From the NCBI GenBank assembly GCA_902521315.1, contig CABYRH010000003.1:62001-126000 (forward strand): DNA of 64,000 nt, given 5' to 3'. Shown here in pieces: positions 1 to 64,000 of the stretch. Source of the DNA: an uncultured Alphaproteobacteria bacterium (GTDB taxonomy: Bacteria; Pseudomonadota; Alphaproteobacteria; HIMB59; GCA-002718135). Every line of letters starts with the position of its first letter. Position 1 is the first letter of the stretch. The notes beneath the pieces were generated by a model. The model searched no databases and was not told the DNA's origin. It was given only the letters and a program-made list of their open reading frames with translations. A program made the position numbers and the translations under genes.

Positions 1-237
1 TTGATTTGCATACTCAAAACCAAATCTAATAGCACTTCCTCTACCCATTTTTACGTCTCTTTTTACATATTTCAAGTTTGAAAATTTATAATGTTCAATG
101 TTTTGCTTAGTTAAAAAGTTGTTAGAGTCATCAATTAAAATGATATTTACATTTGTATATTCATTTTGAATAATTTTAATTAATTTAATAATATTTTCAT
201 CTTCATTATAAGCAGGAATTATTATAAGTACTTTCAT
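1..237 (-). CDS. Family 2 glycosyltransferase, N-terminal fragment (truncated by window edge)
   Basis: Reverse complement reads MKVLIIIPAYNEDENIIKLIKIIQNEYTNVNIILIDDSNN...MGRGSAIRFGFEYANQ; typical GT2 N-terminus (IPAYNE); not in the ORF track because it runs off the edge. Confidence 0.85.
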   Translation of the reverse strand, partial: MKVLIIIPAYNEDENIIKLIKIIQNEYTNVNIILIDDSNNFLTKQNIEHYKFSNLKYVKRDVKMGRGSAIRFGFEYANQ

Positions 238-245
238 ATTATAAG

Positions 246-1064
246 ATGATTTTAGGTATAACTGGTCATAAAGGAATTTTAGGAAAATCTATCATAAATT
301 ATATAAAAAAATATGAAAAAAGTAATTATAAGATATCTTTATATAAAAATAATGTTCTTGATTTTGAAAAATTAGGAAAATGGATCGATAAAATAGATAT
401 CATCCTTCATCTTGCCGCAGTTACATCAATTTATGAAGTGAATAAAAATAAAAAATATGCTGAAAAAGTTAATTATCTATCTGTTAAATTTATAGCTCGA
501 AAAATTAAGCAAATAAATTCAAATAAAAAATTAATATTTATTTCTTCTTCTCATGTTTATTCAAGTTCAAATAAAAAAATTAGTGAAAACTCATTAATTA
601 ATCCTTCAACTTATTATGGTAAGCTTAAATATAGATCTGAAAAAGAAATACAGAGAAATTTATCTAATTTCTTAATAATTAGATTATTTAGTTACTATTC
701 TCCAAAACAATCAAAGCAATTTTTAATACCAGCTTTAATCAATAAAATAAAAACTATAAAAGGAAAAAAGATTAAACTTAAAAATTATAATAATATAAGA
801 GATATATCTACCATAGGTTACGTTACAAAACAAATATCTAGTCTAATTTTTATAAAATTTAATGGTATTGTTAATTGTGGATCAGGGTGTGGTATATCTC
901 TTGAAAGCCTTGCAAAAAAAATTGCTCATGATAAATTTAAAAAAAATATTGAATTTGATAGAAGATTTAAACTAAAGAAACCAAGTAAAATCATATGCAA
1001 TAATGATAAATTATTAAAAATTACTGGTATTAAAAAAATGGATAATTTATTTAAGATACTATGA
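246..1064 (+). CDS. NAD-dependent epimerase/dehydratase (extended SDR)
   Basis: N-terminal GITGHKGILG Rossmann motif, YxxxK (YGKLK). Confidence 0.8.
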   Translation: MILGITGHKGILGKSIINYIKKYEKSNYKISLYKNNVLDFEKLGKWIDKIDIILHLAAVTSIYEVNKNKKYAEKVNYLSVKFIARKIKQINSNKKLIFISSSHVYSSSNKKISENSLINPSTYYGKLKYRSEKEIQRNLSNFLIIRLFSYYSPKQSKQFLIPALINKIKTIKGKKIKLKNYNNIRDISTIGYVTKQISSLIFIKFNGIVNCGSGCGISLESLAKKIAHDKFKKNIEFDRRFKLKKPSKIICNNDKLLKITGIKKMDNLFKIL

Positions 1065-2104
1065 AAAAAAAAATAGCTTTCATAACAGGTATCACTGGTC
1101 AAGACGGATCTTTATTAGCAAAATTACTTTTAAATAAAAATTATATTGTTCATGGAATTAAAAGAAGAGCATCATCATTTAATACAAAAAGAATTGACTC
1201 AATTTATCAAGATCATCAAAATAAAAGTAAAAGATTAATTCTTCATTATGGCGATCTTACAGATTCATTATCTTTATATGATCTATTAAATAAAATTAAA
1301 CCTGATGAAATATATAATTTAGGTGCACAAAGCCATGTTGCAATAAGTTTTATTAATCCTGAATATACAACCAATGTAGATGGAATAGGTAATTTAAGGT
1401 TACTAGATGCTATATCAAAATTAAAATTCAAAAAATCAGTGAAGTTTTTTCAAGCTTCTACTTCTGAAATGTACGGAAATCAAAAAAAAACACTTAACGA
1501 AGATTCAATTTTTGAACCAGTTAGTCCTTATGCATCAGCAAAACTTTTAGCTTATTGGAATACAAAAATTTACAGACAGGCTTATGGAATATTTGCTTCT
1601 AATGGCATTATGTTCAACCATGAGAGTTCCCAGAGAGGAGAAAATTTTATATCAAAAAAAACTACTAAAGCTGTAGCTGAAATTTCCCTTGGGTTAAGAG
1701 ATATTTTATATGTAGGAAATTTAAATTCATATAGAGATTGGGGATACGCTGGCGATTACGTTGAAGCTATGTGGAAAATTATGCAATATAAAAAACCTGA
1801 TGATTTTGTAATAGCTACAAATAAAACTCACAGTGTTAGACGTTTTATTGAAATTGCTTTTAAAAGAGTTGGTATAAAAATTATTTGGAAGGGCAAAGGT
1901 ATTAACGAAGTAGGATTTGAAAAAAAATCAAAAAAAATACTTGTGAAAGTTGATAAAATATATTTCAGACCAAATGAAGTTGAATACTTAAAGGGTAACT
2001 ACTCCAAAATAAATAAATTAATAGGATGGAAACCTAAAATGACATTTGAAAAACTTGTAAACAAAATGGTAGATTACGATCTTAAGAAATTAAAAAACAA
2101 ATAA
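1061..2104 (+). CDS. gmd: GDP-mannose 4,6-dehydratase
   Basis: ITGITGQDGSLLAKLLL, YNLGAQSHVAISF, FNHESSQRGENF motifs. Confidence 0.9.
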   Translation: MKKKIAFITGITGQDGSLLAKLLLNKNYIVHGIKRRASSFNTKRIDSIYQDHQNKSKRLILHYGDLTDSLSLYDLLNKIKPDEIYNLGAQSHVAISFINPEYTTNVDGIGNLRLLDAISKLKFKKSVKFFQASTSEMYGNQKKTLNEDSIFEPVSPYASAKLLAYWNTKIYRQAYGIFASNGIMFNHESSQRGENFISKKTTKAVAEISLGLRDILYVGNLNSYRDWGYAGDYVEAMWKIMQYKKPDDFVIATNKTHSVRRFIEIAFKRVGIKIIWKGKGINEVGFEKKSKKILVKVDKIYFRPNEVEYLKGNYSKINKLIGWKPKMTFEKLVNKMVDYDLKKLKNK

Positions 2105-4081
2105 TTATTTTTTACACCAAAATTGATACATCCCTGCAAAAATTCTAGGATTAGATTTTTCGTATTCTTCCCATTTATTAAGATTAAATAAATCATTTTT
2201 ATCATTATAATTAATTTTAAAATTTTCTTTAACTAATTGATCTTCGAATCCTAGAAAGATTAATCCTAATTTATCTAAATATTTTTTTATTTTACTTATT
2301 GTAAACTGATGTTCTTGAACATGGAATAATAAATCTCTTACCCCACTTACTGTATAGAAATCTGGACTTGATTTAATATAATTCCAATGATCATTATTAT
2401 TCTCAATTATATCTTTTCTAAATTTAATGATGTTTTTATAATTAGTTTGAAGTTTAAGTTTATTAATTTTATTTCTAATTTGTTTTATATGTTGTCTAGC
2501 TATTTCACTATACAATCCAATAAGCATTAAAGAATCATTATGCAAACACGAGGTTAATATTTTCCATCCTTTAAATGGATTATCCATGTGATGAAGAACA
2601 CCAACTGATTCAATTATATCAAACTTTCTATCTATAGACTTTAAATCTAGTATATCTCCTTGAATAAAATCAATATTATTAATTTTGAGTTCATTTGCTT
2701 TTCTTTTTGCGTAAGATAAACTTTTAAAACTTAAATCCAGAGCAAGTATTTTTGATTTTTTATATTTTGAAGCAGTTGTTATGGCATGCTGGCCAGTGCC
2801 ACAACCAGCAATTAGAATTTCAGGACTTTCAGAGTTTGTTATTTTAACTAAATTTAAATTCAAATCACTATCATTTATTACATCTTTAATATTTCTAGGT
2901 TCAATACTTAATCCAAGATTTTCCCATCTAGGATATGGGTTTTCCTCATACTGCTTTTTTACCTTAATAGAAACTTGATCTTTAACTTTCGAAATAGATT
3001 TTATAGATTTTGATATTCGATTTTCAATCTTATTTTGATTAAGATGTAATTCAAATATTCCGTTTAATTTATCTGAAAATTTAACTTTATTTGACCAACT
3101 AAAATTAGTTAAAGGTTCATAACATGATAGGCACAATATATCTAAATCACTGATTTGTTTATTCTCTTTTAAATTGTTTTTAATTCTTTCATCAATTTTT
3201 TTTATTTTTTCTATCTCATCTTTTGATTGGTCATATATGTATTCATTAAGAAAACATTGCATAGATAAAGAAATTAAAAAATTAATGTGATTTTTATCAA
3301 TATTTAATTTGTATGTCTGGTTTAAAATTTCTTTTCTTATCTTAACAAAATTTTTTTCGATATAATAATCAGGAATAGGACAAACTTTCATAAATTGCAT
3401 TAGAAGAGAGTTCTTCTGTAAATTTTCTAAAACATAATTAAAATCTTCATTAGTTATTTTATCCTTAATTAAAGATAAGTTATTCTTCAGATCTGTATTT
3501 AAAAATAAACCATTTAAAATATTAGGAGCAATAGAATTTGGTCTAACAATAATTTTTTCTTTCAAAAGATGTAAAAGATATTTATTAATATTTTTATTCT
3601 CTTCATCTAATATGTAAAACTGAAGTACCCCTGCTAAGTTGTAATATGCTACTTTATAATTTGAATTGATTTCTAAAGTTGATAAATAACATTCAATAGC
3701 CCTCTTATTTAAACCTTTCTTTCTATATATATTTCCTAGATTATTATGAGCTTTAAAATAATTAATGTCTAGTTCTATAACCTTATTATAACTTTCTTTT
3801 GCTTTCTCTTTTTCATCTAATTTGTTGTAAACATTAGCTAAGTTATAATGACCATCAGTATAATTTGGCCTTAGATTAACTACTTTGATAAATAAATTTT
3901 TTGCTAATTTATAATTTTTAAGTTCTGTGTGTACTACGCCTTGTATATTTTGAATAAGAATAGAGTTAGGAAATTCATCTATTAGTTCATTTGATAATTT
4001 CAAAAGTTGATCAAATTTTTTTTTATCAAATAATGATATTAATTCTTTTATTTTATTTTCTGATGGCTCTATTGGATTCAT
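2105..4081 (-). CDS. TPR-repeat protein fused to class I SAM-dependent methyltransferase
   Basis: N-terminal TPR units (YNLANVYNKLDEKEKAKESYNKVIELD); C-terminal ILIAGCGTGQHAITTA and VGVLHHM. Confidence 0.85.
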   Translation of the reverse strand: MNPIEPSENKIKELISLFDKKKFDQLLKLSNELIDEFPNSILIQNIQGVVHTELKNYKLAKNLFIKVVNLRPNYTDGHYNLANVYNKLDEKEKAKESYNKVIELDINYFKAHNNLGNIYRKKGLNKRAIECYLSTLEINSNYKVAYYNLAGVLQFYILDEENKNINKYLLHLLKEKIIVRPNSIAPNILNGLFLNTDLKNNLSLIKDKITNEDFNYVLENLQKNSLLMQFMKVCPIPDYYIEKNFVKIRKEILNQTYKLNIDKNHINFLISLSMQCFLNEYIYDQSKDEIEKIKKIDERIKNNLKENKQISDLDILCLSCYEPLTNFSWSNKVKFSDKLNGIFELHLNQNKIENRISKSIKSISKVKDQVSIKVKKQYEENPYPRWENLGLSIEPRNIKDVINDSDLNLNLVKITNSESPEILIAGCGTGQHAITTASKYKKSKILALDLSFKSLSYAKRKANELKINNIDFIQGDILDLKSIDRKFDIIESVGVLHHMDNPFKGWKILTSCLHNDSLMLIGLYSEIARQHIKQIRNKINKLKLQTNYKNIIKFRKDIIENNNDHWNYIKSSPDFYTVSGVRDLLFHVQEHQFTISKIKKYLDKLGLIFLGFEDQLVKENFKINYNDKNDLFNLNKWEEYEKSNPRIFAGMYQFWCKK

Positions 4082-5659
4082 TTATACAACAGAAGAAATA
4101 AGCTTTTTAGTATACTGAGATTTAGGAGAATTAAAGATATTACTACTAGTATTTTCTTCTACAATTAAACCATCTTTTAATACAATTATTCTGTCCGATA
4201 TTGCTTTGATGACTGTCATATCATGACTAATAAATATGTAGCTAAGCTGAAGTTGTTTTTGTAGTTTATTTAAAAGATTTATTATTTGATTTTGTATTGT
4301 TACATCTAAAGCTGAAGTAGGTTCATCTAATATTAAAATTTTTGGTTCTAAAATTAGAGCTCTTGCAATTGCAATTCTCTGTCGTTGACCTCCTGAAAAT
4401 TCATGAGGGTATTTTTCAATTGTATTTTTATACTCTAATCCAACTTTTTTTAATATATTTTTTATTTTTTCTTCTTTTTCTTTTTTACTTATACTTGGAT
4501 AATGAATTAACAAACCTTCAGAAATAATATCCTCTATATTCATTCTTGGACTTAATGATGAAAATGGATCTTGAAAGACAATCTGTATTTCCCTTCTTAA
4601 ATTTAGCATTTCCTTTTTATTTAATTGATTAAGATCTTTTTTATTTATTTTTATTTTTCCTTTTGATTCTATTAAATTTAAAATTGCTAAAATAAGAGAT
4701 GTTTTTCCTGAACCTGACTCTCCAACAATACCAATGCTTTCACCCATTTTTAAATCAAAACTGACATTTTTAATTGCTTTTACATAGTCAACTGTTCTTT
4801 TTAGAAGACCTTTTTTAATTGGGTACCATACATCTAAATCCTCAACTTTTAAGATAGAATCTGAATCAAAATTTTTTCTCTCTTTAATATTACTCTGATA
4901 AGAAACTAATTCTCTTGTATACTCATTTTTTGGATTATTAAATATTTCATCATTTGTACCAAATTCTACAATTTTACCATTTTTCATTACATAAATATAA
5001 TCTGATAATTTTTTTACTACTGATAAATCATGACTTATAAAAACTAGAGACATACCCAGTCTTGATTGTATATTTTTTAGCAGTTCTAAAATTTGTAGTT
5101 GAATTGTAACATCTAATGCTGTTGTTGGCTCATCAGCAATAAGAACTTCTGGGTTATTAGCAATACTCATTGCGATCATAGCTCTTTGTCTCTGTCCACC
5201 TGATAATTCATAAGGATATATTTTTGGCCTTGTTGCAATGTTATCTAAACCCACTTCTTTTAATAAATTTATAGTTTTTGTCTTAGCTTCATTCTTGGTA
5301 ATTACATTGTGGGTTGTAATGATCTCCTCAATTTGTTTGTTAATTGTGTGCAAGGGATTTAAACTTGTCATGGGTTCTTGAAAAATTGTAGAAATTTTAT
5401 TTCCTCTTATTTTTTGTATTTCACTTTCATTTAATTTCAATAAATTAACATTATTAAAAAATATATTACCATTCTTAATATCAGCACCATTAGGTAGTAG
5501 CTTTAAAATACTTAGTGCAGATAAAGTTTTGCCTGAACCTGACTCACCAACAATAGCTGTAGTTTTTCCTTTTATAACATCTAGATTTATATTCTTTACT
5601 ACTTCAATGTTTCTATTAAATTCAATTGTAAGATTTTGTATTGAAACTATTTTATCCAT
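4082..5659 (-). CDS. yejF: ABC transporter, duplicated ATP-binding protein (YejF-like)
   Basis: Two Walker A (GESGSGKT) and two LSGGQ-type signatures; adjacent to YejABE homologs. Confidence 0.85.
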   Translation of the reverse strand: MDKIVSIQNLTIEFNRNIEVVKNINLDVIKGKTTAIVGESGSGKTLSALSILKLLPNGADIKNGNIFFNNVNLLKLNESEIQKIRGNKISTIFQEPMTSLNPLHTINKQIEEIITTHNVITKNEAKTKTINLLKEVGLDNIATRPKIYPYELSGGQRQRAMIAMSIANNPEVLIADEPTTALDVTIQLQILELLKNIQSRLGMSLVFISHDLSVVKKLSDYIYVMKNGKIVEFGTNDEIFNNPKNEYTRELVSYQSNIKERKNFDSDSILKVEDLDVWYPIKKGLLKRTVDYVKAIKNVSFDLKMGESIGIVGESGSGKTSLILAILNLIESKGKIKINKKDLNQLNKKEMLNLRREIQIVFQDPFSSLSPRMNIEDIISEGLLIHYPSISKKEKEEKIKNILKKVGLEYKNTIEKYPHEFSGGQRQRIAIARALILEPKILILDEPTSALDVTIQNQIINLLNKLQKQLQLSYIFISHDMTVIKAISDRIIVLKDGLIVEENTSSNIFNSPKSQYTKKLISSVV

Positions 5660-5660
5660 T

Positions 5661-6689
5661 TTAATTAAAAGTCTTTCTGGGATCTAAAGAATCTCTAATT
5701 GCTTCACCTACAAACACTAAAAGACCTAACATCAAACCTAAGGTTAAAAAACTTGTTATTCCAAGCCATGGAGCTTGTAAATTATTTCTTCCTTGATTTA
5801 CCATTTCTCCTAATGATGCTGACCCTGGAGGTAAGCCAAAACCTAAAAAATCAAGACCTGATAATGCAGTTACAGAAGCGCTTAAACTGAATGGAAGAAA
5901 AGTAACAGTAGCAATAGTAGCATTAGGTAACATGTGCCTAATCATTATTCTTATGTTCGAAACACCTAGTGCTTTTGCAGCTCTTATATAGTCAAAATTC
6001 CTCGCTCTTAAAAATTCTGCACGAACTACACCAACATAACCCATCCAACTAAAAAGTAATAAGATAATTAAAAGCCACCAAAAATTCGGTTGAATTACAC
6101 TAGCCAAAATTATTAAGACATACAAAGTTGGAATGGCTGACCAGACTTCCATGAGTCTTTGAAAGAATAAATCAGTCTTTCCACCAAAATAACCTTGTAT
6201 TGCTCCTGCAGAGACTCCTATAATCATTGAAAAAAATGTTAAAGTAAATCCAAATAATACGGATATCCGGAAACCATAAATTAACCTTGATAGTACATCT
6301 CTTGCTTGATCATCAGTGCCAAGCCAATTTTTATTTGAAGGTGGTGAAGGAGCTGGAGCAGATAAATCTCTTATAATAGTATTATATGAATATGGAATTA
6401 TAGGCATAATCATCCAACCATTTTCCTCAATCAAGTTTTTAACATATGGATCTTTATAATCTGCCTCTGTTTCAAAATCTCCTCCAAATGTTGTTTCTGA
6501 ATAGAAAGAAAATATTGGATAATAAAAGTTTGAGTTATATTTTACTAATAAGGGTTTTTCATTTGCAATAAAATTAGCAAACAAAGAAATAATAAATAAA
6601 AAACTGAATATCCAAAAAGAATAATAACCTCTTTTGTTGCTCTTAAAATTATTTAGTCTTCTTTTATTTAATTTTGATAATTTCTTCAT
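5661..6689 (-). CDS. yejE: Peptide ABC transporter permease (YejE-like)
   Basis: BPD-type permease, [22 protein letters not shown]; operon position. Confidence 0.85.
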
Positions 6690-7789
6690 TGTCTTGATTC
6701 AAAATCTATTCGTGGATCAATAATTGAGTACATAAAATCGCCAATAATTCCCATAACCAAACCGAGTAGTGAGAAGAAATAAAGTGTTGCAAATATAACT
6801 GGATAATCTCTAGTCAGAGCAGCTTCGTATCCTAATAAACCTAAACCATCTAAAGAAAAAATAACCTCAATGAATAAAGAGCTTGAAAAAAGAATTCCAA
6901 TAAATGCTGATGGAAAACCAGCAATTACTATTAACATTGCATTTCTAAATACATGACCATAAAGAACCTTTCTTTCAGTCAAACCTTTAGACCGTGCTGT
7001 AATTACATATTGTTGATTTACTTGGTCAAGAAATGAATTTTTTGTTAAAAAAGTCAATCCAGCAAAACCACTTACAAGCATTGCAGTTAAAGGCAGTGCT
7101 AAATGCCAGAAGTAATCTATTATTTTTTGTAATAAGGTTAAATCATCAAAATTTTCAGAAAATAAACCTCTTAGAGGAAAAATATCATAAAATCTTCCTC
7201 CTGCAAAAAATACTATTAGTATTACAGCAAATAAAAAATTTGGTATTGCATAACCAATTGTTACAATTGAACTTGATACTATATCAAACTTTGATCCATC
7301 CTTTATCGCTTTTCTTATACCGAGAGGAATAGATATTAAATATACTAACAAAGTTGTCCATAAACCAAGTGATATTGAAACTGGCATTTTATCTAGAACG
7401 ATAGAAGTAACTTTTTGATCTCTAAAAAAACTTTCTCCAAAATCAAAAGTTAAATAATCTTTTAACATTTTCACAAAACGTTGATGTGCTGGTTTGTCCA
7501 TTCCATACATCTTTTCTATTTCTTTTATAATATCTGGATCAAGGCCTTGTGCTCCTCTATATTTACTATCATTGACTGATGTAGAATTATCTCGATTAAA
7601 CTCTAAAGTTTCACCCTCGCCACCACCAGAAAATCGAGCTGTTGATTCAACAGCTGTACCAGTCATTTGTGCAATCATTTGTTCTACTGGGCCACCTGGA
7701 ACAATTTGAATTATTGCAAAATTTATAACCATTATACCAAAAAGAGTTGGGATAATTAAAAGAAGCCTTTTTATTAAGTACGCACCCAT
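6686..7789 (-). CDS. yejB: Peptide ABC transporter permease (YejB-like)
   Basis: [32 protein letters not shown], operon position. Confidence 0.87.
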
Positions 7790-7828
7790 ATTGTGCTATT
7801 TTATATTATTTCTAATAAACTTTAATAA

Positions 7829-9655
7829 TTAGTTTGATGTTCTATTTGACTGGATTGTTTCAAATTTATTCTGATTAATCCACCATGTATCAAAGCCTAA
7901 AGAATATTTTGGTTTTATTTTTGGTTGATCAAAAAAATCCCAATATAAAACTCTATACGATGAAATATGCCATTGAGGAATAACATAGTAATTCCATAAA
8001 AGAACACGATCAAGAGCTTTGGTTATTGTAATTAATTCTTCTCTATCACTAGCATTAATTAGACTTTCAATTAATCCATCTACAGCATAATTTTTAATAC
8101 CAACAACATTTCTAGAGCCATCAGTGTCTGCTGCATCAGAGCCCCAAAAATTTCTTTGCTCATTACCTGGTGATAATGATTGTCCAAATGTTTGCACGAC
8201 CATATCAAAATCAAAAGTTTCCATTCTTTTTTGATATTGAGCACTATCGATTGTTCTTACCTCAGCAATTATTCCCAATTTTTCAAGATTATCTTTAAAT
8301 GGAAAAACTATTCTTTCAAAAGCTGGCGATCGTAATAAGATTTCAAATTCAAAAGGTTCTTTTGTACTAGAATGTAAAAGTTTACCATCAACTAACTCCC
8401 ATCCTGATTCTTCTAAAAGTTTTGAAGCTTCTTGCAATTGCATCCTCATATAACCCGAACCATCTGTAACTGGATTTGTATACTCTTTTGTAAATACTTC
8501 TTTTGGTAGTACATCAAAATATGGATTTAAATAATTTAATTCTTTTTTTGAAGGAAGACCAGAGGAGGCAAGTTCTGAATTTTCAAAAAAGCTATCTGTT
8601 CTTTTATATGCATCAAAAAATAAATTTTTGTTAGACCACTCAAAATCAAAAGCATAAGAAAGAGCTTTTCTTACTCTTCTATCTTTAAATTTATCTTTTC
8701 TAATATTAAATGCAAAACCTTGCATACCTTGTGGATTTTCATGACTTATTAATTCTTTTTTAATTAAACCTTCATTCACTGCGTTTATATCATACGCAGT
8801 TGCCCACTCTTTTGATGAATTTTCAGAGAAGAAATCAATCTCACCGGATTTAAAAGCTTCTCTTTCAATACCTCTGTCTTTGTAATAATCATATCTAATT
8901 GTGCCAAAGTTATCTTTACCAATTTTAATTGGTATTGATGCATCAAAACCCCAATAATTTTGATCTAGTTCGTAGGTAATTGATCTTCCACTATCAAATG
9001 ATTTAATCTTATATGGACCACTTCCAATTGGTATTTCCAGAGATGTTTCTTCAAAGTTTTTATTTTCCCAATAATGTTTTGGTAGTACAGGTAGTTGACC
9101 AACAATTAACACTAATTCTTTATTCGTGTTTGTTGTAAAATTAAATCTAACTTTATTTTCTTGTTCTTTAATTACTTCTTTTACATCTCCATAGTAGTAT
9201 TTATAAAATGGGTGGCCTTTTTCCATTAAGGTATTAAATGTCCAAACAACATCGTCAGCTGTAATTTTTTTCCCATCGTGCCAATACGCTTCGTTTCTTA
9301 ATGTAAATGAAACCCAAGATCTATCATCTGGCCATTCAATCGTTTCTGCCAATAATCCGTATTCCGTAAATGCTTCATCGCTTGATCCCGTTGTTAATGT
9401 TTCATACAATCCTCCAATTCCAGCAGCAGAGGTACCTTTTAAAATAAATGGATTGAAACTGTCATAGGTTCCAATGGCACTTCTTACTATTGATCCACCT
9501 TTGATTGAATTTGGATTAATATATTCAACATTTTCAAAATCTTTCGAGTATTTTGGCTCACCATGCATTGCAATTGCATGTGATATATTAGTATTTGCTT
9601 GCACTTTTAATTGAAAAATTAGAGTAAACGTAAAGATCAAAGTGAGTATTTTCAT
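7829..9655 (-). CDS. yejA: Extracellular peptide-binding protein, SBP family 5 (YejA-like)
   Basis: Signal peptide; HAIAMHGEPKY; SBP_bac_5-like body. Confidence 0.87.
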   Translation of the reverse strand: MKILTLIFTFTLIFQLKVQANTNISHAIAMHGEPKYSKDFENVEYINPNSIKGGSIVRSAIGTYDSFNPFILKGTSAAGIGGLYETLTTGSSDEAFTEYGLLAETIEWPDDRSWVSFTLRNEAYWHDGKKITADDVVWTFNTLMEKGHPFYKYYYGDVKEVIKEQENKVRFNFTTNTNKELVLIVGQLPVLPKHYWENKNFEETSLEIPIGSGPYKIKSFDSGRSITYELDQNYWGFDASIPIKIGKDNFGTIRYDYYKDRGIEREAFKSGEIDFFSENSSKEWATAYDINAVNEGLIKKELISHENPQGMQGFAFNIRKDKFKDRRVRKALSYAFDFEWSNKNLFFDAYKRTDSFFENSELASSGLPSKKELNYLNPYFDVLPKEVFTKEYTNPVTDGSGYMRMQLQEASKLLEESGWELVDGKLLHSSTKEPFEFEILLRSPAFERIVFPFKDNLEKLGIIAEVRTIDSAQYQKRMETFDFDMVVQTFGQSLSPGNEQRNFWGSDAADTDGSRNVVGIKNYAVDGLIESLINASDREELITITKALDRVLLWNYYVIPQWHISSYRVLYWDFFDQPKIKPKYSLGFDTWWINQNKFETIQSNRTSN

Positions 9656-9696
9656 ATTTATAATATATGTCGATTTATTAAAAATTAAAATAAATT

Positions 9697-10470
9697 TTAG
9701 TTTATTAATTTAATTATTTCATCATGAAGCGAGCTTGTACTGGAAGCAACTAAACTGCCATCTGAGTCTAAAGATATATTTTGTCCAAACTTATCCGTAA
9801 CTACTCCACCAGCTCCTTCAATTACATTTACAAGAGCCATATAATCATGCACTTTTAATGTATCTTCTAAAACAATATCAATTAAACCTGAGGCTAACAT
9901 CCCATACATATAACAATCACCACCAAGTCTATAATATCTTGATTTTTCTTTTAGTAATTCTAATCCTTTTCTGATTTTAGGTTCATTAAAATATAATCCA
10001 GATGTGAAAAGATAGGCATCTTTAATTTGTTTAATAGTACTAGTTTGAACATCTTTTCCATTACATTTTGTCTTTTGATTTTTTTCTCCTATCCACCGCT
10101 CACCATGTGCAGGGCAGTTAATAATTCCTAAAACTGGTTTTTTGTTATGAAGCAATGCAATTAAATTACCAAAATCTTTATGTCCAGCTATATAACTTCT
10201 TGTTCCATCTATGGGATCTAATACCCATAAAAACTCAGAGTCTATTTTTTCATTTTCATACTCTTCTCCCAAAATTCCATGATCAGGATATTCTTTTCTT
10301 ATTCTCTCTCTTAATACTTGTTCTGTTTCTTTATCTGCTAAAGTTACAGGACTTTCATCATCTTTAATTTCTATTTCAATTTTGTTTCTAAAATAATGCA
10401 TCGAAGTTTTAGATGCATCATCGGCTAAAGAGTTTGCAAATTTTGAAAACTCTTCTGTGTCTATGATCAT
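9697..10470 (-). CDS. hisN: Histidinol-phosphatase / inositol monophosphatase family
   Basis: WVLDPIDGTRSYIAG and GGVVTD motifs. Confidence 0.8.
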   Translation of the reverse strand: MIIDTEEFSKFANSLADDASKTSMHYFRNKIEIEIKDDESPVTLADKETEQVLRERIRKEYPDHGILGEEYENEKIDSEFLWVLDPIDGTRSYIAGHKDFGNLIALLHNKKPVLGIINCPAHGERWIGEKNQKTKCNGKDVQTSTIKQIKDAYLFTSGLYFNEPKIRKGLELLKEKSRYYRLGGDCYMYGMLASGLIDIVLEDTLKVHDYMALVNVIEGAGGVVTDKFGQNISLDSDGSLVASSTSSLHDEIIKLIN

Positions 10471-10479
10471 TAATTTAGT

Positions 10480-11025
10480 TTATGGAAGTGGTGCTGGATT
10501 ATCAGAGTGTTCTCTTAGGAAATAAACTAAGTCTGCTCTATCTTTTACTTTTTTCAAACCTGCAAAGTTCATTTTTGTACCTTTTATATATTTTTTTGGT
10601 TTATATAAAAATTCTGCTAATTCTTCATATCCCCATTCTCCACCATATTCAGCTAAAGCTTTGGAGTATGCAAAACCTTCAACATTTGCTTTTGGTCTAT
10701 TTATAATATTCCACAAGTGTGGACCTACTTTATTTGCACTACCTTTTTCGTAATTATGGCACGTAGCACATTTTTTGAATAATTTTTCTCCATTATCGAG
10801 AGAAGCACTTGCTAATAACATTGAAATTGGCTCAATTACTTCTTCTTTTTTTTCTACTACTCCAACGCCAGTCGATTCCTCAGGAACGTCTATTTTATAA
10901 GCTGTTTCTTTTTTTTCATCATGATCAATATCAATGACTAAATCTCCAAAATGCCCGATAAGGGTAACAATTAAGACTGCTAATATAATAGATGCTAAAA
11001 TTTTATTAACTTCAAGCCCAGACAT
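10480..11025 (-). CDS. Membrane-anchored class I cytochrome c (CycM-like)
   Basis: MSGLEVNKILASIILAVLIV anchor, single CATCH haem motif, MNFAGLKK ligand region; the track's 275-aa start (11307) overlaps kdsB and is rejected. Confidence 0.85.
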   Translation of the reverse strand: MSGLEVNKILASIILAVLIVTLIGHFGDLVIDIDHDEKKETAYKIDVPEESTGVGVVEKKEEVIEPISMLLASASLDNGEKLFKKCATCHNYEKGSANKVGPHLWNIINRPKANVEGFAYSKALAEYGGEWGYEELAEFLYKPKKYIKGTKMNFAGLKKVKDRADLVYFLREHSDNPAPLP

Positions 11026-11116
11026 GTATAAGTACATATACAGATTTTTTAGAAGAAAGAATATATTTGTCGTAAGTATGAAATTTAAATTATCTTGCTT
11101 AATTGTCGCATAAATT

Positions 11117-11851
11117 ATGAAAAATGTTGTAATTATACCTTCACGAATGGCCTCCACTAGACTGCCAGGCAAACCATTAATGCAGATAGATGGTATTCCA
11201 ATGATACAACGAGTATGGCAACAGGCAATTGCATCAAAAATTGGAGAAGTGTTTGTTGCTTGCTCAGAAATTGAAGTGCACGACTTAATTGTAAGTAATG
11301 GTGGCAAAGCTATTATGACAGATCCAGATCTCCCCTCTGGAACTGATAGAGTTCACTCCGCTTTTTTAAAGATAAAAAATAACAAAGACATTGATATAAT
11401 AATCAATCTACAAGGTGATATGCCTCTTATAAATCCAGAACATATTCTTAAAGTCATTGACCCAATAAAAAGAAATTTTACTATTGGCACACTCGCAACA
11501 AACTTAAATGATAATGAATTAAATAATCCCAATGTAACAAAAGTTGAAGTTGATTTTAAAAAAAATGAAATAGCTCAAGCGTTAAGTTTTTATAGAGAAG
11601 TTATGATAGAAAATAAAAATTTATACCATCATGTTGGTATCTATAGTTATACTCCAGATTCAATAAATACATTTATCAATCTACCTAAATCAAAAAATGA
11701 AATAGATCTAAGTTTAGAACAAATGAGAGCTATGGATTCTAACATACCAATTGGAGTTACGTATGTTCCTGAAGTTCCAATGAGTGTAGATACAAAAGAG
11801 GATTTAATAAATATTGAAACTAATATAAGAGAGCACAATGATAAAAGTTGA
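11117..11851 (+). CDS. kdsB: 3-deoxy-manno-octulosonate cytidylyltransferase
   Basis: IIPSRMASTRLPGKPL ... INLQGDMPLI. Confidence 0.93.
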   Translation: MKNVVIIPSRMASTRLPGKPLMQIDGIPMIQRVWQQAIASKIGEVFVACSEIEVHDLIVSNGGKAIMTDPDLPSGTDRVHSAFLKIKNNKDIDIIINLQGDMPLINPEHILKVIDPIKRNFTIGTLATNLNDNELNNPNVTKVEVDFKKNEIAQALSFYREVMIENKNLYHHVGIYSYTPDSINTFINLPKSKNEIDLSLEQMRAMDSNIPIGVTYVPEVPMSVDTKEDLINIETNIREHNDKS

Positions 11852-12680
11852 TAGTTTTTCATTTCAAGGTGTAAATGGTGCTTATAGTGAACAAGCTGGA
11901 AAAAATATTTTTCCAAACGCAACAAGTATACCGTGTGCAACTTTTGAAGATATGTTTGAACATGTTAGATCAGGAAATTCTGAAGCTGCAATGGTTCCAA
12001 TAGAAAACTCTCTTGCAGGAAGAGTAGCTGATACTCAAAGATTGATACCTGACTCTGATTTAAAAATAACTTATGAATATTTTCATGAAGTAAATCATAA
12101 CTTACTTGGAATTAGAGGTGCTAAAATCTCAGATATTAAAAGAATAAGAAGTCATGAACAGGGAATTGCCCAATGTCGAAACAAAATTTTAAAATTAGAT
12201 AAGCAAATGATTGTTGAAGCTGATACAGCCGGATCCGCTAAATTAATTTCAGATTTAAATAATATTCAAGATGGAGCTATAGCATCTGAACTTGCTGCTA
12301 ATATATATGATCTAGATATATTGGAAAAAAATTTCCAAGATAATCAAAATAACGTAACTCGATTTCTTGTTATGCAAAAAAAATTATTAGATATAAATCC
12401 AGAAATAAAGGATATCCTTACAACATTAGTATTTACAGTTAGAAGTATTCCAGCAGTTTTGTACAAATGTCTTGGTGGATTTGCTAGTAATGGTGTTAAT
12501 ATAACTAAGCTTGAGAGTTACATTCACCCACAGGGTTTTGATGTTGCACAATTTTATATAGATTTTGAGGGACATCCTGAAAATACATCTGTAAAATTAG
12601 CATTAGAAGAGATGAAATTTTTTTGTAAGAAGATAGAAATCCTTGGAGTATATGAGAAATCCTCATTCAGGAAAAAATAG
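11838..12680 (+). CDS. pheA: Prephenate dehydratase
   Basis: FQGVNGAYSEQAG, VPIENSLAGRV, C-terminal ACT domain ESYIHP. Confidence 0.92.
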   Translation: MIKVDSFSFQGVNGAYSEQAGKNIFPNATSIPCATFEDMFEHVRSGNSEAAMVPIENSLAGRVADTQRLIPDSDLKITYEYFHEVNHNLLGIRGAKISDIKRIRSHEQGIAQCRNKILKLDKQMIVEADTAGSAKLISDLNNIQDGAIASELAANIYDLDILEKNFQDNQNNVTRFLVMQKKLLDINPEIKDILTTLVFTVRSIPAVLYKCLGGFASNGVNITKLESYIHPQGFDVAQFYIDFEGHPENTSVKLALEEMKFFCKKIEILGVYEKSSFRKK

Positions 12681-12734
12681 GATTTTTTAAAAAGTCTATT
12701 TATATTTTATTTACATTAATGTTATATTGCTACA

Positions 12735-12822
12735 GGGAGGATTGAGGGCAAATAAATTGCTAATCCAGTCAGATCTGAAAAGAAGCAGCTGTAACAATCT
12801 TGTTTGGGTCTCAACTCCTTCC
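12735..12822 (+). ncRNA. ffs: Signal recognition particle RNA (4.5S, small bacterial type)
   Basis: Apical CAGATCTGAAAAGAAGCAGC matches the conserved SRP domain IV pattern (CAGGTCCGGAAGGAAGCAGC); terminal helix GGGAGGATTGAG / CTCAACTCCTTCC folds by hand; located upstream of dnaX; TATATT -10-like box at 12723-12728. Confidence 0.88.
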
Positions 12823-12832
12823 ATTAATTATA

Positions 12833-14521
12833 ATGACAGAAGAAAAAAAATATAAAGTTTTAGCTAGAAAATATAGACCACAAAAATTTGAAGATTTAAT
12901 TGGTCAAGAATTATTAGTAAGAATTCTATCAAACGCTATCAATAATGATCGGCTAGCTCATGCATATATTCTAACAGGTGTCAGAGGTGTTGGAAAAACC
13001 ACCACTGCTAGACTTATAGCTATGAGTATTAATTGTAAGAACAGAGATAAAAAAAATTGTGAACCATGTGGAAATTGTGATTCATGCAAATCAACAACTT
13101 CGGACAGTAATCTTGATGTTATTGAGATTGATGCAGCTTCTAATACTGGTGTTGATGACATTAGAGAAATAATTGATAATGTAAAATATAAACCTGTTAT
13201 AGGTGATTATAAAATATTTATAATTGATGAAGTTCATATGCTTTCAAAAAGCGCATTCAATGCTCTGCTTAAAACTTTAGAAGAACCACCAGAACATGTT
13301 AAATTTATTTTTGCTACAACAGAAATTAAAAAAGTACCAATAACTGTTTTATCAAGGTGTCAGAGATTTGATTTACATAGAATAGAAAATAAAATTTTAT
13401 CAGATCATTTATTAAAAATTTCCAAACTAGAAAATATTGATATAGATTTAGATGCTATCTCTTTACTTGTCAGATCGGCAGATGGATCTGTAAGAGATGG
13501 TCTTAGCTTATTAGATCAAGCAATAACTAGTCCAAATGAAAAAGTTGACTCGCAAACTGTAATAAGCATGTTGGGATTAGCTGATAGAGAAAAAATATTT
13601 AACTTAATTGAAGTTATTTTAGAAGGAGATGCCCTTGGTGCAATTAATAGGTATAAAGAGTTGTATGATTTAGGAGCAGATATAGCAATGGTATTTGATG
13701 AACTATTAAACGTAGTACATTTCCTTGTTCAAATAAAGATAGCACCAGATTTAAAAGATGACATTTATATTCCTGAATTTGAAAGAAATAAAGGAGCTGA
13801 ATTGTCATCAAAATTGACATTAAATAATCTGAATATTATATGGCAAATTTTATTCAAAGGTTATCAAGAATTACAAAATAGCTCTCATTTATATCAACAC
13901 GGAGAAATGATTATTTTAAGAATTATTTATTTACATGATGGTCCAAGCCCTGAAGATCTAATTAAAAAATTGGACAAAGAATTAGTAAAAAAAGAACCCT
14001 TAGAAAAAAATCTTGAACTACAAAATGAATCTAATGAAAGTAATAAAGTTTTAAACTTTAACGAAAATAAAAAAGAAATTTCACCAAAAGAAAATGTAAA
14101 TATAATACATGTTCAAGACTTCAGACATTTTGTTGATATATTTTTTAAAAATAGAGAAGGACTGCTCCACACTAAGTTGTACAATGATGTGCAGTTAGTC
14201 TCTTTTAAAGAAGGAGAAGTTACCTTAAATACATCTAAAATTAATGATACTGGCTTCAATAGAACTGTTGCGAAATTAATCTCTAAATGGACAGGAAGAA
14301 TATGGCAGATACATTCATCTACAAGCAATCTTGGAAAAAGTTTGCATGATGAAGATATTATCAGCCAACAAAAAGAAATTGAAATAATGAAAAATCATCC
14401 AGAAGTAAAAAAAATATTAAAAGAATTTCCTGAAAGTAAAATTCACGCTATTACAGAGCTAGGTGAAATAAATGATAATGGCGCAGATATAAATAAAACA
14501 AAGATGAAAAAGGAGAAATAA
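12833..14521 (+). CDS. dnaX: DNA polymerase III subunits gamma/tau
   Basis: VLARKYRPQKFEDLIGQ, GVRGVGKTTTARL; start moved from 12800 to ATG 12833 because the upstream start lies inside the SRP RNA. Confidence 0.93.
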   Translation: MTEEKKYKVLARKYRPQKFEDLIGQELLVRILSNAINNDRLAHAYILTGVRGVGKTTTARLIAMSINCKNRDKKNCEPCGNCDSCKSTTSDSNLDVIEIDAASNTGVDDIREIIDNVKYKPVIGDYKIFIIDEVHMLSKSAFNALLKTLEEPPEHVKFIFATTEIKKVPITVLSRCQRFDLHRIENKILSDHLLKISKLENIDIDLDAISLLVRSADGSVRDGLSLLDQAITSPNEKVDSQTVISMLGLADREKIFNLIEVILEGDALGAINRYKELYDLGADIAMVFDELLNVVHFLVQIKIAPDLKDDIYIPEFERNKGAELSSKLTLNNLNIIWQILFKGYQELQNSSHLYQHGEMIILRIIYLHDGPSPEDLIKKLDKELVKKEPLEKNLELQNESNESNKVLNFNENKKEISPKENVNIIHVQDFRHFVDIFFKNREGLLHTKLYNDVQLVSFKEGEVTLNTSKINDTGFNRTVAKLISKWTGRIWQIHSSTSNLGKSLHDEDIISQQKEIEIMKNHPEVKKILKEFPESKIHAITELGEINDNGADINKTKMKKEK

Positions 14522-14844
14522 TGGTTAATTTAGGTAATATGATGAAGCAAGCTCAACAGTTGCAAAAAAAAATGGCTGAAGCACAGAATAAATTAAATGA
14601 TATTGAAGTTGAGGGTACTTCTGGAGGAGGTCTTATTAAAGTAACAGCAACAGCAAAAGGTATATTTAAAAGAATTTCAATTAATGATAGCTTGATCAAA
14701 CAGGAGGAGAAAGAAATACTTGAAGATCTGATTGTCGCTGCAATAAATGATGCCAAAGAAAAAGGAGAGGCTGCAGCTCAAGAAGAAATGAAAAATCTTA
14801 CAGGTGGCCTACCATTACCTCCAGGAATGAAACTTCCTTTTTAA
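14521..14844 (+). CDS. ybaB: YbaB/EbfC family nucleoid-associated protein
   Basis: NLGNMMKQAQQLQKKM; dnaX-ybaB-recR order. Confidence 0.92.
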   Translation: MVNLGNMMKQAQQLQKKMAEAQNKLNDIEVEGTSGGGLIKVTATAKGIFKRISINDSLIKQEEKEILEDLIVAAINDAKEKGEAAAQEEMKNLTGGLPLPPGMKLPF

Positions 14845-14846
14845 AA

Positions 14847-15446
14847 ATGGAGCAATCCCCAATAGATAAATTAATAAACGATATTTCAAAACTTCCAGGA
14901 TTAGGAAGAAGGTCAGCTCAAAGAATTGCTCTTTTTTTATTAAAAAATAAAGATAAAAATTTATCCCCTTTAATTGAGAGTTTAAATTTATCTTATAATA
15001 AAATTATTGAGTGCTCAGAATGTGGAAATATAGATATGATAAACCCATGCAATATTTGCGCAAATTCTAAAAGGGATAAATCAACTATTTGTGTCGTTGA
15101 GGATGTATCAGATTTGTGGACATTAGAAAAAGTAGGATTTTATCGAGGTCTCTATAATGTACTAGGTGGCTCGTTATCAGCAATTCAAGGTATAGGAACT
15201 GATGAATTGAAAATAGAACATCTACTAAAGAGGATTGAAACAAACAATGTTAAAGAAATTATTCTTGCCTTAAGTACAACTATGGAAGGACAAACAACAT
15301 CTTTTGTTATTGCAGATAAATTGGAAAAATTTAAAGATTTAAATGTAACAAGACTAGCACAAGGTATCCCTATGGATGGAGAAGTACACTACTTAGATGA
15401 AAACACATTAAATACAGCATTCCAATCTAGAAAAAAAATCACATAA
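14847..15446 (+). CDS. recR: Recombination mediator RecR
   Basis: LPGLGRRSAQRIA, CxxC zinc finger, Toprim VVEDVSDL. Confidence 0.93.
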   Translation: MEQSPIDKLINDISKLPGLGRRSAQRIALFLLKNKDKNLSPLIESLNLSYNKIIECSECGNIDMINPCNICANSKRDKSTICVVEDVSDLWTLEKVGFYRGLYNVLGGSLSAIQGIGTDELKIEHLLKRIETNNVKEIILALSTTMEGQTTSFVIADKLEKFKDLNVTRLAQGIPMDGEVHYLDENTLNTAFQSRKKIT

Positions 15447-15451
15447 ATAAA

Positions 15452-15961
15452 ATGGATAAATTACTTTACGTACCAAATCCACTATTACGCCAAAAAGCAG
15501 ATAAAATTCAGTCTGTTGGAATTAAGGAAAAAAAAATTGCCAAAAAAATGATGCAAATAATGATAAAAGCACCAGGTGTAGGTTTAGCAGCAAATCAAAT
15601 TGGAATTCTAAAACAAATAGTGACTATATTTTTTGTAGATCAAAAGACTAAAAAAGAAACACAATATACATTATTTAACCCAAATATTGTTTCATACTCT
15701 CAAGAAAAAATTGTCATGGAAGAGGGTTGTTTATCTCTTCCTGAACAATTTGCAGAAATTGAGAGACCTCAAAATATAGTAGTCGAGTACTTAGATGAAA
15801 ATAACAAACAAATAACAAAAGAAGTTAGCGGAGTGGAATCAAGAATTTTACAACATGAGATTGATCATCTTTCTGGAAAGTTATTTGTAGATTATCTTTC
15901 TTCATTAAAAAGGAATATAATGATCAAAAAAGTACAAAAATTTTTAAAAAACAAAAAATAA
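15452..15961 (+). CDS. def: Peptide deformylase
   Basis: GVGLAANQIG, EEGCLSLP, HEIDHL. Confidence 0.94.
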   Translation: MDKLLYVPNPLLRQKADKIQSVGIKEKKIAKKMMQIMIKAPGVGLAANQIGILKQIVTIFFVDQKTKKETQYTLFNPNIVSYSQEKIVMEEGCLSLPEQFAEIERPQNIVVEYLDENNKQITKEVSGVESRILQHEIDHLSGKLFVDYLSSLKRNIMIKKVQKFLKNKK

Positions 15962-16884
15962 TGAATAATAAAAAAATAATTTTTATGGGCTCGCCTAAAA
16001 TAGCTTCTGACTATCTTGAGGCTTTAATTGAAAGTAATTTCATAATTTCTGCAGTATTTTCACAACCTCCAAAAAAGAAATCTAGAGGAATGAAAATAAT
16101 TGAATCGGAAGTCCATCAAATTGCACGTAAGAACAAAATTGAGGTTTTTTGTCCAAATACGTTTGATAAAGATACTATTGAGACAGTGAAAAAATTAAAT
16201 CCTGATTTAATTATTGTCATGGCATACGGTAAAATATTGCCAAAAGATATTTTAGATTTACCACCATTTGGTTGTATCAATATCCATGTCTCTTTATTGC
16301 CTAGATGGAGGGGTGCAGCTCCAATAGAACATTCTTTAATGAGTGGTGATAAAGAGACGGGTATATCAATAATACAACTAATTGAAAAATTAGATGCTGG
16401 ACCAATTATTAAGCAAAAAAAAGTAGATATAGAAGATGATTGTAATAAAAATGAATTAAGTCAAAAATTAACAGAAGTTGGAATCAAATTATTAGTGGAA
16501 ACTATTCCTCTTATATTTGATAAAAAAATTTCTTATTCTGATCAGGATGATAATGATGCAACATATGCAAATAAAATTTCATCATTAAACAGAAAAATTA
16601 ATTTTAATAAATCTGTAAATGAAGTTTTAAATCTTATAAGAGCACATTCACCTAAACCTGGTGCTTGGTTTACTATACAAAATGAAAGAATTAAAATCAT
16701 TAAAGCAAGAAAATCAAACTCTAATGGCAATGCATCGACAATTCTTAATGAGACCTTTGATATTGGGTGCAATGATGGAAGTATTGAGCCACTAATTTTA
16801 CAAAGAGAAGGCAAAAATGCTATCTCTAAAAATGATTTTCTTCGGGGATATAGTTTTAAGGTTAATGAAGTAATAAATGCCTAA
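15961..16884 (+). CDS. fmt: Methionyl-tRNA formyltransferase
   Basis: FMGSPKIASDYLEAL, HVSLLPRWRGAAPI. Confidence 0.93.
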   Translation: MNNKKIIFMGSPKIASDYLEALIESNFIISAVFSQPPKKKSRGMKIIESEVHQIARKNKIEVFCPNTFDKDTIETVKKLNPDLIIVMAYGKILPKDILDLPPFGCINIHVSLLPRWRGAAPIEHSLMSGDKETGISIIQLIEKLDAGPIIKQKKVDIEDDCNKNELSQKLTEVGIKLLVETIPLIFDKKISYSDQDDNDATYANKISSLNRKINFNKSVNEVLNLIRAHSPKPGAWFTIQNERIKIIKARKSNSNGNASTILNETFDIGCNDGSIEPLILQREGKNAISKNDFLRGYSFKVNEVINA

Positions 16885-17611
16885 CTACAAAATAACATTA
16901 GAATATGATGGAACTAATTATGTTGGTTGGCAACGTCAAGAAAATGGTCCTTCTGTTCAACAATTGGTTGAAGAGGCAATAGAAAAACTATCAAAACGAA
17001 AAATAACACTTTTTGGAGCTGGTCGAACAGATGCAGGCGTTCATGCAAGAGGACAAGTAGCTAATTTTGAATTAGAGCAACATTTTGATACTGATACTAT
17101 TAGAGATGGCATTAATCATTATCTAAGACCCCAACCCATATCTATTTTACATGCTGAAGAAGTAGATAAAGATTTTAATTCTAGATTTTCCGCAAAATTG
17201 AGATGGTATGAATACAAGATCTTAAATAGAAGATCACCAATTACGTTAGAGCAAAACAAAGTTTGGTGTGTACATAAAAAAATAGATGCTGAAAAGATAA
17301 TAAAACAATCACAACAATTTATAGGTAAATTTGATTTGTCTGCTTTTAGGTCAATAAATTGCCAATCGAAATCACCAATTAAATCTATTAATTCACTGGA
17401 TATAAATATTAATTATGATGAAATAAATATTTTAATATCAGCTAAATCCTTTTTACATTCTCAAGTTAGAATCATGGTCGGTACACTGGTTGATATAGGA
17501 CTTAGTAAAATAGAAAAATCTATTTCAGAAATTATTCAATCCAAAAAAAGAGAATATGCTGGAGTTACTGCGCCACCTGAAGGATTATATTTATTGAAAA
17601 TAGATTATTAA
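16877..17611 (+). CDS. truA: tRNA pseudouridine(38-40) synthase
   Basis: YDGTNYVGWQRQ, GAGRTDAGVHA. Confidence 0.94.
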   Translation: MPNYKITLEYDGTNYVGWQRQENGPSVQQLVEEAIEKLSKRKITLFGAGRTDAGVHARGQVANFELEQHFDTDTIRDGINHYLRPQPISILHAEEVDKDFNSRFSAKLRWYEYKILNRRSPITLEQNKVWCVHKKIDAEKIIKQSQQFIGKFDLSAFRSINCQSKSPIKSINSLDININYDEINILISAKSFLHSQVRIMVGTLVDIGLSKIEKSISEIIQSKKREYAGVTAPPEGLYLLKIDY

Positions 17612-18171
17612 TAAAAGCCGATTTCTGATAAACAAATATCTGCTTGAAAATCTTTAAATCCAGCAACTAGCCCTAATGTCTTGATATTCTGGCCAACTAA
17701 TTTTTTAGGCTGATAAGCATTTGATTTTTTAAATTCACTAAAGGGTGCTTTTATTACTGTCCACTCAGAATTAGTTTTGAAACTATACTTATAATATTGC
17801 CATGGAGCTACTGTTAAAGCAGTTCTTACATGAATTGAATACTCTTCATTATTACCAAACACTTTAAAATAAACACCCTCAAACTCTTCTGTTGATATTG
17901 AGGGCTTTAATTGATTTCTTATTTGAATAAAGCCACCGTTATTTTCAGTCGTGACATCCCCTGTCATATGATAACAATTAACATTATTAACTTTTGATAT
18001 GATCGCTTTACCTTGAGATAACCCACCCATTACTCCATCAGTAAAAAAAGCCCAATTTTGACCTTGAGAAGAAATTCCGGGTGTTTCTAATTTATCAAGT
18101 ATCATTTTATTCTGAGATTGAAGATTGAATGAAAAAAATAAAATAAAAACAAAAATTATTAAACTTTTCAA
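17608..18171 (-). CDS. Secreted CIA30-family (NDUFAF1-like) protein
   Basis: Signal peptide; FFTDGVMGGLSQGKA and WTVIKAPFSEFK characteristic of CIA30. Confidence 0.7.
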   Translation of the reverse strand: MKSLIIFVFILFFSFNLQSQNKMILDKLETPGISSQGQNWAFFTDGVMGGLSQGKAIISKVNNVNCYHMTGDVTTENNGGFIQIRNQLKPSISTEEFEGVYFKVFGNNEEYSIHVRTALTVAPWQYYKYSFKTNSEWTVIKAPFSEFKKSNAYQPKKLVGQNIKTLGLVAGFKDFQADICLSEIGFY

Positions 18172-18440
18172 TTTTTACGATTTTCTGCTAATTTTTTTTT
18201 GATAAGAGATAAGCCTGTTTCAACTTTGGATTTATACGATTCTTCAAATGCTTTTAACTGCCAATCTGAAAATCTAGATTTTAGTTCAGATAAATTATTT
18301 TGTTTCCATTCATTTGAAGTATTTTCATCTTTCCAAATATCTTTCTCTTCATTAGTTCTTCCACAGCCATAGCAATACCCTGAGATTGGGTCAGTTTTAC
18401 ATACGCTAATGCAAGGTGAAGTTACTTTGTTCTGTTCCAT
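18168..18440 (-). CDS. DUF1289-family Cys-rich protein
   Basis: SPCISVCKTDPISGYCYGCGRT; more likely start MEQNK at 18440. Confidence 0.82.
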   Translation of the reverse strand: MEQNKVTSPCISVCKTDPISGYCYGCGRTNEEKDIWKDENTSNEWKQNNLSELKSRFSDWQLKAFEESYKSKVETGLSLIKKKLAENRKN

Positions 18441-18501
18441 GATGATATACATATATTTTTTTTTAGTTTATTCCATTAAAACGATGTAAAACTTTAAAAT
18501 T

Positions 18502-19467
18502 ATGACTGATTTTAGCTATTTAAATGTTGATAATGCTTATAAATTAATCAATCAAAAGGTAACAAAAACTCCTTTGGTAACTAATGATTATATAAATAAT
18601 CTTCTAGAAGCTGAAATTTATTTTAAACTTGAAAATTTACAAAATACTGGATCATTTAAACTACGGGGAGCTACACATAAAATTACAAAATTAATAGAAA
18701 ATATAAAAAACTCAGGTGTAGTAGCATATTCATCAGGAAATCATGCACAAGCTGTGGCTTATGCATCCATGATTAATAGCATTAGTGCAAAGATAATAAT
18801 GCCTAAAACTGCACCTCAAATAAAAATTGAAAATACAAAAAAATATGGAGCAGAGGTAATATTATATGACACTTACTTTCAAAGTAGAGAAGAGATAGGA
18901 AATGAAATTCAAAAGAAGGATAAGAGAGCTTTAATTAAACCCTATGATGATGAAGATATAATTGCTGGTCAGGGAACTGCAGCTATTGAAATTGTAAATG
19001 ATTTGAAAGAGCAATCAATTGAACCTGATCTGTATTTATGTTGTTGTGGAGGCGGTGGTCTTATTGCAGGAACATCAACATACTTAAAACATATTTATCC
19101 AAATATAAAATCATATTCTGTAGAGCCTCAAGAATTTGATGACACAAAAAGATCTTTAGAAGCTGGTAAACTTATAGAAAATAAAAAAAATGCTAAATCT
19201 TTTTGTGATGCATTATTGGCACCACAACCTGGTAATATAACTTTTCAAATTAATTCAAATAATCTTGAAGGAGGACTAAGTGTTTCTGATGAAGAAGTAA
19301 CAAAAACTATAATTTTGCTAGCCGAACAACTTAAAATAGTTGTGGAGCCAGGAGGAGCAGTTGCAGCTGCAGCAGCATTAAATAATAAAATTGATGTTAA
19401 AAATAAAAAAATTATAGTTATGATTTCTGGTGGCAATATCGATCTAAGTTTATTTAATAAGTTATAA
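18502..19467 (+). CDS. PLP-dependent threonine dehydratase / serine racemase family
   Basis: KLENLQNTGSFKLRGA, SSGNHAQAVA, CGGGGLIAG. Confidence 0.85.
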   Translation: MTDFSYLNVDNAYKLINQKVTKTPLVTNDYINNLLEAEIYFKLENLQNTGSFKLRGATHKITKLIENIKNSGVVAYSSGNHAQAVAYASMINSISAKIIMPKTAPQIKIENTKKYGAEVILYDTYFQSREEIGNEIQKKDKRALIKPYDDEDIIAGQGTAAIEIVNDLKEQSIEPDLYLCCCGGGGLIAGTSTYLKHIYPNIKSYSVEPQEFDDTKRSLEAGKLIENKKNAKSFCDALLAPQPGNITFQINSNNLEGGLSVSDEEVTKTIILLAEQLKIVVEPGGAVAAAAALNNKIDVKNKKIIVMISGGNIDLSLFNKL

Positions 19468-21230
19468 TGAATCAATCAAATTTAAAAAAATTACAAAATC
19501 TATTAAAAGATAAAGATATCGATATTTTTGTCATTAATAGAAGTGATGAATATTTAAATGAGTATATTTCCCCAAATGCAGAAAGATTAAATTTTATAAC
19601 AAACTTTTCTGGCTCAGCAGGAAGAGCAATTATAACACCAACAGATGCCTTCTTGTATGTTGATGGACGATATACTTTTCAAGCGAATACTCAAATTAAT
19701 TCCAAAGAGATTCAGGCAAAACATTTAAATAGCTTTTGGACAGATTTAGAAAAAATTTTATTAGAAGAAAAATATAAAATTGCATTAGATCCAACTCTTC
19801 ATTCAATTATAGAAGTTGAAAAAGTGGAAAAAATGTTAAAGAATTCAACATCTCAACTCCAACTAATAGATAAAAATTTTGTTGATTTAATATGGGAAAA
19901 TCAACCAAAAACTCAGTATACAGATATATTTGATCACCCAACAAGTTTTGCTGGTCAGGCCAGAAGTGAAAAATTAGATATTTTAAAAAAATTTTTAGAT
20001 CAAAATGAAATTCATCATTATTTTGTTTCTGGGCTTGATAATATTGCTTGGCTATTAAATTTAAGAGCAGATGATATAAAATATACACCGCTGCTTTATT
20101 CTTATCTTCTAATTTCAAAAAATAATAAACACTCTTTGTATATTCATGAGTCTTCAATGCCCAAAATTCTAAAAAAAGAAATCCAAACACTAATAAATAT
20201 TAATAATATTGAAAATATCGGATCAATTTTTAATAACATTAATTCATCCGAATCAATTGGTTTAGATTTTAATTCCACTACTTTTTATTTTTTAGATCTT
20301 TTAAGAAAACAAAAAATAAATACTAAAAATATAGCAAATCCATGTATTTTGTTAAAAGCTATCAAAAATGAAACTGAACTTGATGGGGCAAAAAAAGCAC
20401 ATATAAGAGATGGTGTTAGTATTACCAAATATATTTATTGGTTAAAAAATATCATGGATCCTAAATCAAATGATGAAATAAGTGTTGCACATCATTTAGA
20501 AAATCTGCGAAGTAAAAATGAATTATTTCATTCTCTATCTTTTGATACAATATCAGCAATTGATCAAAATGCAGCCCTTCCTCATTACCGTGTCACTGAA
20601 GAAGGAAAATCATCTTTCTCAGATAATAATATTTATCTTGTTGACTCAGGAGGGCAATATTTTGATGGAACAACCGATATAACAAGAACTATAATTTTAG
20701 GTGAAGCAACAACAGAACAAAAAGATAGATTTACAAGAGTTCTTAAAGGTCATATTGCATTATCAAATCATGTTTTTGAAAAGGGAACAAAAGGAACTGA
20801 TATTGATTATCTAGCAAGAAAAAGTCTACAAGAAATTAATTTAGATTATAATCATGGTACCGGTCACGGTATAGGAAGTTTTTTGAGTGTCCATGAAGCT
20901 CCACAACGTATTGCAAAAAAATCAATGTTTGATAGCGTTGAGTTGCTTCCAGGAATGATTTTATCCAATGAACCTGGATACTATAAAGAAAATGAATATG
21001 GTATAAGAACAGAAAATTTAGTCGTGATAAAAGAGAATAATGATAAGAAATTATATTTTGAAAACATCTCGTGGTGTCCAATAGATTTGGATCTCATTGA
21101 GAGTAGCATGCTTGATCAAATTGAAATACATTGGCTAAATAAATATCATAGAAAGGTGTATGAAAAATTACACACGCACCTTGATAATAAAGAAAGAGAT
21201 TGGCTTAAAAAGGTAACTTCTGAAGTTTAG
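19467..21230 (+). CDS. Aminopeptidase P family (M24B)
   Basis: VDSGGQYFDGTTDITRT, GTGHGIGSFLSVHE, EPGYY. Confidence 0.9.
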   Translation: MNQSNLKKLQNLLKDKDIDIFVINRSDEYLNEYISPNAERLNFITNFSGSAGRAIITPTDAFLYVDGRYTFQANTQINSKEIQAKHLNSFWTDLEKILLEEKYKIALDPTLHSIIEVEKVEKMLKNSTSQLQLIDKNFVDLIWENQPKTQYTDIFDHPTSFAGQARSEKLDILKKFLDQNEIHHYFVSGLDNIAWLLNLRADDIKYTPLLYSYLLISKNNKHSLYIHESSMPKILKKEIQTLININNIENIGSIFNNINSSESIGLDFNSTTFYFLDLLRKQKINTKNIANPCILLKAIKNETELDGAKKAHIRDGVSITKYIYWLKNIMDPKSNDEISVAHHLENLRSKNELFHSLSFDTISAIDQNAALPHYRVTEEGKSSFSDNNIYLVDSGGQYFDGTTDITRTIILGEATTEQKDRFTRVLKGHIALSNHVFEKGTKGTDIDYLARKSLQEINLDYNHGTGHGIGSFLSVHEAPQRIAKKSMFDSVELLPGMILSNEPGYYKENEYGIRTENLVVIKENNDKKLYFENISWCPIDLDLIESSMLDQIEIHWLNKYHRKVYEKLHTHLDNKERDWLKKVTSEV

Positions 21231-21233
21231 TTA

Positions 21234-21255
21234 AAGCCGCCAATTATGCGGCTTT
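21234..21255 (+). terminator. Putative intrinsic terminator
   Basis: AGCCGC-CAATTAT-GCGGCT followed by TTCTT just after the aminopeptidase stop. Confidence 0.55.
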
Positions 21256-21420
21256 CTTATTTATATCAAATTCAGTTCTTAGGAGATGCTTATCTAATTC
21301 AATTTTCCATTCTTTTCCGTATTCAGATTTGAAATATTTAACTAAATCCTCATCATTATTGTAGTTTTTGTCGCTTAAATCCTGATAAACTTTGTTAAAA
21401 AAGTTAAAAACATTAATCAT
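21244..21420 (-). CDS. 58-aa hypothetical protein
   Basis: MINVFNFFNKVYQDLSDKNYNNDEDLVKYFKSEYGKEWKIELDKHLLRTEFDINKKAA*, preceded by AAAGGAATAA; below the ORF-track length cutoff. Confidence 0.6.
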   Translation of the reverse strand: MINVFNFFNKVYQDLSDKNYNNDEDLVKYFKSEYGKEWKIELDKHLLRTEFDINKKAA

Positions 21421-21623
21421 TATTTATTCCTTTCAATTATAAAATAGTAATTATTCTATGCAATCAAAGTATAAAAATATGAATTTTAATATGCTAAAAA
21501 TGCATATATAAATATTTTAAAAATTTAAATGTACTTAAATTATTTAATAATAATTAAAATTAATTGTTCCTGATTGACTTTGTACATTAATACTTCATAG
21601 ATTCTATAATATTATAACTTTCA

Positions 21624-22727
21624 ATGATAATAATTTTAACACAATGTTTTCCATCTAGAGTAGGGGGAATTGAAACATTGATGTATGACATAGCATTAAA
21701 TTTAAGTCATAAACACAATGTAAAGGTTTTAGCTGACCAACAAAACAGTGCTAAAGATTTAGAATTTGATAAAAATAATAAAAATTTTTCAATATTAAGA
21801 TTTAAGGGTTTAAAATTTTTAAGAAAAAGAAATAAATTTAATCAACTTAAAAATATTTGTTCTTCAAATAATATTGAAGCAGTCATAACTGATAGCTGGA
21901 AAAGTCTTGAGTTACCAATTAATTTTTTAAAAGAAAAAAAAATCCCAATTATTAGTCTTGTTCATGGAAACGAAATAATAATCAAAAACGGTAATCATCA
22001 TAAACGAATAAAGAAAGTTTTAGAATTAGCAAACGCATTGGTGGTCAATTCATCATATACTAAAAACTTACTTTCAAAAATAAGTGAAAACTTTAAAAAA
22101 ATTGAGGTTATCTATCCAGGTGTAAAATCTACTAAGAATATTATAGAACAAGCTATAGATTTAGATGATAGTTATCCAACGTTGCTTACTCTTGCCAGAC
22201 TAGAAAAAAGAAAAGGACATTCGTATATTCTTAAATCTATTTTTAATTTAAAAAAAATTTATCCAGATATTCAATATATAATTGCTGGTGAAGGTGATCA
22301 GTTAGAGAATATAAAGAAAGAAATAAAAAATTATAATCTAGAATCAAATGTGAAATTAGTTGGAACAATAAATGAAAATCAAAAAAAATTTATTTTTTCT
22401 AAGACTGATATTATGATCATGCCAACAATAGATGAAACTCATGCAAATTCTATTGAAGGTTTTGGAATCGCCTACATTGAAGCAGCACAATATGGAATTC
22501 CTTCAATTGCTTCAAATGTTGGAGGTACTCCTGAAGCTGTATTGCATAATAAAACAGGTTTAATTATTAATAATTTTAATGAATTAGATGAATCAATTAA
22601 GAATTTAGTTGAGAACAAACAAAATAGAATTGAATTAGGACAAAATGCAAAAAATAGAGCAGAAAATGAATTAATCTGGGAAAAACAGGTATTAAAATAC
22701 AATAAGTTAATAGATGATATTCAATGA
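21624..22727 (+). CDS. Glycosyltransferase family 4 (GT-B)
   Basis: TLARLEKRKGHSYI, EGFGIAYIEAAQYGIPSIASNVGGTPEAV. Confidence 0.88.
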   Translation: MIIILTQCFPSRVGGIETLMYDIALNLSHKHNVKVLADQQNSAKDLEFDKNNKNFSILRFKGLKFLRKRNKFNQLKNICSSNNIEAVITDSWKSLELPINFLKEKKIPIISLVHGNEIIIKNGNHHKRIKKVLELANALVVNSSYTKNLLSKISENFKKIEVIYPGVKSTKNIIEQAIDLDDSYPTLLTLARLEKRKGHSYILKSIFNLKKIYPDIQYIIAGEGDQLENIKKEIKNYNLESNVKLVGTINENQKKFIFSKTDIMIMPTIDETHANSIEGFGIAYIEAAQYGIPSIASNVGGTPEAVLHNKTGLIINNFNELDESIKNLVENKQNRIELGQNAKNRAENELIWEKQVLKYNKLIDDIQ

Positions 22728-23656
22728 CTATTTTATTTCATAACACAACTTTTGATAAAATTGATGTTTGGAAAAAAACAATAAAAAAATATTTTAAAAA
22801 TGAAAAAATAATTTCTATAAAAGATTATAAAAATTTTCATGATGTAAATTGTGCAATTATTTGGAATCTACCAGATAATATTCTTTCAAGACTAAAAAAT
22901 CTCCAAGTTATTTTCTCTATGGGAGCTGGAGTAGATCACATTCTAAAACTTAAAAATTATAATAAAAAAATTCCCATAATCAGAATAAAAGATGAAGAAA
23001 TGGGAGAGAGAATTGCCAATTATTCTTTAGCTCAAATACTAAATTATCAATTAAATTTTAAAATTTTTCAAAATTCTCAAATCAAACAATACTGGTCTGG
23101 AGAAAGGACACCAATTGATAATAAAAATTTAACAGTAGGTATTTTAGGTCTAGGCTTTCTTGGAAATCATATTGCAAAATTACTAAATAAATTAAATTAT
23201 AATGTTATTGCATATAAAAAAAATCGAGCAAAAGTAAAAAATGTAAAAATATATACGGGTAAAAATATTATAAGTTTTATCAAAAGCTCTGATGTTATTA
23301 TTTCTATTCTACCATCAACATCTCAAACAAATAACATAATAGATAAAAAGTTTTTAAAGAATATGAAAAAAAATTCTTGTTTAATAAATATAGGCAGAGG
23401 AAATGCAATTGAAGAGAAAGATCTTCTAAATCATTTAAAGAAAAACAAAAATTTTTATGCCTATTTAGATGTCTTTAAAGATGAACCTTTAAAATCAAGA
23501 AGTCAATTTTGGAAACTACCAAATGTAACTATTACTCCACACGTTGCAGGTGTAACAGCTATAGAGCCATCTGTTAAATATATGTACTCCAAATATAAAA
23601 AACTAAGAAAAAATAAAAATATAAAATCAGATGTTAATCCATCTGATGGATATTAA
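22724..23656 (+). CDS. D-isomer 2-hydroxyacid dehydrogenase, GhrA-like
   Basis: FSMGAGVDHI, VGILGLGFLGNHIAKLL, NIGRGNAIEEKDL. Confidence 0.82.
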   Translation: MTILFHNTTFDKIDVWKKTIKKYFKNEKIISIKDYKNFHDVNCAIIWNLPDNILSRLKNLQVIFSMGAGVDHILKLKNYNKKIPIIRIKDEEMGERIANYSLAQILNYQLNFKIFQNSQIKQYWSGERTPIDNKNLTVGILGLGFLGNHIAKLLNKLNYNVIAYKKNRAKVKNVKIYTGKNIISFIKSSDVIISILPSTSQTNNIIDKKFLKNMKKNSCLINIGRGNAIEEKDLLNHLKKNKNFYAYLDVFKDEPLKSRSQFWKLPNVTITPHVAGVTAIEPSVKYMYSKYKKLRKNKNIKSDVNPSDGY

Positions 23657-24831
23657 TTAACATCAAAATAATTTTCTAAAATTTTAAAATAAATATTTTC
23701 TAATTTAATAATATCTTCAACAAAAACAAATTCATCTACTTTATGAAGAGTTTGATTTCTAAGACCTAACTCTACTACTTCACAATAGTTCTTAATATAT
23801 CTTGCATCAGAAGTACCACCATCAGTTGCTTGCTCAGGTGGGCTATTTCTGCCTGTGACATCAGAAATTGATTTTGAAATAATATTATATAAATCACCGG
23901 CTTTATTCAAAAATGATTCAGCTGTTGCATCATATGTGTAAGTGCAACTAGCGTTTTCCAGTTTAGAGAAAATCTTTTCTATTTTATTATCAATCCATTT
24001 TATAAGTGAGTCAGATGAGTGCATATCATTAAATCTAATATTAACTGTTGCTCTAGCTAATTCTGGAATTACATTTTGAACAGGATTGCCAATATCAATA
24101 GTAGCGATTTGAACTGATGTTGGTAAAAAATTTTCATTGCCTTCATCAAGCGGCTCTTCTAATATACTATTTAATAAATTCACTAAGTGATGTGAAGAAT
24201 TTTCAGCTAAATGAGAATTCGCCGTATGTCCTTGAATACCTTTTACCTGAAAAAAGAAACTAACTGATCCTCTTCTTCCAATTTTTACTTTATCACCGAC
24301 CTCACTTTTTGAAGTTGGTTCACCAACAAGACAATGATCAAATTTATAATTTTGTTTACTTGCCCATTCTAGAATTCTTGGTGTGCCATTTACAGAATCT
24401 CTTTCTTCATCACCTGTAATAATAAAGGAAATCTTTCCTGGAAAATTTTTATATTTATCTAAAAATCTTTTAGCGGCACTGATGAAACAAGCAACACTGC
24501 TTTTCATATCTTCGCTACCTCTTCCATAAAGTTTGCCTCCATCTATTTGTGCAGAAAAAGGAGGGTATTTCCATGAACTTTCATTACCTACAGGAACTAC
24601 ATCTGTATGACCAGCATAAGCAAAATGTTTTCCTTCGTTTCCTACTGTTGCAAATAAATTTTTTACTTCATAAGAATTGTTTCCAGAGAAAGTTAATGGA
24701 TGACAGTCACATCCTATAGCACTTAGATGATTTTCAACGACTGTTAAAGCTCCCTCATCTTTTGGAGTTACACTTGCACATTTAACTAAAGATTGTGTAA
24801 GAGTAACTGGATCAAAATTAATTTCTGACAT
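23653..24831 (-). CDS. dapE: Succinyl-diaminopimelate desuccinylase
   Basis: YAGHTDVVPVG, GRGSEDMKSSVA, TDGGTSDARY; next to dapD. Confidence 0.92.
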   Translation of the reverse strand: MSEINFDPVTLTQSLVKCASVTPKDEGALTVVENHLSAIGCDCHPLTFSGNNSYEVKNLFATVGNEGKHFAYAGHTDVVPVGNESSWKYPPFSAQIDGGKLYGRGSEDMKSSVACFISAAKRFLDKYKNFPGKISFIITGDEERDSVNGTPRILEWASKQNYKFDHCLVGEPTSKSEVGDKVKIGRRGSVSFFFQVKGIQGHTANSHLAENSSHHLVNLLNSILEEPLDEGNENFLPTSVQIATIDIGNPVQNVIPELARATVNIRFNDMHSSDSLIKWIDNKIEKIFSKLENASCTYTYDATAESFLNKAGDLYNIISKSISDVTGRNSPPEQATDGGTSDARYIKNYCEVVELGLRNQTLHKVDEFVFVEDIIKLENIYFKILENYFDVN

Positions 24832-25655
24832 TAATCTCTTAAAAGATCATTGATTGATGTTTTGCTTCTAGTTTTTTCATCAACTCTTTTAACAATAACT
24901 GCACAGTATAAAGAAGGATTAATATCTCCTTCTTTTTTTCCTGGTAATGTACCTGGTACCACAACTGAATACGCTGGAACTTTTCCCATATGAATTTCCC
25001 CAGTTGATCGATCGACTATTTTTGTAGATGCTCCAATAAATACACCCATTGATAAAACCGCACCTTCACCAACAATAACACCTTCAGCCACTTCACTTCT
25101 AGCTCCAATAAAACAATTGTCTTCAATAATCACAGGATTTGCTTGAAGAGGCTCGAGTACACCGCCAATACCAGCGCCTCCAGAAATATGACAGTTTTTA
25201 CCTATTTGCGCACATGAGCCAACTGTTGCCCAAGTATCAATCATTGTTCCTTCGTCAACATATGCACCAAGATTTACAAAAGAAGGCATTAAAACAACAC
25301 CTTTAGCAATAAATGCAGATTTTCTTACAACAGCGTCTGGTACATATCGAAATCCTGCTTTCAGATGATCATCTTTAGTCCAATTTGCAGTTTTACTTTC
25401 TACTTTGTCAAACCAAGTAGCATGCGATGCTTTAATGATTTCATTATCATTTAATCTGAAACTTAAAAGAATTGCCTTTTTAATCCATTGATTAACTTGC
25501 CATTCATTATTAATTTTTTCACAAACCCTTAAGCTTCCACTATCAAGTTTGTTTAAAGTTTCATCTACTGCATTTCTAATATCACCTGCAGTATTGACAT
25601 TAATATTATCTCTCTCCTCAAAGGCATCATTTATAATTCTTTCCAGATCACTCAT
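24831..25655 (-). CDS. dapD: 2,3,4,5-tetrahydropyridine-2,6-dicarboxylate N-succinyltransferase
   Basis: Hexapeptide repeats; [32 protein letters not shown]. Confidence 0.94.
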
Positions 25656-26326
25656 ATTTTACCCTCATTTACATCTTTTAAAAATAAACTCAAATCTCTT
25701 GTTTGAAAATCTAAATATTCTTTAGATGCTTCAATATCATCGGAAAAATTTTCATAACCAGCATCAACCCAGACAGGTGTAAAACCAACTTTTTTTGCTG
25801 GAACTAAATTCTTTGCAATATCATCAAACATTGCGGATTTATTTGCTTCGATATCAAATAAGTCGATAATTTTTTCATAGGGAGAAATTTCTGGCTTAGG
25901 AATATAATTAGCCATTTTAATATCATATATTTCATCAAAAAAGTTTGTTAGATTTATTTTCTCTAACACATCTAAGACATGTTGCTTATTAGCATTTGTA
26001 TAAATAATTTTTCTTCCCTCAAGTTTATATAATTCATCATTAAGATTTTGATTTGGACCAACAATTGAGTAATCTAACTTATGAACTTCTTCTAAAAAAT
26101 AATCAGGATCTACACCATGATTATCCATCATACCTCTTAATGTAGTGCCATGTTGCTTGTAATATTTTTCTTGTAGTTTTTTTGCTTCAGCTAATTCCAT
26201 ATTTAAATTTTTAGCTACAAACTCACCCATTAACTTATGTACTTGCTGAAAAATTCCACTGTCTGCAGAGTACAGTGTGTTATCTAGATCAAATATCCAG
26301 GTATTGATGTTATCTTTAAAGCTCAT
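25652..26326 (-). CDS. HAD-family pyrimidine 5'-nucleotidase
   Basis: [26 protein letters not shown]. Confidence 0.82.
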
Positions 26327-27238
26327 TTAATTACTTGTTATTTGTGTACCAATTCCATGTTCAGTGAATAACTCTAATATTACTGAATGAGGAATTCTTC
26401 CATCTAAAATAGTAGATTTTTTAACACCTTTTTTCATTGCATCAATACATGTATTAATTTTCGGCTTCATACCTCCAGAAATATAATCTTTATTAGCAAT
26501 ATTTTTAGCTTCTTCTAAAGTTATTGATGATATTAATTTTTCATCTTTGTCTAAAATTCCAGGTACATCGGTTAGTAATAATAATTTACTTGCCTGTAAC
26601 TCACCTGCTATAAAACCCGCAACAGTGTCAGCATTAATATTATATGTAAAATTATTTTCATCCTTACCTAAAGGAGATATGACAGGTATTTGACCATTTT
26701 TTATAAAGCTAGTTAGCATATCTTTGTTTAATTTTTTTGGTTGTCCAACAAAACCAATATCAACTATTTTTTCAATATTTGAATCACTGTCTTTAATTTC
26801 CACATTCAATTTAGTTGCAGTGACTAAGTTATCATTACCAGATACTCCTACCGCTTTTCCTCCAGAGGCACTTATAGATTCTACTATTTCTGAATTGATA
26901 TCCTTAGATAAAACTTCCTCAACTACCTTAATTGTTTCTTTATCAGTAACTCGTAATCCTTCAACAAATTGTGTTGATATATTTTTTGATTTAAGTCTCT
27001 CACCAATTTGAGGTCCTCCACCATGAATAATAATTGGTGACACACCTACTTCTTTTAATAACCCAATATCTCTTGAAAAACTCTCAGACAGTTTTTTATC
27101 TCCCATTGCATGTCCACCGTATTTTATTACAATGGTATCACCACTATGTTCTCGAATGTATGGAAGAGCTTCAACTAAGGTTGAGGCTTTATGAATAAAA
27201 TAAGCCTGATCACTCTCTGATAAAAAATCAAATTTCAT
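26327..27238 (-). CDS. argB: Acetylglutamate kinase
   Basis: VIKYGGHAM, IIIHGGGPQIGERL. Confidence 0.93.
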   Translation of the reverse strand: MKFDFLSESDQAYFIHKASTLVEALPYIREHSGDTIVIKYGGHAMGDKKLSESFSRDIGLLKEVGVSPIIIHGGGPQIGERLKSKNISTQFVEGLRVTDKETIKVVEEVLSKDINSEIVESISASGGKAVGVSGNDNLVTATKLNVEIKDSDSNIEKIVDIGFVGQPKKLNKDMLTSFIKNGQIPVISPLGKDENNFTYNINADTVAGFIAGELQASKLLLLTDVPGILDKDEKLISSITLEEAKNIANKDYISGGMKPKINTCIDAMKKGVKKSTILDGRIPHSVILELFTEHGIGTQITSN

Positions 27239-27240
27239 AT

Positions 27241-27861
27241 TTATTGTGATAACCCGTATATAGATCTTTGAATCTCTGTAATACCATTATTTTTTTTGGT
27301 CTCAGATTGATATATTTTCGTAAATGATTTTTCATAATTTTGCATTAAACTTAAAATTGATTTTTTTTGATATTCTAAATAGTTATTAGATATTTTATCT
27401 ATTTTAGTTAAAATTATTGAAAATTTTCTTGAACAATCACTCAATAAATCCAACATATCAATATCAGAATTTTTGATACCAACTTTTGAGTCAATGAGTA
27501 AAAAAACATGATCAAGTGTATCTCTATTTTCTATATATTCTTCAATCAAGGTCATTAAATTTTCTCGTGCAACTTTTGATACTTTGGCAAAACCATAACC
27601 AGGTAAATCAATCATATTTATTTTTTCACTAATTAAAAAAACATTTATAGCCTGCGTTCTTCCTGGAGTTTTACTAGTTTTTGCTAATTTTTTTGTTTTA
27701 GTTAACGAATTTATTAAACTAGATTTTCCAACATTAGATCTACCTATAAAACAACATTCTTTTTTTACATCTGAATAAGGAATATCTTTAAATGACTGAA
27801 AGGAACCTAAAAACTTATTATTATTAAAAAAGTTATTTAAATTTTTATTTAAGCTAGCCAT
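27241..27861 (-). CDS. engB: Ribosome biogenesis GTPase YsxC/EngB
   Basis: GRSNVGKSSLINSL, MIDLPGYGFAKV. Confidence 0.93.
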   Translation of the reverse strand: MASLNKNLNNFFNNNKFLGSFQSFKDIPYSDVKKECCFIGRSNVGKSSLINSLTKTKKLAKTSKTPGRTQAINVFLISEKINMIDLPGYGFAKVSKVARENLMTLIEEYIENRDTLDHVFLLIDSKVGIKNSDIDMLDLLSDCSRKFSIILTKIDKISNNYLEYQKKSILSLMQNYEKSFTKIYQSETKKNNGITEIQRSIYGLSQ

Positions 27862-29581
27862 TTTTGGCTAAAATTCTTCTTTGAATATACCATTGCTGTG
27901 CAATTGATAAAATATTGTTCACTGACCAATATAAAACTAAACCAGCTGCAAAACCAGCTAGTACAAAAGTAAATACAAATGGAAGTAATGCAAAAATTCT
28001 AGCTTGTGTTGGATCAGCGGGAGCAGGATTTAGTTTTTGTTGTAACCACATAGTGAACCCCATAATGATAGGAAGAATACCAATATCAATTATTGAAAGT
28101 ATAGGTGGCACATCCCAAGGAACTAATCCAAATATTGTCATTAAGCCTAATGGGTCTGGCGCAGATAGATCATGAATCCATCCATAAAAAGGAGCGTGAT
28201 ACATCTCTATCGTAACAAACAACACTTTATACAAAGAGAAGAAAATTGGTATTTGTACTAAAATTGGTAGACAACCCGCAACAGGATTAGCTCCCTCTCT
28301 TTTATACAAGGCCATTAGTTCTTGCTGCATTTTTTGTCTGTCATTTGGATATGTTTCTTTTAATCTTTGCATATCAGGCTGAAGTTTTTTCATCTTTGCC
28401 ATAGATTTAAAAGATGCTTGTGCTAGTGGGAATAAAATTAAACGCATTAAAATGGTAAAGGCAATTATTGCTAGACCAAAATTACCTGCATAACCAAAAA
28501 ACCAATTAATGGCATATGAAACAGGTTTAGTTAAAAAACTAAACCAGCCCCAGTCAATTGCATCAGTAAATCTTGGTATAGAGAGATTTTCATCATAAGC
28601 ACTTAAGACATTTAATTTTTTTGCACCCACAAATAATTTTCCACCGTAAGATATATTTTCACCCGAGTTAATTTTATATATCTGACCAACATAACCTGCC
28701 CTATAGCTATCACGTCCATTATTTCCGTATCTATAATTGACGTTAATGGATTGGTCAGCATCAGGAATTAAAGCAGACATCCAATATTTGTCTGTAAAAC
28801 CTAACCAACCTCCTTGTGTTTTATTATCGCAAAACTCTTTTTTTGTTTGCATTGATGAATTACAATCATCGGCAATATCATCATAATTTTTTTCCAATAA
28901 TTCGTCGTTTATTAGACTAATTAAACCCTCGTGAAGTATAAAAAAATTAATTGTATCTGGTGTGTTTATTCTTTTGATTAATCTGTATGGAAAAACTTCA
29001 ATATCTTCACCACTGTTATTTTCTATTTCCTGTGTAATTGTAAACATATACTCATCATCAACTTGATAGTTGATTTTGAAAGTTATATTTTTATTATTCG
29101 TCCAACTAAGTGTAACAGGGCTTGAGGGGCTTAGAGTGGTAGAGTTAGTTTTCCAATTTGTTTCTAAATTAGGTAATTCAATGTTAGAATTTTTTAGCTC
29201 TTTCCAACCTGTTTCAATATAATATGGATTAGCAGTCCCATCCGGTAACAAAAGCTGTATATTATTCGAATCAGGTTCTAAGCTAGTTTTATATTTTGAT
29301 AATATGAGGTCATCTAAAATTGCTCCTTTTAAATTTATAGAACCTTTAATAGATGCATTTTCAAAAATAACTCTGTCGGTTTGAATTAAAGCTTCATCTC
29401 TACTTTGTATTTCTGAAACAACTTGGCTGCTTTGTCCGTCAATGGATGTTGCAGGCTCTAATACTTCATCTTCTTCAAAGGATGTTGTTTGAATTGGTTG
29501 AGTTGGAAATAATAATTGAAAAAAAATAATTATCGCAATTGAAATACCAATAGCCAAATATAAATTTCTTTGCTCGTTCAT
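27854..29581 (-). CDS. yidC: Membrane protein insertase YidC
   Basis: N-terminal TM, periplasmic domain, [31 protein letters not shown]. Confidence 0.95.
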
Positions 29582-29823
29582 TTATTTAACTCAGATTTTT
29601 TTGGTACTGGATCAAATCCGTGGGAACCCCATGGATGACATTTTGAAATTCTTTTCACCGATAAAATTGATCCTTTAAATAACCCATGTTCCTTTAATGC
29701 TTTAATAGAATACTCAGAACAGGTTGGTAAATACCGACAATTCTGACCTAGTATTGGGGAAATCAATAACTGGTATAATCTAATTATTATGATTAAAGGT
29801 AATGAAATATATTTACTAACCAT
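29578..29823 (-). CDS. yidD: Membrane protein insertion efficiency factor YidD
   Basis: [27 protein letters not shown]. Confidence 0.94.
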
Positions 29824-30145
29824 TTATCTTTTCCTTAAGTTCTAATAAAAGTTTATCAAATTTCTCTTCGAGCAATGACGTTTTAGCTATTAACACATAA
29901 TATGAATTAATTTTACCATTAATAATAATTTTTCTAGCTAATTCTCTCATTATTCTCTTTGCTCTATTTCTTTTTACTGCGTTGCCAATTTTTTTGGAAG
30001 CTGTGTATCCTACACCTATAGAATTTTCTAGATCTTGATTGTGTAAAATTTGGATATTCATATTTTTACCTTTTATAAATTCTCCCTGGTTTCGTATCAT
30101 AACGAAAGTCGATCTTTTCTTAATTGTAAATAATGTTTGGGCCAT
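29816..30145 (-). CDS. rnpA: Ribonuclease P protein component
   Basis: [17 protein letters not shown]; between rpmH and yidD. Confidence 0.93.
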
Positions 30146-30154
30146 TTGGCCTTT

Positions 30155-30289
30155 TTAAGCGCTTAGTTGAGCTCTTCCTTTTGCACGTCTTCTATTAATG
30201 ATTTGACGACCTGCTTTAGTTGCCATTCTAGCCCTAAAACCGTGTCTTCTTTTTCTAATTACTCTACTAGGTTGGTATGTACGTTTCAT
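30155..30289 (-). CDS. rpmH: 50S ribosomal protein L34
   Basis: Reverse complement: [44 protein letters not shown]; absent from ORF track due to size. Confidence 0.97.
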
Positions 30290-30352
30290 AATAAATCTCT
30301 GGGCCTAATACGAATTCATTATATATAAGTCAAATATTTACTTATGTAATCG

Positions 30353-31183
30353 ATGAAAATTTTCAGAAAAGCTAGTGAATTAGAGCCAAATCTAGTTTCA
30401 ATCAAAGACAAAGGTCAGTCTATTGGTTTAGTTTTAACAATGGGAAACTTACACGATGGACATTTATCTCTCATTAGAGAGGCACAATTACATAACGAAT
30501 TTGTGATCTGTTCAATATTTATTAATCCTACTCAATTTAACAATGAAAATGATTTCAATTCTTATCCAAAGACAATTGATGAAGATATTTCTAAATTAGA
30601 AAATATTGGTTGTAATGTACTCTTCTTACCTGAAGTTCAAGAGATATATCCTACAGGATTGGCAAAGAAAAAAATTGTAAACAATTTTAGAAATATTTTA
30701 TGTGATAAATTTCGACCTGGCCATTTTGATGGAGTTACTACTGTTGTGGATCTTTTTTTTAATATGATTAAACCAACGAATAGTTATTTTGGTGAGAAAG
30801 ATTTTCAGCAAGTAAAAATAATACAAGATTTAGTAAAAATTAATCATCACAATATTAAAATAATTCAATGCCCATCTGTACGAGATAAAATGGGTATGAG
30901 TTTATCTTCAAGGAACTCTAAATTTTCTAATGATCAATTAAAAATTTTCAATGTATTAGGAAATAAAATTAAAGAACATATTAATCTATTAACACAAAAT
31001 GAAATTAATAATTTAGATCAATTAAAAATAGAGCTTCTTCAAAATAATATAAATAAAATTGACTATTTAGAAATAAGAAATGAAAATAATTTAGAAATAA
31101 CAAAAAATTATTCTGAGGCTAGATTATTTATTGCTTTATATATTGGTGATATAAGAATTATTGACAATTTTAAGTTATATTAA
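30353..31183 (+). CDS. panC: Pantoate--beta-alanine ligase
   Basis: LVLTMGNLHDGHLSLI, YFGEKDFQQ. Confidence 0.93.
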   Translation: MKIFRKASELEPNLVSIKDKGQSIGLVLTMGNLHDGHLSLIREAQLHNEFVICSIFINPTQFNNENDFNSYPKTIDEDISKLENIGCNVLFLPEVQEIYPTGLAKKKIVNNFRNILCDKFRPGHFDGVTTVVDLFFNMIKPTNSYFGEKDFQQVKIIQDLVKINHHNIKIIQCPSVRDKMGMSLSSRNSKFSNDQLKIFNVLGNKIKEHINLLTQNEINNLDQLKIELLQNNINKIDYLEIRNENNLEITKNYSEARLFIALYIGDIRIIDNFKLY

Positions 31184-31788
31184 GGTATTAACCAATTATA
31201 TTCTGGTTCACTATTTTTAAATATTAATTTTAATCTACGATGACCTGAAATTTCTAAATAAAGCCAATCAATTTCATTAATTTTATTTTCAACTACTGTA
31301 AAGTTTTTATATCCTTTTTCACTTTCTTCATGACTTGGCTCTTTGCCGGTTAAGTGTTCAGGGATACCATCTTCTGGAAACTCAGTGATTGAACTTGGAT
31401 CTTTTAATGTTAAGTAACATTTTCTACTAAACAATCTTGTTTTGTCCCACATTTCTTTAGCTATATGATTTTGATTATTAACCAAAGACGTTGTTTTGAT
31501 TCGCATTTGAATTTTTAATTTATGATCATAAAAAACAAATTGAGAACTACTATTTTTTTTTAAATTAGGCACTTTGGGAGATCTGAAGTCTGTGTGAAAA
31601 TTTAGTATCATGCTACCGGGATCAAATTTTCTTAAGACTACGACTCTAGAATCTATTCCACCTTCACTATCAATATTACTAAAGACTGGCGTATGAAATG
31701 CGTGTTTTCTATCTTTAACTCCTCTAGTTAAATTTTTCTTTATATCCTCAAATATTTCTGGAGCATTTTCTTTTGAAGAAGTCGACAT
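31180..31788 (-). CDS. Pyridoxamine 5'-phosphate oxidase-like FMN-binding protein
   Basis: SRVVVLRKFD, FHTDFRSPKVPNL. Confidence 0.75.
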   Translation of the reverse strand: MSTSSKENAPEIFEDIKKNLTRGVKDRKHAFHTPVFSNIDSEGGIDSRVVVLRKFDPGSMILNFHTDFRSPKVPNLKKNSSSQFVFYDHKLKIQMRIKTTSLVNNQNHIAKEMWDKTRLFSRKCYLTLKDPSSITEFPEDGIPEHLTGKEPSHEESEKGYKNFTVVENKINEIDWLYLEISGHRRLKLIFKNSEPEYNWLIP

Positions 31789-31829
31789 TGTTATTGTAAT
31801 ATAAATTGTTTTGAAGAAATAGCTAGATA

Positions 31830-32624
31830 ATGGAAATAAATAAAATTATGAATTTATTGAATCTGGAGCATGTTAAGTTTTTAATATCTATCTTTAAAGA
31901 AAATAATATTGAAATTCGATTAGTAGGAGGATGTATACGAGATGCTCTTCTTGAAAGAGAAATCAAAGATATTGATACAGCAACAACTTTGGAGCCTCAG
32001 GATGTTTTGTCATTACTAAAAGATAACAATATTGAATATGATGATTTTGCTATTCAATATGGATCTATAATTGCTTATCCTCATAATCGAAAAATACAAA
32101 TTACAACTTTACGTGAAGATATTAATCAAATGGGAAGACATACAAATGTAATTTACACCAACAGCTGGAAAAAAGATTCAGCCAGAAGAGATTTTACTTT
32201 CAATGCTTTATATGTCGGAAACAATAATAAACTACATGATTATTACAATGGCCAATCAGATTTAAATGAAAGTAAAATTCGTTTTATTGGTGAAATAGAG
32301 GATAGAATAAAAGAAGATTACTTAAGAATCTATCGATACTTTAGATTTAGAGGTTTATTTAATTTGCCTAAAACATCTTTAAGTGATCAAAAAATTGTAG
32401 AAAAATATATTCACGAATCTTTAGCAGTGTTGACCAACGATGTAATAAGGCAAGAAATATTAAAAATGTTTAATATGTCTTTTCCATTAAATTGTTTTTA
32501 CATATCTCATCAAACGTTACAAAAATTTAAATGGGTTGAAATAGTCCAAGAGCATTTCATACGAACAAAATATGATCTTGGATTAAATAAATGTCTGAAT
32601 AAGATTGATAATTTAATAAATTAG
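31830..32624 (+). CDS. CCA tRNA nucleotidyltransferase / poly(A) polymerase family, short form
   Basis: RLVGGCIRDALLEREIKDIDTAT, RRDFTFNAL, RIYRYFRF; only 264 aa. Confidence 0.87.
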   Translation: MEINKIMNLLNLEHVKFLISIFKENNIEIRLVGGCIRDALLEREIKDIDTATTLEPQDVLSLLKDNNIEYDDFAIQYGSIIAYPHNRKIQITTLREDINQMGRHTNVIYTNSWKKDSARRDFTFNALYVGNNNKLHDYYNGQSDLNESKIRFIGEIEDRIKEDYLRIYRYFRFRGLFNLPKTSLSDQKIVEKYIHESLAVLTNDVIRQEILKMFNMSFPLNCFYISHQTLQKFKWVEIVQEHFIRTKYDLGLNKCLNKIDNLIN

Positions 32625-33025
32625 TTTTTTAGTTTACAATTTTCGCACAAACCAAATATTTCTAAATTATGTTTTTTATAATTGAAGTTATTTTTTTCTG
32701 CTTGTTTTGAAAAATAAGAAAACAAATTATTTCCAGTTAGCTCAGTAACACTATCACAGTTTTCACATATCAAAAAAGATGTAGAAGTTTTTGCATTACA
32801 GCCTTCATGCTTACAAGCAACATATGAATTTCTACTTTCTATTTTATGTACTTTGCCAATTTCTATAAGCTTATCTAAAGCTCTATAAACTTGAAGAGGA
32901 GATTTAATTCCTTTTTTTTGAATATCAAAAAGGATTGTATATGCTTTAAGAGGTTCTGATGAGTTTTCTAAAATATCAAGAACTGTTTTCTGGTTTTTGG
33001 TTAAATTTTCTGATGCTAATGCCAT
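32621..33025 (-). CDS. zur: Fur-family transcriptional regulator, probable Zur
   Basis: Fur-like winged helix, CKHEGC and CENC Cys motifs, next to znuBC; ATG at 33025 preferred over upstream TTG. Confidence 0.85.
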   Translation of the reverse strand: MALASENLTKNQKTVLDILENSSEPLKAYTILFDIQKKGIKSPLQVYRALDKLIEIGKVHKIESRNSYVACKHEGCNAKTSTSFLICENCDSVTELTGNNLFSYFSKQAEKNNFNYKKHNLEIFGLCENCKLKN

Positions 33026-33047
33026 AATTTTAATTAACAAATAGTTT

Positions 33048-33851
33048 TCATTTTTGCAACTGACCCTTTATCTCCAGAGGAATAAGTGAAATAATAAATA
33101 ATAATAATGCAACTACAATTATAGAAGGCCCTGAAGAAGTATTAATCTCAAGCGAAACAAACAATCCAGCAATTACAGATACGACACCAGCTAAAGTTGC
33201 AATTATAACCATTTGACGAGGACTGCTGCTAATATTTCTTGCAATTGCTGCAGGTATTAAAAGTAAACCAGTTATCAATAAAGCGCCAATCATTTTAATA
33301 GATAAAGCAATTACTCCTGCCAATAAGAGTGTGAATATAAAATTAGAAACTTCTGGTCGCATTCCTTCTGCTGCTGACAAATCATAATTTACCGTTGCTG
33401 AAAATAAAGATTTCCAAATAAAGTACAAAATCAATAATATTGTAGTACCACCTAAATAAACTATAGTTATATCTTCTACATCAACTGCAAGTATGTCTCC
33501 AAATAATAAACCCATAAGGTCAAATCTAATTGATGTAAGAAACCCAATTAATACCAAACCTATAGCAAGTGTAGAGTGAGCAAGTAGACCGAGTAATGAG
33601 TCTCCTGCGAGTTTTGTTCTTTTTTGTAAATTAATTAATAGTAAAGCAACAACAGCTGAAATTATAAAAACTGAAAATGTAATATTAAAGCTAAAAGAAT
33701 AAGCTAAAGTTACACCCAATAATGCCGAGTGAGACAGCGTATCTCCAAAATAAGATAACCTTCTCCAAATTACAAGACATCCGAGAGGTCCGGCAATTAT
33801 TGCAATACCAATGCCAGCTATGAGAGCTCTAGTAAAAAAATCATCAAACAT
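33048..33851 (-). CDS. znuB: Zinc ABC transporter permease
   Basis: ABC-3 family GCLVIWRRLSYFGDTLSHSALLGV; operon context. Confidence 0.9.
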   Translation of the reverse strand: MFDDFFTRALIAGIGIAIIAGPLGCLVIWRRLSYFGDTLSHSALLGVTLAYSFSFNITFSVFIISAVVALLLINLQKRTKLAGDSLLGLLAHSTLAIGLVLIGFLTSIRFDLMGLLFGDILAVDVEDITIVYLGGTTILLILYFIWKSLFSATVNYDLSAAEGMRPEVSNFIFTLLLAGVIALSIKMIGALLITGLLLIPAAIARNISSSPRQMVIIATLAGVVSVIAGLFVSLEINTSSGPSIIVVALLLFIISLIPLEIKGQLQK

Positions 33852-34593
33852 TATTTGTTACTCTCCCATCTGTTCCATGAGAATGATCATGATCATGTTG
33901 ATAAAGTGATAGAGTTGTGGCGTTATGTTCACCAAATAATTCTATGTATGCCGAATTCTTTACAATTGATCTTGGCGTTCCAGAGCAACATATATGACCA
34001 TTTAAGCAAATTACATGATCTGTAGCTGACATAACAAAATGAAGATCATGTGATATCAGTAATATTCCACAATTAAGTGTTGAACAAATTTTTTTAATAA
34101 GATTATAAAGTGCAATTTCTCCATTAAAATCTACACCTTGAACTGGTTCATCCAAAACAAGTAATTCTGGTTTTTTTGCGATTGCTCTTGCGATTAAGAC
34201 TCTTTGAAATTCTCCGCCAGATAAATTATGAATATCGTTATAGAGAAGGTTATCTACTCCAGTTAATTTTAAAGCATCAACAATTTCAAGATTATTTATA
34301 TGACTTGTTAATTTCATAAAATCAACGACACGAAGAGGCATTGTCCAATCAATATTAATTTTTTGTGGTACGTAAGCCATTTTAGAAGCAAAGTTTTTTA
34401 TTTGCCCTTCATCAGACTTAAGTATCTTAAGTATCATTTTAGCTGAAGTTGTTTTTCCAGAACCATTAGGCCCTATTAGAGTAACAATTTTCCCCTTGTG
34501 AATTTCCAAGCTTATTCCTCGTACAATCCACTTGGATGACTTGTACACACCACAGTTATCTAGTTTAACCAATAAATTATTATTTTCTGCCAT
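33844..34593 (-). CDS. znuC: Zinc ABC transporter ATP-binding protein
   Basis: GPNGSGKTT, LSGGEFQRVLIARA; His-rich C-terminus HDHDHSHG. Confidence 0.92.
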   Translation of the reverse strand: MAENNNLLVKLDNCGVYKSSKWIVRGISLEIHKGKIVTLIGPNGSGKTTSAKMILKILKSDEGQIKNFASKMAYVPQKINIDWTMPLRVVDFMKLTSHINNLEIVDALKLTGVDNLLYNDIHNLSGGEFQRVLIARAIAKKPELLVLDEPVQGVDFNGEIALYNLIKKICSTLNCGILLISHDLHFVMSATDHVICLNGHICCSGTPRSIVKNSAYIELFGEHNATTLSLYQHDHDHSHGTDGRVTNNV

Positions 34594-34612
34594 TTTATTA
34601 TTTACAACTTAA

Positions 34613-34631
34613 AATGTTATATTATAACATT
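34613..34631. promoter_or_regulatory. Zur box (bidirectional operator for znuC and znuA)
   Basis: AATGTTATATTATAACATT, perfect 9-bp half-sites around one central base; matches the well-known TGTTATAnTATAACA Zur consensus. Confidence 0.88.
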
Positions 34632-34671
34632 ACAATACTTTAACACACTTAAATCTAATAGGAATACTTTT

Positions 34672-35862
34672 ATGAAACAAATGAATATTTTTCTACATGT
34701 TTTTAAAATTATCTTGTTTTCAGGAATTCTTGTTGCAACTGCATCTGCTAGAGCAGAACTAAAAGTTGTAACGACTATTAAACCACTTCATTCATTGATT
34801 GCTAATGTTATGAATGGAATTGGTGAACCTGGACTTATAATTGAAGGAAGCATATCTCCACATAGTTTTACTATGAAACCATCTCATGCAAAAATGCTTG
34901 AAGAAGCAGATATAGTATTTTGGATTGGTGAGAGTATTGAGACATCATTAGAAGAACCTCTGGAGTCAATAGCAAAAAGTGCTGAAGTCATAGAGTTTAT
35001 GGAAGTTGAAACAATTGCTAAATTAAAATTTAGAGAAGAATCTATATTTGGTGACCACGACGACCATGACGATCACGATGATCATGACGATCATGACGAT
35101 CATGATGACCACGATGATCATGACGATCACGACGACCATGACGACCATGACGACCATGACGATCATGATGACCACGATGATCATGATGACCACGATGATC
35201 ATGACGATCACGACGACCATGACGATCATGATGATCATGACGAACATAACGATCACGACGACCATGACGATCATGATGATCATGACGAACATTACGATCA
35301 CGATGATCATGACGATCACGACGATCACAGTGGACACGACCACCACGGTCATGCACATGGTGAATTTGATGCTCACATTTGGTTAGATCCAATGAATGCT
35401 AAAGAAATGGTTCATGAGATTGCTCATGAGTTAGGTGATTTAGATCCTGCCAATAAAGAGAAATATGAAGCAAATGCTGATGCAACAATCAAAGCTTTAG
35501 AGCAATTAATAAATGACGTTAGCAAGGATATTAATTCCGATGCAAAATTTGTCGTTTTCCATGACGCCTACCAATACTTTGAAGAAAGATTTGGTGTAAG
35601 AGCTGCAGGAGCTTTAACATTGAATACTGATGTTTTACCTGGTGCAAAGCAAATAGCTGATATTCAGGATGTTATTAAGGATAAGGGAATAAAATGTATT
35701 TTCTCTGAACCTCAATTTAATCCAAAGATTATTACAACAATAGCTGAGGATATGAATATCAAAACAGGAGTTTTTGATCCTTTAGGTGCTAACATCGATG
35801 CTGGTAAGTCACTTTACTTTACTTTGATTAGTAATCTCGGGGACGAGCTTAAAGGTTGTTAA
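34672..35862 (+). CDS. znuA: Zinc ABC transporter substrate-binding protein with very long Asp/His repeat
   Basis: Signal peptide, VVTTIKPLHSLIANVM, metal-loop (DDH)n, AHIWLDPMNAKEMV. Confidence 0.93.
   Translation: MKQMNIFLHVFKIILFSGILVATASARAELKVVTTIKPLHSLIANVMNGIGEPGLIIEGSISPHSFTMKPSHAKMLEEADIVFWIGESIETSLEEPLESIAKSAEVIEFMEVETIAKLKFREESIFGDHDDHDDHDDHDDHDDHDDHDDHDDHDDHDDHDDHDDHDDHDDHDDHDDHDDHDDHDDHDDHDEHNDHDDHDDHDDHDEHYDHDDHDDHDDHSGHDHHGHAHGEFDAHIWLDPMNAKEMVHEIAHELGDLDPANKEKYEANADATIKALEQLINDVSKDINSDAKFVVFHDAYQYFEERFGVRAAGALTLNTDVLPGAKQIADIQDVIKDKGIKCIFSEPQFNPKIITTIAEDMNIKTGVFDPLGANIDAGKSLYFTLISNLGDELKGC
35053..35328 (+). repeat. 9-bp (GAY-GAY-CAY) coding tandem repeat in znuA
   Basis: About 30 Asp-Asp-His units; higher-order 45-bp units at 35206-35250 and 35251-35295 differ by one base. 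Confidence 0.95.
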
Positions 35863-35876
35863 TTTTTAATATTTAA

Positions 35877-35909
35877 ATAAATTCCACCTTGTATAAAGGT
35901 GGAATTTAT
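35877..35909. terminator. Strong hairpin between znuA and COG0523 GTPase (terminator/attenuator/processing site)
   Basis: ATAAATTCCACCTT-GTATA-AAGGTGGAATTTAT, perfect 14-bp stem, 5-nt loop; no long T-tract. Confidence 0.6.
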
Positions 35910-35933
35910 AGAACTAATTATAAGGAAATTGAT

Positions 35934-36905
35934 ATGGAAAATACTTCTCAGGTTCCAGTTACGGTTTTAACAGGTTTTCTTGGAGCTGGAAAAACAACAC
36001 TTTTAAATCGAATTTTAACTGAACAGCATGGACGTAAATACGCTGTCATTGTTAATGAATTTGGTGAGCAGGGAATTGATAATGACCTTGTTGTTGATGC
36101 TGATGAAGAAGTATTTGAAATGAATAACGGTTGCATTTGTTGCACTGTTAGAGGTGATTTAATTAGAATTCTTAGTGGTTTAATGAAACGTGCTGACAAA
36201 CTAGATGCAATTATAGTTGAAACAACTGGTTTAGCCGATCCAGCCCCAGTTGCTCAGACATTTTTTGTTGATCAAGACGTTGCTGATAGAACAAAATTAG
36301 ATGCAATTGTTACAGTTGCGGATGCTGTTCATCTAAGTTCTCAACTAGTAGATCATCATGAAGCAGAAGAGCAAATTGCTTTTGCTGATGTAATTTTGTT
36401 AAATAAAGTTGAACTTGTTGAAGATAATGACATTGTGAAAGTTAATGATCGTATTAGAAAAATAAATCCTTTTGCAAAGATTATTAAAACAACACGTTGT
36501 GATGCACCTCTTGATGAAATCGTAGGCTTAAATGCATTTAGTCTAGATAGAGTATTAGATATTGAACCTGACTTTCTTGAATCAGATCATGATCATGAAC
36601 ATGATGATGATGTTACTAGTCTATCTTTTGTATCTGATACACCATTAGATATGGATAAGTTTCAAGATTGGTTTGGAAATTTACTTAGGACTAAGGGCCA
36701 GGATATTCTTCGATCAAAAGGCATTTTGAACTTTAAAGGTGAAGAAGAGCGATATGTATTTCAAGGAGTGCATATGCTTATGGATGCTTCACCAATGGGA
36801 CCTTGGCCTAAAGGAAAAGATAGAAGTTCTCGAGTAGTATTTATTGGTCGTGATCTTGATAATATGAATCTTAAGGAAGGCTTTGAAAATTGTAAATCAG
36901 CATGA
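35934..36905 (+). CDS. COG0523/CobW-family GTP-binding metallochaperone (zinc-associated)
   Basis: [25 protein letters not shown] (CXCC), HDHEHDDD; start revised from TTG 35889 (inside hairpin) to ATG 35934 with AAGGAAA upstream. Confidence 0.92.
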
Positions 36906-37939
36906 ACGCTGATTTAGAAAAACTTCAAGAATCAAATAAAACTGAACTTGAAAGAAGAGGTTCAATTTTTAATATTGGAGCTCCAGCTACAGAAGCGGTT
37001 ACAATTCGTGATCAAATAGCGGTAGGATTTGGAGACGGCACTGTAAGATTTTTTCAATCTGGATCTGATCCTAAAACTGTTAAAGCACATAAGGGTGTAG
37101 TGTTGAGTATGACAAATTATGAAGATCATGTGTTAACGGGAGGAGACGATGGACGTTTTCTAAAAATATCATCTGATGGAAATATTGATGAAATTTTTAA
37201 TTTTGGTTCAAAGTGGGTTGACTGTGTAGTTTCTCACAAAGATACTAAAGTTTGTTCATCAGGAAAGACTGTTTATATTTGGAGAAAAAACAAAGATAAA
37301 CCTGAAATTTTAGAGCATCAAAGTACTGTTGCTGGATTAGCATTTGATAATAAAGGTAAGCGTCTTGCGGTCTCAAGATACGGTGGAGTAACAGTGTGGA
37401 AACTTAATAATAATAAATGGACAGCATCAAATTTTACCTGGAAAGGATCGCATGGAACTGTAACGTTTAGCCCAGATACAAAATATATTGTAACTGCAAT
37501 GCAAGAAAATCAAATTCATGGTTGGCGCATAAACGACAAAGCGGATTTAGCAATGAGAGGTTATCCATCAAAAATTAAAAGTTTTACTTGGGTTGGTGAT
37601 ACACCGTATTTGGTAACATCTGGATCCAGTGATGCAGTTTGCTGGCCATTTGATGGTAAAGAAGGACCAATGGGGAGAAAGCCAATTGTTGTTGCAAACG
37701 GTGGTAAAGAACTTGCAACATTTGTTAAAGCACTTAATGGAGAAAAAGCTGTTTTCACCGGTTTTACAGATGGGTCAGTTTTATTAGCAGAAATTGATGA
37801 AAGCAAAAAACCAATTATGATTAGAAGTTCAACAGGTTCAGAAGTTTCAACAATAGCTATATCTAGTGATAACTCACAAATATTAATTGGCGATATGAAA
37901 GGTTCTATTCTTTTATCATCTTTATGGGCAGACAATTAA
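36902..37939 (+). CDS. WD40-repeat beta-propeller protein
   Basis: Repeated GDGTVRFFQ / [11 protein letters not shown] / DGSVLLAEI blades; overlaps GTPase stop. Confidence 0.8.
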
Positions 37940-37949
37940 AGGAGAAAAT

Positions 37950-38204
37950 ATGTTTAATCGTAAAACTCAAAATGTTGAAAAAATAAGAAATCTTAAACAT
38001 TTAATTTCCAAGAAATATAAATTACCAGAAAATACTATAATAAGTATTGCTGAGCTCAGTTGTCATGAACCTGATTGTCCACCAATTGAAACTGTAATTA
38101 CTGCAAGAAATGAAGACGGATCAATGAAAAATTGGCGAGTTGCAAAATCAATAGAAGAAATAGAGGAGTCAGATATTAATAATCTAACAAATCACACTCA
38201 TTAA
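37950..38204 (+). CDS. Small conserved-looking protein with CHEPDCPP motif
   Basis: 84 aa, IAELSCHEPDCPPIETVITARNEDG; ribosome-binding site AGGAGAAA; co-directional with zinc operon. Confidence 0.7.
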   Translation: MFNRKTQNVEKIRNLKHLISKKYKLPENTIISIAELSCHEPDCPPIETVITARNEDGSMKNWRVAKSIEEIEESDINNLTNHTH

Positions 38205-38227
38205 ATTATTAAATTTAAAATAATTTA
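38202..38227. terminator. Possible AT-only bidirectional hairpin
   Basis: TAAATTATT-AAATTTAA-AATAATTTA between convergent ORFs; all A/T so weak. Confidence 0.25.
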
Positions 38228-38311
38228 TTAACAGCAATCTCCACCTTCACAAGTACAGCAACAGCTACAACTGCAACCACACTTTGGTGGGTTTGGATTT
38301 TGATTTTTCAT
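38228..38311 (-). CDS. 27-aa cysteine-rich metallothionein-like micropeptide (candidate)
   Basis: Reverse complement ATG...TAA: MKNQNPNPPKCGCSCSCCCTCEGGDCC*; 9 Cys of 27; AGG 7 nt upstream of ATG; below ORF-track cutoff. Confidence 0.65.
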   Translation of the reverse strand: MKNQNPNPPKCGCSCSCCCTCEGGDCC

Positions 38312-38349
38312 AATCATACCTATATATTTTATAATAATTTAAAATACAA

Positions 38350-39207
38350 ATGAGAAAAGCATTAGAAATTAAACAATGTATGAAGACTTTCGAGGGTGAC
38401 GGGATACCTGTAACGAGAGCTTTCCCTGTCCCCGGAATGAGAGAAAATGATCCATTTCTTCTTTTTGATCATTTCGGCCCAATTAATTATGAGCCAGGAG
38501 GTGCAACTGGTGTACCAGCACATCCTCATTGTGGATTTGAGGCAATTACTTACATGCTTGGTGGTGAAGTAGAACACAGAGACTCATTTGGAGGACAAGC
38601 AGAAATTGAAACTGGTGATGTACAATGGATGACAACTGGATCAGGTTTAATTCACTCTGAATTAGTAACAGAAAAATTCAAGAAGAGTGGTGGTATTATG
38701 CAAGGATTACAAATTTGGGTAAACCTTCCTCAAAAAAATAAAAAAGTTAAACCTTGGTATCAACATATTAAAAGAAACACTATTCCAAGAGTATCTGAAA
38801 ATGCAAATATAGAAATTAAAGTTCTTGTGGGTGAAATAAATGGAACCAAATCCAAAGTTCAAACATATTCACCTGTATCAATATTTGATATTCAATTTTC
38901 AAAACCAGATATGACAAAGTTTAATGTTGATAAAGAACAAAATCTTATGATCTATATTATCGATGGTCAATTACAATTTAACGAGGAAGATAAAATCGCT
39001 AATAAAGGTGATATGATTTACTTTGATCAGTCAAGTGATGAGATTCAACTTACATCGATATCAGAAAAAGGATCCTACCTAGTTTTAGCAGGCAAGCCGC
39101 TTAAAGAACCTGTAGCACGTTATGGTCCTTTTGTGGCAAATTCTGAAGGAGAAATCAAGCAAGCAATGATGGACTATCAAGAAGGAAAGATGGGAAGCTT
39201 AGCTTAA
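38350..39207 (+). CDS. Pirin family protein
   Basis: FLLFDHFGPINYEPG, GVPAHPHCGFEAITYMLGGEVEHRDSFG. Confidence 0.9.
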   Translation: MRKALEIKQCMKTFEGDGIPVTRAFPVPGMRENDPFLLFDHFGPINYEPGGATGVPAHPHCGFEAITYMLGGEVEHRDSFGGQAEIETGDVQWMTTGSGLIHSELVTEKFKKSGGIMQGLQIWVNLPQKNKKVKPWYQHIKRNTIPRVSENANIEIKVLVGEINGTKSKVQTYSPVSIFDIQFSKPDMTKFNVDKEQNLMIYIIDGQLQFNEEDKIANKGDMIYFDQSSDEIQLTSISEKGSYLVLAGKPLKEPVARYGPFVANSEGEIKQAMMDYQEGKMGSLA

Positions 39208-39650
39208 GCTAATTGACGTAACATTTCACCAGCTACAATAGCAACTGAACTACTAAGATTAATCGATCTAGGCCCCTTTATCATTGGTATTGTTAATCTT
39301 TCATCGACAGAGCTATGAACAAAATCAGGTGCTCCTGCACTTTCTCTTCCAAATAAAATAATATCATTTGTTTGAAATTTATAATCGAAATAACTTTTTT
39401 TACTTTTAGTTGTTAGAAGAACGAGTCGATATGAATTATCTTTTGACCACTCATAAAATTTTTCCCAACTTAAATGTTTTTTTAATTCTAGATAATCATA
39501 GTAATCCATTGATGCTCTTTTTAATCTCTTATCATCAATCACAAAGCCAGCTGGCTCTATTATATCTACTGGTATTCCAAGACAGGCACCTAGTCTAAAT
39601 ATGTTTCCTGCATTCTGTGGTATGTCGGGTTCAAATAGAGCAATTCTCAT
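39204..39650 (-). CDS. trmL: tRNA (cytidine(34)-2'-O)-methyltransferase
   Basis: SPOUT: PDIPQNAGNIFRLGACLG, LFGRESAGAP, IPMIKGPRSINLSSSVAI. Confidence 0.91.
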   Translation of the reverse strand: MRIALFEPDIPQNAGNIFRLGACLGIPVDIIEPAGFVIDDKRLKRASMDYYDYLELKKHLSWEKFYEWSKDNSYRLVLLTTKSKKSYFDYKFQTNDIILFGRESAGAPDFVHSSVDERLTIPMIKGPRSINLSSSVAIVAGEMLRQLA

Positions 39651-39745
39651 GTTTTTTTACTATATTATTTTATTACTTGCGTCACGCTGGCACATATTTA
39701 AAAAGTATTTTTTTAAGTAATTAAGATATAAGAAATTCACAATAA

Positions 39746-40273
39746 ATGGCTAAAAAACCCAAAAATAAGAGAAGAGATTTCCTACAACTAAGTACAGTAA
39801 CGCTTGGTGCTGTTGGAACAGCTGCATTTATATGGCCTTTTCTAAAAAGTATGAGTCCGGCAGAAGACACATTAGCTGCAGGATCAACCGAAGTAGATAT
39901 TAGTGCTATTGAAGAAGGTCAAAGTATAACAATAAAGTGGCGTGGAAAACCTGTTTTCATTAAAAAAAGAACAAAAGATGAGATTGATGCAGCTAAAATG
40001 GTTCAAGCTTCTGACTTAAGAGATCCACAAGATGATGCAGATAGAGTACAAAAAGAAGAATGGTTAGTTTTAGTGGGAGTATGTACACACTTAGGTTGTG
40101 TTCCACTTGGTCAGAAGGTTTCTGATATGAAAGGTGAGTACGATGGTTGGTACTGCCCATGTCATGGTTCACATTACGATACATCAGGTAGGATAAGAAA
40201 GGGACCAGCTCCCAAAAACTTGGACGTTCCGCCCTATACCTTTTTAAATGATAATACTATAAAGATAGGATAA
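39746..40273 (+). CDS. petA: Ubiquinol-cytochrome c reductase iron-sulfur subunit (Rieske)
   Basis: CTHLGCVP and [12 protein letters not shown]-like RRDFLQLS. Confidence 0.95.
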
Positions 40274-40274
40274 C

Positions 40275-41567
40275 ATGGATAAGAATCGAAAAGTACATCA
40301 GTTTAAAAATCCCGTCCTTAATTGGATAGAGTTTCGCTTACCAATTATTTCTTACTTCAAAAAAGAATACGGTGATTATCCAATGCCTAAAAATTGTAAT
40401 TATTTTTGGAGTTTTGGTGCTTTAGCAACAATTACGCTTGTTACAATGATAGTAAGCGGAATTTTTCTTGCAATGAATTACACACCACATACTGATATGG
40501 CATTTGATAGTGTTGAAAGAATAATGCGAGATGTCAATTACGGTTGGTTAATGCGATACATCCATTCCAATGGTGCAGCCTTTTTCTTCATCATAGTTTA
40601 CATTCATATAGTAAGAGCAATGTATTTTGGTTCTTACAAATATCCAAGAGAGCTTAATTGGATTTTAGGTGTATTTATATTTTTATTAATGATGGCAACT
40701 TCTTTTCTTGGTTACACATTACCGTGGGGACAAATGTCTTATTGGGGAGCTACAGTTATAACAAATTTATTTAGTGCAATTCCATTTATTGGTGAGGGAT
40801 TAAAGACATGGCTTCTTGGTGATTACAATGTTGGAAATGCTACTTTAAACCGATTCTTTGCTCTTCATTATGTTTTACCATTTGTTATTTTTGGTGTCGT
40901 AGGATTACATGTTGCTGCAGTCCATGTTCATGGTTCAAATAACCCTGATGGGATTGATATTAAAACTAACAATGACTCAGTAAACTTTTTTCCATATATG
41001 TTAATTAAAGATACAGTAGCTATGTGTGCTTTTGGTGTTGCTATTTCTGCAGTAATATTCTTTGGACCAAATCTTATGGCTGAAGTAGATAATTATATTC
41101 CAGCAGATCCACTTGTTACTCCAGCTCACATTGTTCCAAACTGGTATCTTGCACCTTTTTATGCAATTTTAAGAGCAGTACCTGATAAATTAGGAGGGGT
41201 TCTCCTAATGTTTGGTGCGATAGTAATTCTCTTTGTTCTACCTTGGCTTGATAGATCAAAAGTGAGAAGCTGTAATTATAGACCTATATATAAGTGGTTT
41301 ATGATGGGCTTTTTTGTTAACTTCTTTGCATTAGGCTACGTTGGTATGCTTCCTGCTGAAGGTTTATATCTTTTAATTGCTAGAGTAGGTTTACTTTACT
41401 ACTTTGGTTTTTTCTTTATCATTACACCTTTTGTTGGTTGGATAGAGAAGCCAAGTAAGCTACCGCTCAGTATTAGTGATGTTTATGCTAAAAATATAGC
41501 TCCTAATATTGGTGGAGGAGAAAAAGGAATTCCTTCGCCAGCAATGCAAAAAGATACAAATCTATAA
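40275..41567 (+). CDS. petB: Cytochrome b
   Basis: GIFLAMNYTPH, MRYIHSNGAAFFFI, PEWY-like PNWYLAPFYAILR. Confidence 0.95.
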   Translation: MDKNRKVHQFKNPVLNWIEFRLPIISYFKKEYGDYPMPKNCNYFWSFGALATITLVTMIVSGIFLAMNYTPHTDMAFDSVERIMRDVNYGWLMRYIHSNGAAFFFIIVYIHIVRAMYFGSYKYPRELNWILGVFIFLLMMATSFLGYTLPWGQMSYWGATVITNLFSAIPFIGEGLKTWLLGDYNVGNATLNRFFALHYVLPFVIFGVVGLHVAAVHVHGSNNPDGIDIKTNNDSVNFFPYMLIKDTVAMCAFGVAISAVIFFGPNLMAEVDNYIPADPLVTPAHIVPNWYLAPFYAILRAVPDKLGGVLLMFGAIVILFVLPWLDRSKVRSCNYRPIYKWFMMGFFVNFFALGYVGMLPAEGLYLLIARVGLLYYFGFFFIITPFVGWIEKPSKLPLSISDVYAKNIAPNIGGGEKGIPSPAMQKDTNL

Positions 41568-42316
41568 TGCGCCTATTACTTATTATTTTTCTATTATTCT
41601 CTTCAAATTTATTTGCTGCAGAAATGAGTACTGAAAAAATGCCAAAACATGATTGGTCTTTTAAAGGTGTAACGGGAACTTTTGATAGAGCCGCAATTCA
41701 AAGGGGCTATAAAGTTTATAGAGAAGTATGTGCAGGATGTCATTCAATGAAACTTCTGTATTACAGAGATCTTATTGATGTTGGTTTTTCCGAGGCTCAA
41801 GTAAAAGTAATTGCTTCTGAATATACTGTATTAGATGGTCCAAATGATGACGGTGAAATGTTTGAAAGACCGGCTAGACCAGCAGACAGGTTTGTCAATC
41901 CATATGCTAATGATAACGAGGCAAGAGCAAATAATAATGGAGCTTATCCTCCAGATTTAAGTGTAATTACAAAAGCTAGAAAATATGGGGTTGATTATAT
42001 TTATAACCTTCTTCTAGGTTATGTTGAACCTCCAAAGGGAATGGAGGTCGGTAATGGGATGTGGTACAATAAATGGATGGCTGGAAATCAAATAGCTATG
42101 CCAGCACCTATAGCCGATGGAAGTGTAGATTATGATGATGGCACTGATAATAACGCAGAACAGTTATCGGCTGATGTAACACATTTTCTTCACTGGGCTG
42201 CTGAACCAGAAATGGAAGAAAGAAAAAATTTAGGAATCAAAGTAATATTATTCTTTATTATTCTAGGAACAATTGTGTACTTAGCAAAAAACAGACTTTG
42301 GCGAGACGTCACTTAG
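41567..42316 (+). CDS. petC: Cytochrome c1
   Basis: Signal peptide, CAGCH, C-terminal TM anchor. Confidence 0.93.
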   Translation: MRLLLIIFLLFSSNLFAAEMSTEKMPKHDWSFKGVTGTFDRAAIQRGYKVYREVCAGCHSMKLLYYRDLIDVGFSEAQVKVIASEYTVLDGPNDDGEMFERPARPADRFVNPYANDNEARANNNGAYPPDLSVITKARKYGVDYIYNLLLGYVEPPKGMEVGNGMWYNKWMAGNQIAMPAPIADGSVDYDDGTDNNAEQLSADVTHFLHWAAEPEMEERKNLGIKVILFFIILGTIVYLAKNRLWRDVT

Positions 42317-43413
42317 ACATTAAATAAAAAGTTCATTACATCACCATCTTTGACGATATAATCTTTACCTTCTTGTCTTAACTTTCCTGAATCTCTACTT
42401 CCAGCATCACCATTATTTTCTATATAGTCTCCATAAGAGACAGTTTCTGCTCTAATAAATCCCTTTTCAAAATCAGTGTGAATTTTTCCCGCAGCTTGAG
42501 GTGCAAGTGTTTCTTTTTTTATAGTCCATGATCTTGTTTCTTTTGGACCACATGTAAAATAATTTATCAAACCTAAAAGTTCATATCCTGATTTTATAAC
42601 CTTATTCAATGTTGTTTGATCTAAATTAAGTTCTTTAAGAAATTCAAGTTTTTCTTCTTCATTATCTAATTCTGCTATTTGTGCTTCTATTGATGCAGAG
42701 ATTAAAACTACAGAATGATTATTTTTTTTGGCAAACTCGATGACTTTTTTTGATAATTCGTTTCCGGTATGAATCGATTCTTCATCTACATTACATATGT
42801 ACATAGTTGGCTTTAGACTAATTAAGTTAAGACTATTAACAAAGTCAATTTCATTACTAGCAAATTCCTCAATTTTTAAAATACTATTAGCATCTAGTAT
42901 TTGTAAGATTTTATTGATTATCTCAAATTGATGTTTAGCTTCTTTATCATTTGCTTTTAATTTTTTTTCTAAACTAGTTTTTTTATTATTTAAGCTTTCA
43001 AGATCAGCCAATTGCAATTCTAAATTTATTGTTTCAATATCATCTAATGGATCAATTTTTGATGATACATGAGTAATATTAGTATCTTCAAAGCATCTAA
43101 CAACATGTGCTATTGCATCAACTTCTCTTACATGACCTAAAAATTTATTTCCTAAACCTTCTCCTTGTGAGGCTCCTTTTACTAATCCTGCAATATCAAC
43201 AAAATCCATAAAAGAAGGAATTATTTTTTCACTCTTTCCAATGATTGCAAGTTTGTCTAATCTGTCATCGGGCACTGCAACTCTTCCTATATTTGGTTCA
43301 ATAGTTGCAAATGGATAATTTGCAGCCTCCGCTTTATTTGATTGGGTAAGCGCATTGAATAAAGTTGATTTACCAACATTTGGTAATCCAACTATCCCAC
43401 ACTTAAATCCCAT
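42313..43413 (-). CDS. ychF: Redox-regulated ATPase YchF
   Basis: GIVGLPNVGKSTLFNALT, NYPFATIEPNIG. Confidence 0.95.
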   Translation of the reverse strand: MGFKCGIVGLPNVGKSTLFNALTQSNKAEAANYPFATIEPNIGRVAVPDDRLDKLAIIGKSEKIIPSFMDFVDIAGLVKGASQGEGLGNKFLGHVREVDAIAHVVRCFEDTNITHVSSKIDPLDDIETINLELQLADLESLNNKKTSLEKKLKANDKEAKHQFEIINKILQILDANSILKIEEFASNEIDFVNSLNLISLKPTMYICNVDEESIHTGNELSKKVIEFAKKNNHSVVLISASIEAQIAELDNEEEKLEFLKELNLDQTTLNKVIKSGYELLGLINYFTCGPKETRSWTIKKETLAPQAAGKIHTDFEKGFIRAETVSYGDYIENNGDAGSRDSGKLRQEGKDYIVKDGDVMNFLFNV

Positions 43414-43415
43414 AA

Positions 43416-43976
43416 TTAATTTTGCTCACTTATTTTTGTTAAAAATAGAGGAATATCTGAAAATATTAATTCTATATTTTTAACCATTTTATCAATTTTT
43501 TTATTTATTATTTCTTCTTCTGATTTTGAAAATTTATTTAAAACATAACTTGAAACTAAATCTTTATGTCCAGGATGATCAATTCCAATACGTATTCTAA
43601 AATAATTTTCCCCTATAAATTGGTCAATACTTTCCAATCCATTATGACCTCCGTTTCCACCACCTTGTTTTATTTTTACTTTTGATAATTCTAAATCAAG
43701 GTCATCATGTATAACAAAAGTATGGTCTAATTTTATTTTATAAAAATTTACAATTTCTGATACAGCTTTTCCAGATAAATTCATGAATGTAAGAGGTTTT
43801 AACACAAAGATTTTTTGATTATTTATTAGACCTGAATATAATTCTTTCATTTTATCTTCTTTGATTTTATCAAATTTAAAATACGAGATTATATTATCCG
43901 CTAAATGGAAACCTACATTATGTCTGGTATTTTTATAATTTACGCCTGGGTTCCCAAGTCCACAAATTAAAAACAT
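43416..43976 (-). CDS. pth: Peptidyl-tRNA hydrolase
   Basis: GLGNPGVNYKNTRHNVGF, FMNLSGKAV, GGNGGHNGL. Confidence 0.94.
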   Translation of the reverse strand: MFLICGLGNPGVNYKNTRHNVGFHLADNIISYFKFDKIKEDKMKELYSGLINNQKIFVLKPLTFMNLSGKAVSEIVNFYKIKLDHTFVIHDDLDLELSKVKIKQGGGNGGHNGLESIDQFIGENYFRIRIGIDHPGHKDLVSSYVLNKFSKSEEEIINKKIDKMVKNIELIFSDIPLFLTKISEQN

Positions 43977-43997
43977 AAAATGAAATATAAAGTAAAG

Positions 43998-44675
43998 TTA
44001 CTTAGATTCTTTATTTTCTTCTTTATTATCAGAAGATTCTTCTTTTTTTTCATCTGATTTCTCTTCACCACCTTCTGCTGCACTTTCTTCAGTTGTTTCT
44101 TCAGTTTTAGTTTCAACTTCTACAGTTGGCGGAACTAAAGTAGCTATTACGAAATCTCTATCTGAAATAGTAGGAGCAACTCCCTCGGGTAGTTTAATAT
44201 TACTAATTTTTACTGCATCACCTATTTCACTTTCAATTAAATCAAATTCTAGTTTGCTAGGTATATTATTTGCATTACATGTTAGTTCAACAAGTCTTCT
44301 AACAGTATTTAAAACTCCACCTTTTTTCAAACCAGGACATCTATCTTGATTTAAAAATTCAACAGGAATTTCAACGTTTACTTTTGTATTTTCTTGTACT
44401 CTTAGAAAATCAAAATGTATAAGTTGATCACTAACGGGGTGATATTGTAATTGTTTGGGAAGTATTTTTTCTTTCTTTCCATCAACATCAAGATCGATAA
44501 TTGTTGAATAAAAGGAACCAGTACCCATCAATTTTTTGAGTATTTTATCTTCTAGAGCAATTTTTTTAGGCTCAGTTCCCTTGCCATAAATAATACCAGG
44601 TACCAATCCTTTCATTAAAAGACTATGATTTGAACCAATATCTTTATTTCTTTCTATCGCTTTAAAATCACTCAT
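43998..44675 (-). CDS. rplY: 50S ribosomal protein L25/Ctc
   Basis: GLVPGIIYGKGTEPKKIAL, HFDFLRV; acidic C-terminal tail. Confidence 0.92.
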   Translation of the reverse strand: MSDFKAIERNKDIGSNHSLLMKGLVPGIIYGKGTEPKKIALEDKILKKLMGTGSFYSTIIDLDVDGKKEKILPKQLQYHPVSDQLIHFDFLRVQENTKVNVEIPVEFLNQDRCPGLKKGGVLNTVRRLVELTCNANNIPSKLEFDLIESEIGDAVKISNIKLPEGVAPTISDRDFVIATLVPPTVEVETKTEETTEESAAEGGEEKSDEKKEESSDNKEENKESK

Positions 44676-44687
44676 AAAATAAAAAAT

Positions 44688-45623
44688 TTAATCGAAAAGG
44701 GCAGACACTGATGTATCAGTGTTAATCCTTTTAATCGCATCTCCCATTAAAGGAGCAATACTAATATGTCTAATGTTTTTTGTGCTTTTTACCTGCTTAG
44801 AAGGCTCAATCGTATCTGTTAGCACCAATTCTTTTATGCTTGAATTTTCAATCTTTTTAAGCGCATCTCCAGATAATACTCCATGCACAATATAAGAATA
44901 AATTTCTTTAGCTCCATTTTTACTTAGAGCTTCTGCAGCATTACATAACGTGCCTGCAGAGTCAGCTATATCATCTAGTAAGATACAAGTTTTATCTTTT
45001 ACATCTCCGATAATATTCATCACCTCAGACTCACCAGCCTTTTCTCTTCTTTTATCAGCAATTGCTAGTCCGGCCTCTAACCTCTTTGCAAAAGCTCTAG
45101 CTCTAACAACACCACCAACATCAGGTGAAGCAACAACTAAATCTTTGTTTCCATTAAATTTTTCTTTAACATCATCGATTATCGGTCTTACAGAAAAAAT
45201 ATTGTCTAAAGGAATGTCAAAAAAACCTTGAATTTGACCAGCATGTAAATCCATTGTTAATACCCTATCAGCGCCCGCGGATGTAATCAAATTTGCAACA
45301 AGTTTGGCAGTTATTGGTGTTCTAGGCCCAGTCTTTCTATCTTGTCTTGCATATCCATAATAAGGGATAACAGCAGTAATCCTTTTTGCTGAACCTCTTC
45401 TTGCAGCATCAATTGTGATTAAAAGTTCCATTAAATGGTCATTTGCTGGATGTGATGTTGATTGTATGATGAATACATCTTCACCTCTAATATTTTCATT
45501 TATTTCTACAAATATTTCTCTATCATTAAAAGTTCTAACAGATGCATCTGCTAATGGCACATCAATATGTTTAGAAATTTTTTCTGCTAGGGATTTGCTA
45601 CTATTACAGGCGATTATTTTCAT
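44688..45623 (-). CDS. prs: Ribose-phosphate pyrophosphokinase
   Basis: [43 protein letters not shown]. Confidence 0.95.
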
Positions 45624-45670
45624 ATAATCTAATTAATTACTATATTAGAATAATAATAGATCAACCAAAA

Positions 45671-46435
45671 TTAATCATTAAATGCAATGATATTGAGCAT
45701 TCTTCCAGTATCTCTAAATTTTTGTGATTCCCTTCGATGGCTAAAAAAAACTCTCTTATTTGAGAAGGTATCTTTGTTAATATTATATATATCTTTAATA
45801 CCCAATTCCTTAAATTGATAGTTAATTAATCTTCTTAAATTAAATAAATCTTTGTCTTTATTTTTGTGTTTGAAGAAAACAGAGTATTTTTTATTTTTGC
45901 TTATAAACTTACTTTTAAAGTCTTTTGATACTTCAAAGTTTTTAAAACTCAGACAAGGACCAATAAGTACAACAATATTTTTTTTCATTATTTTTTGTTT
46001 AACAAAATATTCTATACCTTTAGCAGCTATATTTTTTAATGATCCTCTCCAACCCGAATGAAGAGCGCAAATATATTTTGTATTTTTATCAAAAATAAAA
46101 ATAGGACAGCAATCTGCAGTTAAAACTCCTAAAGCTATTTGCTTATTGCTTGTGATTAATCCATCTCCAGAATATTTATTACCTATATTTTTTTTATTAA
46201 TTTCTACAATCTTGTTGGAGTGTATTTGATTAATAAATTTAACCTTTTTTTTGATATTTAAATTTTTTAGACAGATATCAATATTTTTATTTACATTTGT
46301 TTTAGTATCTTTGTGGTTTAAGCCACAGTTTAATGAATTGTTTTCTTTTTTTGATACTCCACCATTTCTAGTAAAAAAACCAGCTCTAACAAAAGACTTA
46401 ATTTTTGCATGTGTAAAATAATTTTTAGTAATCAT
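45671..46435 (-). CDS. pgeF: Multicopper polyphenol oxidase / purine nucleoside phosphorylase (YfiH/PgeF)
   Basis: FFTRNGGVS, TADCCPIFIFD, ALHSGWRGSLKNI. Confidence 0.88.
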   Translation of the reverse strand: MITKNYFTHAKIKSFVRAGFFTRNGGVSKKENNSLNCGLNHKDTKTNVNKNIDICLKNLNIKKKVKFINQIHSNKIVEINKKNIGNKYSGDGLITSNKQIALGVLTADCCPIFIFDKNTKYICALHSGWRGSLKNIAAKGIEYFVKQKIMKKNIVVLIGPCLSFKNFEVSKDFKSKFISKNKKYSVFFKHKNKDKDLFNLRRLINYQFKELGIKDIYNINKDTFSNKRVFFSHRRESQKFRDTGRMLNIIAFND

Positions 46436-47484
46436 AAGTTAGAAACAACAAGACACTTAAATAAGTTTCCCATCCTATCAACATTAATTAATCTATCTAC
46501 TTCTTCATCTAATAAATTTTTCTTTAAATTTAAATTTTTAGATAGCAATTTTTTCTTTCGATCTAATATTCCATATTTTATTAAAAAATCTCTTTGTGAA
46601 ACAAATTCTTTTATTTTTAATTTTTGTTGTTTTGCTATTTCAATTAATTCGTTGAAATTTACATGACTTGAAATGTCTTGCTGACCTATATTTTCAAATA
46701 TACTGGTTTTTTTATGATTATATATTGCTTGTAACGTAAAGTTTTTTATCTTCTTATTATATCCATAATCGATTAAAATACACACACCTCTATTTTTTTT
46801 GATATGTTTACAAATTTGCTCAAAATATTTATTTCTTGAATAAGAAACTTCATAAATTTTTTGTCTTTTGTATTTACTTAAATAATTTAAAATTTTTTTA
46901 CTAATTACTCGTTTATTTATAGAATAATATTTATTTTCCTTTTCATTAAATTTTACATATCTTTCAAACCAATTATTATTATCATTTAAAAATTGCCTTA
47001 CAGGAAAACAATCAAAAAATTCATTTGAATATATTATTGAAGGCAGTTTAGATCTGAAATTCAAAGCTTTTGACCATCTAATTTCAGATTGTTTAAAATA
47101 ATTTAAATTTTTTTCTTGTATTTTTCTTAATTCTTTATTTATTTCTATAAAATAAATCTTAGCATTTTTAAAAAAATTTGGAAGTATCTTTGCAGTTCTT
47201 TCAATATCTTTAAATAATGTGCCATTTCCTGGGCCCAATTCAATTAAATTAAATTTTGAGTTAATTTTTTCTTTCCAATGATAAAGTAAATACACACCAA
47301 TAATTTCTCCAAACATTTGTGAAATTTCTGGAGATGTAACAAAGTCAAATTTTCTTCCTATTGGTTTTTTTCTTAAGTAATAACCATTATTTCCAAAAAG
47401 AGCGAATTCTATAAACTTATCTAAACGAAAATTTTTTTCATTTTTAAGAAGTTTTGTTTTATTAATTTTTCTTTTGCTTAACAT
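46432..47484 (-). CDS. SAM-dependent methyltransferase, MidA/NDUFAF7 family
   Basis: DFVTSPEISQMFGEIIGVYL, IELGPGNGTLF, SNEFFDCFPVRQF. Confidence 0.87.
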   Translation of the reverse strand: MLSKRKINKTKLLKNEKNFRLDKFIEFALFGNNGYYLRKKPIGRKFDFVTSPEISQMFGEIIGVYLLYHWKEKINSKFNLIELGPGNGTLFKDIERTAKILPNFFKNAKIYFIEINKELRKIQEKNLNYFKQSEIRWSKALNFRSKLPSIIYSNEFFDCFPVRQFLNDNNNWFERYVKFNEKENKYYSINKRVISKKILNYLSKYKRQKIYEVSYSRNKYFEQICKHIKKNRGVCILIDYGYNKKIKNFTLQAIYNHKKTSIFENIGQQDISSHVNFNELIEIAKQQKLKIKEFVSQRDFLIKYGILDRKKKLLSKNLNLKKNLLDEEVDRLINVDRMGNLFKCLVVSNL

Positions 47485-48253
47485 TTTGAATTATCAATAT
47501 TCCAAAAATAAAAAAAGGTATACATAGTATTTGACCCATTGAAATAAAATTAAAAATTAACCCTAGGTGCAAATCTGGCTCTCTTAAATATTCAACTGAA
47601 AATCTAAATATGGAATATAATATTAAAAATAAGCCGCTAATTACTCCATAAATTTTGTATTTTTTTATCTTATAAAAATAGATTAATAATATTAGGAATA
47701 AAATAATTCCCTCGAGAAAAGCTTCATATATTTGTGAAGGATGTCTTGGTATATTATCTATTGATGGATAAACAACTGATATATAAAAATCAGTTGGTCT
47801 ACCTATTAGCTCTGTATTAATAAAGTTTGCAATTCTACCAAAGAATAATCCAATAGGAGCAACGATTGAAACTAAATCAGACAGGTAGAAAAAACTTTTT
47901 CCATTAATTTTTGCAAATATCAAAATACTTATTATTATACCAGTCAATCCACCATGAAATGACATACCACCATTCCAGATCCCAAATAGATAAAAAGGAT
48001 TAGTTAAAAATTCATTTAATTGATAAAAAATAACATAACCTGTTCGTCCTCCAATAATTACACCTAATACTGCCCAGACAAGAAAGCTATCTATATTTTT
48101 ATTGCTGTATTGTTTTCCATAAATTGTGTTTAATCTTTTTATAATATAAATTCCTAATAGAAATCCCAAGATATATGCTAAACTGTACCATCTTATCTCA
48201 ATGAAACCGATTGATAAGATGACAGGATCTATTGATGGTTGAATAAAAATCAT
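47462..48253 (-). CDS. lgt: Prolipoprotein diacylglyceryl transferase
   Basis: GRTGYVIFYQ, MSFHGGLTG, RIANFINTELIGRPTD. Confidence 0.94.
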   Translation of the reverse strand: MIFIQPSIDPVILSIGFIEIRWYSLAYILGFLLGIYIIKRLNTIYGKQYSNKNIDSFLVWAVLGVIIGGRTGYVIFYQLNEFLTNPFYLFGIWNGGMSFHGGLTGIIISILIFAKINGKSFFYLSDLVSIVAPIGLFFGRIANFINTELIGRPTDFYISVVYPSIDNIPRHPSQIYEAFLEGIILFLILLIYFYKIKKYKIYGVISGLFLILYSIFRFSVEYLREPDLHLGLIFNFISMGQILCIPFFIFGILIIQNVKQKKN

Positions 48254-48276
48254 TTATCTATATTTAATATTATAAC

Positions 48277-48567
48277 ATGGTTGATAGAAACAAAATACTC
48301 TCCGATTTATCAAAATTTGCAGTTGATGCTATGAGCACTTTTTCAGGTGTTAAAGAGGAGATTGAAACAATTGTATCCTTACGAGTTAACAAAATAATAA
48401 AAAAAATGAACCTCGTTAAAAAAGATGAATTTGATGTACTAAAAAAAATGGTGCAAAAAGTAATGATGGAAAATGAAAAATTAAAAAAAACATCTTCAAA
48501 ATCATTAAAATCTAAGAAAAAAACACTCAAAAAGAAAAAAACTATTAAAAAGAAATCAAAAAGGTAG
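48277..48567 (+). CDS. Accessory factor UbiK family (BMFP) protein
   Basis: Coiled coil LVKKDEFDVLKKMVQKVMMENEKL with Lys-rich tail; divergent from lgt. Confidence 0.72.
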   Translation: MVDRNKILSDLSKFAVDAMSTFSGVKEEIETIVSLRVNKIIKKMNLVKKDEFDVLKKMVQKVMMENEKLKKTSSKSLKSKKKTLKKKKTIKKKSKR

Positions 48568-48675
48568 GAATCCTCAACTAATTCACATTTTTTATAGATT
48601 TTGCCTTGCAAAATACGACTCCAATTTAGTAATCAACATATAGTACTAATTATATGTGCTATTACTAGATAGTGT

Positions 48676-49164
48676 ATGGAAAATGAGAATATATTGTTAA
48701 ATCCCATAGATATCATTGAAGATGTTATTCATCAAAAAAAATGGAATTTTAGTAGAGCTCATGATCATGAATTAGTTGCTGAGATTGCATCCCACTGGTG
48801 TGCTTACAGATTATATTTCACGTGGTCTGAAAACATTAATGCTCTAAGCTTTTCAATAACTTTTGATATTAAGTTTCCTGAAACAAAACTTAATAAGGCG
48901 TATGAACTATTAGGACTTATAAATGAGAATTTATGGATTGGGCATTTTGATATAACAAGTAAAAATGGTATCCCAGCTTTTAGACATACTTTATTATCAA
49001 ATAATTCAACAGAAACATTACACAAAAAGTTTGAGGATCTTGTTGATATTGGAATTTATGAATGTGAAAAATTTTATCCAAGTTTTCAGCAAGTTCTCTT
49101 TGACAATATTCCTCCTAAAGAAGCTATAAAATTTTCTAATTTTGAAGTTATTGGTAGAGCTTAA
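48676..49164 (+). CDS. YbjN domain-containing protein
   Basis: Position before proC and sequence NENLWIGHFDIT...FRHTLL. Confidence 0.75.
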   Translation: MENENILLNPIDIIEDVIHQKKWNFSRAHDHELVAEIASHWCAYRLYFTWSENINALSFSITFDIKFPETKLNKAYELLGLINENLWIGHFDITSKNGIPAFRHTLLSNNSTETLHKKFEDLVDIGIYECEKFYPSFQQVLFDNIPPKEAIKFSNFEVIGRA

Positions 49165-49195
49165 TTTTTATAATAAAACTGCTATATTATAAAAA

Positions 49196-50011
49196 ATGAA
49201 AAATATCTTATTAATTGGATGTGGTCACATGGGAGGATCTTTAATGTCTGGTTGGTCTAATTCTAAGAATTACACTATCAGTGTTATAGATAAAAAAAAA
49301 TATGCAATTCTTAAAAAAAGAAATAGTAATAAGAAAATAAAATTTTTTAAATCAATTAATGATATAAACAAACAAAATAATTTTGATTTTATAATATTTG
49401 CAACTCGACCTCTTGAATTAACAAATGTTTTTAAAGAATTAAAAAATGTAAATTTTAATAAAAAATCAATAGCAATAAGTGTAATAGCAGGGAAAAAAAC
49501 AGAAATTTTTAAAAATAATCTATTAAATATTAGAAAAATTGTGAGAGTAATGCCAAACATGCCTGCATTAATAGGAGAAGGCGTTCATTGCATTTATACT
49601 AATAAATCTATTAATAAAAAAGAAATTGAAGAGATTGATAAATTGTTCTCTTTGAGCGGCAAAACACTTTTTTTTAATAGTGAAACTTTTATAGACAAAG
49701 CAACAGCAGTATCAGGGAGTGGTCCAGGTTTTATATTTCAATTAATTGATATTATGGAAAAATCTGCAATTAATTTAGGTTTTTCCAAAAACACAGCTAA
49801 AATTTTAATTAATGAAACTTTTAGAGGTTCTATAAATCTATTAAACTCTAATAATATTTCTGCTGAAAAAATGGTTCAAACTGTTGCAACTAAAGGAGGT
49901 ACAACCGAAGCAGGAATTAAGAAAATGAAAATAAATAAGGTTGATAATATTTTAAATCAAGTTTTTAAGGCAGCATATAAAAGAGCAAAACAACAAGGTG
50001 AAGGTAAGTGA
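49196..50011 (+). CDS. proC: Pyrroline-5-carboxylate reductase
   Basis: LIGCGHMGGSL, VMPNMPALIGEG, AVSGSGPGFIFQL, TKGGTTEAG. Confidence 0.92.
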   Translation: MKNILLIGCGHMGGSLMSGWSNSKNYTISVIDKKKYAILKKRNSNKKIKFFKSINDINKQNNFDFIIFATRPLELTNVFKELKNVNFNKKSIAISVIAGKKTEIFKNNLLNIRKIVRVMPNMPALIGEGVHCIYTNKSINKKEIEEIDKLFSLSGKTLFFNSETFIDKATAVSGSGPGFIFQLIDIMEKSAINLGFSKNTAKILINETFRGSINLLNSNNISAEKMVQTVATKGGTTEAGIKKMKINKVDNILNQVFKAAYKRAKQQGEGK

Positions 50012-50544
50012 ATCAAAATAAAATATCTCTAGCAAAAAAGACTTTAAAATATTTAGAGAAAAAAAAATTAACAGACATTAATCTTAAAATTTTTTTATCT
50101 AATTCTAAAGTTCCAAATATGAATAATAAAATTGATTTAGTCATAAATATTAATGACTTCTTTGATTTTCAATTAAAAAAAAATCTTGTTAATATAGAAA
50201 AGTCATCACAGAGAGATATGTTATTTGAAATTATGATGGCACGTTATGATATATTGAATGAATATAGAGCTTCTGTAAAAAATATAATTAATTATTTTAT
50301 TTCTAGACCACGAGGAGTATTAAAACTTATTCCTAAATTAATTGAGAGCAAAATTTTAATTGCTACTTTTTCAAATATTAATCTTAGTGGTATTCAAGGT
50401 GTTATAAAAATAAAAATTATTTTTGTGCTTTATTATATAACTTTATTTACTTGGTTTAATGATGAAAATGAAAGTTTAGAAAAAACAATGAGTGTCTTAG
50501 ATAAATATTTAAATAATATTGAAAAATTTATAAAATTTTCATGA
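50008..50544 (+). CDS. TetR/COQ9-like protein, divergent
   Basis: RDMLFEIMMARYDILNEYR resembles the alphaproteobacterial TetR/COQ9-like family; N-terminal HTH is poorly conserved. Confidence 0.45.
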   Translation: MNQNKISLAKKTLKYLEKKKLTDINLKIFLSNSKVPNMNNKIDLVININDFFDFQLKKNLVNIEKSSQRDMLFEIMMARYDILNEYRASVKNIINYFISRPRGVLKLIPKLIESKILIATFSNINLSGIQGVIKIKIIFVLYYITLFTWFNDENESLEKTMSVLDKYLNNIEKFIKFS

Positions 50545-50888
50545 GCTCTCATAATATTATAAATTACAAAGAATTTGAAAATGTAGATATAAGAATAGGA
50601 ACAGTAATTGAAGCCTATGAATATAATGAACTTAAAAAACCATCCATAATTTTGAAAATAGATTTTGGTAAAAAAATTGGTATAAAAAAAACTTCTGCAC
50701 AATTACAAAAATATTATAAAAGTGATGAATTAATTAATAAGCAAGTTATTGCTGTTGTAAACTTTGAACCTAAACAAATTGGTAAAATTATTTCAGAAGT
50801 ATTAGTTCTTGGTGTGCCAGATTTAGAAAATGAACCAGTTTTATTATCTCCAGATAAAGCAGTAAATAATGGGGGTAAACTATTTTAA
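50541..50888 (+). CDS. tRNA-binding domain protein (CsaA/YtpR-like)
   Basis: DIRIGTVIEAYEYNELKKPSIILKIDFG. Confidence 0.88.
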   Translation: MSSHNIINYKEFENVDIRIGTVIEAYEYNELKKPSIILKIDFGKKIGIKKTSAQLQKYYKSDELINKQVIAVVNFEPKQIGKIISEVLVLGVPDLENEPVLLSPDKAVNNGGKLF

Positions 50889-50890
50889 AA

Positions 50891-52183
50891 TCAAAGAGGA
50901 AGTAAAACTTTAAGTTGAAGACCTCCAAGATTTGACTCAGATAATTTAACATCACCTCCATGTGATCTAATAATATCCCTTGTAATAGTTAATCCTAAAC
51001 CGCTTTCTCCTTTAAGTTTATTCCTGGAAGGATCTAAAGTAAAAAATGGTTTAAATACATCTTCATATTTATCTCTTGGTATACCCTCACCATCATCGTT
51101 GAATTCAATCACACAATCTTTTTCATTTTTATAGAGATTTATCTCAATTTTTTTTGCATATCTTTGTGAATTATCAATTATATTATTAAACGCTCTTTTA
51201 AGCTGAATTTGTCTTCCTGATGATTGAATTATGGTCTTTTCATTTAAAACTAAATCAATATTATTTTTTTCAACTGTCTTAATAATATCAGCAATTAATT
51301 CATTTATAACAATAGTTTCAATTGGTTCAGGCGATTCTGTTTTTACAAAACTAACATAGCTATCCAACATTGACGTCATTTCATTAACATCTGCTTCGAG
51401 TTCAGATTTTGCCTTTTCATCTTTCATCAATGAAATTTGAAGTTTCATTCTTGTTAATGGCGTTCTTAGGTCATGACTAACTCCTGCAAGCATTTCTGTT
51501 CTTTGTTTTAAAAATCTTTTAATTCTTGTTCTCATCTGGTTAAAAGCATTAGCTGTTTGTCTTATTTCATATGCTCCTGCAGTCTTAATATCTGGTGCAT
51601 CTAAACCTCTTCCAAATGTCTCAGCAATTATAGCCAACCTTTTAAGAGGCCTTAATTGTCTGCTCATTAAAAAATAAGACATAAAAAAAAGAATTATAGA
51701 GGCAAATATCATCCATAAAAGAAACACAAAAGCAGATTCACTGTAAAGTCTATCCTTATCTACAATAATTTCTAAAATATCTTTATCAATTTGAATATAT
51801 ATTAGAACACCTTCTTCAAGATTAGATAAATCATAATCAAATTTTCTTTTTAAATTACTTAAGGATTGATTTAATCTTTTAGATAATATGCCTGAGTTTA
51901 GATTAAATTTTGAAGATAATAATTCTTTATCTTTAACAATATTTATTTTCATTTTGAAATCCTGTTTCGCTACATTAAGTGCATTATTAGTAAGATCACT
52001 ATCAATTAATTTAACTAGAACATTGATATCTGCAGCTACAGATTCAGTTAATCTCTTAGAAATAATACTCCATGATGTTTGGTAAAAAACAAATGAAGTA
52101 AGTAAAACTATAATAATTATAGGGACGAAAATTATAATTATTGATCTTCCTATTAAGGTAGAAGGTATTATTTTTTTAATCAT
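50891..52183 (-). CDS. EnvZ-like sensor histidine kinase
   Basis: HAMP, GVSHDLRTPLTRMKLQ H-box, NNIIDNSQRYA, GESGLGLTI. Confidence 0.92.
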   Translation of the reverse strand: MIKKIIPSTLIGRSIIIIFVPIIIIVLLTSFVFYQTSWSIISKRLTESVAADINVLVKLIDSDLTNNALNVAKQDFKMKINIVKDKELLSSKFNLNSGILSKRLNQSLSNLKRKFDYDLSNLEEGVLIYIQIDKDILEIIVDKDRLYSESAFVFLLWMIFASIILFFMSYFLMSRQLRPLKRLAIIAETFGRGLDAPDIKTAGAYEIRQTANAFNQMRTRIKRFLKQRTEMLAGVSHDLRTPLTRMKLQISLMKDEKAKSELEADVNEMTSMLDSYVSFVKTESPEPIETIVINELIADIIKTVEKNNIDLVLNEKTIIQSSGRQIQLKRAFNNIIDNSQRYAKKIEINLYKNEKDCVIEFNDDGEGIPRDKYEDVFKPFFTLDPSRNKLKGESGLGLTITRDIIRSHGGDVKLSESNLGGLQLKVLLPL

Positions 52184-52863
52184 TAAATTTCATTACAAAT
52201 TAATTTATATCCTTTTCCTCTTATGGTTTTAATATACTGTGGTTGTTTTGCATTTATTTCAATTTTTTGCCTCAAACGTGTAACTTGAACATCAACTTTT
52301 CTTAGTTCTGTTTCATCAAATTCTTGATCTGCTAACTCTTCCCTTAGCACAATACTGTTTCTTTTATTAATCAGCTTCATAAGTAAATTATTCTCACCTT
52401 CAGTTAAATAAATTGATTTATCTTTTTTTTGTAGTTTGAAATTTGATGTATCAAAAATAAATTCACCAAATGAAATCTTTATTTTTTTAACCTTAAAGTT
52501 TTCAAATAAATCTAGTAATTTTTTAATTCTTAAAAATAATTCTTCTGGTTCAAATGGTTTTGATAGATAATCATCAGCACCAAGTTTTAATCCATCAATT
52601 TTATCCTTGTCCTCTCCCATTGCTGTAAGCATTATTATTGGCGTATTAGAAAACTGTTTTATATGATCAATTAGCTTAATGCCATCACCACTTGGCATCA
52701 TTCTGTCAAGAATAATCAAATCGAATATAGCAATTGATAAAATATCTTTGGCTTCATCATAATCCTCACTAAGATAAATTTCTAAATTTTTTTCTCTTAA
52801 ATAATCTTTTAGTAATTCTCTTAGTCTTTTATCATCATCGACAATCAAAATATTTTTTTTCAT
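52183..52863 (-). CDS. OmpR-family response regulator (PetR-like)
   Basis: Receiver LIVDDDKRLRELL, LDRMMPSGDG; winged-helix C-terminus. Confidence 0.9.
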   Translation of the reverse strand: MKKNILIVDDDKRLRELLKDYLREKNLEIYLSEDYDEAKDILSIAIFDLIILDRMMPSGDGIKLIDHIKQFSNTPIIMLTAMGEDKDKIDGLKLGADDYLSKPFEPEELFLRIKKLLDLFENFKVKKIKISFGEFIFDTSNFKLQKKDKSIYLTEGENNLLMKLINKRNSIVLREELADQEFDETELRKVDVQVTRLRQKIEINAKQPQYIKTIRGKGYKLICNEI

Positions 52864-52864
52864 A

Positions 52865-53350
52865 TTAATTATTTATTTCATCAAACTTTTTTTTATTTGA
52901 ATCTTCGACCATCTCATAAAGAATTTTTTTAAAACCATTTATGTCTATTTCATTAAAGTTTAATAAAACTTTTCTGATTTTCTTTATTTGAATTTCTGAT
53001 AAATTTTTTTCTAGTTCTTGACCTTTTTTTGATAAAATCAGTTTCTTTGTTCGTTTATCATCTCCTACTGATAAAATAATATATTTCTCCTTAACAAGTT
53101 GATTTAATACTCTTGATAAACTTTGTTTAGTAATTTTTAATATGGACAAAAGTTCTTTTATTGTAAGATTTTTTTGCTTACCAACAAAATATATCACTCT
53201 ATGATGCGCTCTACCGAAATTTATCTTCTCTAAAATTTTATCAGGGCCTTCTGTAAAGTCTCTATATGAAAAAAATAATAGCTCTATAATCTTCCTTATC
53301 TCACCTTCATTTAAAAAGAGTGGTGTTAACAACTTATTTAGGTCAGCCAT
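52865..53350 (-). CDS. MarR-family regulator (PetP-like)
   Basis: wHTH LTIKELLSILKITKQSLSRVLNQLVKEKYI, DDKRTKKLILSKKG; upstream of an OmpR-type RR. Confidence 0.87.
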   Translation of the reverse strand: MADLNKLLTPLFLNEGEIRKIIELLFFSYRDFTEGPDKILEKINFGRAHHRVIYFVGKQKNLTIKELLSILKITKQSLSRVLNQLVKEKYIILSVGDDKRTKKLILSKKGQELEKNLSEIQIKKIRKVLLNFNEIDINGFKKILYEMVEDSNKKKFDEINN

Positions 53351-53408
53351 ATTGACTTAATTATGCATCACTGATAGTCAATTGTCATTAAAAAAGTTAA
53401 TTAAGGAT

Positions 53409-54293
53409 ATGCTTAAATCATTTGAAAATAGAGATGGATGGATCTGGATGAATGGTAAAATAATACCATGGCAGGATGCAAATTCTCATATAATTTCTCA
53501 AGGACTTCATTATGCAAGCGCTGTTTTTGAAGGTGAGAGAGCTTATAATGGAAAGATTTTTAAATCAGAGCAACATACTAAAAGGTTTTTTAAATCTGCT
53601 GAAATAATTGGAATGGAAATTCCTTTCACACATGATCAAATTAATAAAGCAAAATATGATCTCATTGATAAAATGAATTACAAAAATTGTTATGTTAGGC
53701 CACTTGCTTGGAGAGGTGGAGATCAGATGGGATTATCAACTACTAAATCAAATATCAACGTAGCGATTGCAGTTTGGGATGACTGGGCAACTTATTTTAA
53801 AATTGAAGATCAAAAAGCTGGTTTAAAATTAATTACGTCACCTTGGAAAAGACCTGCACCGGATACAGCTCCATATGAAGCAAAAGCTTCTGGACCTTAT
53901 ATCATTTGTACTTTGTCAAAAGAATTTGCAGAAAATAAAGGTTATCACGATGCTTTGATGTTAGATTATCGAGGTTATGTTGCTGAAGGTACAGGAGCAA
54001 ATATTTTTTTTATTAAAGATAGTAATATTCATACTCCTATTCCAGACTGTTTTCTTAACGGGATTACACGTCAAACGGTCATTGAAATGGCATCTAATCA
54101 AGGATTTAAAATAACAGAAAAACATATAATGCCTAATGAAATAGGAAATTATGATGAGGCTTTTTTAACGGGAACAGCTGCTGAAATTACTCCTATAAGA
54201 TCAATTGATGATTTTAAATATAATACAGGAGATAACACAACTACTTTCAAATTTATGAATGATTTTAGTGATATGGTTAAAAATTCTATTTAG
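53409..54293 (+). CDS. ilvE: Branched-chain amino acid aminotransferase
   Basis: GLHYASAVFEGERAY, YVAEGTGANIFF, FLTGTAAEITPI; ATG 53409 preferred over TTG 53382. Confidence 0.9.
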   Translation: MLKSFENRDGWIWMNGKIIPWQDANSHIISQGLHYASAVFEGERAYNGKIFKSEQHTKRFFKSAEIIGMEIPFTHDQINKAKYDLIDKMNYKNCYVRPLAWRGGDQMGLSTTKSNINVAIAVWDDWATYFKIEDQKAGLKLITSPWKRPAPDTAPYEAKASGPYIICTLSKEFAENKGYHDALMLDYRGYVAEGTGANIFFIKDSNIHTPIPDCFLNGITRQTVIEMASNQGFKITEKHIMPNEIGNYDEAFLTGTAAEITPIRSIDDFKYNTGDNTTTFKFMNDFSDMVKNSI

Positions 54294-54705
54294 AATTTTC
54301 TAACCATTCATCATCTTTATAATAAAATTCATTTTTCCAAAATGGTGCATCTTTCTTTAAATAATCCATAATAAACTCACAAGCATTAAAGCTATCTTTT
54401 CTATGTTGTGAAAAACAACTAACTAAAACTATTTTTTCGTTAACATTTAGTTTTCCATATCTATGGATGATTAAAGTATCAATTAAGCTCCATTTTTTTA
54501 ATGCATTATTTTCAATTTTTGACAACTCTTTAAATGCCATTTCTTCGTAAACTTCTAAATTTAAATATTTAACATCTTTATTATTGTTTAAATCTCTCAC
54601 ATAACCAACAAAAGAAGTTTGAGCACCTATGTCTGAATGTTTATTTTTAATTTTATCTATTTCTTCTTCTAAATTAAAATTTTTTTTTTGTATTTTTATC
54701 ATCAC
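54286..54705 (-). CDS. moaE: Molybdopterin synthase catalytic subunit
   Basis: TSFVGYVRD, IIHRYGKLNVNEKIVLV. Confidence 0.92.
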   Translation of the reverse strand: MMIKIQKKNFNLEEEIDKIKNKHSDIGAQTSFVGYVRDLNNNKDVKYLNLEVYEEMAFKELSKIENNALKKWSLIDTLIIHRYGKLNVNEKIVLVSCFSQHRKDSFNACEFIMDYLKKDAPFWKNEFYYKDDEWLENSK

Positions 54706-54947
54706 CCACCACTAACTGGTGGAAAGATTGCAATTTCATCAATTGGTTTTAAACTCAAATTTTCTGAAACATATTCCTGATTAACTGCAAATCTTAAAAC
54801 GTCATGTAAAAAATGTTTTCTTAGATCAGGATACAAATTTTCTAAATATTTTTTTAATTCTTGTATAGTTTTAGGGTGATTTATATCAATTACGTCGTCA
54901 TCTTTATTTGTTATATCCTTAATCCAAGCAAAATATCGAATTCTCAT
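54702..54947 (-). CDS. moaD: Molybdopterin synthase sulfur carrier subunit
   Basis: Ubiquitin-like, C-terminal FPPVSGG. Confidence 0.93.
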   Translation of the reverse strand: MRIRYFAWIKDITNKDDDVIDINHPKTIQELKKYLENLYPDLRKHFLHDVLRFAVNQEYVSENLSLKPIDEIAIFPPVSGG

Positions 54948-54948
54948 T

Positions 54949-55491
54949 TTAAAAATGTTTTATTGATCCTTTAATATAATCATAGGCCGTATAGAGAGTT
55001 AGAATTCCAGCAATCCATAGAAAAGTCTTACCTAAATAAATAATAAATAATAAATTAAGATTACTCTCAGATAATATAAGTAATCCAAGTGCAGCTAGTT
55101 GAAGGAAGGTTTTTGCTTTTGCAATTCTTGAAACTGGTATACTAATTTTTATCCCAGCTAAGTATTCCCTTAAACCTGATACTGTTATTTCTCTTAATAA
55201 TATTATTAGGGCTGGAATAGTATCCCAGTCTTTTATTACACCTTTAGAGGTTAAAATAAGAATAACTGCTGCTACTAATAATTTATCTGCAATTGGATCT
55301 AAAAATGTTCCAAAGTTTGTAACTTCATTTCTTAGTCTTGCTAAATAACCATCAAAGTAATCTGTTATTCCAGCTAAACAAAATAATATAAAAGCAATCC
55401 AGCCAAAATATGGATTCGTAAGATATATACAAAGAACTATAATTGGGATTATAGCTATTCTAATTATTGTTAGAATATTTGATATATTCAT
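54949..55491 (-). CDS. pgsA: CDP-diacylglycerol--glycerol-3-phosphate 3-phosphatidyltransferase
   Basis: NILTIIRIAIIPIIV, TDYFDGYLARLRNEVTNFGTFLDPIADKLL. Confidence 0.94.
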   Translation of the reverse strand: MNISNILTIIRIAIIPIIVLCIYLTNPYFGWIAFILFCLAGITDYFDGYLARLRNEVTNFGTFLDPIADKLLVAAVILILTSKGVIKDWDTIPALIILLREITVSGLREYLAGIKISIPVSRIAKAKTFLQLAALGLLILSESNLNLLFIIYLGKTFLWIAGILTLYTAYDYIKGSIKHF

Positions 55492-55518
55492 CTATATTCT
55501 TTGTAGATGAAGAATTTT

Positions 55519-57351
55519 TTAAACGCTATGAAAATATTCATAAATTTTTGTTAGAATTGACTCAGGTATAGATTTAACCTCTTTTAATTCATCTAAACTA
55601 GCTAATTTTAATTTCTCCACTGTGCCAAAGTGTTTTTTTAAAATTTTCTTTCTTTCAGGACCTACCCCTTCTATTTCATCAAATACAGATCTTACACTCA
55701 TCTTTGCTCTCTTTGATCGATGAGTTGTTATTGCAAATCTATGGACCTCATCTCTAATATTTTGTAAAAAATGAAGAAGTGGATTATTTTCATTTAATCT
55801 ATGTGTAAATTTATCATGTATTAGAATTTCTCTACCTGAATCTCTTTCCTCACCTTTTGCCATAGAGATTATTGGTATATCTATTTTTAATCTATCTAAA
55901 ACTTTTTTTGCAGAATTATATTGTCCTTTTCCTCCATCTATAAGCAACAAACTTGGCAAATCTAATTCGTCTTGAAATTTTGAATTACTAAATCTCCTAG
56001 TAAGCATTTCCTTCATCATATAATAATCATCAACTTTATTTTTGTTTTCTTCTAGATTAAATCGAATATTAAATTTCCTATAATTTGATTTTATAAATCC
56101 ATTTTGATTATAGGCAATCATTACACCTATAGGATGTTTTCCAAATGTATGGCTGTTATCGTAAGCTTCTATTTTAATAATTTCACCTTTGAGTTTAAAT
56201 ATTTTTTTTATTTCTAAATTAAAATTATCAAAAGATTTAAGTTTATTTAATTTAATATCTAAATTTATTTTAGAATTTTTTTCTGCAAATTTAAGTAAGT
56301 TTTTTTTAGGTCCCTTAAATGGTTTAATGAATTTTGTTTTATCAAAATTTTTTCCTAAAATTTGTGAATTATTATTTTTGTCAATAGTTATGTTAGTAAT
56401 AATTGTTTCAGGAATATCTTTCTCTGCATAAAATATATTTAAGAAACCTAACATTATTTCCTCGTGATCCAATAAATTGTCATGATCTGGGTAGAAAGCT
56501 TTACCACCATAAGAAGTATTATTTCTAAAAAAACTTCCATAAATACATGTTTTGCCTTCATTTGATGTTATTGCAAAAATGTCAGCGTTTTTAATATCCT
56601 TAATCTTAATTGAATTATTTTGCTCAATATGTTTTAGGGCTTTAAGCCTATCTCTTAAAGATGCCGCTAATTCAAAATTATTTTTTTTTGAAGCCTTATA
56701 CATTTGATCTGTAAAATTTTTTTGTATTTTTTGAGAATTACCACTGCTTAGAAAATCGTCTGCTGCTTCTATTAATTTTGAATAGGCTTCTTTTGTAATT
56801 TTTCCTCCACAGGGACCAGAACATCTTTTAAGATAATAATTGAAGCACAATTTATTTCCTGCATTAACCTCTTTATCTGTGCATGATCTTAAAAGAAATA
56901 TCCTTTGTATTGTATTAATAGTTCTATTTACTGCATCTGGACTTGCAAATGGTCCATAATATCTTCCCTTTTTCGTTTGTGGACCACGATGTTTTTCAAT
57001 TCTAGGAAAATCATGTTCTGAAGAAATAAATATGTAAGGGAATGATTTATCATCTCTTAATAGAACATTAAATCTCGGCTTATGTTTTTTAATTAAATTA
57101 CATTCAAGGATGATTGCTTCTAATTCTGTATTTGTAACAAAAAAATTCATTGATTTAGTTAGACTAACCATTCTTTGAATTCTTCTGGTTAGGTTATTTA
57201 GAGATAGATAATTCTTTACTCTATTTGATAATATTTTTGCTTTTCCAATATATAAAATATTACCTTTATCATCCTGCATTTGGTAAACACCAGGTTGATT
57301 TGGTAAAGTTTTAGAAGTAGCCTTAATAATCTCTTGTCCAAGAAGCGTCAT
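55519..57351 (-). CDS. uvrC: Excinuclease ABC subunit C
   Basis: QPGVYQMQDDKGNILYIGKAK, RCSGPC, LLIDGGKGQ. Confidence 0.95.
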   Translation of the reverse strand: MTLLGQEIIKATSKTLPNQPGVYQMQDDKGNILYIGKAKILSNRVKNYLSLNNLTRRIQRMVSLTKSMNFFVTNTELEAIILECNLIKKHKPRFNVLLRDDKSFPYIFISSEHDFPRIEKHRGPQTKKGRYYGPFASPDAVNRTINTIQRIFLLRSCTDKEVNAGNKLCFNYYLKRCSGPCGGKITKEAYSKLIEAADDFLSSGNSQKIQKNFTDQMYKASKKNNFELAASLRDRLKALKHIEQNNSIKIKDIKNADIFAITSNEGKTCIYGSFFRNNTSYGGKAFYPDHDNLLDHEEIMLGFLNIFYAEKDIPETIITNITIDKNNNSQILGKNFDKTKFIKPFKGPKKNLLKFAEKNSKINLDIKLNKLKSFDNFNLEIKKIFKLKGEIIKIEAYDNSHTFGKHPIGVMIAYNQNGFIKSNYRKFNIRFNLEENKNKVDDYYMMKEMLTRRFSNSKFQDELDLPSLLLIDGGKGQYNSAKKVLDRLKIDIPIISMAKGEERDSGREILIHDKFTHRLNENNPLLHFLQNIRDEVHRFAITTHRSKRAKMSVRSVFDEIEGVGPERKKILKKHFGTVEKLKLASLDELKEVKSIPESILTKIYEYFHSV

Positions 57352-57484
57352 TTTATCAATCGCAAATAATTAATTTTTCTTTAAATAGGAATTTTATAAA
57401 ATTAATAAATAACTAACAAGATTATTGTAGTTCATTTAATAATTAATTTAATGTAGGTAAGAATAATATATTAAAGGTTTTATT

Positions 57485-59254
57485 ATGGCAAAAATGACAA
57501 CAGAAGAGGCTTTCGTAAAAGTTTTACAGAAACACGGTATTCAACACGCTTTTGGAATAATTGGATCTGCATTTATGCCGATATCTGATCTTTTTCCTAA
57601 AGCTGGAATAACATTTTGGGATGTTGCTCATGAGTCAAACGGCGGAATTATGGCTGATGGCTATACTAGATCAACTGGTAAAATCGCAATGTGTATTGCG
57701 CAAAATGGACCTGGTATAACCGGTTTAGTTACACCTATAAAAACTGCCTTTTGGAATCATACTCCAATGCTCTTAGTTACTCCTCAAGCAGCTAACAAAA
57801 CTATTGGTCAAGGAGGCTTCCAAGAAGTTGAGCAAATGAACTTATTTAAAGATATGGTGTGTTATCAAGAAGAGGTTAGGGATCCATCTAGAGTTGCGGA
57901 AGTTTTAAATAGAGTTATTTCAAAAGCTATTAAAGGATCTGCTCCTGCTCAATTAAATATACCAAGAGATTTTTGGACTCAAGTCGTTGATATTGATCTA
58001 CCACCAATTATAAAATTTGAAAGACCTTCTGGTGGAATTGAAGCAATTAAGGAAGCCGCAAATCTTTTATCTAATGCAAAATTCCCTGTTATTTTATCTG
58101 GCGCTGGAGTGATTTTATCTGACGCTATTGATCATTGTAAACAACTTGCAGAAAAATTAAGTGCCCCCGTTGCTTGTGGATATCAACATAATGATAGTTT
58201 TCCGGGCAAACATCCTCTAGCGGTTGGTCCTTTAGGATATAATGGATCTAAAGCAGCAATGGAAATAATCTCCAAGGCAGATGTAGTGCTAGCACTTGGT
58301 ACAAGATTAAATCCCTTCTCAACTTTGCCAGGTTATGGAATAGACTATTGGCCAAAAAATGCAGATGTCATTCAAGTTGACATCAATTCTGATCGCATTG
58401 GCTTAACAAAAAAAATTAGTATTGGTATTTGTGGAGATGCAAAATTGGTTACAGAACAGATTTTAGAAAATCTTACAACAAATGCAGGTGATCAAGATAG
58501 AAAAGAACGAGAAGAGTTAATTCATAAGACAAAGTCTGCTTGGCTACAAACATTAACTGGCCTTGATCATGAAGAAGATGATCCTGGCACATCTTGGAAT
58601 AAAGACTCACGAGATAGAGAACCTGAGAAAATGTCACCAAGAATGGCATGGAGAGCTATTCAAGCAGGCTTACCTGAGGATGCAATTATATCAAGTGATA
58701 TAGGAAATAATTGTGCAATTGGTAACGCTTACCCAACATTTGAGAATGGTAGAAAATATTTAGCACCTGGTTTGTTTGGACCATGTGGTTATGGTTTTCC
58801 ATCTGTAATTGGCGCAAAAATAGGCTGTCCCAATACACCTGTTGTAGGTTTTGCAGGTGATGGCGCATTTGGAATTAGTATGAGTGAAATGACTTCTTGC
58901 AATAGAGATGGATGGCCAAATATTACAATGATAATTTTTAGAAATTATCAATGGGGAGCAGAGAAAAGAAATACTACACTGTGGTATAATAATAATTTTG
59001 TTGGAACTGAACTTGATCCTAAATTAAGCTATGCAAAAATAGCTGAGGCTTGTGGTTTTAAGGGAGTTAAAGTCAATACTCAAGAGGAACTAACAGAGGC
59101 TTTACAACAATCTTGTAAAGATCAGATGCAAGGAATAACAACCTTCATTGAAGTAATGCTTAATCAAGAATTAGGTGAACCCTTTAGAAGAGATGCAATG
59201 AAAGCTCCAGTAGAAGTAGCTGGAATTGATCCTAAAGATACAGTTGTTCAATAA
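57485..59254 (+). CDS. xsc: Sulfoacetaldehyde acetyltransferase
   Basis: TPP-dependent enzyme; TTEEAFVKVLQKHGIQHAFGIIGSAFMPISDLFP, HESNGGIMADGYTR. Confidence 0.93.
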   Translation: MAKMTTEEAFVKVLQKHGIQHAFGIIGSAFMPISDLFPKAGITFWDVAHESNGGIMADGYTRSTGKIAMCIAQNGPGITGLVTPIKTAFWNHTPMLLVTPQAANKTIGQGGFQEVEQMNLFKDMVCYQEEVRDPSRVAEVLNRVISKAIKGSAPAQLNIPRDFWTQVVDIDLPPIIKFERPSGGIEAIKEAANLLSNAKFPVILSGAGVILSDAIDHCKQLAEKLSAPVACGYQHNDSFPGKHPLAVGPLGYNGSKAAMEIISKADVVLALGTRLNPFSTLPGYGIDYWPKNADVIQVDINSDRIGLTKKISIGICGDAKLVTEQILENLTTNAGDQDRKEREELIHKTKSAWLQTLTGLDHEEDDPGTSWNKDSRDREPEKMSPRMAWRAIQAGLPEDAIISSDIGNNCAIGNAYPTFENGRKYLAPGLFGPCGYGFPSVIGAKIGCPNTPVVGFAGDGAFGISMSEMTSCNRDGWPNITMIIFRNYQWGAEKRNTTLWYNNNFVGTELDPKLSYAKIAEACGFKGVKVNTQEELTEALQQSCKDQMQGITTFIEVMLNQELGEPFRRDAMKAPVEVAGIDPKDTVVQ

Positions 59255-60859
59255 TCATTTTTGATCCTTAATTATTAGATCAGAACCTTTTTCAGCAATC
59301 ATCATTGTTGGTGCATTAGTATTGCCAGATGTAATAGTAGGCATCACAGATGCATCAACTACTCTTAAGTTGTTTATACCTTTTACTTTGAGATTATCAT
59401 TTACAACTGAGTTTTCATCATTTCCCATTCTACATGTACTAACTGGATGAAAAATAGTATTCGCAAATTTACCTGCTTCTCTTGCTAACGATTCATTATC
59501 ATTAAATTCTATTCCAGGTCTGTATTCTTTTGGTTGATATTTATTGTATGCCTTTGACTCTAAAACTATTTTTCTAACAATTTTAATTGATTTCGCTGCA
59601 ATCTCTCTATCTTCGTAAGTAGACAGGTAGTTCATTTTTATTTTTGGATAAATTCTTGTATCAGAAGATTTGATTTCTATTGTTCCTCTACTTGTTGGGC
59701 GAACATTTGTAATCGTAGGTGTAAAAGCTGAAAATTTATGTAGTTCAGCTTTACCTAATAAATCAGTACTAGCAGGTGAAATATGAAACTGTAAATTAGG
59801 ATTTTCTAAATAGGAGTCACTTTTAATGAAACCACACAAATAACTAGCTCCAACTGTTAATGGGCCTTTTCTATAAATTAAATAATTTAATCCAGTTAAA
59901 AATTTTTTTGTAAAACTGTGATATATATCATTTAATGTTTCTAGATTTTTAACTTTGTATACAGGTCTTAACATTAAATGATCAGTCAAATTTTTTCCAA
60001 CACCATTAATTTCCCTAACGATATTAATATTATTCTTATTTAATAATTCACCTGGTCCAACACCTGATGTTTGCAGTATATGAGGGGAACCGATAGTACC
60101 TGCACATAATAAAACTTCTCTATTTACAGAATAAACAAATTCTTCATTGCCTCTCCATACGTTGACATTTTTTACTTTCAAGTTTTCAAAGGTTAAATTT
60201 TTTACATGTGCATTTGTAATGATTTTTAAATTTTTTCTATTTTTTACAGGATTTAAAAAACCTACAGCAGAACTACATCTAAAACCTCTATCAATTGTCA
60301 TTGGGAAATATCCCATACCTTCATTATCACCGTCATTAAAATCAGAATTTTTTTTGTAACCAAATTCCTCCGCAGCATCTAAAAATAAATCTAATAATTT
60401 AAATTTTGATCTAATTTGTTCTACTTTGATAGGGCCACTGTCTCCATGAAAATCACTTTTCGAGATTTTATAATTTTCTGATTTTCTAAAATAAGGTAAT
60501 ACATCATCCCAAGACCAACCAATATTTCCTAGTTGTCTCCAGTAATTATAGTCATTAGCATGACCTCTAATATACAGCATACCATTTATTGACGAACTAC
60601 CACCCAGAGTTTTTCCTCTTGGAATAAGCATTTTTCTATTATTACAAAATTCTTCCTCTTCAGTAGTAAAACACCAATCCGTATTTGGGTTATGCATCGT
60701 TTTAAAGTATCCACCAGGAATATGTATCCAAGGATTTATATCTTTACCACCAGCTTCAATTAATAAAACTCTAATATCTTTGTTTTCTGTGAGCCTATTT
60801 GCTAAAATACAACCAGCTGTTCCAGCACCAATTATAATATAATCGAATTGTTCATTCAT
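59255..60859 (-). CDS. GMC-family oxidoreductase (choline/alcohol dehydrogenase-like)
   Basis: YIIIGAGTAGCILANRL, GGSSSINGMLYIRG, HPVSTCRMG. Confidence 0.9.
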   Translation of the reverse strand: MNEQFDYIIIGAGTAGCILANRLTENKDIRVLLIEAGGKDINPWIHIPGGYFKTMHNPNTDWCFTTEEEEFCNNRKMLIPRGKTLGGSSSINGMLYIRGHANDYNYWRQLGNIGWSWDDVLPYFRKSENYKISKSDFHGDSGPIKVEQIRSKFKLLDLFLDAAEEFGYKKNSDFNDGDNEGMGYFPMTIDRGFRCSSAVGFLNPVKNRKNLKIITNAHVKNLTFENLKVKNVNVWRGNEEFVYSVNREVLLCAGTIGSPHILQTSGVGPGELLNKNNINIVREINGVGKNLTDHLMLRPVYKVKNLETLNDIYHSFTKKFLTGLNYLIYRKGPLTVGASYLCGFIKSDSYLENPNLQFHISPASTDLLGKAELHKFSAFTPTITNVRPTSRGTIEIKSSDTRIYPKIKMNYLSTYEDREIAAKSIKIVRKIVLESKAYNKYQPKEYRPGIEFNDNESLAREAGKFANTIFHPVSTCRMGNDENSVVNDNLKVKGINNLRVVDASVMPTITSGNTNAPTMMIAEKGSDLIIKDQK

Positions 60860-60931
60860 TATTAAGTATTTTTTTTTATTATATACTAATTAAATTAAAC
60901 ATATAACTAACTAAAATAATTAAAATTATTA

Positions 60932-61840
60932 ATGGATATATTTCTCGCAATAATAGGATTGGGTCTCTTAGTATTAGGTGCAGAAATTGTTATTAGGGGT
61001 TCAATTAGTTTTGGAAAAAAAATAAATATTTCATTATTTGCTATCGGAGTTGTAATTGTAGCTGGGGGTACGTCATTGCCTGAGTTGGCAAGTAGCATTA
61101 ATGCAGTCCTAAATAATTATTCTGACCTTGCTTTAGGTGCAGTAGTTGGGAGTAATATAGCAAATCTAGTACTTGTTATGGCTGCTACGACAATAATTTT
61201 TCCAATTGTAAACATAAATAAGAATCAAATTAATCAAGCATGGATCAATATCTTCTTAGGCATTGTTTTAATTTTTATGACTTTTTTTTATTTCAATTAT
61301 ATTTTTGGAATAGTAGCTATTCTTACTCTTATTTATTTAATGTACATTCAAATGAAAAAAGGAGAAATAGATAATACAGAAATAGATAAAAATGATTACT
61401 CAACGATAATTTCATTAATATTAATTGTACTAGGTATTATTTTTATAGTTTTTGGTTCAGATTTATTAGTTAGTTCAGCAATTGAAATAGCAAAAAACTA
61501 TAATGTTTCTGAGGCAGTTATAGGATTATCATTAATTGCATTTGGCACATCACTCCCTGAATTAGTTGTTGGAATTTTATCTGCAATTAAAAAGAAAGTT
61601 GATTTTGCTCTAGGGAATATTTTAGGATCAAATATTTATAATGTTCTTGGTGTTCTAGGTATTAGTTCTTTGTTTGGTAATTTTACATTACCGGAAATAT
61701 TCTTAAAACAAGATTTATTAATTATGGTTGCTATTACTTCAATAGTTCTAATCTTTATGCTTTCAATGAAAAAAATTGGACGAATATATGGAATTTTAGG
61801 TTTATCTATCTATGTTTCTTATTTGTACTATATTTTTTAA
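60932..61840 (+). CDS. Calcium/sodium antiporter (YrbG family)
   Basis: GGTSLPELASSINA and FGTSLPELVVGI duplicated alpha motifs. Confidence 0.9.
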   Translation: MDIFLAIIGLGLLVLGAEIVIRGSISFGKKINISLFAIGVVIVAGGTSLPELASSINAVLNNYSDLALGAVVGSNIANLVLVMAATTIIFPIVNINKNQINQAWINIFLGIVLIFMTFFYFNYIFGIVAILTLIYLMYIQMKKGEIDNTEIDKNDYSTIISLILIVLGIIFIVFGSDLLVSSAIEIAKNYNVSEAVIGLSLIAFGTSLPELVVGILSAIKKKVDFALGNILGSNIYNVLGVLGISSLFGNFTLPEIFLKQDLLIMVAITSIVLIFMLSMKKIGRIYGILGLSIYVSYLYYIF

Positions 61841-61895
61841 TTTATATTTAAAATTTAGTTTAAATTTAAATTAAATTGGTTAAATAAAACTTAAT

Positions 61896-62993
61896 ATGTT
61901 TATTGATAAATTAGAAAAATTACAACATCAGCTTATTGAAAATAATTTAGATGCATTCGTAATTATTCCAGGTTCAAACTTTAGGTATTTAACTGGTGGC
62001 GATTTTCACTTGATGGAAAGACCAACAGCGTTAATTATTTCCAAAAATCAAAAACCTCTAGCAATACTTCCAGTACTAGAAGTTGATAGTTTTAGAAAAC
62101 TGAATATTGATGCTGAAATTTTTCAATGGCAAGATAGTGATGGATATCAAGATGCATTTAATAAAGCATTTGAAAAAATTAAAAATTGTAAATCTTTAGG
62201 TGTTGAAGGCCAAAGGATGAGGGTTTTTGAATATGAAGCTATAAAAAACGCAAATAAAGATTTAAATATCAGTAATGCTCAAAGAATAATAAGTAATATA
62301 CGATTACGTAAAAATAGTGATGATGTAGAAAATTTACAAAAAGCTATCAAAATTGCAGAAACAACGTTAGCTAATACTATTAATTATGTAGAAATAGGAA
62401 AGTCGGAAATAGAAATTAAAAATTTTCTACTCCAACAACTTTATGAAAATGGTGCTGAAGGTATTGCATTTGATCCTATTGTTTTGGCAGGTGCTAACTC
62501 AGCACTTCCTCATGGTCATTCAAGTAATGATTATTTTTTAAAAGATGGTGATTGTCTCCTTTTCGATTTTGGAGCAGTAGTGAATGGTTATAATTCAGAT
62601 ATAACGAGAACTTTTTTTGTTGGTTCTGCTTCAGATGAGCAAAAAAATTTTTATGATGCAGTTTTGAAAGCAAATAAATTGGGATTAAGTATTTCAAAAC
62701 CTAATTTAACTATGCATAATCTAGATGACAGTGTACTCAATTCTCTAGAAGATTCTGGTTATAAAGATTATATTGTCCACAAAACCGGACATGGTCTTGG
62801 ACTAGATGTACATGAAGATCCATATATTATGAGAAAAAATAATGAGCTTCTTGAGGAAGGCATGGTAATCACTATTGAACCCGGTCTTTATAAACAAGGA
62901 GATCTTGGTGTTAGAATTGAGGATGATGTTTTAATTACAAATGATGGATGTAGAAGTTTAACTACCTTTTCTAAAGAATTAAGAATTATTTAG
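61896..62993 (+). CDS. Xaa-Pro peptidase family (M24)
   Basis: LLFDFGAVVNGYNSDITRTFFVG, HKTGHGLGLDVHEDPYI, TIEPGLY. Confidence 0.9.
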   Translation: MFIDKLEKLQHQLIENNLDAFVIIPGSNFRYLTGGDFHLMERPTALIISKNQKPLAILPVLEVDSFRKLNIDAEIFQWQDSDGYQDAFNKAFEKIKNCKSLGVEGQRMRVFEYEAIKNANKDLNISNAQRIISNIRLRKNSDDVENLQKAIKIAETTLANTINYVEIGKSEIEIKNFLLQQLYENGAEGIAFDPIVLAGANSALPHGHSSNDYFLKDGDCLLFDFGAVVNGYNSDITRTFFVGSASDEQKNFYDAVLKANKLGLSISKPNLTMHNLDDSVLNSLEDSGYKDYIVHKTGHGLGLDVHEDPYIMRKNNELLEEGMVITIEPGLYKQGDLGVRIEDDVLITNDGCRSLTTFSKELRII

Positions 62994-63498
62994 TTTTCAT
63001 ATTTTGCTGATGAAATAAAAAATATCCAGATAGTAAACTAGCAAAAGGTTTAGCAAGCTTTACAGTATTTGAATTATAATAAAACTCTTTATGCAGTATA
63101 TTCATTGTTCCTAATATTATGTTATTATTGATAACAGGAATATTGATTATAGATCCACAACCTAGACTTGATATCACTTCATGATCAAAAAATAATTTTT
63201 TTATTGTCTTCATATCTTTTCCAAGAAAATTTTTTTTATTCAAAACAACTTTTTTTGTCCACTCATTTTTAGGTATTGGTTTTGTGCCAAGAAGAGGATA
63301 TGCTTCAATATTGCTAGAGTATACTCTTTCAACATACTTCAATGATTTATCTACAACCATCAGTGTAAATAATTTATGCCCTATAATCTTTTTAACTTTT
63401 AAATCTAATTCTTTGAAAAATTTTTTAGAATTTTGAGAATTTGTTTTATTTATTAATTCTACTAAAATTTTATTATGGTTTTGTTGCATCTTCTTCAT
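62986..63498 (-). CDS. GAF-domain protein
   Basis: LFTLMVVDKSLKYVERVYSSNIEAYPLLGTKPIPKNEW, GCGSIINIPVINNNIILGTMNILH. Confidence 0.75.
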   Translation of the reverse strand: MKKMQQNHNKILVELINKTNSQNSKKFFKELDLKVKKIIGHKLFTLMVVDKSLKYVERVYSSNIEAYPLLGTKPIPKNEWTKKVVLNKKNFLGKDMKTIKKLFFDHEVISSLGCGSIINIPVINNNIILGTMNILHKEFYYNSNTVKLAKPFASLLSGYFLFHQQNMKTK

Positions 63499-64000
63499 CA
63501 GTTACGGTTGGTATAGCTCTTATAAGAGTTTTTGTGTATTCACTTTTTGGGTTTTGGAAAATTTCTATTGTTTCTCCAGTTTCTTCAATTTTACCTTTAT
63601 TCATTACAACTACTTTATTAGCAATATTTTTTACAACACTTAAATCATGGGTAATAAAAATGTATGTAAGATTAAATTTCTTTTTTATGTCTAATAATAA
63701 ATTTAATACTTTTGATTGAACAATAACGTCCAAAGCTGAGGTTGGCTCATCAAGAATTATAACTTTTGGTTCTGTTGCTAAAGCTCTTGCGATTGCAACT
63801 CTTTGTTTCTGCCCTCCAGATAATGTATCCGGATATCTATCCATAAAATTGCTTTCTAAACCAACAAAAGATAAGAGTTCTTCAACTTTTTCTTTGTATT
63901 TATTTTTTTCTACAATTTCATGAATCTGTAATGGCAAGGCTATAGTGCTGTAGATAGTTTTTTTGGGATTTAATGTCGACATTGGATTTTGCTGAACAAA
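63473..64000 (-). CDS. Peptide/oligopeptide ABC transporter ATP-binding protein (truncated by window edge)
   Basis: LSGGQKQRVAIARAL, VIILDEPTSALDV; frame continues through FVQQNPMSTLNP to the window end, so the track's Met at 63982 is internal. Confidence 0.88.
   Translation of the reverse strand, partial: FVQQNPMSTLNPKKTIYSTIALPLQIHEIVEKNKYKEKVEELLSFVGLESNFMDRYPDTLSGGQKQRVAIARALATEPKVIILDEPTSALDVIVQSKVLNLLLDIKKKFNLTYIFITHDLSVVKNIANKVVVMNKGKIEETGETIEIFQNPKSEYTKTLIRAIPTVTDEEDATKP

Follow-up and report, generated by a model that had tools for sequence, protein, structure and literature searches.

A conserved 27-residue, nine-cysteine peptide encoded at the edge of a zinc cassette in open-ocean Alphaproteobacteria: a possible micro-metallothionein

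Background

Bacterial metallothioneins are described as having histidine ligands and a zinc-finger fold of the GATA type (PMC10612145). In the marine cyanobacterium Synechococcus WH8102, zinc uptake by ZnuABC is combined with storage of the metal by a metallothionein, both under the control of Zur (PMC9337993). Still smaller proteins of this kind occur in fungi, where Cu-thioneins of 26 residues with seven cysteines were once considered to be the shortest metallothioneins (PMC4755600). Larger metallothioneins contain clusters that involve a comparable number of thiolates. The nine cysteines of the mammalian β-domain form a Zn3Cys9 cluster (PMC10243857), and in the metallothionein of Yarrowia lipolytica eight to nine cysteines, including a CCC run, form a Cu4 cluster, Cu4Cys8-9 (PMC13107397).

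Gene clusters in which COG0523 subfamily 5 and WD40 proteins are associated with znuABC have already been described as a type, and a zinc cassette of this type is the neighbor of the gene reported here; the passages on these clusters in that description (PMC2770081) do not mention a Cys-rich peptide. The cassette was found in the window, the whole stretch of 64,000 nucleotides from an uncultured alphaproteobacterium that was analyzed. One edge is a Zur/Fur-family regulator (32621..33040, minus strand), with pcnB next to it, followed by the ZnuB permease (33048..33851, minus) and the ZnuC ATPase (33844..34593, minus), both assigned from sequence and operon position. Transcribed in the opposite direction are the zinc-binding protein ZnuA (34672..35862, plus), a COG0523/CobW GTPase with cobW and CobW_C domains (35934..36905, plus), a WD40 β-propeller protein (36902..37939, plus) and an 84-residue CHEPxC protein (37950..38204, plus), the 3' end of the cassette in the window. 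The Asp/His repeat of ZnuA is very long (DDHDDH...) and the length of the protein varied from about 340 to 530 residues among relatives. The CHEPxC protein had no match in Pfam or NCBIfam, although 53 genomes of the genus gave matches to it, 26 of them with 100% identity. An AT-only gap of 23 bp (38205..38227), in which a scan found no intrinsic terminator, separates its stop codon from the convergent stop codon of the peptide gene. Pirin (38350..39207, plus), the flank of the cassette site, begins 38 bp from the start of the peptide gene in the divergent direction.

Results

The original prediction placed a minus-strand ORF of 27 residues with nine cysteines at this position, and both its coordinates (38228..38311, minus, stop codon included) and its sequence (MKNQNPNPPKCGCSCSCCCTCEGGDCC) were exactly as described. 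Its orientation, convergent to the CHEPxC gene and divergent from pirin, was likewise verified. Nine of the 27 residues are Cys (positions 11, 13, 15, 17, 18, 19, 21, 26 and 27), with the spacing CxCxCxCCCxCx4CC, which places nine thiolates within 17 residues. The N-terminus is free of Cys and rich in Pro and Asn, the window's own peptide has no aromatic residue, and His was absent from every intact sequence variant. No signal peptide or leader segment was seen in the peptide by inspection.

The ORF can be read in two ways on the minus strand, as 29 residues (38317-38228) or, from the MKNQ start, as 27 residues (38311-38228). The in-frame upstream ATG that had been suggested as an alternative is present, as an ATG-ATT extension (38312..38317, minus), but was ruled out as the start because it is not conserved; the same site in relatives reads GTATG, GTATA, GTATC or GTGAA. 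The MKNQ start, in contrast, was kept in relatives, with GTG in one variant form, so that MKNQ is taken as the real start and the product would have 27 residues. The predicted AGG, 7 nt 5' of the MKNQ ATG (38319..38321, minus), was also present; this Shine-Dalgarno-like element is kept (ATATAGGT) in relatives in which the gene, as in the window, adjoins pirin (pirin-type). The gene is 84 nt long with its stop codon, shorter than the usual lower limit of gene callers, 90 nt, which may account for the missing family model.

Judged by its pattern of substitutions, the ORF is a genuine protein-coding gene. The pN/pS ratio, a check of the dN/dS type that had been proposed with the prediction, was 0.066 for 38 distinct coding sequences of the genus and 0.074 for 13 of the order's second family, about 0.07 in both, indicating constraint at the protein level. 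Nonsynonymous changes accounted for 17 of the 38 distinct changes in the genus; random placement gave a mean of 26 and as few as 17 in 3 of 10,000 trials. In the Cys codons of the genus nine changes occurred, every one a synonymous T/C exchange at position 3. Identity per column was 0.99 at the first, 0.98 at the second and 0.86 at the third codon position, compared with 0.80 upstream and 0.72 downstream of the gene. Non-Cys residues, two Pro, Gly, Thr and Ser, were conserved as well, and the same Ser residues were written AGY in one family and TCN in the other, a difference of two base changes each, from which it follows that selection preserved the protein and not the DNA. Loss of the ORF, frameshifts and non-conserved cysteines in relatives had been named in advance as evidence against the gene; the ORF passed this check, with the exception of frameshifts in two copies (L033 and L034), replacement of Cys11 by Phe in one (L107) and a few clean absences. 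The two frameshifts and the Cys11 replacement may be errors of single-cell amplification.

A protein search detected the peptide in 75 of the 102 genus genomes, the majority of which are incomplete. The number expected from their completeness, if the gene were universal, is 75.6 +/- 4.3, and the peptide is thus near-universal in the genus. Two genus genomes, G061 and G094, represent clean absences, in which znuA lies beside murJ and there is no trace of the peptide in the znuA-murJ intergenic regions (L251 840-1109, L252 1973-2199); apparently the gene was lost there. Within the family but outside this genus, nine genomes from six genera did not yield the peptide; genus g5 has the same zinc cassette without it. 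A diverged form, for example MDNNKPKPDCGCSCSCCCTCGDGCCQ, is carried by 36 of 52 genomes of the order's second family, with all nine Cys kept and nearly the same spacing. A protein search of 395 genomes of the class returned only weak matches, and those inspected were without a similar peptide. When the Cys pattern was searched for in the 395 class and 399 phylum genomes, none of the matches listed from outside the order resembled the peptide, most of them being microsatellite-like TGC/TGT sequence. No homologue was found in viral contigs, plasmids or phages.

The gene order in the genus was examined in 72 sequence-distinct loci, some of which may share a genome. The cassette can be written as znuABC-zur(-cobW-WD40-CHEPxC-DUF1636), and the peptide gene was its outer edge in every locus seen. 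In all 72 loci the 3' neighbor of the peptide gene was the znuA-led cassette, whose end gene next to the peptide gene was znuA in 22, CHEPxC in 32 and DUF1636 in 18. The 5' neighbor was pirin in 58 loci and murJ in 13, and the remaining locus, on a short contig (L035), looks rearranged. The cassette itself is modular, because the DUF1636 gene lies between CHEPxC and the peptide gene in 18 of the 72 loci (L003, L036, L043, L046 and others) and cobW-WD40-CHEPxC is missing in 22. Two alternative cassette sites were seen in one genus (32621-38311 in the window; L277-L280, L284 and L285). Pirin-type genomes have the cassette, with zur at one end and the peptide gene at the other, between pcnB and pirin. 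In the four murJ-type genomes examined, pirin directly adjoined pcnB, leaving an empty site, and the cassette with the peptide gene lay beside murJ, so the cassette and the peptide gene moved as a unit. The pcnB-pirin site and the murJ site were ~120 kb apart on one contig in the murJ-type genome G015, and in two pirin-type genomes examined murJ was located elsewhere with other neighbors. The peptide gene is therefore part of the cassette, whereas the flanking genes are tied to the sites.

The neighborhood in the second family was different. The peptide gene was found between a methyltransferase gene or c24 and a TM52/proteasome-like/CP-ATP-grasp run (loci L095-L106, L132 and L133), and znuA or znuABC was located elsewhere. 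Beside the peptide gene was a conserved run of genes for a circularly permuted ATP-grasp protein (CP-ATP-grasp), a proteasome-like protein, a 52-residue membrane protein, a methyltransferase and two 60-residue membrane proteins. Of the 16 second-family genomes without the peptide, 14 were also without the proteasome-like gene. G122 has the proteasome-like neighborhood and no peptide, while in G127, which has the proteasome-like gene, the peptide was not found and the contig ends too early.

No Zur box was found within 150 bp upstream of the peptide genes, where the best candidates mostly had at least four mismatches and one had three. The sole exact copy in the window of the Zur-box-like palindrome, TGTTATATTATAACA, is in the divergent promoter between znuC and znuA (34615..34629). 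Control of the peptide by Zur through a nearby box was rejected on this ground. A scan for sigma-70 promoters gave none on the minus strand and as many plus-strand sites as expected by chance, and a scan for terminators matched none. The proposed link to the zinc locus was borne out in the genus by co-relocation, and more strongly than could be seen from the single sequence, but did not extend to the second family with its other neighborhood or to a Zur box.

Discussion

The peptide had no match in Pfam up to E = 1, in NCBIfam up to E = 0.1, or by phmmer against all PDB chains up to E = 10, the latter a search of low power for 27 residues, and no description of it was found in the literature. 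It resembles SmtA, BmtA and PflQ2 MT in being a small cytosolic Cys-rich chain with about nine Cys, but it is approximately half as long, has no His and no Pfam match, and no Zur box was found at its gene. A chain of 27 residues would leave no room for the GATA-type zinc-finger fold. With no model or PDB match, no His and too short a chain for the fold, the peptide would not belong to the SmtA/BmtA family. Nevertheless, it has the sequence features of a metallothionein in the broad sense: it is short, about 30% Cys and without aromatic residues, contains conserved CxC and CC motifs, and its Cys residues are conserved across two families. The Cu-thioneins of Neurospora crassa and Agaricus bisporus (Family 8) are of similar length, with 26 residues, and likewise have enough Cys for one cluster (PMC4755600). 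They differ in having seven Cys compared with nine here, they are eukaryotic, and no sequence relation has been shown. Nine Cys in about 30 residues are also found in the mammalian β-domain, enough for an M3S9 cluster (PMC10243857). That domain is part of a two-domain protein, and homology is not claimed. The mammalian β-domain is not known to contain a CCC motif. Like the peptide, the fungal-IV metallothionein of Y. lipolytica contains a CCC motif and starts with a segment that lacks Cys (PMC13107397), but it is longer, eukaryotic and binds Cu(I); here too, homology is not claimed.

The peptide probably serves to hold metal and would then be a micro-metallothionein, a protein of this class of very small size. 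We consider it reasonably likely that it serves as a cytosolic thiolate metal buffer of 27 residues, a minimal metallothionein, most likely for zinc. The peptide would be made from a short transcript of its own, with the zinc cassette on the other strand, and its nine thiolates (CxCxCxCCCxCx4CC) would wrap around a single metal-thiolate cluster of ~3 Zn(II) or 4-6 Cu(I), with the Cys-free Pro/Asn N-terminus as a tail. In the genus, ZnuABC would import zinc, the COG0523 GTPase would allocate it and the peptide would buffer or store it, a pairing analogous to that in marine Synechococcus, where BmtA complements ZnuABC and is functionally paired with it and with Zur (PMC9337993). Against a strict zinc role are the lack of a Zur box, the non-zinc neighborhood in the second family and the clean absences in a few genomes.

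The main rival to the zinc reading is a Cu(I) or soft-metal thionein that sequesters Cu(I) or Cd(II), the zinc cassette being a mere genomic companion. The peptide, unlike the known zinc-binding bacterial metallothioneins, has no His ligands, which leaves room for Cu(I); the fungal metallothioneins of similar size (26 residues, 7 Cys) are Cu-thioneins (PMC4755600), a CCC motif takes part in the Cu4Cys8-9 cluster (PMC13107397), and the second-family gene is not beside zinc genes. However, every genus locus keeps the peptide with znuABC-zur even after relocation and its observed neighbors include no copper gene, so this reading is judged unlikely. The high Cys content and the lack of a zinc neighborhood in the second family would also suit a redox or thiol-reservoir peptide, or an exported disulfide-rich one, that is not primarily metal-binding. 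Export is at odds with a sequence that has no signal or leader segment, and adjacent CCC with CxC spacing, as a matter of established chemistry, would be more in keeping with a thiolate cluster than with defined disulfides, which makes this explanation decidedly improbable. The earlier suggestion of a short Cys-rich modified peptide, the precursor of a ribosomally made and post-translationally modified product, draws on the short ORF with its Cys-free N-terminus and on the ATP-grasp, proteasome-like and methyltransferase genes nearby in the second family. It did not stand up in the genus, where none of those genes and no other maturation gene adjoins the peptide gene in the 72 loci, the neighbors being zinc uptake genes, pirin or murJ; for the second family an adjoining maturation enzyme is uncertain. 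In the genome from which the window comes, nothing matched the proteasome-like protein, and the Cys residues of the peptide hardly vary, either in themselves or in spacing. We give the precursor reading very little weight.

Poly-Cys short ORFs that act as Cys-responsive attenuators are known in mycobacteria, and in such a leader peptide translation matters whereas the product does not. Here, however, neither family has a co-directional gene after the ORF, the downstream gene being convergent in all 72 loci of the genus and in 14 of the second family, and the conservation of the non-Cys residues is likewise hard to reconcile with a leader; the attenuator reading is accordingly disfavored as highly improbable. 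Finally, a length of 27 residues, below the usual gene-calling limit, might be expected of a chance ORF, or the conserved element might be non-coding. The codon-pattern constraint in two families and the AGY/TCN exchange at serine argue otherwise, and in 40 dinucleotide shuffles of the window the highest Cys count in 27 residues was 8 and typically 5, never reaching the 9 of the actual window, so that this explanation has practically no probability left.

Conclusions

As a tentative proposal, which we judge slightly less likely than not, the peptide would represent a new micro-metallothionein family whose members are smaller than any others in bacteria and occur in a single order of open-ocean Alphaproteobacteria. 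In one genus it would be encoded by the terminal gene of a relocating zinc cassette and would provide a zinc store for very small zinc quotas. The example shows that almost every genome of a genus can have a gene that lies below the usual 90-nt calling limit and is missing from family databases. The peptide is accessible by chemical synthesis, so the claim of metal binding is directly testable. If it binds metal, it would set a new lower size bound for bacterial metallothioneins, would be a parallel to the ZnuABC-plus-BmtA system of marine Synechococcus achieved by an unrelated peptide, and would point to a possible means of storing or buffering scarce zinc in an uncultured ocean lineage.
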